This document shows positions 1 to 64,000 of a stretch of DNA of 64,000 nt, one piece after another (within the stretch, counting starts at the first letter, position 1; every line of letters begins with the position of its first letter). The stretch is from Sphaerolaimus hirsutus (Eukaryota; Nematoda; Chromadorea; Monhysterida; Sphaerolaimidae). The notes beneath the pieces are model-generated. The model saw nothing but the letters and a program-made list of their open reading frames with translations, made no database searches and was not told where the DNA came from. The translations under genes were made by a program, and so were the position numbers. The stretch covers positions 8,184,001-8,248,000 of the forward strand of contig OZ038454.1 in the NCBI GenBank assembly GCA_964036195.1, read 5' to 3'.

Positions 1-833
1 TTCCATCGCCAGTCGGATTGTTCGCTGCCGATTTTTTCGCCCCTCTCAGCGCCACTTGATAAATGTTTTCAGCGATCGAAATGAATCGCAAATGGTGGGT
101 GGGTTTCCCGGCGCCGTGTGACCTTACGCACGGTCAGAAAAGGCGGCCCACCCACTCGCGGCGGTGTTAATTGAGTTGAGGTGCGTTTTTGAGCACGATT
201 TCTGTGTTTTGAGCTTAGAAATGACAGGATCTTGTAATTGATAAGGTTTGTATAACACGTGTTCTTTTTATGTGTTTTTGAAAACTTTTATCTCTCTACC
301 ACTAAGGTGTCACCATTCATTGCAATGTTATATTGCATATCTCTGTGAAAACGGCGGAACAAAACGCAGTTTTACATTGCATTTCTGTGTTTTTCGTTTT
401 ACACATAAACATCGAAATTTAACTTGAACATTTTCAAATTCGACTCTTAAAACAGTTTTAAAGAAACACACACTGTGAGACACTTATTGAGGATTTTTTC
501 TTCAAATTTTGAGTTTTCAAATTTTCAAACAATATGTGTTTCCACGTTCACGTGCAAAACGAAAAACACAGAAACGCAGTGTGTTTCCACGTTTCAAACC
601 GAGTCTCCTTTTCATCGTTGCCCACGCGCGCATCCACGCTATTCCATGGAAACAATGAAATGCACTGGTTCGTTCTGGGGAGTTTTGAATAGAATTCCTC
701 AGAGAATTGTTCCACGTCTGCCGTTTTAGGCGGCCATCAATTTCGTTGAAATGAACCAGGTTGATGCATTTTTCCCGTGCTCCTGTGGCTAATGTGTTTT
801 GTTTTTGTTTGAACAAACCCGCCCATCTACCCG
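1..833. other. Intergenic, no gene seen; one foldback
   Basis: No convincing exon on either strand. A perfect 19-bp inverted repeat, TTTCTGTGTTTTTCGTTTT at 382-400 and its complement at 556-574, suggests a small foldback element of about 200 bp. The short ORFs here show no domain and no usable splice context. Confidence 0.5.
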
Positions 834-841
834 CTGGGAGG

Positions 842-1328
842 TGGTTGTTAAGAGTGCTGAACTTTTTTCAAAGTACCTATACGTAAACGTTAAGTATTTT
901 TTTTTGAGTCACACCACATTCCGAGAACGGAAAACGTAAACTTAATCATTTTTTACTTTTACTCATCATGAGCAAACGTGAGTTAGTATTTTTGAGAAAT
1001 TTTGCCCCATTTTTCACTCAAAATAATTAATTTTAATCACATATTTTTTCGCTGTTTCACCTTTGTTGGTAAGGTATTATACCTATTGATCTTATATATG
1101 GCTATTCTTCTCTATTTTCAATCTTTATCCACCCTTTTCTCCGTTCCATGCCTTAAAAACCCATTTAAAAGCCTATCAGAAATACGTTTGGTATACTCGA
1201 GTACTTTGTAAAAGTAAATATACGTAAAAGCGAGTGCAGGAACTTTTTCGGAGGAAACGTTACGAATTTACTCTGTACCCGAGTATACGTATTTAGCGAG
1301 TAAAAGTGAATACGTTTTAACAACTATG
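842..1328 (+). mobile_element. hAT-like non-autonomous element, family A, copy 1
   Basis: AT-rich 487-bp element with ends of the type (CAGAG)TTGTTAAAAG and TTTTAACAACTCTG. It is flanked by the direct repeat CTGGGAGG at 834-841 and 1329-1336. The inside is filled with variants of TACGTTTACG and GAGTAAAAGT in both orientations. No transposase is encoded. An 8-bp duplication with CA-type ends is characteristic of hAT transposition. Mobilisation in trans is inferred. Confidence 0.8.
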
Positions 1329-1336
1329 CTGGGAGG

Positions 1337-2560
1337 TGGTCGTTTGAGTTCTCAATTTGTTCCATGGTAAGATGTGGAGTGATGACAGGTAGGTAGTGCC
1401 ATTCCGTCTGTGTGTTAGCCCTTGCATTTGCATATGCAATTGCAGAACAAAGTCTGCAAATGCATAACTTCGCAATTTTACTCAGTTCAAAGTTTTACTG
1501 GTCTCGCAGTGCTTTGCCTGGAATTTTATGATTATTTCAACATACCTATTTCATAGAAATAGTAACGTGGACGTGGTCTAAACATCGCAAAATTACCCTC
1601 AGTCCTCACATATGATACCGAATACACGCTGGTGTGAGCGATTGTCTATTCAAATTGCCTTTTACCGTGTTTCATGGAATAATTCGCCAGATGAGCGGAA
1701 CTTCAAATTTCAATTTGCGGTAAACGTGTTTTCATCCATTGAAATTTGTAAGCTGAGCGCAGGACTATGACTACTTATATAGCTTAGTTATGCTTTTGCG
1801 TACACAATACACATCTATACCTATATATTTTCGAGAGAACTGCGTGCAAAGGATGCCTAATGCAAAAGATAGGGGCACAATCACAGCCTCATTTTTTGCC
1901 CGATTCGTGTGTGTTTTTGCACACAATGCAGTCACTATTTATTAGTACAAAATGCCCTTTACAAACACGTTACAACTTTGACAAACAGGGTTATCATAAA
2001 ATATTCATGAAAAATAAATGAATAATTCAAACATAAAATGCCCGGTAAAATCTTTGTTGCATTCATTGGCACAACTTACCGGGAGTTTTCGTTTTACATG
2101 ACACTTAACATTTTATTTTACAGATGGGATGGGACCCGTCCCCGGTTTTGTATTTACAAATCCGTGAACACTTGAATCGCTTTCTATGGAGAAATAGCGC
2201 AGAATTTTCCTCCCACTTGCGGTCGGATTATCCAAATAACCGGCCGTCCCAGTGTTGGCTGGTCGACTTGTTAGCTACCTTTTAAAATTGCAATTTCATG
2301 TGGCTTTTCACCAATCTTACCCGAGCTGTCATTTTCAGCCCCACTTTCAAAGTGAACATTTGAATGTGTATATTCCTTCTGTCCATGCACATTTTAGCGC
2401 AATTCTATATACGACATGTAGGACATTCTAAAGGGGGGGGGCATTCCCTCCGCGAATGTGTGTATACACTCGCGGTGGGGGGGGGGGGCAAACCCCATAG
2501 TCAAAGGCATGATAGTTTGATGGAAAGGGGACGAATCGAACTGACTGATTGACTGCAGCT
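1337..2560. other. Intergenic, no gene seen; one small R foldback
   Basis: About 1.2 kb without exon-like sequence. At 1586-1688 lies a ~103-bp hairpin repeat (family R) whose second copy is at 3892-4010. Both contain an internal stem beginning GAATACACG and end in GAATTATTC-type arms. Confidence 0.45.
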
Positions 2561-2620
2561 GCAGTTGACGTGCGCGCGGCGCGGCACGGCCAGCGCACTG
2601 CGACCAGAAACTGTTATTAA

Positions 2621-2668
2621 ACCGACCCGGCCCGACCCGACCGGACCCGACCCGACCCGACTCGGTCC
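2621..2668 (+). repeat. CCCGA pentamer microsatellite
   Basis: Tandem CCCGA/CCGAC units with minor variants. TCGGGT-type sequence reappears at about 3510-3550, so these may be the two arms of one degraded element. The intervening 2669-3510 has no gene-like ORF. A (TA)n tract lies at about 2878-2900. Confidence 0.7.
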
Positions 2669-3570
2669 AACTCGACTCTGAACACAGCAAAAGCCTAGAT
2701 ATAGACTGCCGCAAATTTTTTTTGAAATAAACAAATCATTGCACCTACCAATCGAGCTGGCTCTGCACCATGTCCAAGGACCACTCACATGAATTTTTCT
2801 TGACAACAATGACAGCATGTGAAAAAGTTCCACTTGTCAAATGAAAGTTCCATATTTGATTGAAAATGTGGCGAAGTATATATGTATATATATATATATC
2901 AGTTACTTGCACAGACATGCCAAATAGCAAATAATTTCTTCATATTGCGCTCAAGTTATACTTTTGAAATTATCATAGATTGTCAAAGTCCTGACAACCA
3001 ATTACAATTTTTTTGAGAAATTTGAACAGTCAAATTGCCTGGGTGTGATGACTAGCAACTTTTTGTGCTGTAATTGTCATGGACATGCAAGTTCAACCGT
3101 CACACATCTTTATTTGTCATTATTAGTGATGCAAACCTGCCATCACACAGGGCAAAACCTGTCTAACAACATTGTTCTTATTGCAAAAATGTTGGTTATG
3201 ACATAAAATTTCTGTCTTCACAAAAATCCATGGTTCTTGAATGCCATGTGATGTGAAATGTAGCATTCAGATAAAATTTGTCAAGCATCAGGTTAATAAA
3301 ATGTAAAATTCCTGATAAAATGCAAAAAAAGCTACAGAGCATTTTACATTTCACCTGAATCCTGGCGAATTTTCCTGGCATTTCTTTCATGCCATTTTCA
3401 GGGTGTGCATACTGAGAAAATGGGACAGGCATAATTTCTGCTACAAACAGTTGGGTTGCTGAGGGTCTGGCACCAGACCCAATTTTTTCGAGTCCGCCAG
3501 CAAACACTAATTCGGGTTTTCGACGGGTCGGTTCGGGTTGGTTTCGAAAGTGTAAGACAGGCCAATTGCG

Positions 3571-5033
3571 CGCACACTGCCATCTAGCCGTTCGATCTGC
3601 TCCCGTTTCTTAGTTTCTAATTTCGCGGTATATTATGGTTTTTCGATTGACTTGTTTGGTCGGCCTTTCTCGTGAAACGGGAAATTTTGAATGTTCTAGA
3701 TTATTTCTATAGGTAGTCTACATATAAGCGAGTTCTGGATTCACTAGATTTCGTTGTGAGATGCTTGGAATCTTTGAAGTTTTTGCAATTAGGATTTTTA
3801 TGCACTTACCTAGTGGGCAGTTATTTGGGCAGCTTAAGCTGTCAATATCATGTTCTCTATGCATATTTCTCATCGAATTTCTTGCATTTTGCCCGGTAAA
3901 TTCGCGTAAAATTGCTCTTAGTCCTCCCATATGATACTGAATACACGCCGGTGCGAGCGATCGTGTATTCAATTTGACATACCGTGTTTCACGTAATAAT
4001 TCGCCCGGTACTCCGAATTGCAATTTTCTACTTTTTCTGTGATTTAAGGCTGTGGCATATGACAGGGTGCAGTGGCAGCCCGTGTCTTGCGAAATATTTA
4101 TATTCAGCTAGTCAGTGTTCATTCGACTCCCCTGCGATTCAATGAGCCCAACCATAGTTAGCGCATAATTTCTACTCGCCACTGGCGACATTTCAAACCG
4201 ACCCGTGCCCGGCACAGTATTCCACGAATTACGGTAGGTACGAATTCAAAGTGCAAATACACGCATATACGGGGGTCGGGAGGGGTAGCGCGCATCGACC
4301 GCCGGTGTGTACGAGCGCCCGCCTCGCCGCTGTGCCGCCGTAGTGTGTTCCCCGCGACCAGTTCGTTCTGCCGCGCGGCACATTATGTCCTAACACCGGC
4401 CCTTGGACGGGAGTCCCCGCGTCAAATGACATCGGCCAGCTTGTCGTGGCCGCGCCCCTTGCACCGCCTCGGCACCCCCAACCGCACCACCACCCATTAG
4501 CACGACTCAACTCTGATCACTGCATGAAACTGCATAGGTGTTCAATCTTTTCTGACCGTCCAGGGCCCCCACCCAATTTGTGGTTGCATCCAAAAAACAG
4601 GCACTTTGAGGTACTTTAAAGTTGCCACTCCGCCTATGAGCCACGATCGATTTTCCGCCCGCGCGTCCAGTGCGAGTTTTACGTTGGTACACTCAGTGCC
4701 ATCTCTCAGCGCGCTATTTTCTAGTTAGGCAAAAATGGGAATGATGGTAGTAGGTGAAACATTTTCAGACAAGTTTTAGGAGTTTTTAAGTTGTCTTTGT
4801 GCGTATTTATGCGCTGGTTATCTCGCGAATTTTACGATAGTTAGATTTTACGAGTCGCGCCGCCATTTTCGACCGACTGCATCCTCTATCCATTGTGAAT
4901 ATTTATTTCATTTTCCATAACATTCTATGTATTTACCAAATCTTTATGCCATATCTTTTTTGAAAAACAGAGAGAAAAACAACGAAATATTTGTCTTGTT
5001 CGAGAGACAGTCGCGTGACCGTTAAGAATAGGC
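3571..5033. other. Intergenic, no gene seen
   Basis: Contains the second R-family foldback (3892-4010, with GCCCGG-type ends and an internal GAATACACG/CGTGTATTC stem). Otherwise only short unsupported ORFs. The GC-rich stretch 4255-4500 gives a 93-residue Gly/Ala/Arg ORF on the - strand that I do not accept as coding. Confidence 0.4.
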
Positions 5034-5041
5034 CAGCTACA

Positions 5042-5418
5042 CAGAGTGGTGAAAACGTGCTTAGGTTTACCCGGAATACCCGGATATTTCGGGTATTTGT
5101 ACTTCCGTTTACGTTTTCGAAAAATTACGTTTCGTTACATGAAAAACCTCATAATCCAGTTGCATGAATTTGAGAATCTGTAAAAAGTGTTACTGGGGAG
5201 AGAGCACGTTCACATAAATCAATAGGTAGTGTATATTTTACCTATGTAGAATAAACATTAAATGTGTAGCTGGTTAACCCTTAACATAAGCATTTAATTT
5301 TTTGACAAACTCCAAACTGGTCTTATTTTACATTTTCCCACATATTTTACATGTCCATTCATATACATTTTACATATACATTTACGTTTTCCAAAATACC
5401 AGTACTTCAACAACTCTG
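5042..5418 (+). mobile_element. hAT-like family A, diverged copy 2
   Basis: Starts CAGAGTGGTG and ends CAACAACTCTG, with the same TTTACGTTTTC-rich interior as the other A copies. Flanks CAGCTACA and CAACAACA match at 6 of 8 bases, so this is an older or mutated copy. From 5419 to about 5770 I see nothing coding. Confidence 0.65.
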
Positions 5419-5769
5419 CAACAACACAAGACACATTTTATTATTTATGTTCAAGTCTGAACATAAGAAACATTATGTATTATAAATGACACCTATATTT
5501 CACCAGCCGATTCGAGTCTAGTGACAAGAACCAGGAAAATCTACAAATTTCTGTACTGCAAGCAGTGCTGCGAAATGAATTTTTACCCTTCAAACATAAC
5601 AAGCAATGTCGGACTTTTCATGATCCTTAATAATTAGTCGTTTTAGTTGATTAATCTGTTCCAGGCACAATTCCAAGACCCCAAAAAGCCACCTTCATTT
5701 CCTCAACCAATCTCCAAAAGCATTCACAACCAGAATTCCCAGTCATACACATTTTATTCGCGTCTCCCG

Positions 5770-6282
5770 CCCAAAATCGATAAATCATGCGCCGTACAGT
5801 CATGCAGCGGTCGCATGCGACCGCACCCGGGCGCAGTGCAATGCAACGCAGGGGTGCGCCTAGACGCCCATAGCCTTAGGTGTTAGCCCTGGCGCATGCA
5901 ATAATCCACGCCGTCGCACTGATGCAATAACGTTGCGCCGCGCCGCGCGGCCGCACTTTGCGCATGGGAAACTTGCGGCCGCAGCGGCGCATCGCACTGC
6001 GCCGACATCCGCTCGCCGCAGTTCGCCTCCGCTGCAGTTATCCGATTGCGTCCTGCCGCGCCGCCCCGCCGGGCTAGTTGCGCCGCTTCACCAGGCACCT
6101 GGGCGGCTGGTTCGCGTCGCACCGGGCCGCGCCTACGACGCGTCAACTCCGCCGCCGCTGCGATCAATACGCGCCGCGCCGACGCGGCCGCATCTCGCAG
6201 TTTAGCAGCGCCGCGGCGACTCGCCCGGCCACCTGCACCTACCTAAATACGCCCATTCAGGTGGTCGCCGCGGCGAGAACTG
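5770..6282. other. GC-rich island, left part
   Basis: Very GC- and CpG-rich against an AT-rich background. All frames give Ala/Arg/Pro-rich strings, which is a composition effect, so I do not call a protein. It looks like a promoter or CpG island, or the first exon of an unseen gene. It is interrupted by the nested insertion at 6283-6870 and continues at 6871-7240. Confidence 0.45.
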
Positions 6283-6870
6283 GGCCGTAAAGTAAACCCG
6301 GCCGTAAGGCATAGTTGTACAAACGTATTTACGTTTACACGATAAATACGTATACTCGAGTGCTGCGTAAATACGTTTACGTTTCTTCCCGAAAAAATAC
6401 CGGTACTCACTTTCTCGCGTACTTTTTGAAAGTACGCGAGTACAGAAAACGTGATTGAGAACATTTTTTGAGTGCATAAAAAGCAAAAAATCACTCACAC
6501 GAATATAAACGGCTGAAAAAATAGCGTAAAATTACAGCGGAAATTTTAGAATTCGCGATGGGTAGGGATATCGACGACTCTCGCTTTCAGCTATACTCAT
6601 TTTTACGTTTTCCTAGGTACAAAATCGTAAAATTTCTTACTTTTGCACTTTCTCTGAGTATTTACAGATATTTACGTTTACTCACCTTTTACACAGCGTA
6701 AAAGTAGAAAAATGTTACTTTACGTTTTCTGTACTTAGGTGTGACTAAAAAAAAAAACTTTACATTTACATTTACTTTGAAAAAAGTTCAGTACTTTTAA
6801 CAACTCTGCCGTAATGATGCCCGGCCTAAAGTAGCACCCTCTACTTTACGGCCGGGTTTACTTTACGGCC
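6283..6870. mobile_element. Small inverted-repeat element (family M) hosting an A element
   Basis: Bounded by a perfect inverted repeat of about 25 bp: GGCCGTAAAGTAAACCCGG plus CCGTAA on the left, its complement ending at 6870 on the right. The original element was only about 90 bp. An A element inserted inside it. No clear target duplication flanks M itself. Confidence 0.65.
6310..6809 (-). mobile_element. hAT-like family A, copy 3, nested in M
   Basis: 500 bp, with ends CATAGTTGTAC and TTTTAACAACTCTG. Flanked by CCGTAAGG (6302-6309) and CCGTAATG (6810-6817), a 7-of-8 target duplication. Same interior satellites as the other A copies. Non-coding. Confidence 0.8.
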
Positions 6871-7240
6871 GGACCATCCCCGGTCGCCGCGGCGGGCCGG
6901 GAGCCACCGCGCGGCGGCTCGGCGCGGGCATCCAGCTCAAACATCATTCCATGCTCGGGCCGCCCGGATCTAGCTGCGGGCCGCTTCGAGTCCCGCCGCC
7001 GCCCGGTTTGATTATTCATGCAGCGGGGGCCCTTTTGTGAGCGTGGCGGCGGCGGCGGCACGCTGGCCGCATTCATCGGCGGCCGGCCGCCGGGCAGTGC
7101 TGCGCCGTGTCGGCATGCAGTCGCGCCGCTCCGCCGCTCCCGCCGCCCCGCGTTGTTATCACCCATTCGCGTTTGCCGCGCGGCGAGATGTCCAGCGGGC
7201 GCGCCTCAGTTTCGCCGTGGGCTTATTTCAGCGGTTCGGT
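6871..7240. other. GC-rich island, right part
   Basis: Continuation of the CpG-rich island. The 13-mer GGTCGCCGCGGCG occurs on both sides of the inserted elements (about 6263 and 6884). Long Ala/Arg/Pro ORFs occur on both strands because of composition. No splice-supported exon could be assembled. Confidence 0.4.
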
Positions 7241-8049
7241 GGATTGTAGGTGGCTATTTGCCCGTGGGAAAGTATTTATGTGTGTACTGCTTTTGTATGT
7301 AAGGTGTAACTATTCGAATGTGGGACGGCATGGTAGCGTTTGAGCAGTTTCTACCGTTTCGGGCAGCTTATTTGCACATGCAAAAGTGGCTGTGCCGAGT
7401 TATATGACAAGATTTGGTTGTTGTCAGTGTTTCTTCTGCTTTTGCGTGCAGACTTCATGTCACAGAAACCCATCTGTTTAACATCTTTTTGAACTCATCT
7501 TCACTCTTCAATTACAATTTTGCTAATTCCCTTTAACATATAACTGGGTGGCCGCTAAGTAAGTCTAAAAATTACTTATGTCTTAGTCAATAACACGAGT
7601 GTTGGATACTTTACTTATGTACGCACTTAGAACATGTACTCGTCAAAAAATAAAAAGGCGGAGTCGCGTACAAGCGACTAATGTTTTTTTTCCTAAAACC
7701 TATTTCTTGAACAATTCTAATTTTATTAATGACGACATCAGGGTGGAGTGTTTCCTCCAGAAGACTGCATAGCGCCAACTAAAAAATCTGCAAACGCAAT
7801 CGGGACTATTTTCCTCGAAACTTATTTACTTCTCTCCCGTTTTATTTTCGATGTTCCGCTGCAGCGGTCGAGTGGCTTTTGCTGCTCTCTGCTCCTAAAT
7901 TGTGCGTTTTCTCAGGGGCTCTGCGATGCGCAAATATTGTGCAAAATAAGGCGCCCTATTGTAGAGCATTTTGCATTTTTTTTTCTTCATGCAGGTAGAT
8001 TTTATTTTCCACAATTGAAGTGCCCATCATTCTAGACTGGAGGACGGGG
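7241..8049. other. Intergenic, no gene seen
   Basis: AT-rich sequence without recognisable exons, RNA genes or complete repeats. It ends in a poly-G run that is the target of the next A element. Confidence 0.4.
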
Positions 8050-8057
8050 GGGGGGGG

Positions 8058-8817
8058 CATAGTTGTTCAAACGTGTTTACTTTTACTCGATAAATACTCG
8101 AGTACAGAGTAAAAACGTTTACGTTTCCTCCGAAAAAAAGTTCCAGTACTCGCTTTTAAGTCGGAATTACAGCTCAGCGGCATTTGTCGTGAAATGATGA
8201 CGTCGTAAAATTGATTACATCAAAATAGACATAGGTACAGCATTGAAATTTCAGAATTTGATAGTTCTAGTAATTGTGTGTAATGTCCTAAAAAAAGTTA
8301 AGAAATTAATTATTATTAAATAAGTTATTAATTTCAATGCTGTACCTTTGTCTATTTTGATGTAATCAATTTTACGACGTCGTCATTTCACTTCAAACAC
8401 CGCTGAGCTGTAATTTCGGCTTTACGTATACTTTTTGACAGTACTCGAGTACAGAAAACGTATTTCGGATAATCTTTTACATACATTTTTAAAGGCATAG
8501 AAGGGAAAAAAAGGGAGAAAATATGCTAAAAATATGAGAAACTGGTTGAAAATGGGCATAAAACCAGATATATAGTCAAAAATTGCATAAAATAGGCAAA
8601 AAGTTACAAAAATAAGTGATTTTGAGCGAAAATTCTGCAGACATTTCTCAAAAGTACTCACGTTTATGTTTTCTGAGGGGAAAAGTACGTTTACTCACGT
8701 TTACTCATGAGTAAAAGTAAAAAAATATTTACGTTTTCTGGACTCAGAGGGTGAGTAAAAAACACACTTTACATTTACGTATTCTTTGGAAAAAGTTCGG
8801 TACTTTTAACAACTCTG
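8058..8817 (-). mobile_element. hAT-like family A, copy 4, itself interrupted
   Basis: Ends CATAGTTGTTC and TTTTAACAACTCTG, inserted in poly-G so the duplication reads GGGGGGGG on both sides. The copy is about 250 bp longer than its relatives because a palindromic MITE is nested at 8164-8417. Non-coding. Confidence 0.75.
8164..8417. mobile_element. Long-armed palindromic MITE nested in an A element
   Basis: Arms of about 90 bp (8164-8252 and about 8326-8417) are near-perfect reverse complements. The outer ends read GAATTACAGCTCAGCG and CGCTGAGCTGTAATTTC. The short AT-rich centre has no ORF. GCTTT occurs at both flanks in the host element. The family could not be assigned. Confidence 0.75.
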
Positions 8818-9170
8818 GGGGGGGGGTCGCGGCAAAATAAATAGAGCAAATAGCGCGCGGCCGCGTTTATTTTGCGTTCGTCAGACGCCCAGTCGCCCCA
8901 CTGCGCTACTATTTATTATCATTTTCTCGCAAACCAAATTCAGGTTGTGTCGGCGGCGCGTAGAAAAAAACGCAAGAAAAAAAAACTTGCTGCCACATTG
9001 TTTTCGAACGTAATTTCGCGAAGGCAATAAAATTGGTGGCTGCGCGGTGTAGAATCGACTGACCCGCTGGACATGTTTTTATTGCTTTTTTTATGATGAG
9101 CTGATTCGATGTTGTCACGCTGCCCGGCGAGAATTGATTAGGGCTGATAAAAATTTGCAGATCTTTTTTC

Positions 9171-9676
9171 CAGAGTGGTTAAAAGTACTGAACTTTTTTC
9201 AAAAGTATACGTAAACGTGAAGTATTTATTTTTTACTCACTCCTCGAGTACAGAAAACGTAAAGTAGTATTTTTTACTTTTACTCATGAGTAAACGTGAG
9301 TAAACGTACTTTTGCCCCCAGAAAACATAAACGTGAGTATTTTTGAGAAATGTCACCCCAATTTTCGCTCAAAATCACTAATTTTCATAACTTTTTGCTT
9401 ATTTTAAGCAATTTTGGATATATATGGTCTTACATATACATTTTCGACTATTTCCCCTATTGTTTGTTAGCATATTCTTTCCATTTTTCCCTTCTATGCC
9501 TTCAAAATATCTATATAGAAGGCTATCTGAAGTACGTTTTCTGTACTCGAGTACTTTCAAAACGTATACGTAAAAGTAAGTACAGGAACTTTTTTCAGAG
9601 GAAACGTAAACGTATTTACTAGGTACTCAGGTATAGGTATTTATCGAGTAAAAGTAAATACGTTTTAACAACGTTG
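9171..9676 (+). mobile_element. hAT-like family A, copy 5
   Basis: 506 bp, starts CAGAGTGGTTAAAAG and ends TTTTAACAACGTTG, flanked by CTTTTTTC and TTTTTTTC (7 of 8). Interior arrays of TACGTAAACG and GAGTAAACGT. From 8826 to 9170 and from 9685 to 10278 there is no gene-like sequence. Confidence 0.78.
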
Positions 9677-10278
9677 TTTTTTTCCACTGCTTTCCCCTAT
9701 TTTATTGCAGTGCCGCCCTTCAATGGAGCCACTAAAACACACTCGAAACACAGAAACTTGAGTTTTTGTTTTATACGGGCAAACGGTAACTGGAAACAGA
9801 AGAACAGAAACAAATTCTAGACACACCTCAAAAATAAAATAGTTTTTTTATTGACCTCAAATAGTTTAGAACACCAAAATACACCCTGAAAACCGTGTTT
9901 CTCTTAAGCGCTTCTGTAGGATTCAAGGCAGTAAAGATATTGGATTGAACTAAAATATGTTTATGTCACTGTTTATTGATTAAAACATAAAAAAGGACAT
10001 TGACCAATATCTATAAAATGAAATTAAGTTGCGTAGACAGCCCAGCACAAGTGTAAATTTAATTTAGTTTATTTAGTTTGATTTAGGTTTAGAGTGTTTG
10101 TTTTTGGTGACGTGGTGTCATTATATTTATCTATATCTTAGTAGCCTATTTAAATAGTCATTTCAAAAAATATAGATGAAAGAAGGTATAAGAAACATTT
10201 ACAGTAAATTTTTACAAGAGACAGTATGATTCATAGCAAAGTTTTTCAAACACTCAGCAATAAACTGAGAATTTACCT

Positions 10279-10525
10279 ATTGGCCCTACACACACTAGTT
10301 TTCACCGTGACCGCTGTGAAAACTGAAATGGCGACATGGCGACATCCTACCATTTTTGTATGCTATATGTGTTTTAATTTTTAAATTTTTAAATTTTAAC
10401 TTTCGTCAATTTAAATTCCTATTAAAATTAAATAAAATTATTTAACGGTGTTCATTAATTTGCATTTGAAAAAATTTCAGTTTTCACACGAAGTCACGGT
10501 GAAAACTAGTGTGTGTAGGCACAAT
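10279..10525. mobile_element. T-family MITE (CACTAGTT ends), copy 1
   Basis: Inverted ends ATTGGCCCTACACACACTAG and the complement ending at 10525, followed inward by TTTTCACCGTGAC on both arms. About 250 bp, AT-rich centre, non-coding. Relatives with identical CACTAGTT ends but other interiors occur throughout the window. Confidence 0.75.
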
Positions 10526-10599
10526 AACCAAATCACTTAAAGAGAATACCAAATAGCCAGCATTACGGTCATTGTCATTTTCTAATTTTAAATTACAAG

Positions 10600-11101
10600 T
10601 GTTACGGCCGCGTAGTTGCGGTCGTTGATATTTACTTGGTGGGGGTTGATTTGTAGAAGCGGCGGCCCTAATTTCACTCTTTTTAAGTGATCGAGCAAAT
10701 GCCAGGTAGAAACAAGCCAAGTCCAACTTTCAAATGACTTCCGGCGCGTTTATTTAGCGATTTCGGTAGGCATTTTAATAGAAAATCGGGGGCGAAAATA
10801 GGTAGATTTTAGGGGAAAATAACGAGTCAAAAATACGAAAACATTGACTGCCAGCCGATGGAAAAAGTCGGCTGGCGATGGAAAGAAAAGGGGGCACATC
10901 TCAAAAGCCTAAAAAAACACACACAATAGAAAGAGATGCCCTTGTGCGCGGGCACTTATTTAGGTCACACGCAAAGTCGCAACGCTACGCGGCGCGTGTG
11001 AAACATAAGCGAGGGGGGCATGAAACATGTATTTTGAACCTACAGTAAGAATTGAACAAAAATATACCTAAAACAAATGGCGCCGTTACCGCGGCATAAC
11101 A
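10600..11101 (-). repeat. 3' LTR (distal)
   Basis: 502 bp, reading TGTTACGG to GCATAACA on the + strand, identical to the LTR at 15296-15797 except the fourth base. TG...CA ends are usual for LTRs. The flank CAAG at 10596-10599 is the target duplication. It contains a stem from CCAGCCGA and TCGGCTGG around 10850-10875. Confidence 0.92.
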
Positions 11102-11110
11102 GCCCCTCCC
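11102..11110 (-). promoter_or_regulatory. Polypurine tract
   Basis: On the - strand GGGAGGGGC lies directly before the 3' LTR, the expected position for the primer of plus-strand DNA synthesis. Confidence 0.7.
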
Positions 11111-11374
11111 ATGACAACGGTTACACTACCTACAAAAGAGACACTAGTGGAACTGGAAGTCAGACAAAAGCTTACATAAAGGAGCTACCAAAAAGTCAAC
11201 CATGTAAAATTCAGTGGAATTCTAAGTTACCCAAATGGAACAGCAAGCATTCAAATTAAAAGCATAATCCAGATACACAAATGGATCAGATTGCAGTGTA
11301 ATTATAAAAAAACAATTTGAAAGGTACATTTTCAAAATGGACACATGCACACCCTACAATCATGGCGGCACTCT

Positions 11375-12163
11375 TTAGCCTGGATTCCACTGGGTGCTGG
11401 AGCTAAGCCTTGCCTTGTGCTTGCGGCACATGCAGGGCTCGCCCCGAAAGTTGGTCACCAGTTGACCATCGGATTTTCCAGGGTTCACCAACACGAACTC
11501 GGCATGTGGTGAAACACGTTTGGCAGAATTGCGAAAACATTTGGAGGCAGACTTTTTGCGTGGGGGCCTGCCGTAGACCTTGCTGCCCTTGGCGCGTGGC
11601 AGTGTAGCGGGCTTCGACGAGTGCGATTTCCGAATGCCAGTAATTGGCGCCAATTCACGATGTGATAGTTTAGTGACCACCAATTGTGTTAGCATTTCCC
11701 CCTTAGTCGGAGACCGGCAGGCGCGAATCGATTCACCCATGGCCCTGGGCGTGAAATTGGCTTCGAGTCGCTGGAGCTCAGAAATGGCTGTGCGATTCAT
11801 TTTTAATGTGCCGTAGAGTGCCTCGTGGCCAAAAAGAAGCGGGCTCGATGTGCGCGGGAAGTGTGGTTTTCGTTTAACCACAGCCCAGATGTCTGCCGAT
11901 TGCTGTTGTCCACCGGGTGTGGTATGCAGCAAATGCATTTTGTATAACGCCAAGTGATGCCCCGGAATTGGCTCGCCGGCAGTCCCCAAACCAGAATCAG
12001 GGTATGGCCAGTACTTTGCCTTTTCTGTGCTGGCATTGCACTGTGCGCGTTTCCACACATCCTCGAGCAGATGCTCCTCGATGATGATCCCCTCCTCAGC
12101 CACTATCAAGTGTGCCTGTGAGCGTGCAGCCCATGAAGTCCACCTTGGCCAGTGGGCGATCAC
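11375..12163 (-). CDS. Second ORF of the LTR element, function unknown
   Basis: 262 codons, overlapping the 3' end of the Gag ORF by 68 bp and shifted +1 relative to it. Expression could use a +1 frameshift or a separate start. I recognise no protease, RT or integrase motif. The C-terminal third is rich in Lys/Arg (KGSKVYGRPPRKKSASK) and could bind nucleic acid. It occupies the place where pol normally begins. Alternatively it is the decayed remainder of pol read in a fortuitous open frame. About 270 bp of non-coding sequence follow before the polypurine tract. Confidence 0.5.
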   Translation of the reverse strand: MIAHWPRWTSWAARSQAHLIVAEEGIIIEEHLLEDVWKRAQCNASTEKAKYWPYPDSGLGTAGEPIPGHHLALYKMHLLHTTPGGQQQSADIWAVVKRKPHFPRTSSPLLFGHEALYGTLKMNRTAISELQRLEANFTPRAMGESIRACRSPTKGEMLTQLVVTKLSHRELAPITGIRKSHSSKPATLPRAKGSKVYGRPPRKKSASKCFRNSAKRVSPHAEFVLVNPGKSDGQLVTNFRGEPCMCRKHKARLSSSTQWNPG

Positions 12164-13985
12164 AGTGGGCGTGTCGCACAGTTGACGGGTTCATGGTGCA
12201 ACCCATCTGCTTGTGAGCTGCGTAGCCGCTAGGGAACCACGTTTCAAAATCATCGGGCTCGGGCTCAGAATCGGATGGCGGAGTAGAAACATTTTTAGTC
12301 ATTTTAGTAGATGGATTACCACTAGGTTCGGTGTCAGATTCAGGGGCACTATAGATGTGCTCATCCACTTTCAGATTGAGTTTGCCACACTCAATGCGCA
12401 TATTTTTCTGAGCATCGTGCTCAGTCTTGCCGGCCTTACGCAGGAAGTCTCGGGCTCGTTCCGCCCGATCCAGTCGATAGGCAGGAGAATCAGGATTCAA
12501 ATAACATTTTGCCGGCTCATGCGGCATGGGTGCACGATGCATGAAATAGGTGCACCATGGACCCTGATGTGTCGTCGGGTCAAATTTTGACTGCCTTTCC
12601 CAGCCATCGTTTTGACTGCCAGATCGACCCGAGGCATTCATGGATGCAGCCACAGCTGGTGGGTCATTGGACCATCCAGCGTTTCCACCGTTGGACGGAT
12701 TCGGTGCACGATTAGCATTACGCTGCTCATTTTGTTCGGCCCGATAATGCAGATTTTCCTCACGCGTGATGTCGAGGCGTCCAACGACATCCGCCAGTTC
12801 GATCTGACCATCTTGCCATTTCTCGCGCCACGGATACCAAAGAGACATTGGCAGCATTCCTCCAATCTCGAGGAACAATTTATCGCCAATCATTTTCTCG
12901 CGCTGTGAGTCGTCAATCTGCTCACTAATATAGTGGAATGTGCTGCACAATCTGCTGTACAGGGTGGCCACAGAATCAGTAGGTTTAGCCGAAATTCGAT
13001 ACCACTCAGCGACGGAATGCGCCTTGCGGTCCACTCGAAAAACACGAGCCAATTTGTCGAGAACATAAAGCACGGTATTGCGCTTATCCAGGCGAATAGA
13101 AATATAGTGCGCCTGTGCGCTTCCCTTCAAACATTGCTGGAAAACATTGGTCCAGAACAAATGTTGATATGGTGGGGGAACGTTCAGAGCCTGTAGCGCC
13201 ACATTGTGAAGCCAAAATTTAAAGGGCCCCGATGGCGCGCTCGAATCCCCATTGAATGGTGTCTGCTTGCTAGCGACAGTGGCTACATGGCCGCCACTCA
13301 TGCGATCACTGGATGAAATTTGTGCCAGTGCATCCACGAGTGACGGAAAACCATCGGCCGGTGCCATGACGTATTTGTCAACGTAGGCGGCAATTTGGCC
13401 GATCAGGCCACCCGGGGCAGACGAAATCGCCTGCAATCTACTTTCAGTCGAATCCACCGGCAGGTTGGTGGATGACATTGACGGGGTGCTCGATGAAGCT
13501 TGATTCGGCACACCCGATGCAGGCCCCAAGTTTGGGCTTGCACTTGGATTAGGTGGCACAATGGGTGCCTGTGTCGCTTGCACAGCCGATAGTTGAGTGA
13601 CTTGCGCCCCAAGCTGCTGGATAGCTGCCAAAAGATCAGCCACAACAGGCATGGGAAGTGCCGCCACAGGTGGCTGGGCCGCTGGAGTGGAAGGCAGCGC
13701 AATGCCGCTATTATCACCCGCAGCAGGCACCTCACCGTCAGGGTCCAGCGCCAACTCCAGCGAGTCGTCAGGGTCAGTGAAATATAGGTCCATGCAGCGC
13801 CATACTTGGCGGACCAATGCCACATTGCTCAAACGCGGCAGATCACTGATTGTGGGCCATTCATCATTGTTGTCATCACGATATTGCAGGATTGTGGTCA
13901 GCAATTGCATCAGCTTTTGCCGCTGGCCACGATCGATCCATGCCTCAACAATGGGCTCCAACTCAGGGCGCTTGTATTGCGACAT
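12096..13985 (-). CDS. Gag-like polyprotein ending at a truncated protease
   Basis: 629 codons. Residues 1-85 are an N-terminal domain. About 95-235 is Pro/Ala/Ser-rich linker. About 244-420 is a helical capsid-like region beginning FNGDSS and resembling the retrotransposon Gag core (WLHNVALQAL, YSRLCSTFHYISEQI). Near 478-494 a C-X4-H-X5-H-X4-C pattern could replace the usual CCHC zinc knuckle. The last residues, TLTGTLDSG, look like the start of an aspartic protease, whose active site is D-S/T-G, but a stop follows at once. Particle assembly and RNA packaging are inferred from family knowledge. The frame is fully open, which fits a young element. Confidence 0.8.
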   Translation of the reverse strand: MSQYKRPELEPIVEAWIDRGQRQKLMQLLTTILQYRDDNNDEWPTISDLPRLSNVALVRQVWRCMDLYFTDPDDSLELALDPDGEVPAAGDNSGIALPSTPAAQPPVAALPMPVVADLLAAIQQLGAQVTQLSAVQATQAPIVPPNPSASPNLGPASGVPNQASSSTPSMSSTNLPVDSTESRLQAISSAPGGLIGQIAAYVDKYVMAPADGFPSLVDALAQISSSDRMSGGHVATVASKQTPFNGDSSAPSGPFKFWLHNVALQALNVPPPYQHLFWTNVFQQCLKGSAQAHYISIRLDKRNTVLYVLDKLARVFRVDRKAHSVAEWYRISAKPTDSVATLYSRLCSTFHYISEQIDDSQREKMIGDKLFLEIGGMLPMSLWYPWREKWQDGQIELADVVGRLDITREENLHYRAEQNEQRNANRAPNPSNGGNAGWSNDPPAVAASMNASGRSGSQNDGWERQSKFDPTTHQGPWCTYFMHRAPMPHEPAKCYLNPDSPAYRLDRAERARDFLRKAGKTEHDAQKNMRIECGKLNLKVDEHIYSAPESDTEPSGNPSTKMTKNVSTPPSDSEPEPDDFETWFPSGYAAHKQMGCTMNPSTVRHAHCDRPLAKVDFMGCTLTGTLDSG

Positions 13986-13999
13986 TTTCCCGATTGCAA

Positions 14000-14631
14000 A
14001 GCCACTAAATCAGCACACACGAAATTTGCAAAAAATGGTGCTGGAGTGGCTGAATGCAGCAGAATGGCACCGACAATGTAGTGCGAATTCCCTCTAACTG
14101 TGCCTGCAACATTCCAGTGCAAAAATTGGCACAGGAGGGACTCAGTGCAGATAGGCACTGAGTAGATGGTGCGGTGGCGGTAGGCCAATGTCGCACCAAT
14201 TGCACTTGACAAAATATTTCCCAAGTGCAAACACGTGTCACAGCAGATGCGGCACACCAAGTACGCTGCAGCGATTGGCCACTGCAGCGCCAAACGTACT
14301 GCACGTGCAGCGTCAGCTGCACCAGTGCAGAAACAACGCGGTAGTGTCTGCGCGCCACCGGGCAGCAGGGCAATAGAGCGCCCCTTTGTTTAGCACTGCG
14401 TCGCTGCAAAAGCGGCGCAGTGATTCACCAAGTGGCGGCGCCGACGGCCCAGACGCGCCTGAATGCTGCGCGGGAATGTCGACGCTGCACGAAATTGCAG
14501 CGGCGCCCGATGTGCAGCGCGGGCGGAAAATTCGGCTCCGCTGAAAAGTGGTGCCGACCAAAAATGGCACAGCCGACCAGTTCGGCTGTGCAAATCAGGA
14601 GGGCCCAGCGCCCTTTTGAAATCGATTTTGA
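14000..14631. other. Rest of the retroelement leader, also hairpin-rich
   Basis: No ORF of the element starts here. Additional stems are visible: GCACAGCCGA with TTCGGCTGTGC around 14568-14592, GCGGA with TCCGC near 14522-14540, GCTGC with GCAGC near 14483-14500, and CTGCACGTGCAG near 14300. GC-rich and probably strongly folded as RNA. Confidence 0.5.
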
Positions 14632-15190
14632 ATCAGCCCCAGTGGCTGATCGCACCGCGTCGCGTTGCCGCGCAGCCCCAGTGGCTGATAAGTGGTGAAG
14701 ATGGACAGGGCGCCACCGAAATGCGATGGCGGTGCGGCCGCGCAGCTCCAGTGGCTGTTTTGCGGTCGAAAACAATTTTCGAAATTCAATCAGCCCCAGT
14801 GGCTTGATCGATGTTGGAAAACCGGCGCGCAGCGTTGTCGCTATGCCGCTAGCCCCAGTGGCAAAGTGGCACAAAAAAACGATTTCGATCAGCCCCAGTG
14901 GCTGATCGAAACAACCGCTTGGCCGCGCAGCCCCAGTGGCTGATAAGCGGCCAGCCGGGCGGAGGCGTTGCGACGCCGCGTCGCGGGAGGTGCGTCGCGG
15001 CGCGTCGATAAAATGTCGCTGGCCCCAGTGGCTCAGCGACAGCGAAAAACGTTGATTTCCGATCAGCCCCAGTGGCTGATCGGAACGTGAAGCGTCGCGA
15101 CTGCGCGCCGCGAGTTGACGCAACGTCGCTGGCCCCAATGGCACAGCGACTCGAAATGAAATGAAGTCGATCAGCCCCAGTGGCTGATCG
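14632..15190. repeat. Array of eleven hairpins with conserved GCCCCAGTGGC core
   Basis: The 11-mer GCC-CCAGT-GGC (3-bp stem, 5-nt loop) occurs with its centre near 14641, 14680, 14750, 14798, 14857, 14897, 14935, 15027, 15071, 15137 and 15179. Two copies are point variants (GCTCCAGTGGC, GCCCCAATGGC). Most are extended by outer stems that differ in sequence yet still pair: TTTCGATCA with TGATCGAAA, TGTCGCT with AGCGACA, TGGCCGC with GCGGCCA, TGCCGC with GTGGCA. Spacing is irregular (about 35-90 bp). It lies wholly in the leader between PBS and gag. A packaging, dimerisation or translation-control RNA is the likely role, by analogy with retroviral leaders. Confidence 0.85.
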
Positions 15191-15260
15191 AAAACGATAT
15201 CTGCGCGGCCAACGTGCCGCGACAGCCAGGCGATCAGGAAAGCCTGGGATCGATAAAGCG

Positions 15261-15282
15261 GGGAGCGAAATGAATCGCTCCC
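15261..15282. promoter_or_regulatory. Perfect hairpin overlapping the primer-binding site
   Basis: GGGAGCGA, loop AATGAA, TCGCTCCC. Its distal arm covers the first bases of the PBS at 15278-15295, so primer tRNA annealing would compete with the stem. A second stem, CCAGGC with GCCTGG, lies at about 15226-15247. Confidence 0.65.
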
Positions 15283-15295
15283 AGTACAGTCACCA
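15278..15295 (-). promoter_or_regulatory. Primer-binding site
   Basis: On the + strand the 18 bases CTCCCAGTACAGTCACCA abut the LTR and end in CCA, as a tRNA 3' end does. On the - strand they form TGGTGACTG..., directly downstream of the 5' LTR. I cannot name the tRNA without a search. Confidence 0.75.
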
Positions 15296-15797
15296 TGTCA
15301 CGGCCGCGTAGTTGCGGTCGTTGATATTTACTTGGTGGGGGTTGATTTGTAGAAGCGGCGGCCCTAATTTCACTCTTTTTAAGTGATCGAGCAAATGCCA
15401 GGTAGAAACAAGCCAAGTCCAACTTTCAAATGACTTCCGGCGCGTTTATTTAGCGATTTCGGTAGGCATTTTAATAGAAAATCGGGGGCGAAAATAGGTA
15501 GATTTTAGGGGAAAATAACGAGTCAAAAATACGAAAACATTGACTGCCAGCCGATGGAAAAAGTCGGCTGGCGATGGAAAGAAAAGGGGGCACATCTCAA
15601 AAGCCTAAAAAAACACACACAATAGAAAGAGATGCCCTTGTGCGCGGGCACTTATTTAGGTCACACGCAAAGTCGCAACGCTACGCGGCGCGTGTGAAAC
15701 ATAAGCGAGGGGGGCATGAAACATGTATTTTGAACCTACAGTAAGAATTGAACAAAAATATACCTAAAACAAATGGCGCCGTTACCGCGGCATAACA
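15296..15797 (-). repeat. 5' LTR (proximal)
   Basis: 502 bp, TGTCACGG to GCATAACA, with the same length and sequence as 10600-11101 apart from one C/T. Followed by the target duplication CAAG at 15798-15801. As the 5' LTR of a - strand element it should carry the promoter. Confidence 0.92.
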
Positions 15798-15801
15798 CAA
15801 G

Positions 15802-16258
15802 TACCACGACTAAGAAAAAAAAAGTAATTTTGCACTAGAACTTGTTCAGTTGCATGACGTCACACCGTGAAACTCAATCCTATCTGTGAATAGAAGTGTG
15901 AGAATGTTCACCGGCCAGATTACTAGTCGAGCCTGCATTTTTGTACCCGGTCCCAAATTCAAAGTTTGACAAGTGACAAGAAAAGTACCTAAGTGGTGAG
16001 AAAAGTGATAAGTGGTAGGTCAAGTGACATCAAAACTCCCGTGGCAGGTAAATTTGTTGCTGAAAACACCTGAGTTCACTTGTCGCCTGATTTACCGCCT
16101 TTCTACTTGTGGAATTGGCCCCTGTAGTTCGAACTTGCTAAATAAAAGCTGTCCATAGAAGCACTCCCCCCGTTCTCTGGCGCCCATGACCTATGCTGAG
16201 AAGACTATCATCACATTTCATTGCTTTTCCTAGGACTGTGCAGATAGGTGTTGCATAC
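15802..16258. other. Intergenic, nothing recognised
   Basis: No exon, RNA gene or complete element seen. A degraded foldback may lie at about 16010-16125 (GACAAGTG/CACTTGTC-type motifs). Confidence 0.35.
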
Positions 16259-16625
16259 TACCGTATTTTTTCTAATAGAAGAGTGCCGTTCAATTTTTTT
16301 TTCAACATTTTTATACGCCGTTCTATTGTAGGCTGCCGTTCTATTTTTTCACCAATCTTTTTGAACATTTTTCATTTCAACAAGGTTTTTATGATGAATC
16401 CTGGGCAATATTTTGACATCAGATCATCTTCAGTTTTAAATATAATATCTATTTGAAATAGGGATGTTCTGGCCATCCATTTATTTTGACTTTTCTGTCT
16501 TGGCATTCTTTAAACGTGATTTCTACCAGCCGTTATATTGGAGGTGCCACCCAATTGGAGGCTGCCGTTCTGTCGGCGGTGCTTTTCTATTGAAGGTATG
16601 CCGTTCTATTAGAAGAAATACGGTA
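16259..16625. mobile_element. H-like palindromic element with TA ends
   Basis: Left end TACCGTATTTTTTCTAATAG, right end its approximate complement finishing ATACGGTA. TA-flanked CCGTATTT ends are shared with family H. The interior carries several GCCGTTCTATT copies. No ORF of note. From 16626 to 17538 I see no supported exon, only an isolated 79-codon - strand ORF at 17158-17397 that I do not accept. Confidence 0.6.
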
Positions 16626-17538
16626 TACGCATACACGGGACTCCACACCTAAATACGCAAATACAATCCATGTATGTGTACAGTGTACTCGTTTCGTATA
16701 TACCTGTACTTTGCGTAACTCCGCCCATTTTCGACGGTCCGACTTGAAGGATGGATGGACGGCGTATTGTCACTGTGAATTTGCGTTGCGCAATTTTCAT
16801 TTCGTGCCTCCTGTTTTTACTGGAGAGTTCGCGCGATTTCCGCGCTCTGGCGTTTTTTGATTTGATTTTTATGTAGTCGAGATGAGTTTCCGAGTTCAGG
16901 GACGAATTTCAATTGCATAGTCGGACGTTTTTTTCCGGGCGACCCGGTTAAGATTACACGCGCAATATAAGATTTTATGTAGTGATTAGCGGACGTGATG
17001 GCTTTTTTGTGGCCGCAAACACTGGTTTACGTCCGAATTTTAAAAAAAAATGATAAATGTGCGCTAAAACACATTTGAGATTACTGGAATGGATCAGCCT
17101 TGATCTTTGCCATCCGCAGTTGACGAAATAAGCTCAACTGCGTTCAAAGTGTATTTGTCAGTTTTGGAATTTTCGGCTGTAAAATAATCTGAAGCGATTG
17201 AATCTCGAATCGGTGACTTTTGAGAGCATTTCACTCGTTTCACGAAGCGCCGCAACACGACTGCTTTTTTCTTTTTCGATAGAATCCAACATTAGTGCGG
17301 AAGTTCCGGAAAAAGGACGGGAAATGAAAATTATTTTAGAAAAAAGAAACAGTCGGAGATGATTTCGATTCCGGCCGTCTGAATATTTCTCATCCATTCA
17401 TCGCCTTTCATCGTCGCCGACAAACTTCACAGCCGCCTCAATTATTACCATCACATTTTACCTTCAAATACCACCCGCACCCCCAAAATCGGGCCACCCC
17501 CAAAAAAAAACCCCACCCAACCCCCACCCCCCTCGCAG

Positions 17539-17704
17539 GGAATTAACGGCAGGGAGCGGCTCGAGCGCACGTGCATCGGCTAGCGGCGCCGCGCCGAATA
17601 CGGGTAGCGCGATGCAGACGCGCCACGGATCGCTACTGCCGCAGCAACAGCAAGGGAGGGGGCCGGCTGCGGCCAATAGACGATCCAGTTCAGATACTGC
17701 TGAG
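17539..17704 (+). CDS. Gene A exon (SGSSARASAS... LLPQQQQ)
   Basis: Acceptor after a long C-rich tract ending CGCAG, donor GAG|GTGGGA. Phase 2 in, phase 0 out. 55 codons open in one frame, Ser/Ala/Gln-rich, with RRSSSDTAE at the end that resembles a phosphorylation-prone linker. Confidence 0.55.
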
Positions 17705-20700
17705 GTGGGATTTTTTGGGGTGTTTTGTAGTGGGTTTTTCCTTTCGTTGGTCGTTCTTCTTAGCATTCCGCCAAGTTGGGTGTCGTTTTTGTAGTGGCGT
17801 GTTATGGCGTTTTCCGACTGCGGAGGTCACGATATTCTGTTGTGTGAGGTCAAAGTGAATTACATGTATCTAATCTATTAGCATTATTCGAAGCATAATT
17901 ATTTGTCGTTTCTGTGTAGTAGCTATGGCAACCTCATTGAAACTGACTGCCCTAAAAGGACTGATCGGACTGATAGAATTTATTGGACTAGGTGGTGTGA
18001 GCTCCGTCCCCATGCCACTCGTGGCACGCCCCAGGGGCATAGCGGATTTTGGGGTTAGCATTTTGGGGGGGGGGGGGGGGTCAGCCGGTCAGCACGCGTT
18101 AATAACTCGGGAACCGCTTGGCGAAAAATGTTGAAATTTGGATATGTTATGGTTTCAGGTCGGGGCTAGTTACAAGTCCGACGATTTTTTTCTACGACCC
18201 CCCCCCCTATCTCCGGTCTGGGGGGTCGTAGAAAAAAATCGTTGGACTTGTAACTAGCCCCGACCTGAAACCATAACATATCCGAATTTCAACATTTTTC
18301 GCCAAGCGGTTCCCGAGTTATTAACGCGTGCTGACCGGCTGACCCCCCCCCCAAAATGCTAACCCCAAAATCCGCTATGCCCAGGGGTCTCCAAGATTTT
18401 GGCTTTGGCGGGGGTTTTATAGATAGCAAATCGCTCCTCCGGTGGGATAGATAGCTGAAAATTTTTCTGGGGAGGCTCGAGGGGGCAAATAAGGCTTTTT
18501 CAAATTATAGAAAGCAGAAAGGGTGGAAAAAATAGCTTAAAATGGCTAACAATAGGTATATAACGATTTTTATAGTCGTAAACTGCGATTTTGAATGTGA
18601 AAAACTATGAAAAGGTACGTAATCAGGGATTTTGGGCGAAAATTGGAGCTCAATTTTGTCAGAAATCGATTAAGATAGATGTGTAGCTCGGCTATTTTTT
18701 TGGGGGGAGGGGGTCAGTGGGTATGGGGATAAGCCAAAATTTTAGCCTCCCCCCGGAGACCCCTGGCACGCCCATACCCTTTTTTCCAACTATTTTGTTG
18801 ATTACAACGTCTAAAATCTTATGCACAATCGTCCCCCCCCATTCACAGTCGACGGGCGGCTTGGACAGCGCGGTGCCGCCGTCGCCGGCCTCGTCGGACG
18901 CGCAGCAGGCGAACGACAACCGCCAAGCGCATCGCTCCGGCCAATCGCCGGCGCGCTCTAATGCATTCTCTAGTCGGTTTAGAATTAGATTTAGAACTTG
19001 TGGGTTTTGTCGGGATTTTTCAATTGTTAGAGCCGCTTAGGGCGTCGAAAGATAGGTGGACGGAAATAGGATTTGTTTAGCTGTCAGATTCTTGAAGGGT
19101 AAAAAGTTTTGTCTTTGTAAAAACGTAAACGAAAAACTGAGACGCCCTCTTGATCCCGGCCATGACACCTAAATATCCACCCTGGGGTTTCCAATGGGGG
19201 CTGCCCACCCCCAAATCGACCAGCTATGTATCTATCCCAGTGGCCGCTCTGCTATCTATCTACCCCCAGACAAAATTAGGGGCTACAACCCCTGAGACCC
19301 CCTCCTAAGCTCTCAGCTATTATCCATGTAGAGCAAATTTTGAGCGATTTCTCCTTCCCCAATATTTCTTCAAAATCGTTTAATTTTGCTCCATTTTGCC
19401 AATTTTCCCTTTCAAAATCGCTGTTTGCGGCTATTTTTAACCTACTTTCCCCCTTTCCGCCATCCTTACCTCGAAAAAGCCCAAATACATAAATATATCC
19501 CCCCCAGCAAATACGGGTGTAGCGGCGGCTGGGCGACCTGCCGCCGACGCGGCGGCGGCTGCAGCGGCGGCCGATTCCATGCTGCTGTTCGCCTTGGACG
19601 AGGAGGAGTACTGCGGCGAGCAGGAGAACCAGCCCAACTCGGGCGACAGCGGCGCGCCGCAGCGGCACACGGGTAGCCACGAGCACAAGGATGGAGAGCT
19701 TACTGATGGTTCGGTTTTGGTGGATTTTTTTGTACTTTTTTGGTGGGAGGGGGGTGAAAAATGAAGTGTTTTTGTGCTGTTCTGATGTTTTTTTTAAGAT
19801 GTTTCAGATTGTTCTGGGTAGGGTTGGAAAAAAACGTTTTTTTTAACTCGATGTTTTTTTTAAAAAAAACGTTTTTTTTATTTAAAAAACGTTTTTTTTT
19901 AAAAGCTCCCAGATATGACCTAGTGTCAACATATATAAGTATATCAGACACTGGCAATACTCTGTGATGTTAAATATGACCATATAATGGCTGTGGAGCC
20001 ATGGGATAGCATTATAAGTGGTGATTTGTGTCAAAAATATCCATTTTTCGTCGACATATTGTTTGTATATCGCCTTATAGTAGAATGTTCATGACTTCAG
20101 GTAAAGTTTGGCACGGAATGGTGATCAAACAAGGTTATAAAAGGAGGTTGTTACTTTGGGAGTGAAGTTACACACTGTGGAGGTACATGGAAGCACATTA
20201 CCTCAATTTTCTATATTACAGCAACATATGTCGGCTTATTCACCCATGGTACCACATAGAAATGGATGTTTTGATACTAAAAATGCAACAAAACCAATGA
20301 AAACAACCACCAATGTCAATTTGTGTGTGAAATTGCGCACTTGCGCGCAAAAATTTTGCAAAATACCTAGTGCTTAGTACTAAAAATTAAAAAAAAAACA
20401 TTTCGGACGTCATGTTAAAAAAAAAAAACGTTTAAAAAAAAACATCGGCCAACCCTAGTTCTGGGTATGATTGTCAGGTACCGTTATAATGATCAAGACT
20501 ACGGGAATCCCTACATAACGCCTGCCTCGCTCTCGGTAAAGTTTTACGTCTATCTATCCTTAAGTATGATCGATTTACTATCTAAACTATCTTAACCCCC
20601 TGCTTTGTAAAAATTCTCGCGACCCCTGTCTGGTGGCGTAAGGGATGAGATAATCACATCACATCATGAGAAAATTTATCTAATTAGTAAATTAATGTGC

Positions 20701-23700
20701 GTGGTCGATTCAGAGTGGGTAAGAGTTTCAAAAATCGAAAAACGTTTTTATTAAAAAAACCGTTTAAAAAAGTTGTTGTTTTTAAAAAACGGTCGGGTTA
20801 TTTTCACCTTCAAAAGTTTCATAGTAAATATTTTTTGTGTTTGACTTTTTTATACAATGTATGCTATTTTATAGAATGTATTTTTTTGTGGAAACAAGCC
20901 TCATCGCCTGGCAAACACCATTTCAATTCAATCTCACTCCCAGCGTATTTTAAAACTTAAATGTGTTGAAAACTTTTTCGAGTTTCAACCCCCACTGTGT
21001 TTGGTGAAATTTTTTTGTAAAAAGTCTAACTGCACTTGGTGCTATTACATTACGAAACGATGGCACTTTGGGTTGCCATCTTGCAACACGCAATGGCAAA
21101 ATGATGTATTTCTGTGTACACAAATATTTATACTAGTACATAGTACACATGTGAGGAAAGCGTGTGGACTTATCGCACCGCCCGTGCGCCGAATTTCTTT
21201 TGCAAACATTCTAGCGCCGCGCTGGCGCACTATACAATCCGTACAGCGTCCGTAAATAATCCACCAGTGGTCTCTATAGGCCGCGGGAAGGGCACTCTGT
21301 CAATTCTCAAATGTTTGCCAATGTCGCGCCGCTGCGATATCGAATGCGGTCATTCTCCGGCCATGCAGGACCACCTTTGTACTGGAACACTCGTTTCCGA
21401 TAACGGCGCGTTTCCGCGACGCACACACTCACTAGCATAGTACACCCGGCGTGCACGCCCCCCCCCCCCCCCCCCGCTGAGCCCCTGTTTACTATTTACA
21501 CAACGTTTGAGGCTCACTATTAGTGCCTGTGCAGAATCGATCTTTATGCTGGCGTAAAAGAAAGATTGAGGCGCCCAATTATAAGTCGACAAGCCCAAAA
21601 TATGAAAATTTGTGTTAGGCCCGGAAACGTCATCTTTGGGTACTCCCACACATTTTTCATAATTTTCTCATAAAAATTTGACCTCGCATGCCCCTATACG
21701 ATAAAAATGCAAAAATTTGGGTAACAAGTCGATAAGTCCACTTAGTTTTGCGCTAAAAGTCGAGAAGTCCATCCTTTGTCTCATTTCTTGTTGGGGAAAA
21801 AGGAAGTTATGTGACACGTCCACTGTGGACACCTATTTCTAAAAGTCGACAAAAGTCGTGGACTTGTCAACTTTTAGAATTAGACGCCTCAATTATATTC
21901 TCGAAAAGCTTCTGAATAGTGAATACCTTGTCATGATTCGCTGAGCCACGATTTCGCATATTATATTTTGCACTTGCAAACGTATTTCGTAAGGCCGCGT
22001 CTAGGGAGGGCGCCATCGCGGCTGGGCGGCCTAGCAGCGGCAGATTTGCTGCCGCCGCGCCGCATTCAATCGCTGCCGCCGCGGCGGCCGAGAAAGATGG
22101 ATTTCGACTTATGAGGCTCGGACAACACGCAACTTATGTTCCATTTATTTGCACAGCGCTGCCCGTCTGTTTATTGTTTATGTTCCCTCTGCGCCGGAGC
22201 GAAATTGCATAAGCTTTCATTGAAATTGAATGGAAACTGGACTGTCGTGCGGGGGGGGGGGGCATGCTGACAGTTTTAATGCGTTTCTAAAAAGTTCTTA
22301 TTGTGATGGAATATACACTTTTTTTCGTATTTAGCGCCCCCGGAAATTATCGCTAAGGGCGATATTTTATGTTGTTGTGTAAGTAAGTGCTTGACGGTCT
22401 CTGCAAACATTTTCTAGATGTTTTTTTTATCTCCATAGATCCATAGATCTCCATTATGGTCAGTGATATCGAGCAAACGCAACGGTCTCCAATGGGGGAG
22501 GGGAGGTAGCTCCCCAAATCGGCCTAATATCTGTTTATCCCGGAGGGATTTGCTATCTATCCATAGGGTGGCAGAATTTACCTTACCGTACCGCAAGTTT
22601 GGAAAATTTACCGTACCGTTTACCGCAAAGCCGTAACGTCCCTGAGCACACGGAAACCATTTCAATACGATAATGGCCCTGCGCACACTAGTTTCCATTC
22701 CACGCTTAATTTGGAAAACTCATAAATGAGCTTTAAACGTGTTTGAGTTTTCCACAATGAGTCATTTTTAATCTCCGTCAACTGTAGTTGACGGGCACCT
22801 CATTGTAGAAAACTCAAATGCGTTCTAAGCTGATTTGTGAGTTTACCAAATTTCGTGTGAAAACTAGTGTGCGCAGGCACAAAAACACAACAAGCCGTCA
22901 TAATAAAACTAATTCAATCATGAAAAAAATACACCCCCACACAAACCAACACAAAAATCACACCACCCCTCACCCACTCAGACAGCGGCACCTACGACGA
23001 CCCGCTGCTAACAATGGCGGGCGTGCGGCAACAGCAGGCGGCCGAGCCGCGCCGGGTGCAGCGGCACGCCGCCCAGCCAAACTTTGGCGCGCCGCGGCTG
23101 CAGCAACAGCAGAGGGCGCGGCACGGGTCGGGCGCCGGCATGCTCGTGTCCAAGTACGGCACCTCGCTGCCCGTCACCATTCCGGGAAAGTATTGGCCGC
23201 CTGAGGACGCTTTTGATAGCCATCCGGGTAGTAATTCGGATAAGGATAGCCCGAATGAGAATGATGTGAGATTTGGGAGGTTTTGGGTGTTTGTTTCGTA
23301 TGGGAATATCAGCGAGACCAGAGTTATGTGTCCTTCACACTAGTTGACATCACAAATTTGTGTTAATTCGATGTCAACTAAAACATAACAACATTTTGAA
23401 GCACCACAGAAACAATGAAAATTGATTATATATCAGATAGGAAAGTTGAAATCGACATAATTCACAAAAATTTTGTTGACGCCAATCCAGTTGACATCCA
23501 GTGTGTGGCGCAAAACTACCGTTTCAACAAATCTTAAACATGTGTCGGGCAAGCTCGTACATTTTCACGATCGGTCGCGAAATTACCCTTTCGGAAAACG
23601 TAAAAAAGTACTCACCCAAATCCCCCTCCCCCCTCAGTTGGCTTTCCCTCCACACCGGCCGCCGAAAAACCACGAAGAACTAGAAGCGGTCGCTCGTACT

Positions 23701-25528
23701 GTCCAAGCCGCCGACGACCCTGAACGGCTGTTCGGTGAGCGGCCGCGCCGCCGCCGCTACAAAACCGGTACAGGGTGCGTGCAGCGGCAGCCGGCGCCGG
23801 TGGTCGTTCATGCCGCTGGCGTCGTTCCTGCCGCCGCCGTGAACCGGCCCAGGGCGCGCCACTACGCTGGCAATCAGCCAAATGTGACTGGTAGGATCGA
23901 CCTCGCTGTGAATGCTCAGGTTTGCTTTTTTTGGGGGGAGGGGGTAGATTTTTTGGAAGAAATTCACATCTTATGGTTCTATGGTTCCACGTATGTTTGG
24001 CCGATGTTTTTTTTAAACGTTTTTTATTTAAAAAAAACGTTGTTTTTTTAAAAAAAAACATGACGTCCGAAATGTTTAAAAAAAAAAACATCGACCGAAA
24101 TTTTTAGTACTAAGCACTAGGCAGGGGTATCTTGAATTTTGACCCTCCGAGTGGTTGGATAGATAGCAAATCGCTCCTCCGGAGGGATAGATAGCTGACA
24201 AATTTTCTGGGGGGGGGTTTGGGGGGGGGTTGTGGTGGTTCGATATATAGGCTTTTTCGGGGCATAGAAGGAAGAAAAGGGAGAAAAATCGCTAAAAGTA
24301 GGTGTAAAATAGCTCAAAATGGGTATACAAGAGCATATAGTACTTAAAATAGCTGAAAATAGGCAGTTAGACGCATGAACCAGTGATTTTGGAGGTGAAA
24401 ATCTATATATAGGTATGAAAAATAGCGATTTTGAGCAAAAATTGGGGTATAGTTTCTGAAAAATCGCTCCAGATAGGTAGATAGCTGAGCGATTTGGGGG
24501 GGGGGGTTTAGGGGGTAGTAGCCCAAAATTTTGCCTCCGGGATAGATAGATAGCTGAGCGGCCTCCGGGATAGATAGATAGCTGGGCGGTTTGGGGGGGG
24601 GTAACCCCCCCCCCCCAACCCCCCCCATTCGAGACCCCTGGCACTAGGTATTTTGCAAAATTTTTGCGCGCAAGCGCGCAATTTCACACACAAATTGACA
24701 TTGGTGGTTGTTTTCATTTGTTTTGTGGCATTTTTAGTATCAAAGTATCCATTTATATATGCTACCATGGGTTAATAAGCTGTCATATGTTGCTGTAGTA
24801 TATAATATTGAGGTAATGTGCTTCCGATGTACCTCCACAGTGTGTAACTTCACTCCCAAAGTAACAACCTCCCTTTTATAACCTTGTTTCATCACTATTC
24901 CGTGCCAAACTTTACCTGAAGTCACGAACATTCGACTATAAGGCGATATACGAATGTATCGACAAAAAATGGATATTTTTGACACAAATACCCACTTATA
25001 ATGCTATCCCATGGCTCAACAGCCATTATATGGTCATATATAACATCACAGAGTATTGCCACTGCCTGATATACCTATATATGTTGACACAAGGTCATAT
25101 CTGGGAGCTTTTAAAAAAAACGTTTTTTATTAATAAAAAAACGTTTTTTATTTAAAAAAACATCGAGTTAAAAAAAAACGTTTTTTTCCTACCCTAGTTC
25201 CACGGCAAGCCGAAAATCGTTTTTTTAACGGGTCGTTTAAGAAACGTTTCCATCACTGTGTGGGTGGGGTTTGGCTCGTCGTTATGAAAACTTTAACAAT
25301 AACGTTATGAAAACTTTAACAAATAAAAGTTTCAGTTACATAAAATGCACTAAACTGGAAACTGGCACAATGTGTCTTCAATTTTGGAAGTAAGTGAAGA
25401 AAACGCTGAAAACAAATGTAAATATAAATAATCAATAACTTAAACCTTTGCAGGGTGCGCACAAAGTCGTCAGGCCGGTGATAACGCTGCCCATGGCGGT
25501 CGCCAATGATGTAAACGATGTGCGCTAA
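17539..25528 (+). CDS. Gene A: unidentified multi-exon protein, 3' part
   Basis: Splice-consistent exons: 17539-17704, 18849-18976, 19508-19708, 22982-23265, 23638-23919, 25454-25528 (TAA). The first incoming phase is 2, so more exons lie upstream, not found. All junctions agree in phase except 18976/19508, which fits only if the donor is the GT after position 18971. The product is mostly disordered: Ser/Ala/Gly- and Gln-rich stretches (LLPQQQQ), an Ala run, then an acidic patch (ALDEEEYCGEQEN) leading to SGTYDDPLLTMAG and SKYGTSLPVTIPGKYWPPED, the part most likely conserved. It ends KVVRPVITLPMAVANDVNDVR. I do not recognise the family. The GC-rich exons contrast sharply with the repeat-filled introns. 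Confidence 0.6.
18032..18765 (-). mobile_element. hAT-like family C copy, interrupted at its end by element P
   Basis: CAGGGG ends with the 8-bp duplication GCACGCCC at 18024-18031 and 18766-18773. The body (18382-18765) has the family C pattern of GGGATAGATAGCTGA-type stretches and long G runs. Palindromic element P inserted six bases inside its left end. Lies in an intron of gene A. Confidence 0.85.
18038..18379. mobile_element. Palindromic element P
   Basis: Arms of about 150 bp are near-perfect reverse complements, outer ends CATAGCGGATTTTGGGG and CCCCAAAATCCGCTATG, flanked by the 8-bp duplication CCCAGGGG (18030-18037, 18380-18387). CA...TG ends and 8 bp fit hAT. Inner poly-G/poly-C runs flank the centre. 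Non-coding. Confidence 0.85.
18849..18976 (+). CDS. Gene A exon (STGGLDSAVPPSPASSD)
   Basis: Acceptor CATTCACAG, phase 0 in. Donor TCG|GTTTAG at 18976 is phase 2. The alternative donor TCTA|GTCGGT at 18971 is phase 1 and is the one that keeps the next exon in frame. Low-complexity Ser/Pro/Gln/Asn sequence. Confidence 0.5.
19185..19507 (+). mobile_element. Truncated family C fragment ending at a splice acceptor
   Basis: Contains CAGCTATNTATCTATCCC, then CCATTTTGCCAATTTT-like C interior and a tail ATATATCCCCCCCAG. The right terminus of the element is missing. Its C-run and AG coincide with the acceptor of the next gene A exon. Confidence 0.6.
19508..19708 (+). CDS. Gene A exon with poly-Ala and acidic patch
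   Basis: Frame chosen because it stays open and gives MLLFALDEEEYCGEQEN followed by QPNSGDSG. The competing frame hits a stop near the end. Phase 1 in, phase 1 out (GATG|GTTCGG), matching the next exon. Confidence 0.55.
19819..20457 (+). mobile_element. hAT-like family D, complete copy
   Basis: 639 bp, ends TAGGGTTGG and CCAACCCTA, target duplication GTTCTGGG on both sides (19811-19818, 20458-20465). Subterminal arms are runs of AAAACG/CGTTTTTT. The core has GGAGCCATGGGATAGCATT and a GCGCACTTGCGCGCAAA foldback. No transposase. In a gene A intron. Confidence 0.9.
20466..21564. other. Gene A intron sequence, no exon seen
   Basis: A D-family remnant (AAAACGTTTTT and its complement) is at about 20715-20800. 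A poly-C tract of about 19 bases is at 21460-21478. Short ORFs at 21001-21440 show no domain or splice support. Confidence 0.4.
21565..21892. mobile_element. MITE with TTGAGGCG ends
   Basis: Imperfect inverted arms: TTGAGGCGCCCAATTATAAG at the left and the complement of AATTAGACGCCTCAA at the right, each followed inward by GTCGACAAG/CTTGTCAAC. About 330 bp, no coding capacity. Confidence 0.6.
21990..22672. other. Gene A intron: small GC-rich patch and C remnant
   Basis: A GCC/GCG-rich patch at about 22005-22090 is not linked to any splice-consistent exon. At about 22470-22580 a shortened family C fragment is visible (GGTCTCCAATGGGGG to CGGAGGGATTTGCTATC). Confidence 0.4.
22673..22882. mobile_element. 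T-family MITE, copy 2
   Basis: Ends GGCCCTGCGCACACTAG and CTAGTGTGCGCAGGCAC. Inside, GAAAACTCATAAATGAGCTT and its complement form long arms around GTCAACTGTAGTTGAC. About 210 bp, non-coding, in a gene A intron. Confidence 0.75.
22982..23265 (+). CDS. Gene A exon with SGTYDDPLL and YGTSLPVTIPGKYW
   Basis: Acceptor CCCACTCAG, phase 1 in. Donor AATGAT|GTGAGA, phase 0 out. 95 codons. A Gln/Arg-rich middle (RLQQQQRARHG) separates the N-terminal DDPLLTMAG from LVSKYGTSLPVTIPGKYW, which looks structured and is the best query for a homology search. Confidence 0.65.
23330..23511. mobile_element. T-family MITE, GTTGACA type
   Basis: Ends CACACTAGTTGACATC and CAGTTGACATCCAGTGTGTGG, about 180 bp, non-coding. 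Uses GTTGACA after CACTAGTT where other copies have TTTTCAC. Confidence 0.6.
23638..23919 (+). CDS. Gene A exon (NHEELEAVARTVQAADDPERLF)
   Basis: Acceptor after CCCTCCCCCCTCAG, donor GCTCAG|GTTTGC, phase 0 both sides, 94 codons. A short helical stretch (about residues 11-33) precedes a basic run RPRRRRYK and a Val/Ala-rich tail ending RIDLAVNAQ. Confidence 0.6.
23992..25196 (-). mobile_element. hAT-like family D copy hosting a C element
   Basis: Ends TATGTTTGGCCGATG and CCTACCCTA with duplication GTTCCACG at 23984-23991 and 25197-25204. The D core is intact in inverse orientation, split by the C element at 24122-24640. Confidence 0.88.
24122..24640 (-). mobile_element. hAT-like family C copy nested in D
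   Basis: 519 bp, CAGGGGTATC ... GAGACCCCTG, duplication GCACTAGG at 24114-24121 and 24641-24648. Interior has GGGATAGATAGATAGCTG repeats and long G runs. Non-coding. Confidence 0.92.
25454..25528 (+). CDS. Gene A last exon (candidate)
   Basis: Acceptor CCTTTGCAG, phase 0, GAHKVVRPVITLPMAVANDVNDVR then TAA. Alternative: a donor AATGAT|GTAAAC at 25513 joining an exon 25626-25712 (GGGARRAGKCLYCHMG..., TAG). Only transcript data can decide. Confidence 0.5.
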   Translation, partial: GAHKVVRPVITLPMAVANDVNDVR

Positions 25529-25712
25529 ATTCGAGGGTTATGGTAGGTCTTCAAATGGTCTATTTTTCCCCACTCTTCACACTTCACACTTAAAAATACT
25601 CACTAATCTAAAAACAATGTCGCAGGGCGGTGGCGCGCGGCGTGCTGGTAAATGCCTCTACTGTCATATGGGTACTCGATGTGTTGATGGATCTGTCGCC
25701 GTGGCGCCTTAG

Positions 25713-27101
25713 CCCCGCCCACCCCCTCATCTATATTCTCGGATAATAAGGCGGAGTTACAGTTGTCAGTTTTGTTGGGCGACTGTGTGTACTTATAGCT
25801 TTTTTAGAATGTGCTGTTTATTTAAAAAACTTTTTTAAAGTCCTACCCTGGAAAAGAAAGCGGATATCAGCTTTTCATGCATCTATACATAAATAGTTTG
25901 TACAATTTTTCTCCAAAGCTTCACCTTGTTTCCCATCTTCAGTCTTGAACGCTTGGGCCCAGTTTCAGCTTAGTACAAAACATCTTGAAAAATTACAAAT
26001 CTCAGATTTGAAATAATTTTCTAAAAACTTATAGATTATTTAATACTATATTTTTCATTGCTTGTGCCTATCCATTTGCTTGTTCGAAGCTGTAACTATA
26101 CCCGGGCGTTTGTATTTGCGTTTTTCTTTTTTTAGGTTACGTTTGATTTTCGAGTTTTCTTTCTTTGGGTGTGCCACTGCACACTGCACAGAGTAAATGC
26201 TCCGCTATTAAATAAATACTTATTTAGGTAGGTATGTAGTTTGATTACATTATAATAGAAGCGAGTCTGGCGATCTTCCAAACTTTGAATTTTGAAAAAA
26301 AGTTGAACCCGGTTTGGGTGTGTCATTTCGTGCCAGATTCGTTTTCCAGGTGCTTAAACGAGTTCTTACATCTGCGTTTGCAAATACAGTTGTGGAAAAT
26401 AGTGACTGCGCAATTGAAACATTTTCACAGTAATATTCCATCCGTAGTATCTTAACAAAAAACAACAGTCATTATTTTGCAAAATCTCATTTGCACACGC
26501 AAATGCCCGAGCTAGTTGTATTTAAGCACCAGTTTTCCGTGTGTGTTGGGGTTGAGTTGCGATGGGAAAACATACTGTCTGCATACGGTTGGCAAACGAT
26601 CTTTCAAGCGATTTTTTCATCCGATAAAAAATATTTTAATTTAAAAAATCAATTTGAAAATCTTGCAGCCTAAAAAATATAGATTTTGACCAACCCCAGT
26701 TCCGCTATGAGTGACGTCAATTCTGCCAAATTGCAACTACAGCCTGACCACAGTGGGTGGGAAAAGGTAAATTAAATACCTAAATAAATTATTGTCAGTG
26801 CGATATTAGATTAGCACCTCCCGTTTACACTCCAATGTCGTTCAAAAATCGAAATGGTAATATTGTTTCCCCGTGTAGCCGTTCGTGGGTGTAAATACAC
26901 GGTGAACATGAAATTTCGTTCAAAGTCAATAAACCCGAGTTTTTTTGCCGTCACCTTTTACACGAGATAATTCGTCGCGTAAGCCAAAGTTTTCCCTACT
27001 TTCCTCGTTGAATGCTAAGTCTGTCGATATGGTAGAGTTCAGATTTACTCGGTTTAATGTGGGCTGAATTTAGTCCTCCGCGTTTACACGAGGGCTCATC
27101 T
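25713..27101. other. Intergenic, no gene seen
   Basis: AT-rich. A degraded D-like tail (CGATAAAAAATATT ... GACCAACCCCAG) is at about 26560-26695. No exon with splice support, no RNA gene recognised. Confidence 0.4.
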
Positions 27102-27220
27102 GGTGCCACTTCCAAACCCTGTAAAATGTCAAATGTCAAGTTGCAAAGTGTCAAAAGTCGTGTAAAATGGCGAATTCGTTTACATGACATTTGACATTTT
27201 TCAGGGTTTGGGAGTGCCCC
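27102..27220. mobile_element. B-family foldback, copy 1
   Basis: Ends GGTGCCACTTCCAAACCCTG and CAGGGTTTGGGAGTGCC. Inside, AAATGTCAAATGTCA and its complement, with a GTGTCAAAAGTC middle. About 120 bp, palindromic, non-coding. Confidence 0.7.
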
Positions 27221-28334
27221 CTGTTCAAATGAAAGGTTTTTCATTGCGTATTAAAACTTGAATGGGTACGGTAGACTTTTTTGTGAAAGTTTTGTTGTTT
27301 TGCTTTGTTTCGTCCGACGAAAATGTTTATTAATATTGCTTTGAAAAGATGTCATAGATGCATACCATAAAAATTACAAGCTTAGGTTACAAATTGATTT
27401 TTGTTGGTGTTGGGTTGTGTTTCTAGTCTTAGGAATCGATTTTTGTTAGAAAATGTTTAGAATATCAACACATTTGGCGTGATAAATGTATACTGTTGAA
27501 CAACAATTCAACTTTTTCTTTATACTATTCTGTATCGATTATTTAATGTTTCCATCCATACATAGATATTTCTGGCTCTGAAATCTAAAATGTGGACTTA
27601 TAGTATAGGTTATAGTACATAAATATAGATAATATTTGCTTTATATAGACTCAAAATGTTAAAATCTACAAAAAAATCTACTATGTAGACATGATTAAAT
27701 TGCAGGTTTTTCCCGTCGGTGGTGGTAGCTGGTGATGATAATAATGATCTTGGTAACTATTTTTTGGTCTGTTTTTCCAAACATTGTTACATGAGGATAG
27801 AAATTGCATTTCACCCAATTTACAAGGGATGGGTTGAAAAATGTTGTATACAGGTAAAAATGGTTGGAAAATTCAGCTTATTTGGCTCTAAGGTTTTGCA
27901 AGAATATAGGTATACAAGTTGCTGTCTGAATGTTATCTAAAGGAAAAAATCCCTCAGAAAACAACTAAAGCCAAAAAGTGAGTGCTGCTGTCAAGGACCC
28001 AATGAATTTTCTATTCCTTTTGAATGCAAAAAAAAACTACAACAATATTTCATTCACCTTGTCGAGAGATGTGTGTGACTTAGAACACCCATGCTGTATA
28101 GTGTTAGCTGAAATTGAATACATTGATTCCACCCTTTTGTACAAGTGAAGTGCTTGGAAAAAGTCTGTCCCGACCTCAATCCTAGAAAAGTGCGCCACTT
28201 TAACCAGCTCACTTTTCTAAGGTGCACTTGTTGTGAGATTGTTTCCATGCACTTCACTTGAAATAAAGTGTGCCTCAAGTTGCCGTATTCAATTTCAAAA
28301 CACTACAGCGACGTTATTCTCGTTCTGGGTCTTC
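27221..28334. other. Intergenic, no gene seen
   Basis: AT-rich, without exon-like or repeat structure I can name. A 73-codon ORF at 27719-27940 has no domain. Confidence 0.35.
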
Positions 28335-28551
28335 AATGGACCTGCGCACAATAGTTTTCACACGAAATTTCGAAAATTCATAGATGAGCTTTGAACGTGT
28401 TTGAGTTTTCCACAATGAGACATTTTTAACTTCCGTCAACTGTAGTTGACGGCCACCCCGTTGTAGAAAACTCAAATTCATTCAAACGCGTTCTAAGCTA
28501 ATTTGTGAGTTTTCGAAATTTCTTGTGAAAACTAGTGTGCGCAAGTACATT
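28335..28551. mobile_element. T-family MITE, copy 3
   Basis: AATGGACCTGCGCACAATAG to CTAGTGTGCGCAAGTACATT, with the same inner arms as the copy at 22673 (GAGTTTTCCACAATGAG, GTCAACTGTAGTTGAC). 217 bp. Confidence 0.75.
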
Positions 28552-28584
28552 ATTACCAGTCACGTATTTTATCCAGTATCTTTG

Positions 28585-28780
28585 AACGGGGGGGTGGGCA
28601 GGGGTTGGCGGACTGTATACGGAAGCCCGTATTATCGGAATGGCGCTGTGGCGCTGGCGCCATTCGTAGGCGCAGTGCTATGCTAACGGCGCCTACATGT
28701 GGTGCCAGTGCCATGACTCCATTTCGTTATTACAGGGGTGAAATTTTTGGTATGGGGGTGCCGCCCCCCCCCCCTGTTCA
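28585..28780. mobile_element. Degraded family G remnant
   Basis: GGCGCTGGCGCCATTCGTAGGC and GCGCCTACATGTGGTGCCAG plus G/C runs resemble the GGCGCCATGGCGCC interior of family G. The ends are not preserved. Confidence 0.45.
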
Positions 28781-28799
28781 TCAGGCTCTGTATACAATC

Positions 28800-30342
28800 T
28801 GCTCTCAGCCCTTTTAAAAAATCCTGGAAAATTCAAAAACCCCGTGCAGGGTGGATCCCTTATGGTTCGTTTGAAGATATGGTTTGAAAGTCACTGATTT
28901 ATGCTTCTGAAACTACTGTAACTACTGAGTGACAGTTAACAGTTTGATATAATCTCTTGATACCTCCATGTGGCTTGTGTCCATACTTGATGTATTGCTT
29001 GTGGGCATTAAGCTGACCTATATATTTTCATTGGAGACGGTAGTATTTACCTTTTTTGCTCTAGCCATTTTCTAGGGATGTAAAATATAAAATGTACCTC
29101 CTTTCAGGGGCTACACAATTGATTATGTGGAAGTTATTCCAATTACTTGTCTGCCTATTGTCAGGCAGGAAAAATGGAGAGGTTATAAGTGCCCATTTTT
29201 ATTCACCTATCGTTCTCGCGGGTTTCAGTTGGATATATTTTATAATTTCCATACCCCAGGGCCACGGTGTTTATTTTTCCACCAACTCAGACTGGCTGTA
29301 TTTCGAAGGATTTTCACTTAAAGTTTCTCTTCACACTCAATTTGGGGGTTATTACTTCATGGTGGCTGTTTTGAGGGGGGGGGGGGTATTTCGAGGAAAT
29401 ACGGTAGGTCGGTAAAGATTATGAAACGTGGATCATGTCAACATTTCTGATTGAAATGTGTAAATAGACCTAGCCCAGGCGATGTATAGCCACCATACAG
29501 AATAACTGATAAAAACATCGTTCTCACTTTTTATTCTACATTCTGTAATTATTTATCTCATTTGCAAAGGGGTATTTCGGGGGGTGGGGGGGTTTCCAGC
29601 TCACTCAGACTGGGCTTGTCGCTTAACTTCCTGTGACTTAGTAAGTTATCACTGGCTGAATGTTATAAAATCACTGGCTGAATGTTATAAATACATGCGG
29701 TATTTGCTGTCGATTTCGATAGACGCAACGTTTTACCGAAGTTAAAATATCTACCAAAATAACTTGACACAATTTTATTTGGAAATTGTGATGATATATT
29801 TTATTCAGACAGGCTATCAACTTGTCTACTTTTTGTATCCTTTATATAACTTTATTTATTTTTTGGTCGAGCCACTGGCTTTGGAATGTCCGATAAACCG
29901 AGATTCAGTGGGTATCATTTTGAAAGATCGCTTTTGCAGTGCATTATCATAGGATTTGTTTTGTTGAAAACATTTCTTAAAAATTTTCCGTTTCATTTCA
30001 AGACCGCAACATTATTACATCGGTTTATCTATTCAGCTTTCTAGATTACGATAAATTTCATTTGTGTTACTTTTTTTCGCAACCGATCATTAATTGTCTT
30101 GTGCAAAGTTTGAATCAATTGAGTCAGGGAATGTGGAGCAATTTCACTGCGCGTTTGTGAAGAATGTGTACCGTGTGCACGCAGTTTTTTTTGTGCTCGT
30201 CGTATACTTTGAATGTAAAAATGAATAATTTTACGTTCGATTTGATGAAAATTCTTGGAATTTTAACGCATAAAATTAACGATGAGCATGCTAATCACAC
30301 GCGAAAGTGCAAAAGGTAAGTGTTTCCGAGAACGGCTGCCTG
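28800..30342. other. Intergenic, no gene seen
   Basis: An isolated H-family right end (GGGTATTTCGAGGAAATACG) is at about 29385-29406. A 19-bp tandem duplication of ATCACTGGCTGAATGTTAT is at about 29650-29690. No exon found. Confidence 0.4.
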
Positions 30343-30350
30343 GTAAATAC

Positions 30351-30840
30351 CATAGGTGTTAATACGAATTTACGTTTACTCGATAAATACGTATACTCCC
30401 GTAATGCGTTTACGTTTCCTCCCGCAACAATACTGGTACTTACATACCGGTACTCACGTACACAAAGTACGCTAGTGCAGAAAACGTCATTTTGCCAGAC
30501 ACAAACATAAGACATTTTCCTAGGAGATACTTATCAGGAGGGAAAAACACATCTTTGATGTATTAAAGTAAAAATTGAAAGTGACTGCCAATTTTTACGT
30601 TATTTTTGTGAGAAAAATACTCACTTTTACGTTTTCTATGGGAAAAATACCAATTTTTACGTTTTCCCAGGAAAAAATACTCATTTTTACGTTTTCCTTG
30701 GAAAAAGTATTTTACTCACCTTTTACGCAGTGTAAAACTAAAAATAAATATTTTACTTTTTATGTACTCATGTGTGAGTAAAATAAAAATACTTTACGTT
30801 TACATTTACATTTAAAAAGTTCATACTTTTCACAACTCTG
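30351..30840 (-). mobile_element. hAT-like family A, copy 6
   Basis: 490 bp, CATAGGTGTTAATACG to TTTTCACAACTCTG, perfect duplication GTAAATAC at 30343-30350 and 30841-30848. Interior TTTTTACGTTTTC tandem units around 30590-30710. Confidence 0.88.
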
Positions 30841-30891
30841 GTAAATACGTCCATCGCGGGAGTACGGGATGATGAATACGCGAGTGGCGGC

Positions 30892-31102
30892 TAGTGATGG
30901 AAAAGGCACCGTGAAATATGGCACCGCACCGGCACCGGTGCCATTCCTCAGAAAGGGCACCTGGCACCATCGGCACCGGCCAAAAAATGGCACCGCACCG
31001 GCACCGGTGCCATCCTTAAAAAATAACACCGACAAGGCACCCTCGAAAAATGGCACCGCACCAGCACCGGTGCTGGTTCGCTTCGGTGCCTTTCCATCAC
31101 TA
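30892..31102. mobile_element. hAT-like family K with GGCACCGGTGCC arrays
   Basis: 211 bp, TAGTGATGGAAAAGGCACC ends, perfect duplication GTGGCGGC at 30884-30891 and 31103-31110. Almost the whole element is tandem and inverted GGCACCG/CGGTGCC units. Non-coding. Confidence 0.9.
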
Positions 31103-31207
31103 GTGGCGGCATCACTGGTAAGATTAGACGTTATTTTTTACTAATGTGCATTCGAACATGTTTCTATGACACGTCAACTAAAATCGTCAACAAACTGAAA
31201 AACTACC

Positions 31208-31652
31208 TACCGTATTTCCTCGAAATACCCCCGGGGGGTTTATTTTTTCAGAGTGAGAATTTTGAGGGGGGGTTAAACGAGGGGGGTATTTCGAGGGGGG
31301 GTTTATTATTTCACCAGAATTTTTTTGAAAACCAAGTACTAAATTGTCGTCTGAAACGTACGCAGACGTCGAAAATGCAACAAAAATTGCCATTTATAAG
31401 ACTCTAAAGACTTGTATAAGTGTGTAGACGTATAATCACTGTTCTCACATAACCGAGTCATCGTTTTTAACGTGTGTTTTGCAGTACCCAGATGACAAAC
31501 CGCAGCCTTTGTCATTTACGTTCCCTATACACTAAATTTGGGGGGGGCTATTTCGAGGGGGGGGGTTTATAAGTTCATAGTGTCCATTTTGAGGGGGGGT
31601 ATTTCGAGGGGGGGGGGTATTTCGAGGGGGGGTATTTCGAGGAAATACGGTA
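31208..31652. mobile_element. H-family palindromic element
   Basis: TACCGTATTTCCTCG ends with G/C runs (TATTTCGAGGGGGG units) on both arms and a unique AT-rich middle. TA at both edges suggests TA target duplication as in Tc1/mariner-type elements. From 31653 to 32375 nothing coding is recognised. Confidence 0.75.
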
Positions 31653-32375
31653 ATTCTTTTTAGACTTATTGACTGGGGAGTTATTCAAGGGATGTATTAT
31701 TTTTGCAATTTCAGTAAAATGCATGATGAATTTGTTTAGAAAGGGTTGCATTCGTTAAAAATCTGTAGGTCAACAAATTCAAGGAATGAAATCAAGACTA
31801 GTGAACATCAGCCACAAAAGAAAATGTTTTCACGGAATACGTGCAAAAAAGTTTCTATCTCACCAATCAAACGGGGGCGGGTTATTCGTGAGAGGGAATT
31901 ATTTTCGTCACTTTATCGAGGGAGTATTTATTCGAAGGGTCTGTTTGTTCGATTGTTTACGGTAGCGTGTTTAGCAGTAGCAGCCATATGCAGTATACTC
32001 GACGGACATGATACTCTGCCCTCACACTCATTTATGTCTCACGTTGGAAGCGTGCCAATGATGATAAAGCACGCGATTTTTGTATAAAAGACGAAAAACC
32101 ATTGTTGTGAATAAGTTAACGTATAGCGTTATAACAGCGACGACTTTTCAACTTTTTATGAAAATCGCATGCGCAAAAAAGTCGTTGGCATGCTTCCAGC
32201 AGGAACCACGGGTGCAGGGTGTAAAGTGACTGGAGTATAAACATAACAGTAACATTAGGTAGTCCATTTTCAATCGTTTTGCGATATCCCTGGGCACACA
32301 ATCACTTTTAATTGTTGTTTTTACACAGGCGCCAAATCTTAGCCTCCGTAACTGTCATGAATCGACTGCAGATAG

Positions 32376-32555
32376 CACTACCGGACTCTGTGAAGTGTCA
32401 AATGTCATGCAAAGTGTCAAAAGTCATGTAAATGTCCTGTAAAATAACGAACTTTCATTTACCATTTTACATGACATTTGACATTTTACAGAGCTTTTTA
32501 GATTGACGTTTGACACTTTGCATGGCATCTGCAATTTTACAGGGTCTGGGAGTGA
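32376..32555. mobile_element. B-family foldback, copy 2
   Basis: CACTACCGGACTCTGTGAAG to ACAGGGTCTGGGAGTG with AAATGTCATGCAAAGTGTC and complement inside. A truncated A-family end (CAGAGTTGATAATGCG) follows at 32568-32650. 32650-33183 has no supported exon. Confidence 0.7.
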
Positions 32556-33183
32556 TAACGGGCTGCAGAGTTGATAATGCGAATTTACGTTTACTCATAC
32601 TCTATTAACTTACGTAAATACTCATGGGCACAATACTTTAATTGTACCAGTATTGTACCCATCTGTCCACATGATTTATCATGAGCACTGGCACTTCAGG
32701 TTATTTCAGAAAAGTCAAGGATGCACTCAAAAAGCAAAAAAGCGACCATCTATTGCTGCATTCATACACAGCTTTGCATGTATTTCTGCCTTATTTAGAA
32801 TGCAGGCACTCTTGTACTACGCGAAATACGCTTCGCGTAATATGCGCAGCGCACACAACATGGCAAGCCGCCAGCCAATGTGCCAGTGACCGATTTCATT
32901 TACCGGGAGGTGCTCGCTTGTATTTGCGTAACATATTTGCAATCCTGCATAAAAGGTAGAGACAGTACGTCCAGCTTTCACAATGTTCTAGTACTATGTG
33001 TCCAAGACAATTTGGCCCAGAGTTCCTTTTTTCCCAAAAAGAAAAATCCCCGGAAAATTGCCCCAGTGCTTCAATGTTTCCGATCTTTTGTTTTCGTTTA
33101 TCCGTAACAGTTTTGACCCGTCTTAACATATTTGCATTTCATTGCATATCTCCTTTTCACATCAAAGCGGGCCGCAAGTTTTA

Positions 33184-33504
33184 ATGGATACCCGTCTATT
33201 AAACGATACGCGGGTAACAATCGTACCGGACCACGACGCGACTGCAGATTTGCCATTCGAAGACGGCGCTCATTACAGCGGCGATGAAGTGCGCCACTTT
33301 AAATTTTGCCACTTTTTTGCCACCCAAAAATCATGACTATTTTCTAGTCGCCGCCTGGTTCCTCGGTGGGCGCGCCACCGCGGCAGCGACATTTTGGCGC
33401 AGTGCCAAGTGGTCACAGAAGTCCGCCGACGGCGCTGCGACGAGTCAGATCAGCGAGTTTGGGCTCAGCCGGCAATGGGGATGATGGGTCAGATCGTACG
33501 GGAC
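33184..33504 (+). CDS. Transporter exons 1-2: cytoplasmic N-terminus
   Basis: Exon 1 (33184-33288) opens with ATG GAT and encodes an acidic start, MDTRLLNDTR. The donor is GAA|GTGCGC. Exon 2 (33348-33504) follows TTTTCTAG and encodes a Ser/Pro/Arg-rich, presumably disordered segment, donor C|GTAAGT. The reading frame is open upstream of the ATG, so a further 5' exon is possible. Confidence 0.65.
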
Positions 33505-36500
33505 GTAAGTTCATAATTAGAATGAGCGTTTGGCAATTTGCCAACATGGGATTTGGTTACAGTTCTGTGTTGTAAGTAGATCTGGGTCCTTGTCGTTAAC
33601 AACAGTTGGGTTACTACACAAAATTCACCCGTTTTCGAGACATTTCTGTGTTGCCGCACGTTTCAAACGACATATTTTATTCAGCTTTTGCCAATAACAC
33701 AGAGTAATAGAGCATCTTCTACCGTATTTTCTAGGAATTGATCCTCGCTATAGATTGAAAAACGTCGCAAACTTCTTGAAACAATTTTGATTTCTTGAAA
33801 AATTCTTCCCGGCAAGGCAGATAGCGTGATAGTGAACCCATTCTGCTGAACCTCTATAGTTTACAAATTTGTTGAATGGCAACCCCTTTGACGTTTATTT
33901 TCACCCCACGCACCCAAATGGTTCCCAACAGCTCAAACTACCTCAATCTACCCCCCTACACAGAGTCGACCCGCACAAGTGCTTCATTGGGTTTAATTTC
34001 ATCGACTTCAAGTTCCACAGTTTTTCCCGACGCGCCCGACGGCGGGTACGGGTGGGTAGTCGTGTTCGCGTCGTTTATGATACACTTTATAGCGGATGGC
34101 GTCAGCTTTAGCTTTGGCGTCATGTTTCCGATGATACAGAAGGAGTTTAACGTGCGTTGTGGTACTTTTGGGTTGAAAGGGTGTTTAGTGTTGTAATTTT
34201 TTGGTTGATTTGAACTTGACTGGATGACACGACGTGTTTGGCAACTTTAAAAAACGGGTTTTAGAGTAAACAATATGGCGGCATTTCTACACAGTTTTTT
34301 CCTACACAGAGACTCGTATTTCACTCGCGATTTAACTATCACATTTTATAATTTAATAAAAAATACCCAACACATTGATTATACCTTCCGCTATTTCAAT
34401 CTAAATATTTCCCAGCTCTTCATACACCCCCTAACACAACCCAAATTTCTTTACCCCCCCCCCCACAGGCAACAAAAGGGGAGGCTGGCTTCGTGGCGTC
34501 AATGTTTCTCGCGCTGCCGCTGCTAGCCGGCCCGGTCGCGTCCGCAGTAATAGATCGTTACGGCTGCAGACCCACTGTTGTTGTGGGAGGGTTTATTAGT
34601 GCCTCTGGTTAATTGGGGGGGGGGTATTTGTGTTTGAGGAGCTGGTTTGAGGCGTCCAGCGATAAGTCCAAATTGCTTTCTTTTTAAAGTTCATTTTTGA
34701 ATCCATTTTCTGTAAATGGTGCATATTCAATAAGTGTGCTGACCAAGGTTAGGGATGGCCAAGGTTTTTTTCCAAAGGTTTAATTTTTTTTAAACCCGAC
34801 CATCGAAACCGTTTCTTTAAAATTAACCTTGGCCAAAATTTTTAGTACTAAGCTCTAGGTATTTTGCAATATTTTCTGCCAATGTGTTAGCCTGCTCTTA
34901 TATCCTTATTTAAGCACTTTTCCACACCCAACATCACTTGAAGTCACAAATGTTCGACAAAAGGCGATATCTGTAATAAGTCGACATAAAACAGGTATTT
35001 TTGACAGAAATCACCATTTGTAATGCTATCCCATGGTTCTAAAGCCATTCTATGGCTTTATATAACATCACAAAATATTGTCACCTGTCTGATTTACCTG
35101 TATCTGTTGACTCATGGCCATATCTGGGAGCTTTTGAAAAAATGGTGTTATTTGAAGATAAAACCCTGTTTTAGAAAAAAACGGTTTTTTTAAAGAAAAC
35201 CCTGTCGTTCGGCCATCCCTAGTGCTAACTGATATATCTTGTCTAGATTATCATATGAGAAAAAACATATAAGAGTAACATGGCTTTCTCACAAAATGTA
35301 AATATTGATAACGCTGCAAAAAAATCACATTGACCCCTGTGATTAAAAAAACTGTCTGTGAAATCGAGTGTCATCCATCGCACTTATCGACTTTTGAAAT
35401 TGGTCATCTCATTTGTAAACTTTGGATCGCACACGGGACACAGCCAGAACTTTTTATAGCCGATTTTATGTGCATAAATGTGTACTCGATTGCCGGTGAA
35501 TTTGTGTGTATTTCCGCTATATCTTGGCTCATGTGCACTTTCCAAGAAGCCGATGCATGTTGTAACTCGCATTCACGGTTGGAACGATACAAATAGCTAT
35601 GCTCATTTTCGTTTGATCTCGACCTTTGTCTCTTTCTGGCAACGCGCCAACATTCAATTAGGGTTCAACAAACGGGATCCCGATCCCGAATCCCGAGAAA
35701 TTTCGGGATTTGGTGATCCCGATCCCGACACCCCAATCCCGATCGCGAAGTCTCAAAAATGAATGTTTGAGCCCTACTTTCAATCACTCATCTTGGCCCA
35801 TCTTCCCTCAGGCATCTTACTTTCGTATTTCGCGCCCAACATCTTGATGCTCTACTTCACGTTCGGCTTGGTGGCGGGCCTGGGCTTGAGTTTCACTTTC
35901 TCCGGCGCTATCGTAGCGGTGACTTATTATTTTGATAAGAAGCGCGCACTAGCTACCGGGTTAACAGTGTGCGGGACTGGTCTCGGCACTGCAGTTTTTG
36001 CACCGCTTATGGAGTATTTATTGAGTGAATATGGTTGGAAAGGCAGTTTGTTGATACTCAGTGGGATCATGTTTAATCAGGTCGGTTTGGGTGGTTTGGA
36101 AAAAAATTTTTTTGCAAGACAAGTTTTTTAAATAATTTTTCTTGCTTTTTGATTATGGCTTTCTGTTCAAAACAAACGCTAATATATGTTCGCTAGAAAA
36201 TGTAAATAAGTTTCAACAAAAATAGGACAACAAATACATATCCATTGACCATTTAAATTTAAGAACTAGTCAGCGTAATGTATACCTGCCCGTAAATATG
36301 GTCAATTTGGATGAATTTTACATAAGAACATTAATTTGAAACCATAGCTTTTTCAATTATTTCTGATATCTGAATCGCATCCCATTACCGCATCCAGGGT
36401 GGAAAATAGATTTTTTTACAATTTTTTTTGCAATTCATAAGATCCTTCATCTCTATCACAACATTATAAAATCCAAACACCTCAGGTAATATTCGGCCTA

Positions 36501-39500
36501 TTAATCCGCGACCTAGAATGGCCAGAGGACACTCTAGAATACAAACGAGAGCGTTTTTTGCGTCGTCTGGACGGCGAGCGCCAGAGTCACAATTCGCGAC
36601 TGCAGAGCAGACAGCCGAGTTTGCCCACTCTGGTGTGGGACGCGGCCAGACTCAGGCGCGCCGTTTCCATGGTTGAGATACCCACTTATTTGAGGTGTGT
36701 AATTTTGATATAGTTGTTTTTGGTTAGATTCAAGGCATGTTATGGTCATGCATTACGGTCGCGTAAGAAGCTTCAAACTACCGTGTGTTCTTCAATAAAT
36801 CGCCGGTGACTTATCTTTTGTGAGACAATTGAAGAGTTTCATTCCAAATGTGCACATATCCACATTTTTCAAAATCGCGTTTTAAAGTTTGGCAGTGGCC
36901 CGACAGCGCCATGTTTGGGCGACAAAGCTTGCCCCGCACTTTTCAGATACCTTGAACATTTGTCTACATTTTTCTATTCCACAAATTTTGTCGGCCGGCA
37001 AATATTTTGGGAGTTATGTCATATCTTGGAAAACATCCAAAATAGGGAGTAAATCCGAATATTTGCAATTCAAAGTGAAATAAATGCTAAACTATGCATC
37101 ACGGAGCAAATCTGCCATTAAAAAGCTCATGTCGAAAAGTACCTCGACCTAAATTTTCAGATCTATATATACACACATTTTTGATATATAGTGCAAAATA
37201 GATTTGGAAATTCACGTTAGGGATGGCACGTGTGTTTTTTTAACCATCTTCTTTAAAAAAAAGACGCATGGAAACCGTTTTTTTGAAGAACAGCAGCCAA
37301 AATTTTTAGTACTAAGCACTAGGTATTTTGCAATTTTTTTGCGCGCAAGCGCGCAATTTCACATACACATTACCATTGGTGGTTGTTTTCATTGGTTTTG
37401 AGGCATTTTTAGTGTAAAAGCTTGCATTTGTTCATGCTATTGTGTAATAATAAGCCGTGATATGTTAGTGTAGTACATAATATCCAGTCAATGTGCTCCC
37501 ACATACTTCTACATTGTGAAAAATAACTGTCAATGTATTAGCCTTTTCTTATAACCTTATTAAGCAGGGGTCTCCAAGATTTTGGCCCTCGCGGGGGCTG
37601 GATAGTTAGCAAATCGCTCGGTTTAAAATGGCTAAAAACAGGCATATAACCATGCATATAGCCGGAGAGCACGATTTTGAAGGTGAAAAACTATAAAAAG
37701 GTGCGAAAATTGGTGATTTTTAGCGAAAATTGGGGCAAAATTTCTCAAAAACCACTCCAGATAGATAGATAGCTGAGCGATTTGGGGGGGGGTCTTTGGG
37801 GGTAGTAGCCAAAAATTTTGCCTCCGGATAGATAGATAGCTGAGCAGCCTCGGGGATAGATAGATAGATAGCTGGCGGATTTTGGGGGGGGGCCCAGCAC
37901 CCCCCTAGGAGACCCCTGTTATTAAGCACTATTCCATGCAAAACTTGACTTGAAGTCACGAACATTCGACAAATGGAGATAAGCGTAACAAGTCAACAAA
38001 AATGGGTATTTTTGACAGAAATTACCACTTATAATGCTATCCCATGGCTCCACAGCTATTCTATGGCTATATTTAACATCACAGAATACTGATATACCTG
38101 TATACGTTGACCCATAACTAGGGTGTCAAAAAAATTTTTTTATAGAAAACGGAAAGGTAAATTTTTTTCACTTTAGGGAAAACTGAAAACGGAAAAGTAA
38201 AAAAAAAATTTCTGCCGGAAAACGGAAAGGTAAAAAAATTTCACTCAGCGGAAAACGGAAAACGGAAAGGTAAAAAAAATTTTCGGCTGGAAAACGGAAA
38301 AATGAAATGCTGGAAAACGGACAGCAAAATTTTCACGGAAACAGAAAAAAATAAAGTGAAATTAGCACGGTAATAGACAAATTTGCAGAAGGAAAACCTG
38401 CATGCAGGTTTGCCTGTTTGGCTTTGATTGTGGTAGCTGTACGTTCTGCAACTATGGATCATGCCTGTAACTTCACTTGTAGTTCAAGCTTAACTGAACC
38501 AACAAAAAATCACCAAAAAGTAGCCATAGTGGCCATAGGAAAGGAAACACTACAACAATTTCACAGTCTAGAAGCAGTGGGAATCACTGATGACCCCTAT
38601 GCAATTGATGACAACATTGCAGAGGAGATGATAATAAATAGCATAAAATTCAACAACAACAACAAACGATACTATTTTGACTGGTCGTATAAAGAGAGTA
38701 TCAGTGACCTGCCCACGGGAAAAGCAGAAGCCTTGGTGCAGTTTAAATCACTGATAAGAAGATTCAACAAAGATCCAAACTTATTTGAACAATACCGGAA
38801 AGTTTTGGACGACCAACTAGAAAAGGGAATAATTGAGATCTGTGACGACAAAACAGACAACAAGGGGATTCATTACCTGCCACACCAGCCAGTAATCACG
38901 CCGGGCAAATCGACATCATGCAGAATCGTGTACAATGGGTTGGCAGGTAAGCCCAGTTTCAACGAGTGCCTTTTTAGAGGACCAATTACAACACCATTAG
39001 CACTGGGCCTACTCCTGAGGTTCAGGGCAGGCAATCTAGCATTAATTGCCGATATTGAAAAGGCATTTTTGCAAATAGGATTGCATGACCAAGCTAGAGA
39101 CTACACACAATTTTTTTGGCTGAAAGATGCCTCAAAACCAGTAACTGAAAATAACTTAATGGTACTTCATTTTAAACACATACTGTTTGGACTTGTCTGC
39201 AGCCCAGCAATTTTGGGAGCAGTCATAAAATACCATTTAAATGTGACAATAAACAACATGAATGAATATGAAGAAAATGAAGGGGAATGAAATCAGTTGG
39301 CGATGATAATAAACAACATTTACATCGATAACTTCATCATGAGTGTCACAAATGAAGTTGAAGCTTTAGAACTATATTACAAAGTCTAAGCTTTATTTTA
39401 CCAATGTTCTATGAACATGATGGAATGGCTGTCAAACTCCAGATCAGTCATGAATGAAATAGCAGAAAACGACAGGAGTCCAAAGGTGAATAAAATTGTC

Positions 39501-42500
39501 GCAGTAATGGGCATGAAATAAAATCACCGAATGGACATGCTGGCAATATCAACACCAAAACTGCAAATTGACAGCATCACAACACCAACCAGATGAAACT
39601 TGAATAAATTATTGGTGTCAGCATATGACCCAATTGGGTTCACAGCACCTGTTTCACTGACCCTGAAATCCCAGTTGTCAATGCTGCTCCAAGAGACAAA
39701 AACAACACAATGGGATGAGCCAATTGAAGATAAATACAGATTGGAAAAACAATGGAAAAATGCCAGAAAACTGAAAATCGAGCCAGAAAATGGAAAAATG
39801 GCCTGGTAAAACGGAAACGGAAAGGTAAAAATTTTTCAGCCGGAAAACGGAAAAATGGGCTGGAAAAACGGAAACGGAAAGGTAAAAAATTTTCAGCTGC
39901 CGGAAAACGGAAAGGTAAAAAATTTTCGGCTGCCGGAAAACGGAAAGGTAAAATTTTTTTGGTTGCCGGAAAACGGAAAGGTAAAAAATTTTCCTGCGGA
40001 AACGGAAAACGGAAACGGAAATTTGACACCCTACCCATAACCATATCTGGGAGCTTTTTAAAAAAGACCATCTTTTTAAAAAAACGTATTTTTAATTGAA
40101 AAAAAGTTTTTTTTAAAGATAGGGTCGTTAAAAAAGACAGTTTTGTGCCATCCTTAATTCAGGTAAGCACTTTTGGAAATGAAACTTTTGTTTGTAGGGG
40201 AAATCCGGCCGGCTCTTCGCGAGCGATCCGGAGCACTTTTGGAAATGAAACTATTTTTTGGTATGTGCACTTATGAAATGAAACTCCTGTGGTGCGAGAT
40301 TGATATGTGCACGTTCGAAATGAAAGTTCTGTTTTTCATAGGGGATCTGAGATGGATATGTGCACTTTCGATGTGAAAATTGTGATTTTTCTGAAAAACG
40401 GTAACGCTGTATCTCGGGAACGAAATGGACTATAACCCTATTTTTTTTGCTAAAATGTGAAAAACTATACGTGGGAGTCAAATCCACGCTTAACTAGATT
40501 TTTCTGGATTTGGCAGCGCTCTTCAATTGTCAATTTAACTTAACTTCAATTTAACTCTTCAATTGTCGCTGGAGCTATTCGACAACGGGTAATTTTTATG
40601 CCGCTCACGCCGCTGAAGTCACGCGTGGTTCAAACGAGACCCGATCCCGAATTTCGTTAATTTTCGGGATTCAATTATCCCGATACTAAGGCCGCAATCC
40701 CGAACCCAAAAATAAAAAACAACAACAACTTCGACGCTTGAGCTTCCGACGCAACAAGTCGATTCCGTTTGAGCCCTGTTTCCACGTCCGAGGGAGGGGG
40801 ACTTATTCAAGCATCCTAAACCAGGAACGTATCCAGGATTTTTGAGCGGGGGGGGGGGCTGTTTGTTTACGGAGCTCGGCGATTGGGGGGAAGCTCAGCC
40901 CCCCCCCCTAAATTTTTTGCCTACAGAGTGACGGAATGGCGCTGGCGGCATTCGTAGGCGCCACGCCATGGCGCCGTTGGCGTTGGTGCCAAAGCCAGGG
41001 ACCGCTGTATATGTATCTAAATATACGTACATTCACAGCGACAGGGACAAAATTGAATGCTTGCTCAGAAAATTGCGTTTATGGTATCAGGGGTCTCGAA
41101 TGGGGGGGGGGTTGGGGGGGGTTACCCCCCCCCCCAAACCGCCCAGCTATCTATCTATCCCGGAGGCCGCTCAGCTATCTATCTATCCCGGAGGCAAAAT
41201 TTTGGGCTACTACCCCCTAAACCCCCCCCCCCCAAATCGCTCAGCTATCTACCTATCTGGAGCGATTTTTCAGAAACTATACCCCAATTTTCGCTCAAAA
41301 TCGCTATTTTTCATACCTATATATAGATTTTCACCTCCAAAATCACTGGTTCATGCGTCTAACTGCCTATTTTCAGCTATTTTAAGTACTATATGCTCTT
41401 GTATACCCATTTTGAGCTATTTTACACCTACTTTTAGCGATTTTTCTCCCTTTTCTTCCTTCTATGCCCCGAAAAAGCCTATATATCAAACCACCACAAC
41501 CCCCCCCCCCCAAACCCCCCCCAACCCCCCCCCAGAAAATTTTTCAGCTATCTATCCCTCCGGAGGAGCGATTTGCTATCTATCCAACCACTCGGAGGGT
41601 CAAAATTGGTAGATACCCCTGTATGGTATTGATCTGTAGATGTGCATAGGGGAGAATTGCGCGCTTGCGCGCAAAATTTTCAGACATACATTACAAAAGG
41701 TACACCAAAAGTTGCATTTTCCGGGGGTTTTCAGGTCTCACCCCGGGAAGGGGGAGGGGCTGCAGCCCCCCCCCCCCGCCCCCCCCTGGGTACAGCCCTG
41801 TCCTAAACCAATCCGCCTCCCTACGCAGAGAGTACTCCACAGTAGAAGGCGCGGTCGCGTCGGGCGGCTCGGTGCTCTCGGTGCACCTGAAGCAGCAGGC
41901 GGCGCACCAGGCCATGCACAACGTGCACGCGGCGGCGCGCAGTCGCAGCGTGGCCGCTAATCTGTTGGCACACGGCCAAAACGTGCCCAGAGTCGCCTTT
42001 TTGACCGATATGACCTTCGCCGAGCTGCAGGAAAATGTCGGTAGAGATTATTGCGTTGTTTGTGGTTTGTTTGGAGGCGGCAGTGTTGCCGATTTGATTT
42101 TTTTAGATGGGCGTTTTTAGATAGTTTTTTTATTTTTGTGTGCAATATCGAATTTGCGAAATCCTATGCAAAATCTGCAGTTTTTCGCCATTTTTCCATC
42201 CGGTGATATTCATATGTAGCTTTTATGATTTTGCAAAGGTTATATTGCACATGCAAATATGCGCCCATACGGGCGCACTTACCCTCCGCTGACTACATCA
42301 GCTTCCGTGTCTGTTACTTTTATTGTATGTAATATTATTATTTGTGGCTTTCCAGACGGTCTGCCACTATGCACTACTCATCCTTTGCATTTCCATTTCC
42401 ATTCACTATCGTGCGCAAACAAGCTTTGTTTGCACTTTCGAAAACTTTTCGAACAAACTGTTTCCTTGCATAGTCACATTTATTTGTCCTTTTTCACGCT

Positions 42501-45500
42501 CGCACACGAATTTTTATGTATATTTTATGTGTGTAGTTAAGGACAAATAGAGAATAGAGGTGGTGGGCGGAAGTTTATATTTGGAAGGGGCGGTCTGTTT
42601 GTTCGTTTTTTTTGTCTGGTGTCGGTGTGCGTTCACAAGAACTGCTTGCCATGTGAAGTCTGATGGCGGGGGCAATCTTTCCCAGTGCAGCATACCTATT
42701 GAAGTTGAGTTCGGGTGACAACTATTCCATTATTCAATGCGCCCACACAGACACTAGTTGACGGAAAATTCGTGTCAACTAAATTTTGGTAAATCATATG
42801 ATTTCAACTTTCCTATGTGATAAAGCGTAGTTAAGTTTATATCATTACATTTAATTTTCATTGTTTCTGTTAAGTTTGATGCTTTCAATTTTTTTTGTGT
42901 TATTTAGCTGACATTCAATTTGACACGACTCCGCGATGTCAACTAGTGTGTGTGGGCCCAATGCAGATAATCAATGTGAAAACTCGCTCAACACGAACAT
43001 TCGGTGCCAAACGTAGTCAGAAAACTGGACTTTCACACTGTCCGCCGCTAAATTCCAAAGTGATTTAGGCGCGCCGCCGGCGACAGCGCAATCGGGTGTC
43101 GGGCACGTCGCACCACTTTTCCTTCGAGCAGCTGCGCGCCCAGCAGAAGTCGCCCGACGGCGCCACGCCCGACCCGCTAGAATTGCACATCGTGTGTAAA
43201 GATTCTGCCCTTTTGCACTGCGTGTGGCTTTGCAGCCGCGCACACTGGTACATCATCGAAGTTTGGAAAACTCATAAATCTGGTTTGAGGACATTTCTGT
43301 TTACCGCAATGAACGAATTTTGATCGCCGTCGCTAGTAGTTCACAGACTCCTCATTGTGGTCAACTCAAATGTGCTCAAAACATATACCTATATGAATTT
43401 TCCAAATTTCGGTGGTGTGCGCAGCCAATGTGCCCGGATTTAGAAACGGTGTTTCGGTTGCTTGTTCCTACACTTTCGGTTTGCTTGCATAGTTTGGATC
43501 AAAATTTTGTCCGTCTCTGTTCACGGTCACCGCTCAGCTATCAATTCACCCAGAGGCGAATTTTTTGGTTACTGTCCCCTGAATTCCCCCTAGAAATCGC
43601 AAATTTTGACCCCCCAAAAAGCGATTTGCCATCTATCGAACATCAATAATGGTCAAAATACTGGTGACCTCTTGTATTCGCTGATCTAGACATGTCCGTC
43701 CGATATTTTTTTTTTCTGTGAGTAGTGTCTATCAATATTTCGTTTTCTGTTCTAAAATAAAAAAATAGACATTGCTGTTTACTACAATAAGTATTTATGT
43801 GGCGTGGTTTGGTTGACCATCTGTATTCCACAAAGTAATCCCTTAAAAAAATTTCCTGAAAAATAATGGTTCTTTTTTATCAACAACCACAGCAAAAAAA
43901 CTCACCACTCTAATTTTCAACTTGCAGCCGGCTGCAGTGGATCGAATTCACGTTGGCATAGGCGGCACCGGGTCTTTATCAGACAGCGGTTCATGTACGC
44001 AACAATTATCACCGCCGCTGTCGCCTACGTTGTTGCGACGGGCTTCGGTTGACCTGGGATGGGATTTAATTAGCCCGACGTGTTTTATTTGTCGGGCAGC
44101 CCGATTCGTTGTGTTCGATGAAGAGTTGTTAACATAGTTGTATTTTCGGAAAGCGTAAGGTAAGCGTAAATACACTTCCAAATTTTGAGTATTTATACTA
44201 AGGCGAAAGGCAATTATTTTCGAAACTTAACTCGCTGTTGAATATTGAAAAAACACTATGTTTTCACTATAGATGGATAAATTAATTATTTCCATGTAAT
44301 GTGCCTGCACACACTAGTTTTCACACGAAAATTTGAAAACTCATAAATCCGCTTAGAACGCATTTGAGTTTTCTACAATGAGGTGGCCGTCAACTACAAT
44401 TGACGGAGATTAGAAATGACTCATTGTGGAAAACTCAAACACGTTCAAAGCTCATTGATGAGTTTTAGAAATTTCGTGGGAAAACTAGTGTGCGCAGGGC
44501 CATTATTTCACTTTTTATCATCAATGAGGTGGCGTAAAGAAACAATAACAATAACACGCATCCGTTGTAAGTTGTATGCAGTCAGTGCACTACAAACCCA
44601 ATAAACCGGGCCGCCCGAACTAAAAACCCGTGGGCCAATTAAACCTCTCCCCTGGCCGAAGTGGCCGAACTTGTCGACGCGGCCGTGTACGCCATCGACA
44701 AGTGCGTCGCCCCAGAAACTGCCGTCGGCGACGCCCCGGCCGCGCTGCACGACGGCTGCAGCCCCGGCTGCACGGATGCTAGCGCTAGTAGAAATGGGGC
44801 TTGTGCTAGGCACTCGGAAAGCCCGCTCATTGTGCACCATCCTAGTGTTGAGGAGGTGGTTAGAGGTTTGTGGGGGTTGGGAGGTTTTGGAGGGTGTTTT
44901 TTGTGATACCGGAGTATTCCGGGTTTTCGAGGCGGGGTAACTGCGGGAAGATAGTTTTGTCAGCCGTGCGATTTTATAATCGATATAATCATCGTGATCG
45001 AAGTCCAAACGATTCCGAAATTGACAGTTTCAGAACTTTATCTCTGTGCTCTTGGGAAATAGAATACAGCACCGCAAAACCCTGCAAACAACGTACACTT
45101 TAAACATTTTGCGTTTGAGTACATAAACTCCCGAAATATGCTCACTAAATTTTCTGCCTAGCCGGGTTGTTTTCGGTCGGGTTTCAACCCAGGATACATC
45201 TCGGTTCGGGTTTCAATCCCGGGTTCGTTCCGGGTCGGGTTTCAATCCCTAATTCATTCACACACACGCAGGTGACCGGCGCTCCCGCTCCAAGGAGCAT
45301 TCCGCATCCGACAGCGCACACCAGCACGTTGTCGAGCAGGACCCGCAGCCGCAGCGACAACATTCGAGATCGTTTCAGCGCGTGCGCCGCTCTTCGCAGG
45401 CCCCAGATGGGATGCAGGTGTTTTTTAAGTTGTCGGTTTTTTTGGTAGTAAAGGGGTCACATTCAAACTTTTGGCACACGGGATTGGGTACGAAAATTAT

Positions 45501-48500
45501 GAAATAAATATGTGGATCGGGTCAGGGCCGTATCCAGGGGGGGCGGAGGGGGCTGCAGCTAGGGTTCAAACGATATCACTTTTCGATATCGATATTCGAT
45601 ATTCGATATTTTTTCAAAATTTTCGATATCGATATTCGAAATTCGATATTTTTTCAAAATTTTCGATACTGATATTCGATATTCGATAGTTTTTCAAAAT
45701 TTTCGATATCGATATTCGATACGATATGGACCCTCGATATCGATATTCGATATTCGATACTAAAAAATGGTCGATATTCGATATCGATATTTCGATATTT
45801 TCGATATTCGATATTTAGCTTTTGGTATAGCAAGGCATATTTCAAGCAGCATGTTGTATTTTCATATGGTTGCAAACATGGTTGATTATCTCTTTACTGA
45901 AAAGTACAATTGATTTTAACAAGGTTTACTATGGTCAGAATGAAAAAATCGAAGAAAAAACATGACGAATCAAATTGTATCAGACAAACAAAATTGGTAG
46001 ATATAACAATTCATACCTATAACCCAATTGTTTAAGGTCATGGTGCAAAAAAGCAGCATATCAGCATTTTCTGGCTTTAAATATGAGGTAGGTAGTTCAG
46101 TAGGTATGTGGCCAAACCAAATACAAGAAATGTGGTGTAAGCACTCCAACAAAGATAACATTAAATACTTTACTTTTACTCATCAACTTAGATACTATAA
46201 GCAAATCAAATTAATCACAAATATCTCAAAACAAAAATAATAACTTAATTAAGGACATTATACAGGTTCGATATATCGAAAATATGGTCGATATTCGATA
46301 TCGATATTCGATATTTTTTCAAAATTTTCGATATCGATATTCGATATTAAAAAATGGTCGATATCCGATATTCGATATTCGATACGATATATCGTTTGAA
46401 CCCTAGCTGCAGCCCCCCCCCGTTCCCGGGGTGACACCAGAAAATGCGACTTTTTCAACGTCAATGTGAAAATTTTTCACCAGACATCGGGTATTTTCAT
46501 CAGATTTGCTCCCTGTGGCCGCATATCGTTATAAATATACTCAACGGTGTGCTTTTTGCTGTATTTGTATGTATATTTACATACATATACAGCGTTCCAT
46601 GGTGCTGGCGCCAACACCAATGGCGCCATGGCGTTGCGCCTACTAATGGCCCCAGCGCCATGGCGCCATTCCGCCCCTCTGTAGGTAAAATATTAGGGGC
46701 TGAGCCCCCCCCCGTTCGCCGGCTTCCGTAAACAAGCAGCCCCCCCCCCCCGCTCAAAAATCCTGGATACGTCCCTGGATCGGGTAACGTGTCTACTGTA
46801 TGTCGAACCAGGGGTCTCCTAGGGGGGGGGGCTGCCCTCCCCCAAATCGGCCAGCTATCTATCTATCCCGGTGGCCGCTCAGCTGTCTATCTATCCCGAG
46901 GCAAAATTTTTGGCGACTACCTCCAAAGACCCCCCCCCCCCCAAATCCCTCAGCTATCTATCTATCTGGAGTGGTTTTTGAGAAATTTTGCCCCAATTTT
47001 CGCTCAAAATCACTAATTTTCGCACCTTTTTATAGTTTTTCACCTTCAAAATCGTGCTTTCCAGCTATATACATGTTATATACCTATTTTTAGCCATTTT
47101 GGCTACTTTAACCTACTATACCTACTAGGGTTGGAAAAAATCAATTTTTTTAAACGCCTTGATTTAAAAAAAAAATTGATTTTTTAAAATTAAAATCAGA
47201 TTTTTTAAAATCGCCCAAAATGGGTCTATAGAGAAAAAGTATGTGTATGTTAAGTGTCAGACAATGTATTGTTATGTCTATTGTGGTCATATTATGACTG
47301 TGTAGTCATGGGATAGTATTATAAGCAGTGATTTCATTCAAAAATATCATTTTTATGTCGACTTGTTACGTATATCGCCTTTTGTCAAACGTTCATGACT
47401 TCAAGTGAAGTTCAGCATGGAATAGTGCTTAAATAAGGCTTTAAAATAAGGCTAATACATTGACAGTGACGCTACACACTATAGAAGTATGTGGGATCAC
47501 ATTGGCTGGATATTATATACTACACTAACATATACTACACTAGCATATTATGATTACACTGTAGCATGAATAAATGCAATTTTTTACACTAGAAATGCCC
47601 CAAAACCCATGTAAACACCACAAATGGTAATGTGTATTAGAAATTGCGCGCTTGCGCACAAAAAACTGCAAAATACCTAGTGCAAGTCTACCAGAAATTT
47701 TCCATTTTGATTTTTTTTTTAATCAGTTAAAAAAATCAACTGCCAACCCTAATACCTAATATACCTACTTTTGGCTACTTTTAACTGATTATTAGCGATT
47801 TTTTCCCCTTTCTGCCTTCTTAACCTTGCAAAAGTCTATATATTGTGCCCCCGCCAGCCCCCCCCCCCAAGCCCGCCCCAGCCCCCCCCCAGAACATTTT
47901 TCAGCTATCTATCCCTCCGGAGGAGCGATTTGCCATCTATCCAGCCCCCGCGAGGGCCAAATCCTGGAGACCCCTGTGTCGAACCCTCTCGGTGGTTGGA
48001 TAGGCAGCTGAATTATTTTTGTTTTTGTAGGGGTGGTTGCCGAGGTTCAATATGTAGGCTTTTGAAATGTCTAGAAACCAGAAAATGGTGAAAATCGTTA
48101 AAAATAGAGGAAGTATAGCTAAGGAAATATATGCGGGAAAATAAGAAGAATCGGTATACCAGCACACATTTAGCCAAAAACAGCTGAAAATAGGCGTGGC
48201 TACAAATGAATGCTAGTAAACCAATCTTCCAAACCCATGGATGTACATATGTTGGATTTTTCCAACACGGTAGACTTTTTCCGATTTCTTTTCTCGACTC
48301 AAAAACTTTGTTTCACCAACTACCGTATTACCTCGAATTATCCCCCCCTTGAATTAACCCCTCCTCGAATTAACCCCCCCCCCCCTCAAAATGGGCTGGG
48401 GAAATAATAAACCCCCCCACGAAATACCCCCCTTCGGAATGATGTACGTCATGTACATAATAAATACGTCATGTATGCAATGTACATGATGTATATTACT

Positions 48501-50971
48501 GTTAATTTGTATTGCAGCTCCACATAGACTAGTTTGTGTAGCTAATCTACGTTTTTATGTCCAAATAGATCCTGTTTGGACACATTTAGTACCTGTTTTG
48601 GGTATGCAAATGCCTACTATTTACTACGATCCTTACGAAAATTTCTGACGAAATAATAAAAAAACCCTCGAATAGCCCCCCCTCGAATTAACCCTCCCTC
48701 AAATTTTGCTGGCGAAATAATAAACCCCCATGGGGGTATTTCGAGGTAATACGGTATTCACACTTTCTAGGCTGCCACGCTCACGCCTGGTCCTTTCGTG
48801 CGTCACAGAGGCCGGACTGCAAACATTGTGGACCCGGACACGATCACGCGACACGAAATGATTCACGCGCGATTTTTCAGCGCGCCCAGTTTGTTTCGAC
48901 TGCGCAGACGCAAAAGGAGAAGGTTTGTCGCAACTTTTTTCCGCATTTTTTCATTTCGAATCAAGTTTTTCATTTTAATGTGGCTTTTTCTGCTGAAATT
49001 TAGAGAATTTTTTTAAAGTCTTACATTAGTGTTTATTATAATTTTATCTAGTGATTTCAGCTTGATTTCATACTAGATACAGTTGAAGTCCATATAAATA
49101 TTTTGCAGGCTCTGTTGAAAGTTACAGACTAAAAAGACTAGATATCCAAACTAGGTAAATTTTTAGACAATGTAAATAGGCTAGATTCCTACTAAATAAT
49201 TCTTTCTTTTTGTGCCAAACCCAATAGAAAGTATTTTCTATGCTTAGGTATTTTCTGACACAAAGTTAATGCAAATTAGAATTATAAATAAGGGGGAGCA
49301 AATGTTCACTGTGCTATATTTAAGACAGCTTTTTATCTACCAAATGTGAACTAAATTTGAGCATCAGCAATAAAGCCGGTTGTAAGCACATCATAAATTA
49401 TTTCACTCTGTACAAAATGCTAAAGTTTAGTGGGCTGCTAATTTTATACAATTAATCAATTGCTTGCTGGGGTGCAAAGTGACTGAAGTGTGAAACTTAT
49501 CTAGATAATACAAGAAATGATAAAAACGGAACTTTTCCTATACTTCTTGGGTTTGAGGAAATAGTAATAGGATAAATTCTAATGAATAAAATTGCCAATG
49601 TACATATCATTCTCTGTATTTTTTCCACCGTCTCTGTTACTGTCTGCCACTCCGCTACTGTCAAAAGTCGCCGTCACTCTGTCGCTATCGTTGCTTCACC
49701 GACTTGGCACCGGTCCAAATCCACTCAGACACACGGGTCTCCTGGGCGCGGTGCGGCGCTTGTGCGCCGATATCGCTGAGCTATCCGCCGATTACGCGAG
49801 CCTCATGCGCGACTTCGCCTTCGTGCTGATGCTGTTCAGCTCATTCATACTCTACCTCTTCTACGACATCATGTACGTCAACATGCCCGAGTACGTGGAG
49901 GCGGAATTGGGCGTCACCGTGAAACAGGCCAGCTTTGTGGTGTCTGTAATCGGGTTTGTTAATACGGGCGGCATGGTGCTTTATGGCATTGTTGCTGATT
50001 GGTCAGGCGTGAATAAGGTTTGTTGGGGGGGGGGGGGTTAGGGTTTTTTGAGGCGGTGTTAGGGGGGTTTGCGAGAAGAATGTTTAAGCTAGGTTTGGCT
50101 TGCGTCAACTTGTCAATTTGCACATGCGAATTAACTGCGATGACAGGTTGTTTTTTGGCTTCCATGATTATTTATTGCAAAAAAGAAAAATTACATTTTT
50201 GTGAACTTAGTTTTTCCTGGACTTAAGTTCTCTTATGCACGTGTAAGTGTGCATAAGTGGACCTAAGCGTATTTTACCTACGAACGGTCCAACATAAATA
50301 GTGGACTTTTTGTGTATTTACGTTTGTTTTATGTTCATAGAACGCATTTACTATCTCACGTTTTTCCCACCCAGGTAATCCTATACGGGATATCAATATC
50401 AATCTGCGGCGTGTGCACTGCGGCAGTCTATTGGCTGGGAAATTACTACAGCCTTTTAGCAGTGGGCGCGGTATTTGGCTTCACGATTAGCGCCAACTAC
50501 ACTTTGGCATCGGTCATAATTCTCGACCTAATGTCGCTGTCCGATTTCGTCAACGCCTACGGCCTAATGGGCGCTGTAGAGGGGGTTGGCACTTTAATCG
50601 GGCCGGCACTTTGTGGCTACCTTTTCGACTGGACCGGCGACTACATGGTGCCAGTCCCAGACCCTGTGAAGTGCCCTGTAAAATGTCAAATGTCATGCAA
50701 AGTGTCAAAAGTCGTGAAAAATGCCATTTTGCAGGGCATTTTACATGACTTTTGACACTTTGCATGACATTTTACATTTTACATGGCACTTCACAGGGTC
50801 TGGGACTGCCCTCTGGTCACGTTCGCGGTGGGCGGCGCCGCCATCGTGATCAGCGGCCTGTTCATGTTGGCCATCGAGGCGAGACGGTGTTTTTGTTGCT
50901 GCAGGCATTCGCAGAGACACGTGACTTATGCTTCTCAACCGCAGGAGAGGATTTTTGAGGTGGATGCTTGA
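33184..50971 (+). CDS. SLC16-family monocarboxylate transporter, 15 exons
   Basis: Exons: 33184-33288, 33348-33504, 33964-34151, 34469-34607, 35812-36080, 36486-36694, 41829-42040, 43069-43191, 43928-44047, about 44651-44865, 45272-45417, 48771-48922, 49729-50017, 50375-50670, 50797-50971 (TGA). About 930 residues, against 450-650 for most family members. It should be a 12-TM plasma-membrane carrier, probably proton-coupled for lactate/pyruvate-type anions; substrate unknown. MCT signatures: PDGGYGWVVV before TM1, FGCRP-like DRYGCRPTVVV after TM2, and YYFDKKRALATGLTVCG at TM4-5. TM1-6 are in exons 3-6 and TM7-12 in 13-15. The ~390-residue loop between them spans seven exons. Phases agree at all junctions except exons 7/8 and 9/10, which remain open. 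Confidence 0.93.
33964..34151 (+). CDS. Transporter exon 3: MCT motif and TM1
   Basis: Acceptor CCCCCCTACACAG gives the phase required by exon 2. Encodes a Ser/Thr-rich linker, then PDAPDGGYGWVVV and TM1 up to FPMIQKEFN. The GGYGW signature is diagnostic for the family. Confidence 0.93.
34469..34607 (+). CDS. Transporter exon 4: TM2 and start of TM3
   Basis: Starts GC/A ACA AAA after CCCCACAG. Encodes TKGEAGFVASMFLALPLL, then the conserved DRYGCRP turn. Phase 0 in, phase 1 out. The acceptor lies behind a 13-base C run. Confidence 0.93.
34750..35221 (+). mobile_element. hAT-like family D, diverged copy in transporter intron 4
   Basis: TAGGGATGG to CCATCCCTA with the D core (CCCATGGTTCTAAAGCCATT). 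Flanks ACCAAGGT and GTGCTAAC do not match, so this copy is old or rearranged. A CCCGATCCCGAA array follows at 35670-35750. Confidence 0.7.
35812..36080 (+). CDS. Transporter exon 5: TM3-TM6
   Basis: Acceptor CTTCCCTCAG, phase 1 in and 0 out. Contains FTFGLVAGLGLSFTFSG (TM4), YYFDKKRALATGLTVCG with the family K-R pair at TM5, and LLSEYGWKGSLLILSG (TM6). Confidence 0.95.
36486..36694 (+). CDS. Transporter exon 6: end of TM6, start of the long loop
   Basis: Begins exactly where exon 5 ends in phase 0: VIFGLLIRDLEWPED, the family equivalent of ALMRPL. Then Arg/Gln/Ser-rich cytoplasmic loop. Donor TTTGAG|GTGTGT, phase 2. Confidence 0.9.
37565..37918 (-). mobile_element. hAT-like family C copy nested in D
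   Basis: 354-bp internally deleted copy, CAGGGGTCTC ... GAGACCCCTG, perfect duplication TTATTAAG at 37557-37564 and 37919-37926. Confidence 0.92.
38119..40033. mobile_element. hAT-like family E carrying a BEL/Pao fragment
   Basis: 1,915 bp, TAGGGTGTCAAA to TTTGACACCCTA, perfect duplication CCCATAAC at 38111-38118 and 40034-40041. Both arms are arrays of CGGAAAACGGAAAGGTAAA units. The middle is a retrotransposon pol fragment instead of a transposase. Confidence 0.9.
38418..39800 (+). pseudogene. Decayed BEL/Pao reverse-transcriptase fragment
   Basis: The 290-codon ORF 38418-39290 contains the Pao/BEL RT landmarks: YLPHQPVITPG, CRIVYNG, SFNECLFRGP, and IADIEKAFLQIGL. After a stop, the YxDD-box region (IYIDNFIMS, a variant) and later the connection region (LVSAYDPIGFTAPVSLTLK, 39600-39809) follow in broken frames. 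Gag, protease, RNase H and integrase are absent. It cannot be active. It sits exactly between the CGGAAA arrays of element E, so it was captured by or inserted into that transposon. Confidence 0.88.
40625..40710. repeat. CCCGATCCCGAA-type array
   Basis: Short degenerate array starting GTTCAAACGAGACCCGATCC, similar to 35660-35755. Both resemble one arm of a TAGGGTTCAAACG-type element whose other arm is lost. Confidence 0.45.
40822..41800 (+). mobile_element. hAT-like family G copy hosting a C element
   Basis: CAGGAACGTATCCAGG to CTGGGTACAGCCCTG, perfect duplication TCCTAAAC at 40814-40821 and 41801-41808. The interior has GGCGCCATGG-type palindromes and a GCGCGCTTGCGCGC foldback. Family C is inserted at 41088. 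It ends 28 bp before transporter exon 7. Confidence 0.9.
41088..41621 (+). mobile_element. hAT-like family C, complete copy nested in G
   Basis: 534 bp, CAGGGGTCTC ... GATACCCCTG, perfect duplication TATGGTAT at 41080-41087 and 41622-41629. CTATCTATCCCGGAGG repeats at the left, C runs on both sides. Best reference copy of the family. Long ORFs across it are composition artefacts. Confidence 0.95.
41829..42040 (+). CDS. Transporter exon 7: cytoplasmic loop
   Basis: Acceptor CCCTACGCAG restores the phase-2 codon (AG|A). Encodes EYSTVEGAVASGGSVLSVHL, then KQQAAHQAMHNVHAA and FLTDMTFAELQENV. The donor GTCG|GTAGAG is phase 1. The next exon found needs phase 0, so either the alternative donor AAT|GTCGGT or a missed exon is involved. 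Confidence 0.8.
42041..42735. other. Transporter intron 7, no exon found
   Basis: Ordinary intron-like sequence. An exon of phase 1-to-0 would solve the junction problem but I could not find a convincing one. Confidence 0.4.
42736..42962. mobile_element. T-family MITE, GTTGAC type
   Basis: ATGCGCCCACACAGACACTAG to CTAGTGTGTGTGGGCCCA, arms continue GTTGAC/GTCAAC. About 230 bp in transporter intron 7. A diverged relative lies at about 43195-43435 in intron 8. Confidence 0.65.
43069..43191 (+). CDS. Transporter exon 8: basic/polar loop
   Basis: Open frame RRRRQRNRVSGTSHHFSFEQ, then LRAQQKSPDGATPDPLELHI. Acceptor at 43068 (TTTAG) or 43086 (GACAG), both phase 0. Donor CACATC|GTGTGT, phase 0. The GC-rich coding style matches neighbouring exons. 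Confidence 0.65.
43500..43675 (+). mobile_element. Degraded family C fragment in intron 8
   Basis: CGCTCAGCTATCNATTCACCC, GATTTGCCATCTATCGAAC and a CTCTTG end recall family C. Shortened, no duplication detectable. Confidence 0.45.
43928..44047 (+). CDS. Transporter exon 9: Ser/Pro loop
   Basis: After CTTGCAG, phase 0: AAVDRIHVGIGGTGSLSD followed by SCTQQLSPPLSPTLLRRAS. The LLRRAS end looks like a basophilic-kinase site. The donor is uncertain: GCTTCG|GTTGAC is phase 0 while the next exon appears to need phase 1. Confidence 0.6.
44299..44504. mobile_element. T-family MITE in transporter intron 9
   Basis: AATGTGCCTGCACACACTAG to CTAGTGTGCGCAGGGCCATT, with GAAAACTCATAAAT arms and a GTCAACTACAATTGAC centre. 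206 bp, closely related to the copies at 22673 and 28335. Confidence 0.78.
44651..44865 (+). CDS. Transporter exon 10: loop
   Basis: Frame EVAELVDAAVYAIDKCVAPE, ending SVEEVVRG. Start uncertain (acceptor GAAG at about 44662, or CTCTCCCCTGG upstream). The donor AGAG|GTTTGT is phase 1 and matches exon 11, which supports the frame. Confidence 0.6.
45272..45417 (+). CDS. Transporter exon 11: Arg/Ser/Gln loop
   Basis: Acceptor CACACGCAG, phase 1: DRRSRSKEHSASDSAHQHV, then a Gln-rich stretch to PDGMQ. Donor ATGCAG|GTGTTT, phase 0. Upstream 45155-45255 is a GGGTTTCAATCCC/CGGGT repeat. Confidence 0.7.
45523..46777 (-). mobile_element. hAT-like family G copy hosting element F
   Basis: CAGGGCCGTATCCAGG to CCTGGATACGTCCCTG, perfect duplication GATCGGGT at 45515-45522 and 46778-46785. 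GGCGCCATGGCGC palindromes inside. F is inserted at 45560-46405. Confidence 0.92.
45560..46405. mobile_element. hAT-like family F with TCGATATTCGATA arrays
   Basis: 846 bp, TAGGGTTCAAACGATAT to ATATCGTTTGAACCCTA, perfect duplication GCTGCAGC at 45552-45559 and 46406-46413. Both arms are self-complementary TCGATAT/CGATATTCG satellites (about 250 and 140 bp). The centre is AT-rich and non-coding. Confidence 0.93.
46809..47976 (+). mobile_element. hAT-like family C copy hosting a D element
   Basis: CAGGGGTCTC ... GAGACCCCTG, perfect duplication TGTCGAAC at 46801-46808 and 47977-47984. A family D element is inserted at 47126-47751, the reverse of the nesting order at 23992-25196, so both families were active over an overlapping period. 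Confidence 0.93.
47126..47751 (+). mobile_element. hAT-like family D copy nested in C
   Basis: TAGGGTTGG to CCAACCCTA, duplication ATACCTAC/ATACCTAA (7 of 8). Subterminal arms here read AAAATCAATTTTT rather than AAACGTTTTT, with the same core as other D copies. Confidence 0.88.
48321..48756. mobile_element. H-family palindromic element before transporter exon 12
   Basis: TACCGTATTACCTCGAATTA to GTATTTCGAGGTAATACGGTA-type end, TA at both edges, C runs at the left and CCCCCTCGAATTAACCC units inside. Its last base is 14 bp upstream of exon 12. Confidence 0.78.
48771..48922 (+). CDS. Transporter exon 12: end of the loop
   Basis: Acceptor CACTTTCTAG, phase 0: AATLTPGPFVRHRGRTANIV, ending in the basic FRLRRRKRRR before TM7. 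Donor GAAG|GTTTGT, phase 2, exactly what exon 13 needs. Confidence 0.8.
48923..49728. other. Transporter intron 12
   Basis: AT-rich intron with no repeat that I recognise. The acceptor is CAAATCCACTCAG. Confidence 0.5.
49729..50017 (+). CDS. Transporter exon 13: TM7-TM8
   Basis: AG|A phase: HTGLLGAVRRLCADIAELSA, then FAFVLMLFSSFILYLFY (TM7), MPEYVEAELGVTVKQASFVV and GMVLYGIVADWSGVNK (TM8). Donor AATAAG|GTTTGT in phase 0, followed by a 12-base G run. Confidence 0.95.
50375..50670 (+). CDS. Transporter exon 14: TM9-TM11
   Basis: Acceptor TTTTCCCACCCAG, phase 0. VILYGISISICGVCTAAVYW, GAVFGFTISANYTLASVI, then LMGAVEGVGTLIGPALCG and YLFDWTGDYM. The last eight codons lie inside the inverted end of a B-family foldback. 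Donor GTGAA|GTGCCC is the only phase-2 site near that end. Confidence 0.85.
50651..50812. mobile_element. B-family foldback forming the last transporter intron
   Basis: CAGTCCCAGACCCTGTGAAG and its complement enclose AAATGTCATGCAAAGTGTC-type arms and a GCCATTTTGCAGGGC middle. The foldback lies precisely between TM11 and TM12 coding sequence. The only AG available as acceptor (CTTCACAG at 50796) is in its right arm. Confidence 0.8.
50797..50971 (+). CDS. Transporter exon 15: TM12 and C-terminus
   Basis: Frame fixed by TM12, TFAVGGAAIVISGLFMLAIE, then a Cys-rich membrane-proximal FCCCRHSQRH and stop TGA. The preceding residues VWDCPL derive from the foldback arm. Confidence 0.88.
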
Positions 50972-52154
50972 GTGCGGGATTGGATACCGATCGTGTATCT
51001 AAATCTAGAAGAACTGATTGTGTATCCAAATGAACGATATTGGCTGCACTACAACAGTATATTGTGGCTGCAGTTTTGAAATTTATGAGTTTTAAAGTGT
51101 ACAAAGTGATATTGCGGTGGTAGGCTCTTTCTTTTTCATTGCGTTTTGCTTACCGTATTTCTTTTTATGAGAGTGTCTTCCAGTAGAGGAGTGCCTTTAA
51201 TGGTCATCCAGTTTCTTGCTTTCGTGAAGATAATAGAAGAGCATTGGAAGTTTTGCGGGAAATCTGCCAAAAATGCTAAATGTGAAATTGTTGCATTCAA
51301 AAGGACAGCATCCAATATCACGATTTTGCGGTGCTTTATGTAATGGTACATTTTTCACTCACCTATCTCCTTAAATGTTGCAATTTTTGACAAAAATTAA
51401 CTGTAAAAATGGGTCACCCTCCAATATAGACCAACAGATATTTATACAGCTAGAAAATGAAAAAATTCAAGATCTCTTTAATTCCTAAGAGAAAAGATTC
51501 TTAAAATATGAGAAGAAATACGGTATTTATCGGCGTGCCCTCTCTGATGGATGCGCAGAACTGCCTTTGTATTAAACCGGTTTCTATTGAGCTTGATGTT
51601 CTTGGATGTTTTTCAGAATGTAAATACATAGCTAGTCTTGTGAGAATGGCCCCACACACGCTAGTTGACATCAACAACAAATGTCAACTGGTTCCGTTCC
51701 TAATTCAAAGATGCTTTTGATCGTTGTTCGTCCACTCTTCAACAAGCTTTGAATCGGGATCAGCACCAGTTGACATTTGGTGTCGATGTCAACAGCAAAG
51801 TGATAACGTGATAACAGCAAAGAATTTTTTATACTTTTTATATGAAAATCTTATGCATTAAATATCGTTGGCACACTTCCAACGTGAACCACGCGAGCAA
51901 GGTTAAAGTAACTGGAGTATAGAATAGAAACGAGATTAGTGTGTGCTGTTGATATTTTCTTGCCTTCTTTAGCAGCATTGTCATTCCGTAATTTGCAAAT
52001 GTGAGTTCCGCGAGTCAGACATGTGTGTTCACCAAAGTCTGCAAGTGGAGACTTTCGACGTAAATACTTCTTTCAGTACTCAGTTTGATGAGTATCTTTA
52101 GTTGTAGTCTACTGACGGCACAGCTTCAATGAAATCTACCATACTATAAACGAA
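50972..52154. other. Intergenic: H-like and T-like elements, no gene
   Basis: H-like palindrome at 51151-51525 (TACCGTATTTCT to AGAAATACGGTA). T-family remnant at about 51645-51830 (CCACACACGCTAGTTGACATC, inner GTTGACATTTGG). No clear AATAAA signal found for the transporter. Confidence 0.55.
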
Positions 52155-53424
52155 TACCGTTTTTCCTCGAATGTCCCCCGGGGGGGGGGGGGGTAATTTT
52201 TGCAGAGTGAAAATTTCGAGAGAAAAACGTGAAAAATGCAACAATAACTAGGGTGGCAGACGGTACGGGCTTGCGGTAAACCGTACGGTAAATTTTCTCT
52301 TTTGCGGTAAACGGTACGGTACGGTAAATCTTCAATTTTGCGGTAAACGGTACGGTACGGTAAATCTGAAAAGTGCGGTTCGCGGTACGGTACGGTAAAT
52401 TTTCGCTCGTCAGAAATGTACCAATGCCGGACTACAGACAACTTTTACTTCATGAATTGACACTAAATTGAATTATGCAAAGTGTTAATGGACTTTAGAA
52501 CACAATAACAGTGTGATAACATAAAATTACATAAACCACAATGCAGTGGTTCAATATATAGGCTTTTTCAAGGTTTAGAAAAAAGAAATGGAGAAAAATT
52601 GCTAAAAGTGGGTGAAAATGGTAAAAAAGTATATAAGTGCATATGGCAATGAGCCATGAATTCAATTTGGGGACACACTTCAACCCCCATTGGAGACCCC
52701 TGCTGTGTAGCCATAAGATAGCAACTGATTTCAATTCAACAGCAAAGTTGCTATTTCATTAAAACATTAATTTTTCTTTTGATTACCTTTTGTATACTAC
52801 CCTACATCAAACATATGTACCTACAACAAATAAGCTCAAAACATTGAGGGTGATGTAAAACACCTACAGTGCAATTTGAAGCACATGGCTTGATTTTAAA
52901 AACACATTATACTAATGTAAATGAAGAGTTGCAGCCATATTGCATGTGGAAATGGAAGAGCTTCAAATCAGTCAAAACAATGTTGTCAAATTTGCGTGCT
53001 TGCGCGCAAAATATTTGCAGAACACCACATTTTAAAGTAAATTTTAAGGTGCATTTTTAAGGTCAATCTGAGTAAAATTTACCGCATTTTCTGCGGTAAA
53101 TGAGTGCGGTACGCGGTACGGTATGGTAAATTTTGGAAAATGCGGTACGCGGTACGGTACGGTAAATTTCTAAAAGTGCGGTAAATGGTACGGTACGGTA
53201 ATTTTTCCAACAATGCGGTACGGTACGGTACGGTACGGTAAATTCTGCCACCCTAACAATAACCACCAATTATAAGTTTTTACAGCCTTATATAAGGATG
53301 TAGATGATAGAAACGATGTTCTAACGTAACACAGTACGTGTTTTGAACGTCTGTTATGTATTTCCCGGACCACAATTTCATAGTGCCCATTTTGAGGGGG
53401 GGGGTATTTCGAGGAAATACGGTA
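52155..53424. mobile_element. H-family element hosting element J
   Basis: TACCGTTTTTCCTCGAATG and GTATTTCGAGGAAATACGGTA-type ends with G runs. J occupies 52249-53255. Confidence 0.72.
52249..53255. mobile_element. hAT-like family J with CGGTACGGTA arrays
   Basis: 1,007 bp, TAGGGTGGCAGACGG to CTGCCACCCTA, perfect duplication ACAATAAC at 52241-52248 and 53256-53263. Both arms are GCGGTACGGTACGGTAAAT arrays. The core includes a truncated C element (about 52535-52702) and the GCTTGCGCGCAAAAT box also present in D and G. Confidence 0.92.
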
Positions 53425-54607
53425 GACACAAAAAAATTCACATTGCTCCCACGTTTGGTTAATTTTGTGCACAACTTTCTACGTGACTTTATTCATCAAA
53501 TTACAGTACCATTCATTGATCAGCGTTATGTTCGTGCAGTGGACTTGTCTTTTCAGTCAGTACTTTTCTTCAGAGCTCAGTCTGAAATAGCTTGGTAAGT
53601 GAGTAAGAAATTCATGGGCACAGCGTTCACTTATTGTTGGCCTTGGGCATTTTTATGGAACTTCAAGCCTTATCGGAACTCACGTTTGCAACTAGTTGCC
53701 GTTTTTGAGTTGAGAATACACATATTTGGAGTTCTGTCTGTACAGGGTTTCCTTGCTCAAACTATTTAGCTAAATATTTTCCCAGATCTTTCCTCGCAAT
53801 GATCATATTGTGCCGTTAATATTTTCGTTGCTGTTACACGTAATACCCTTATTTTTCACACTGCTCAGGAGTTCTATGTTACTAAGTGTGTAGACCCTGC
53901 AACGATAAAGTTCATTTACTGCTGATAAAGCTAGTACAGTTATTGTGATCCGTCAATGGCGGCCCACACACTAGTTGACACACGTGTGTCAACTGGTCTG
54001 TGTCAACTAAGATTACGGTTTTACATGTCGCAGAGCGATTTTCCAGTCCACTGGTCGTAGTGTTTCTGTTACAACATTACCGCATGTGCATTTGGAGATC
54101 GCTGTGCAACACGTGAAGCTGAAATCTGAGTTGACACAGACCAGTTGACCTACAACAGTGTGTCAACTAGTGTGTAGGCCGCCAATACTTTGAGCTGGTT
54201 ATTCGCATTTACTTGGATTGCACTACTTCCCGACCAGCTCAAATATTTAGTGGTTGTTTGTAAGCGCATTACACTTGTTGACCAGTTGATATCTTCACTT
54301 TAGATTACGTACTGCACACTTTGCACAGAAATATACCTTTTTTGCACAGGTAAAACAGGTGATACACTATTTTTCAAATTATGGTAACATTCTTTGCAAA
54401 GAATGTGGTCCATTCATTATGCTGTATTTGATGTGTTTGGTAGTGATCCATGAGCTTATAGTGATATTTATATACCGTATTTCCTCGAAATACCACCAGG
54501 GTTTTTTTTCATAGTAGAAATTATGAGGGGGGTGGGTATTTCGAGGAAAAAGTAAGTATTTCGAACACTAAATAGTGATTGACGCCGATGATTTGTTTGC
54601 ACCCGGT
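53425..54607. other. Intergenic: T and H elements, no gene
   Basis: T-family MITE 53955-54184 (GGCGGCCCACACACTAGTTG and complement). An 80-bp H miniature at 54474-54556 (TACCGTATTTCCTCG to CGAGGAAAAAGTA). Nothing coding. Confidence 0.6.
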
Positions 54608-55031
54608 CAGGGACGTATCCAGGATTTTTGAGCGGGGGGGGGGGCTGCTTGTTTACGGAGGCCGGCGAGGGGGGGGCCCCCTAAAATTTTAGCTACATAG
54701 CGGCGGGATGGCGCCATGGCGCTGGCGCCATTAGTAGGCACCACGCCATGGTGCCATTGGCGTTGGCGTCAGCGCCATGGAATGCTGTATATGTATGTAA
54801 ATATACATACAAAACAGCAAAAAAAACACAACATTGAGTGTATTTATAATGATATGTGGCCACATGGAGCAAATCCGATGATAATATCTTATGTCTGGTG
54901 AAGAATGCGCGCTTGCGCGCAAAATTTTTTACGCTGACGTTGAAAACGTCGCATTTTCCGGTCACTTTTTGGTCTCGCCCCGGGAGGGGGGGGGGCTGCA
55001 GCCCCCCGCCCCCCCCCTGGATACGGCCCTG
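54608..55031 (+). mobile_element. hAT-like family G, uninterrupted copy
   Basis: 424 bp, CAGGGACGTATCCAGG to CTGGATACGGCCCTG, perfect duplication CACCCGGT at 54600-54607 and 55032-55039. GGCGCCATGGCGC palindromes and a GCGCGCTTGCGCGC foldback. Non-coding. Confidence 0.95.
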
Positions 55032-55084
55032 CACCCGGTAAAAGTACAACTGCAGTGTGATTACGTGATCCGTTGATAATTTTG

Positions 55085-55318
55085 CCGTTCACGCAATAGT
55101 TGACACTGGGTGTCAACTGTTTTTATTATGTCAATTCAGATTTTGGTCAACCGGTTGCAGAATGGTGATCAAGTGCACTTGCAAAAGTATTAGTTGTCGT
55201 TTTTTTTCAGACTTCCTGCGTGTGCATTTGAACATCGTTCTGCGACCCGTCAACTTACGTCTGCATTGGCATCGAAACCAGTTGACACTTCGTTCCAACT
55301 AGTGTGTTCAGCGCAAAT
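55085..55318. mobile_element. T-family MITE, diverged
   Basis: CACGCAATAGTTGACACTGG to CCAGTTGACACTTC...CTAGTGTGTTC, about 230 bp, non-coding. Confidence 0.55.
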
Positions 55319-55724
55319 ATTCTATTGCCCATTGTATTTAGAGATTATGGTATATATATAAATCTACGATAGACTTTGACTGTGTTCAACCGCTGCCTGA
55401 ATGATTGTCAATTGTCAGCAATTGAAAAAAAGTTCATTGCTACATTCTATACCTATTTTACTAGAAAATGAGTTCTCGACGACTCGCGAATCTGCACATT
55501 GTGCGTGTTTATTTTGTATTCCCAAAGATACTTCTTCTACCAATATCCCAATTTCCCTGGAAATGCGCACCTTTGAGTATGACATCATCTGAGCCGAATA
55601 TGAAGAAAGTATACCCACCCAAAATACCACCCCCCCCCCCCAAAAATACCACCCCCCCCTTCCAACTAGCCCACCCAAATCCCCCCACCACCCAAAACAC
55701 CCCCCCCCCCACCCCAGCCCAGCC

Positions 55725-55899
55725 ATGTCCAGCTGGCAGCAGCTGCAACAGGACGCCGGTACCCTTCAAGATGACGCCGCTCCTGCCGCTGCCGCGCCCG
55801 GCGACAACGAACAGGCGCCCCAGGTGCCCATACAGGCCCATGGGGTGGGCAATAACTTGGTGGTCGTCGGCGCCGGACCCTCGCATGAGAGAAGGAATC
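55725..55899 (+). CDS. BTBD6-like exon 1: start and disordered N-terminus
   Basis: ATG after [24 protein letters not shown], then Ala/Pro/Gln-rich. Donor AATC|GTTGGT in phase 1 matches exon 2. A polypyrimidine-AG just upstream (CACCCCAG) means a 5'UTR exon is possible. This is the least certain exon of the gene. Confidence 0.6.
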
Positions 55900-58800
55900 G
55901 TTGGTTTTGGGGCGGTTTGTTTGCCGTATATCCGCCAAATACCGTATATCCTCCAAATGGGGAGTTCTGTTCCAAAAGTTCACAAGCGCCAAAGCCAGAA
56001 AAATCGAGTTAGGCGTGGATTCGTCATTCACGTATAGTTTTGCCCATTTTAGAAACTAAATCAGCGTTATAGTCCCTTTCATTCCCGAGATACAGTGGTA
56101 CCTATTTTAAGAAAAATCGCTATTTTTCCATCGAAAGTTCACGTATCCATGGCCAGTCCCCTATGAAAAACAGGACTTTCACGTCGAAAATGCATAAATC
56201 CATCTCAGACCGCCGGAGTTTCATATCGAAATTGCACATATCCAAAAAAAATTTTCATTTAAAAATGCACGCGTGCTTTGGATCGGTCGCGAAGAGCTGG
56301 CCAGAATTCCCATACAAAAAAAGTTTCATTTCCAAAAGTACACACGTGAATTTCGAAATATATTTTGCACTATATATCAAATACGCGTGTATATATTGAT
56401 CTGAAAATTTAGGTAGGGGTACTCTTAGACACGGGCTTTGCAGTGGTGTATTTGGTTTTTAATTCCAAATGTTCAGATTTGTTCCCAATTTCAGGTGATT
56501 TCTAAAATATAACATATTTAACTCCCTAAATATTTGCCGGCCGACAAAATTTGTAGATACAAAACTTGTAGAGAAGTGTCCGATCTATCTAAATAGTCGC
56601 CTAAACGTCGTCTTTTGTCGCCTAAACATGGCGCCGTCGGGCTATCGCCAAACTTTAAAATTCGATTTTGAAAAATTGAAAATTGTGGATATATGCGTTT
56701 TTGGAATGAAAGTCCCCAAATACTATATATCCTCGTATGGATACTGCAAGTGGGGTCTTATTTGGGGATCAACGGTAATGTCGGTCGCAATATTTAGCAT
56801 TGCGTGCATTTTTACGCAGGTCGCCTGAGCCGAAATGAAAGCATCAAGCATAATCGACGGTCGCCGTCACCGCTGGCCGACTGCAGTACGTTTATGTGAT
56901 TTTTTTGTGATTTATTTTAAAGATACGAAGGAAAATACAAATTAGTGGAATGAAAAGTTTTTTAGCGTATTTGTCAACTGGGAAAGTACTGCTAGACAAT
57001 AAAAGTATAACTCATTATAAAGTGTAAAAATCAACAAAAATCGAACAGCACAACCCCGTGCCCCACAATCACAAACTTGTGGGAACAATTAAGCATGCAT
57101 TTCAGCATAAATGCTCGATATGCTATATTCCTGGACACTGTAACGTTTAACCAATTTTCGCTTCTGCGCAGCTGAAAACGTGGAACGTTTGCCGCCGCCC
57201 TCATCTTGCGACGTCGAACAACCGAGCGGCGGCTTTTCGCGACAATTTAGCATTGTTCGTTCAATTTCGCAATTCGCACCTCGTCAGGTGACAAGTAAAA
57301 TCTCATGCGGATCAACTAAATGGGTTAAGCTTGTCTCGTCACTTGACAAAATGTGAAAGTGGCTCCTGGTCGTTTCATTCCACTCCTTGGTTACCAATCC
57401 TAGACCCTGTCAAATGTCAAATCCCATGCAAAGTGTTAAAATGTGTTGAAAGTGTCAAGCAATAGCAAAAATTGACATTGTACATGACTTTTGTCACTTT
57501 GCATCGCATTTGGCATTATACAGGCTCTAGAAGTGCCCTAAACCACCTCTCATTCCACCCCCCCCCCCACAGACCCGCTCCTCAGCGTGCGGCTGTCGCA
57601 CGCGTCAATCCGCAGTCGCGTCAGCCCTCTGCCGCCCGACTGCAAAGCGGCAGGGCGGCGCGGCCAGACCGACCTCGTGCGGCGATCCGACCGGGCCGCA
57701 GTGGTGCGCCGGCGGCGACTCGTTGGTTGAGCGCAACGGCGCCATGCTGTTCAACCAGTGCATGGCCGACGTGCACTTCGTGCTCACCAACACCCCTGAT
57801 GGGTGTGAGGTGGGTTGTTTTGTGTTTGTCAATTTACGTGAACCCTGTATTTTTCGATTCATGAATTTTTGTGGTTGGCGTTTATTTGCTGCGAGAATGT
57901 AAATATGTATGTGTATGTGAGATATGACTCTGTCGAAAACGGTGCGACAGAACATTTCCACTTTTCTTTATTTTTGCAGCACAGTTATGGCTTTTTGGGG
58001 GGAGAATGTTTCGCACTGCAGAGTTATCATTCTGCAAATTCATTTGCAAATGCGTTCTCTACCACCTTATGTGTTGTACTTGTGTCGCAGGAGCGGGTGC
58101 CGGCTCACTCCTACGTTCTGAGCATTGGCTCTAGTGTGTTTTATGCCATGTTCCATGGGGGCATGAAACAGTTGCCCGGCAGCGAGATCCGCCTGCCCGA
58201 CGTGGAACCCGACGCGCTCAAGGCTTTACTTCGGTGTGTTTATGTTTTGCTGTTTTTTCCTTTGTCGATATCACGAGATCATTTGGTCGAATATTACCAT
58301 CGAAGTGTCACCGTCCCGATTATTGTTCAAAGATAACAATTTGTTTAAATAAATCTGATCAATTCAATATAAAAATCTGATATTTAATATCTGATAAATT
58401 TGTCTTTATAAAACTACCGAATTTGCTTGAATAATTCCCGCTTGAATAATCCCCCTATTAGACGAGTGAGGATTAAAGATTCCCCTGAATAATTTCACTA
58501 ATCCCCCCCCCGCAGTTACCTCTACACGGACGAGATCCAGCTAGACGAGGGGGACACGGCCACGCTCGCATGTCTCTACGCGGCCAAAAAGTACATGGTG
58601 GCCCGTCTGGCGCGCGTGTGTCTAAGGCGACTGCACGCGGCCACCCACACGAAGAACGTGTGCGCCCTGCTCGCGCACCCCCTGCTCAGCGACGAGACTG
58701 AGTTGATGAGCAGGTAGGGTAGAAAAAAGCCTTTAAAGTCTCCATTAAAAAAATCAAATTTTTTATTTAAAAAATTAAAAACGGGTGTTTTTCAAAATTG

Positions 58801-61800
58801 TGGAGATTTGGGAGCATAAAGAAACATGTGTGTATTTTGAGTGTCAGGCAATGTCAATTTTGTTATGTCTATTGTGGTCATATTATGAATGTGGTCTCAT
58901 GTGATAGCATTATTAAGCACTGATTTCTTTCAAAAATATTCATTTTTATGTCGACTTATTGCGTACATATATCGCCTATATCGCCTTTTGTCACTTTTCA
59001 TCACTTTCAATTTCCATCACTTGTTGCCGCCATTTCTGTAGGGTAAGGGGCCAGTACCACCACCCCGCACCTTGTAAAATTTCTATGATCATGTAGTCTA
59101 ATCAGGTCAATGTGCCATGTAAAATCCGCGGCAAACCGCAAAACAAAAATTTTACTGTGCACTTTTTGCATGACACTTGACGAATTTATCTAAAATTTTA
59201 CAGGGTGCGGCACTGGCCCCTGCGGTCAATCCATTTTCATGTTGTCATTGCGAGAACAGTACACGCTCAGGTGCTGGCAAGTGCTGGACGTGTGCTGCTA
59301 CGCGGCCGTCACGTCGCCCGGCTTCCTCAACGTGGGCATCGACACGCTGCAGACGATTCTCAGACGCGACACGTTGAACATCAACGAGGCCGAGTTGTTT
59401 CTCGCCGCATCGAAATGGGCGGAACATCAATGCATTGGGTGCGGTTGTTTTTTTTGCACTTTTAATATTGGGCCCACACCCGATAGTTTACCATTATGAA
59501 ATGCTCGTAAACCGTTTGCTCAAAACTGTACGAAACACTGTACAGAGTTGTACCAGTGTTTGGTACTGTTTTATGAAACAATTTACCAAAATGGTCGAGC
59601 ATATCATAATGATAAACTAGTGTAGTATGCACATTACTTCTCATCTCATGTAAAAAATATTCACAAAAACGTGTTCGACAGGAACGGAATATCGATCCCC
59701 ACTGGAATGGATATTCGACGGGCGCTGGGACCGGCGCTGGGGCTCATCCGCATGGCGGCCATGACGCCCCAAAAATTTGCCGATGTGGTCGTGCCGTCGC
59801 AAGTTCTTACAGCTGAGGTTACTGTCTCTATCACTTGTGATTTTGCATTACCAGTTTTGCATGTGCAAATGACGCGTTCCAAAAAGTGGATAACTCCAAA
59901 CTTTCGAAAATTGAGGTAAGCAGCGATACGGTGTCTAGAATTGGCCCCACACATTTTTCATCGTTTTTCAACAAAAAAAATCGACATCACTTGCCCCTTT
60001 AATATGTTACATTTTTAACACTTTTAGAGCAATTAGGCACAATCTTCAAGAAAAATCCAGCAAGAAGTCGAAAACTCCATTTTTTGGATAGTCCACCACT
60101 CCCATATATTTATGTTCACAACATAGGCGGCAAATTTGACACTTTATGATCAAAATTTGGACACACATCACTGGACATTACAATAGTCAGCGGGCGCGCC
60201 CATTGGGCACACATTACTGCTGGCAGAAAATTGAAAATGGAACAAAAGACATGCCATGTTCCCGAAATCGATTTTTTGGATTTATCGACCTTATAAGTAC
60301 AGCCTACAAAAAAATATCCTGCAAACACAATAACCCCCCCAGGAAACCAACGACGTGTTCGTGCGTCTGTGCGGCACGCGGCACAGACAGCGCGCCGAAC
60401 CTGAAGCCGCCGCGCCGCTGGAAACTGAACTGCCGCCGGCCAGCGCGACCCGGTTTCGATTCGGTTCCAAGCCGCGCACGGGTCAGATGCTGCACACTGT
60501 GGCCCGGTTCATGAGCTGCGCTTATCGGTTTGGTTTCATTTTTTCAGCATGTCATGCAATGTGTCAAAAGTCATGTAAAACCCCCTGTAAAATATAAAAT
60601 GTCATGCAAAGTGTAAAAAGTCATGTAAAACGTCGTGTAAGATGTATAATGTTGTGCAAAGTGTTAACTGCTATGTAAACGCCCTGTTAGATGTGAATTG
60701 TCATGCAAAGTGTAAGAGTCGTGTAAAATCGAGTTTGACATTTTACAGGGAATTTTACACAACCTGGGAGTGTCCCCTGAATTTTCACTTGGCGCCATTT
60801 TTTATCTTTTTAAAATCTTTTTAAATTTGTCTTCTTAAAATCCATTTTTTCGTGCAGTTCCAACCAGTGGCGCTATCGCGGCCGGTGCGACGCGATCCAG
60901 TTCTCGACTGATCGACGCATTTTTGTCGCCGGTGTCGGCCTCTACGGGTCGAGCGCGAAGCCGGCACAGTACACGCTAAGCTTGAAGCTATATCGCCATG
61001 GTATGCCACACGTTTTTGTCGTTGTTTTTTTGTCAGTAATTTCCAACCGGGCGGCTGATTTGTTCAATTTTGTTGGCAAGATTTCTTCTGTCCGATTTGT
61101 GCTCGTCACTGTAGACAGATGGTAAAATCAATTGCCATTCTCAATCTCACAATGTGACAAAACCTTTACGAGGGTTCAGGCAGGGTGCCGGCACTGGAAA
61201 CATAAAAATACCAAGAAATACCGACACTGCTCATTAAAAAACAGTCGCAAACCCTATAGTCCGGTAAAAAATGGGATTTTCTTATCGCGGTGCCTACAAA
61301 TTCAAAATCCCGACTTTTCAAATGCCCAATCCAGAAACCCGAACCTTGTTACGACCCTATCGATCAGTCTCAGTGCTAAAAACCGCCACAGACCGCCTCT
61401 GTTCCTGCGGCGACGAGTCTTGCCTAGAAGACGGCGGCTGCGTGCCGCCGCCCGTCGCCCCTGTATCCAGCGGCGGCACGACTGCACCAGCTGCGAGCGG
61501 CGGCAGCGCGGCCAGGCAGCAGGACTCTGGCGGCGCGGCGGGGGGACTGAGCCAGAATAGGACGCTCGTTGCCGTGCGCAACACCACGCTGCACACGCCT
61601 GGGACTAGTGCGACGCTTAGGGTGGACTTGGATACTCCTGTGCAGGTGTGTTGGGTTTTAGTGGGTTTTTTTTTAGATTTAGGTGTACATTGACGTTTGA
61701 GATTTTATGGCAAAAAATTTTTTGGTGCGGGCCGTGAGGGTTAAATATCTATAGGCTTTTTCAAGGTGTAGAAGGCAGAAAGGGGAAAATAGCTGAAGAT

Positions 61801-63003
61801 AAAACACAGGCAATAAAACACATGAACTAGTGATTTCTAGGTGAAAATCTATAAAACGTGATGATTTTGAGCAAAGATTTGGGTAAAATTTATCAAAAAT
61901 TGCTCTAGACAAACTGGGCAAATGGGGGGGGGGGGTTCAGAGTAGGGTTGGAAAATAAACGTTTTTTTTCAACTCCATGTTTTTAACAAAAAAAAAGTTT
62001 TTTTAAAGCTCCCAGATATGGCTCTGGGTCAATCTATATATAGGTTTATCAGACAAGTGACAATACTCTGTGATGTTTTTTATGACCATATAATGGCTGT
62101 GGAGCCATGGGATAGCATTCTAAGTGGTGATTTGTGTCAAAAATTTCCATTTTTTGTCGACATGTTCGTATATCGTCTTATAGTCGAATGTTCGTGACTT
62201 CAAGTGAAGTTTCGCACGGAATAGTGATCAAACAAGGTTATCAAAGGAGTTTATTACTTTGGGAGTGATGTTACACTCTGTGGAGGTACATGGAAGCAAA
62301 TTACCTGAATATTATATACTACAGCGACATATGACGTCTTATTTACCCATGGTAGCACATAGAAATGGTTGCTTTGATACTAAAAATGCCACAAAACCAA
62401 TGAAAACAACCACCAATGTCAAATTGTGTGTGAAATTGCGCGCTTGCGCTCAAAAATTTTGCAAAATACCTAGTGCTAAGTACAAAAAATTTTGGCTGAT
62501 GTTTTTAATAAAAAAACGTTTCGGACCTCGTGTTTTTTTAATAACAAACGCTTTTTTAAATAAAACGTTTAAAAAACAACATCGGCCAACCCTAGTTCAG
62601 AGTATAACCAAAAATTCTTCCGGGAAAGATAGATAGCTGGGCGATTTGGGGGTTACCTCCCATTCGAGACCGCTGCAGCGTGTAACCTTTCAAGTCGCCA
62701 GCGCCAATAATTCCCTGTCGCACCCACTCACAGATGGACGCCTACGTGCCGCACACGTTGTGCTGCGTGCTCGAAGGCGGCGAGCTGTCGTATTTCGGCC
62801 AGGAGGGCCTGCTCGAGGCGCATCACTCGGACGCCAAAGTTACATTCAGGTTTGGTTTGGCTGGACATTTTCCGGACATTCGAACGCTGGTAATGATGAC
62901 ACTTGTTCTCAGATTCGAGTGCAGCGAGATGAGCACCAATGGAACCGGTGTTCACGGGGGGCAGATACCCGAGATCCTGTTTTATGGCGGGTGTGAGGTT
63001 TGA
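55725..63003 (+). CDS. BTB-BACK-PHR protein, BTBD3/BTBD6 class
   Basis: Exons: 55725-55899, 57172-57287, 57573-57809, 58091-58233, 58516-58713, 59271-59438, 59682-59817, 60343-60527, 60858-61000, 61374-61645 (start could be 61368), 62734-62849, 62913-63003 (TGA). All phases agree. About 650 residues, against 480-540 in vertebrate BTBD6. The N-terminus is disordered (about 1-160), then BTB, BACK and the PHR-like C-terminal domain. Proteins of this class recruit substrates to Cullin-3 ubiquitin ligase; BTBD6 and fly lute act in neural development. PHR signatures [32 protein letters not shown] and [18 protein letters not shown] separate it from BTBD1/2. The extra length comes from the N-terminus and a Gly/Ala/Ser-rich insert in the PHR domain. 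Confidence 0.96.
55900..57171. other. BTBD6-like intron 1
   Basis: 1.3 kb with no recognised complete element. Contains TTTCGAAATGAAA-like tandem segments around 56040-56350 (sequence blocks also found near 40160-40420), indicating an unnamed dispersed repeat. Confidence 0.4.
57172..57287 (+). CDS. BTBD6-like exon 2
   Basis: Acceptor CTTCTGCGCAG, donor [32 protein letters not shown] then [18 protein letters not shown]. Phase 1 in, 0 out, fitting both neighbours. No known domain. Confidence 0.7.
57402..57535. mobile_element. B-family foldback in BTBD6-like intron 2
   Basis: CTAGACCCTGTCAAATGTC to GGCTCTAGAAGTGCCC, AAATCCCATGCAAAGTG arms. Ends 37 bp before the next exon. Confidence 0.65.
57573..58713 (+). 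CDS. BTBD6-like exons 3-5: linker, BTB domain, start of BACK
   Basis: 57573-57809: Cys/Arg-rich linker, then [17 protein letters not shown], strand B1/helix A1 of the BTB fold. 58091-58233: [43 protein letters not shown], the conserved H...F.AMF core. 58516-58713: [20 protein letters not shown]-type [12 protein letters not shown], then the beginning of BACK. Phases 0/0, 0/2, 2/2. The third exon is preceded by a 9-base C run. Confidence 0.95.
58715..58990 (+). mobile_element. Truncated family D element at the donor of exon 5
   Basis: TAGGGTAGAAAAAAG end, AAATCAAATTTTTT arm, then the D core (GGTCATATTATGAATGTGG) and loss of the right half. Its first base is the T of the donor GT (58714-58715). 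Confidence 0.75.
59050..59220. mobile_element. B-family foldback in BTBD6-like intron 5
   Basis: GGCCAGTACCACCACCCCGC to GTGCGGCACTGGCCCC, inner CCATGTAAAAT and TTTTACAGGG arms, partly degraded. Ends 50 bp before exon 6. Confidence 0.6.
59271..59817 (+). CDS. BTBD6-like exons 6-7: BACK domain
   Basis: 59271-59438: [20 protein letters not shown], then [20 protein letters not shown] and [11 protein letters not shown], the canonical BACK helices. 59682-59817: [38 protein letters not shown]. Phase 2 between them. The 243-bp intron holds a T-family MITE at about 59470-59634 (CACACCCGATAGTTTACCAT and complement). Confidence 0.95.
60343..61645 (+). CDS. BTBD6-like exons 8-10: first part of PHR domain
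   Basis: 60343-60527: [36 protein letters not shown]. 60858-61000: [18 protein letters not shown] and [12 protein letters not shown]. 61374-61645: [15 protein letters not shown], a ~50-residue Pro/Gly/Ser/Ala insert, [10 protein letters not shown]. In vertebrate BTBD6 the exon-10 region is about 35 residues; here it is about 90. A B foldback fills intron 8 (60545-60775). Confidence 0.9.
60545..60775. mobile_element. B-family foldback with tandem units, intron 8
   Basis: GTCATGCAAAGTGTAAAAGTC-like units repeat four times (60546-60730), then the complementary TTGACATTTTACAGGG and GGGAGTGTCCCC end. Confidence 0.65.
61700..62676 (-). mobile_element. Degraded family C copy split by a D element
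   Basis: TATAGGCTTTTTCAAGG to poly-G (61745-61942), resuming at 62603 (GATAGATAGCTGGGCGATTT) and ending CATTCGAGACC near 62670. Left terminus lost. Confidence 0.6.
61943..62594 (+). mobile_element. hAT-like family D, complete copy in BTBD6-like intron 10
   Basis: 652 bp, TAGGGTTGG to CCAACCCTA, perfect duplication GTTCAGAG at 61935-61942 and 62595-62602. Closely similar core to the copy at 19819. Confidence 0.92.
62734..63003 (+). CDS. BTBD6-like exons 11-12: end of PHR domain
   Basis: 62734-62849: [20 protein letters not shown] then [19 protein letters not shown]. 62913-63003: [20 protein letters not shown] and ILFYGGCEV, stop TGA. The 63-bp intron between (GTTTGG...TTCTCAG) has no stop in frame, so retention would add 21 residues. 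Confidence 0.93.
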   Translation: MDAYVPHTLCCVLEGGELSYFGQEGLLEAHHSDAKVTFRFGLAGHFPDIRTLVMMTLVLRFECSEMSTNGTGVHGGQIPEILFYGGCEV

Positions 63004-64000
63004 GGTGTGTATCGATAAGATTGATTCGATTTTCTGTCTCTTTCTCACACTTTTCCTGTCATGTTTGTATTCTAAATGTGGCAGTTTTATTTTCGAGTTT
63101 TTCGGTGCTTTCGGTGACCGATGCGTCTGTTAGCTACTTACCTATTTGCATTGTGCTACGTTGAAGTCGGCTGGTTTGTGGGTCAGATTTGGGCCAATTT
63201 CAAAAGTGACAAATTCTTATAAAGTTTCAAATTTCCCGTCAAACGACAAGTAAAAACCCGAATATGCGGGATAGACGTTTACTTGACGCTTTAGAAGCAC
63301 GTTCCAGTTTCTTATCTAAGCTGTCACTTGATAGGAGGCGAAATTGGTACATCGACTAAGAATTCATATCGTTCGCTTGAAGGACGCACCTTCCTGTAAT
63401 CTTTTGGGTATTTGTTATGTAAATACATATAATTTTGATACCGTGTGATTAATGGAACCCAAGAAAGCCAGGCAAATATCGAAAACTTGGACGGCTTCAT
63501 TGATAAAAAGGTCGCAATTGTGAATCCTGTCGAAGAACCACTTTATTTGCTGTTATTGTTGTTATTTTAATTTAAAAGTTAAAGGGACTAAATCTCTCGA
63601 AAATAGCAAAGATTTGAAAAACCAAACTTGTGTTCCATTGTTCGAACGGCACAGTATTGTACTAATTGGCTTTAAAAGTGTTTTCCCACCTTTTTTCTGT
63701 ATTTGATGTATATAGTTTTTGTATTATTTTCTATACACTATGCATTTCTTTACGCCTAATTCGTAGTATTGGTTTTCTGTATAACTTGTAGTATTATAAA
63801 CGCGCATTATCTGGGAATTGTAATTTGGTTGTTTCCGCCGAGCTCTAGTAAACACGGTCAACTAGCTCCGCCCAGTTGATGTCCATACTTACATTCTGGA
63901 CCTTATACTTATCGCTATAGTACAGGGACTGGAGTCCAGTCACTGGACATCAAAAAAGTTGCTTTTTGTTTAAAAAAATCAGCTTGACCCCTGTTATTGG
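63004..64000. other. 3' flank of the BTBD6-like gene
   Basis: No further gene seen. A ~150-bp foldback at about 63194-63346 has CCAATTTC/GAAATTGG ends and AAGTGACA/TGTCACTT inside. I did not find a canonical AATAAA in the first 600 bp. Confidence 0.4.

What the first reader, a model, noticed from the sequence alone, without database searches (positions are those of the whole stretch)
14632..15190. Eleven hairpins with one conserved apical core and different paired stems in a retrotransposon leader
The 11-mer GCC-CCAGT-GGC recurs eleven times at 35-90 bp spacing between the PBS and gag. The outer stems change sequence but in most copies still pair (TTTCGATCA/TGATCGAAA, TTCCGATCA/TGATCGGAA, TGTCGCT/AGCGACA, GTCGCT/AGCGAC, TGGCCGC/GCGGCCA, CGGCCGC/GCGGTCG). 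A fixed loop on variable stems is the signature of selection on structure, as in packaging stem-loops or coat-protein operators. Gag binding for genome selection is a plausible role. I know of no described leader like this.
Basis: partly seen in the sequence, partly recalled or inferred. Interest (0 to 1): 0.85.

Follow-up and report, generated by a model that had tools for sequence, protein, structure and literature searches.

The report
Fixed-loop hairpin array in retrotransposon leader
The leader of a family of jumping genes carries a row of small hairpins that show the same five-letter tip on different stems, which looks like a multi-site docking signal, most likely for the element's own coat protein, though that binding is untested.

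Summary
The window holds a Ty3/gypsy-type LTR element on the minus strand (10600-15797). All 39 other leaders recovered from the same genome, with the array as query, have 5-13 such cores, although Gag identity to the window falls to about 60-65%. Stems fall into several families and change on both sides together (types I and II beyond 2000 shuffles; III and IV uninformative). A few further hairpins carry RCUGG on other stems. The loop changes about 2-4 times less than spacers, or not at all, in five of six subfamilies; not in the sixth. Twenty more distant elements (Gag segment 47-57% identical) lack the motif; the closest three have a look-alike hairpin with variable loops. Best reading: a multivalent docking array read at the loop, most likely by Gag for genome selection; Gag binding is inferred. 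Strand is unsettled: wobble counts and whole-leader folding lean slightly to the antisense. Insulator-like DNA sites and a host RNA-binding protein remain rivals; Smaug elements are excluded by definition and tRNA capture is disfavoured.

The parts
15296..15797 (-). 5' LTR (RNA sense); element flanked by CAAG target-site duplication
   Evidence: 99.8% identical to 10600-11101 over 502 bp, one mismatch; duplication read from the sequence printed there
10600..11101 (-). 3' LTR (RNA sense); a purine run GGGAGGGG lies just before it in RNA sense (plus-strand 11102-11112)
   Evidence: purine run read by eye
15278..15295 (-). primer-binding site region TGGTGACTGTACTGGGAG; only the first ~12 nt look tRNA-derived
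   Evidence: next to the LTR end in 39 of 40 copies, 32 exact and 7 with two mismatches; the 12-nt part is shared by 17 of 20 distant elements while the bases after it differ between families
15167..15191 (-). hairpin 1, type I (fully paired GAUCA stem), loop ACUGG
15125..15150 (-). hairpin 2, type II (GUCGCUG stem, 1-nt bulge), loop AUUGG
15048..15096 (-). hairpin 3, type I, loop ACUGG
15003..15051 (-). hairpin 4, type II, loop ACUGG
14915..14958 (-). hairpin 5, type IV (GGCCGC stem, UUAU/C internal loop), loop ACUGG
14877..14920 (-). hairpin 6, type I, loop ACUGG
14833..14881 (-). hairpin 7, type III (UU/U internal loop), loop ACUGG
14774..14823 (-). hairpin 8, GAUCA stem with bulged A (scored as type II), loop ACUGG
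14745..14755 (-). core 9, one mismatch; usual loop not formed when folded alone
14673..14687 (-). hairpin 10, type IV core with 2 outer pairs, loop ACUGG
14623..14657 (-). hairpin 11, type I, loop ACUGG
14600..14614 (-). extra hairpin AGGGC-GCUGG-GCCCU, loop GCUGG on another stem
14567..14591 (-). extra hairpin GCACAGCCGA-ACUGG-UCGGCUGUGC, same loop, unrelated 10-bp stem
12096..13985 (-). gag frame with a C-x4-H-x5-H-x4-C finger-like motif (residues 478-494); ends at a protease-like LDSG; broken relative to kin whose frame stays open about 875 codons
11375..12163 (-). second open frame after the break
   Evidence: no Pfam match

Best explanation
A multivalent structural cis-element of a Ty3/gypsy-type retrotransposon. 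Shown: tandem hairpins between PBS and gag hold one pentaloop (R-Y-UGG, mostly ACUGG) on several stem families, with pairing kept in the variable stems of types I and II and the loop changing less than spacers in five of six subfamilies; members with long gag-pol frames and members without both carry it. Inferred: the hairpins work in the genomic RNA; a protein reads the exposed UGG of each loop; the likeliest reader is the element's own Gag through its finger motif, so that 5-13 loops give high-avidity selection of, and assembly on, the right RNA, possibly also holding it back from translation.
For: Motif beyond chance. 39 of 39 copies fetched plus the window carry 5-13 cores, 395 in all, 351 exact (copies were found with the array itself, so this is no unbiased census). 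222 unique flank pairs: core loop formed in 215, at least 5 outer pairs in 213, own-partner mean energy -16.3 vs -11.4 kcal/mol with swapped partners (30 shuffles, sd of mean 0.22). Paired fraction: type I 0.829 vs 0.643, type II 0.889 vs 0.692; both-side changes 84 vs 29 and 46 vs 16; 0 of 2000 shuffles reach any of these four; extra pair types are reached by 39 and 2 of 2000. Slid partners give 0.18-0.45 (I) and 0.25-0.75 (II) against 0.85 and 0.92. With the loop left free, 250 of 274 hairpins have ACTGG, 14 ATTGG, 5 GCTGG, 5 others once each. RCTGG outside the 11-mer sits in pentaloop hairpins in 7 of 64 contexts vs 172 of 18872 for all pentamers. Loop/inner stem vs spacer divergence e.g. 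4.1/2.6% vs 15.1% and 6.8/5.1% vs 26.7%. L041, L044 and L046, whose gag frames run on for 2411-2492 codons, carry it, and a piece downstream of L046 encodes RT-RNaseH-integrase. Gag has a conserved CHHC motif. Retroviral NC fingers bind exposed guanosines in hairpin loops and, in MoMuLV, UCUG (PMC7599994, passages).
Against: No binding or packaging data. Strand not shown: in majority-rule stems A.C pairs (10, plus 8 at one fixed type I position) outnumber G.U (5), and in whole-leader folds of 13 of 40 copies the loops close more often in the antisense (mean 0.79, 108 of 128 above 0.5) than in the sense (0.63, 85 of 128). Types III and IV show no covariation beyond shuffles. In subfamily E (4 copies) loop divergence (3.3%) is not below spacer (2.0%); outer stems change as fast as spacers in subfamily A. 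The RCTGG enrichment was noticed before it was tested, rests mostly on GCTGG (5 of 30; ACTGG 2 of 34), and some of the 7 are related. More distant elements with the same finger motif lack the loop. The same retroviral review says that replacing the HIV-1 GGAG loop did not much affect packaging and that MoMuLV NC had no significant affinity for isolated hairpins. AlphaFold of Gag failed (mean pLDDT 38).
Confidence: 0.45

Rival explanations
1. DNA-level array of binding sites for a host chromatin or transcription factor, an insulator or enhancer like that in the leader of Drosophila gypsy.
For: The gypsy insulator is a 340-bp stretch of the gypsy 5' UTR with 12 Su(Hw) sites (PMC2374998, passages): same place, similar number and length. 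The core is nearly fixed (351 of 395 exact), and the strand tests show no preference for the RNA sense.
Against: A duplex site does not need flanks that change on both sides together, nor the loop on other stems without the GCC/GGC core.
Confidence: 0.17
2. The hairpins are read in the element RNA by a host RNA-binding protein or act in translation, stability or localisation rather than in packaging.
For: Leader position upstream of gag; CUGG resembles the Smaug/Vts1 loop. Structured leader sites often act in translational control (recalled).
Against: Smaug elements need CNGG at the 5' end of the loop with the preceding base paired (PMC4053848, passages); here an unpaired A or G precedes CUGG. 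No positive evidence for any host reader.
Confidence: 0.17
3. The structure works in the antisense strand: minus-strand cDNA during reverse transcription, or an antisense transcript.
For: A.C outnumbers G.U in majority-rule sense stems, which would be G.U/G.T in the antisense; a type I subtype keeps A.C at one position in subfamilies B-F; whole-leader folding closes the loops more often in the antisense. The within-group mutation spectrum (C>T 1.9%, G>A 1.4%) does not explain an A.C excess.
Against: Counts are small and not independent; in private stem variants G.U exceeds A.C, 40 to 31; mean hairpin energies are nearly equal, -16.3 sense and -16.5 antisense; no known role for such hairpins in cDNA (recalled); no transcript data.
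Confidence: 0.12
4. No function: tandem duplication of a palindromic unit, with template switching keeping the palindromes perfect.
For: Neighbours alternate stem families (24 same-family neighbours of 203, shuffles 71 +/- 6), as duplication of a two-hairpin unit would give; near-identical repeats in some copies (e.g. L014, L020).
Against: The loop changes less than spacers in five of six subfamilies and the inner stem in six of six; all 39 copies fetched keep at least 5 cores (but they were found by the array); the loop recurs on other stems.
Confidence: 0.06
5. Loops capture the primer tRNA: ACUGGG also follows in the PBS region and would pair with the tRNA T-stem.
For: ACTGGG lies inside the 18-nt PBS region, chance about 0.3% for a hexamer; the tolerated loop variants ATTGG and GCTGG would still pair by G.U (19 of 20 loop transitions).
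Against: In 17 of 20 distant elements the shared PBS is 12 nt and the bases after it differ between families, so TGGGAG is probably not tRNA-derived; the sister family has the same 18 nt but variable loops. The tRNA gene itself could not be looked up.
Confidence: 0.03

Closest known systems
Retroviral packaging signals (HIV-1 GGAG and GGUG loops; MoMuLV UCUG sites exposed on dimerisation)
   Same: 5' leader position; exposed guanosines that NC zinc knuckles bind (PMC7599994, passages)
   Different: Retroviral psi is a few distinct elements; here one loop is repeated 5-13 times on changing stems. Binding not shown here.
Ty1/Ty3 genomic RNA selection
   Same: LTR retrotransposon; the Ty3 Gag3 finger is needed for RNA packaging (PMC4974528, passages)
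   Different: That review says the packaging sequences are not precisely defined; no such array appears in the passages seen.
Degenerate packaging signals of satellite tobacco necrosis virus (AxxA loops)
   Same: A short loop motif presented on variable stem-loops
   Different: Found through the genome and contested in vivo (PMC6475782, passages); here confined to the leader with a nearly fixed pentaloop.
Drosophila gypsy insulator
   Same: A dozen copies of a site in the 5' UTR of a gypsy element (PMC2374998, passages)
   Different: Duplex DNA sites with AT-rich flanks and a shared consensus; no paired variable stems are mentioned in the passages seen.
Smaug recognition element
   Same: Hairpin with CUGG in the loop on a non-specific stem
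   Different: CNGG must open the loop; here R precedes CUGG.
Sister family in the same genome (L069-L071)
   Same: Same 18-nt PBS region; hairpins with outer stem, UU bulge, short inner stem and A-starting pentaloop
   Different: Outer stem nearly constant, loop variable (ACACG, ACCGG, AUUGA, ACGAA, once ACUGG); 1-3 copies.

Membership tests
Ty3/gypsy LTR retrotransposon | two near-identical LTRs with TG...CA ends and target-site duplication | tested here: met
   502 bp, one mismatch, CAAG duplication
Ty3/gypsy LTR retrotransposon | tRNA primer-binding site next to the 5' LTR | tested here: met
   39 of 40 copies; the tRNA itself not identified
Ty3/gypsy LTR retrotransposon | pol order RT-RNaseH-integrase | tested here: met
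   in a related copy, a piece of one long open frame (L089); not found in the window copy's two frames
Retroviral-type packaging signal | structured RNA between PBS and gag | tested here: met
Retroviral-type packaging signal | specific Gag/NC binding and selective packaging | not testable with these tools
   needs binding and particle assays
[quoted passage not shown]
   0 of 274 free-loop hairpins have a loop that begins with C; definition from PMC4053848
gypsy-type insulator | clustered sites in the 5' UTR of a gypsy-type element | tested here: met
gypsy-type insulator | duplex DNA sites whose flanks need not pair | tested here: not met
   paired, covarying flanks in types I and II
gypsy-type insulator | insulator function through a zinc-finger protein | not testable with these tools
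   no chromatin data
STNV-type degenerate packaging signals | common loop motif on variable stems | tested here: met
STNV-type degenerate packaging signals | signals spread through the genome | tested here: not met
   within the window element all cores with up to 1 mismatch lie in the leader
Described Rfam RNA families | match at gathering score | tested here: not met
   0 matches in the window

The most novel reading that the evidence does not exclude
A new kind of retroelement cis-signal: a modular, copy-number-variable ladder that shows one five-base ligand many times, with stem families alternating from neighbour to neighbour so that identical loops do not mispair or recombine; the number of loops would set the avidity for Gag, and the loop has changed between Gag lineages.
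Probability: 0.3. Interest if true: 0.85.

Novelty: new variant of a known kind. Interest (0 to 1): 0.72.

Why it matters
The sequences that let Ty1/Ty3-type elements pick their own RNA are poorly defined (PMC4974528, passages). Here a short, repeated, easily synthesised ligand on interchangeable stems makes the question directly testable: one Gag, one loop, a panel of stems and copy numbers. The natural series (5-13 hairpins; a sister family with other loops) would also let one ask how packaging specificity changes as Gag diverges.

Tried and rejected
tRNA-capture idea: built in a note, then disfavoured. Smaug element: excluded by the loop definition. Coding function of the array: the 290-codon open stretch across the window's array is not kept; the longest overlapping sense frame in the other 39 copies is 67-237 codons. 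Viral relatives: 21 IMG/VR stretches hold two exact cores; the neighbouring cores lie in multiples of three and the stems of the two hits folded per locus are not shared or are unformed, so I read them as coding repeats; a few fold well and were not followed. Gag relatives in a 5.8-billion-protein set: 7993 candidates scored, none at E <= 0.001; Pfam gave none and PDB only chance-level hits. AlphaFold of Gag was too poor to use, so no fold search was run. A copy with most of gag missing but the leader present (L043) was checked as a possible amplified parasite: no second copy spans its junction among 40 scored of 142 candidates. Literature: looked for arrays or packaging hairpins of this kind; I saw listings only and no title or abstract start described one; one search returned nothing; two searches were for Smaug and gypsy. 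Subscription papers are mostly not held. One search crashed after its first figures and is not relied on.

Weaknesses: the 39 copies were found with the array itself; the unbiased check (leaders of gag-selected loci) and the genome-wide motif count could not be run. Shuffle figures come from related sequences and are not probabilities. Hairpin types were defined from the data by best pairing and then used for pair counts; shuffles and slides only partly control for that. In one search a core had to match with at most one mismatch in at least one of the two sequences compared, which favours low divergence in cores. The outlying L025 hit at oriented position 3557 is among the 396 hairpins and was dropped. 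Searches used six groups holding 38 of 40 copies (L031 and L042 were left out).

Full report
Setting. The finding sits in an LTR element on the minus strand: LTRs 10600-11101 and 15296-15797 differ at one of 502 positions and the element is flanked by CAAG, so the insertion is young. The PBS region is at 15278-15295; gag starts at 13985 and its frame ends at 12096 with a protease-like LDSG. Copies with near-identical gag segments stay open for about 875 codons, and a group about 82% identical for up to 2492; a piece downstream of one of the latter encodes RT, RNase H and integrase, the Ty3/gypsy order. The window copy is therefore a non-autonomous and broken member of a family that includes members with long gag-pol frames.

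The observation. Eleven cores (9 exact, 2 with one mismatch) lie between PBS and gag. In RNA sense the core is GCCACUGGGGC: a 3-bp stem closing the pentaloop ACUGG. Nine of the eleven have at least seven further pairs outside the core when folded alone, one has two and one does not form the usual loop.

Other copies. A DNA search with the array gave 96 matches that I grouped into 40 places, the window included; only 40 of 112 candidates were scored, so this is a lower bound. All 39 others were fetched. Every one has 5-13 cores with at most one mismatch; with the window there are 395, of which 351 are exact. They sit in the same place: in 39 of 40 the PBS region is found at the LTR end (32 exact, 7 with two mismatches), and a gag match follows in all 40. 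Gag identity to the window is about 60% to 97% over the aligned stretches and 64-82% for the 13 copies in one alignment.

Structure. The hairpins fall into stem families: I, GAUCA/UGAUC fully paired, often with one fixed A.C; II, GUCGCUG/CAGCGAC with a one-base bulge; III, the same stem with a UU/U internal loop; IV, GGCCGC with a UUAU/C internal loop; and rarer ones such as UCUACCUG/CAGGUAGA and GGCGCC. For 222 unique flank pairs, swapping partners costs about 4.9 kcal/mol on average (-16.3 to -11.4). Within types I and II paired fraction and both-side changes exceed all 2000 shuffles; the number of extra pair types is reached by 39 (I) and 2 (II) of 2000; within III and IV there are few changes and no excess. 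Sliding the partner drops pairing from 0.85 and 0.92 to at most 0.45 (I) and 0.75 (II); for III the best slide reaches 0.80 against 0.92, for IV 0.54 against 0.74.

The loop is the fixed part. With the loop left free, 250 of 274 GCC-N5-GGC hairpins with at least four outer pairs have ACTGG, 14 ATTGG, 5 GCTGG, and five loops occur once. RCTGG also caps hairpins without the GCC/GGC core: a 10-bp stem at window 14567-14591 seen in 6 copies, AGGGC-GCTGG-GCCCT at 14600-14614, and others. Outside the core, 7 of 64 RCTGG contexts lie in such hairpins (GCTGG 5 of 30, ACTGG 2 of 34) against 172 of 18872 for all pentamers; some of the 7 are related, another pentamer, AGGCA (6 of 15), is also enriched, and I noticed this enrichment before testing it. 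In six subfamily alignments holding 38 of 40 copies, pairwise divergence of loop / inner stem / outer stem / spacer is A 0/0.6/4.1/4.0%, B 1.4/1.2/3.3/4.2%, C 4.1/2.6/10.0/15.1%, D 4.1/2.7/5.4/7.6%, E 3.3/0/1.5/2.0%, F 6.8/5.1/15.3/26.7%: the loop is slower than the spacer in five of six, the inner stem in six of six.

Array grammar. Neighbouring hairpins rarely belong to the same stem family (II and III pooled): 24 of 203 neighbours in 23 distinct orders, against 71 +/- 6 when orders are shuffled, 0 of 5000 as low. The unit of duplication is therefore probably a hairpin pair; avoidance of mispairing between neighbours is a second, untested reading.

Which strand? The data do not decide for the RNA sense. 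In stem variants shared by two or more copies G.U and A.C counts are 15 and 29, in private ones 40 and 31, type I position 4 apart. In majority-rule stems they are 5 and 10, with 8 more A.C at that position. In full-leader folds of 13 of 40 copies the mean probability that a loop is closed is 0.63 in the sense and 0.79 in the antisense. The within-group mutation spectrum does not explain an A.C excess. I keep the sense RNA as the likelier substrate because it is the molecule that the element must select, but this is inference.

More distant relatives. Twenty loci whose Gag segment is 47-57% identical (34-54% over longer alignments) lack the exact 11-mer in all twenty; one (L088) has a single one-mismatch hit. 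The three nearest (L069-L071) share the 18-nt PBS region and carry 1-3 hairpins with an outer stem, UU bulge, short inner stem and A-starting pentaloop, but there the outer stem is constant and the loop varies. Four relatives sampled (two of the sister family, two more distant) keep the C-x4-H-x5-H-x4-C motif; in the sister family the stretch before it is richer in arginine.

Mechanism. Shown: a conserved secondary structure with a fixed exposed loop in multiple copies. Inferred: protein recognition, most likely by the element's Gag, for selection and assembly. Retroviral NC fingers bind exposed guanosines of GGAG and GGUG loops and of UCUG sites; the same passages also say that replacing the GGAG loop did not much affect HIV-1 packaging and that MoMuLV NC had no significant affinity for isolated hairpins (PMC7599994, passages). 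The Ty3 Gag3 finger is needed for packaging, while the RNA sequences are not precisely defined (PMC4974528, passages). The gypsy insulator, 12 sites in a 5' UTR (PMC2374998, passages), is the strongest analogue for a DNA-level rival; that its sites need no pairing flanks is my reading.

Novelty. The searches in an open-licence library listed no paper whose title or abstract start describes such a leader, and Rfam has no match at its gathering scores. I rate it a new variant of a known kind (structured retroelement leaders), with a fair chance of being more.

Noticed in passing
window 38418-39290 (+): Open frame of 290 aa that looks by eye like a BEL/Pao-type reverse transcriptase fragment (recalled resemblance; no Pfam match).
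   Followed up: no
window 18071-18352: Nearly perfect inverted repeat, 133-bp arms 98% complementary with 16 bp between them.
   Followed up: no
window 19828-25186: Several pairs of long inverted arms (81-94% complementary) about 4.3-5.2 kb apart, perhaps a foldback element or two inverted copies.
   Followed up: no
L081-L085, upstream of gag: These distant elements have many strong local hairpins upstream of gag (47-55 strong 40-nt windows against 39 in the window element); a CATCC pentaloop recurs 2-3 times in four of the five.
   Followed up: partly
L043: Copy with a leader array but most of gag missing (match only to residues 515-629); no other scored copy spans the junction.
   Followed up: yes
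L069-L071: A second repeat, GCGTTGG, recurs 5-7 times in the leader of the sister family, often at the 3' foot of a hairpin.
   Followed up: partly
type I hairpins, 4th pair outside the core, subfamilies B-F: A fixed A.C mismatch is kept at the same place at several array positions.
   Followed up: partly
L009-L047 and distant loci: Two PBS versions occur, TGGTGACTGTAC and TGGTGATCGTAC (the latter in 7 of 40 copies and several distant elements), suggesting two primer tRNAs or isodecoders.
   Followed up: no
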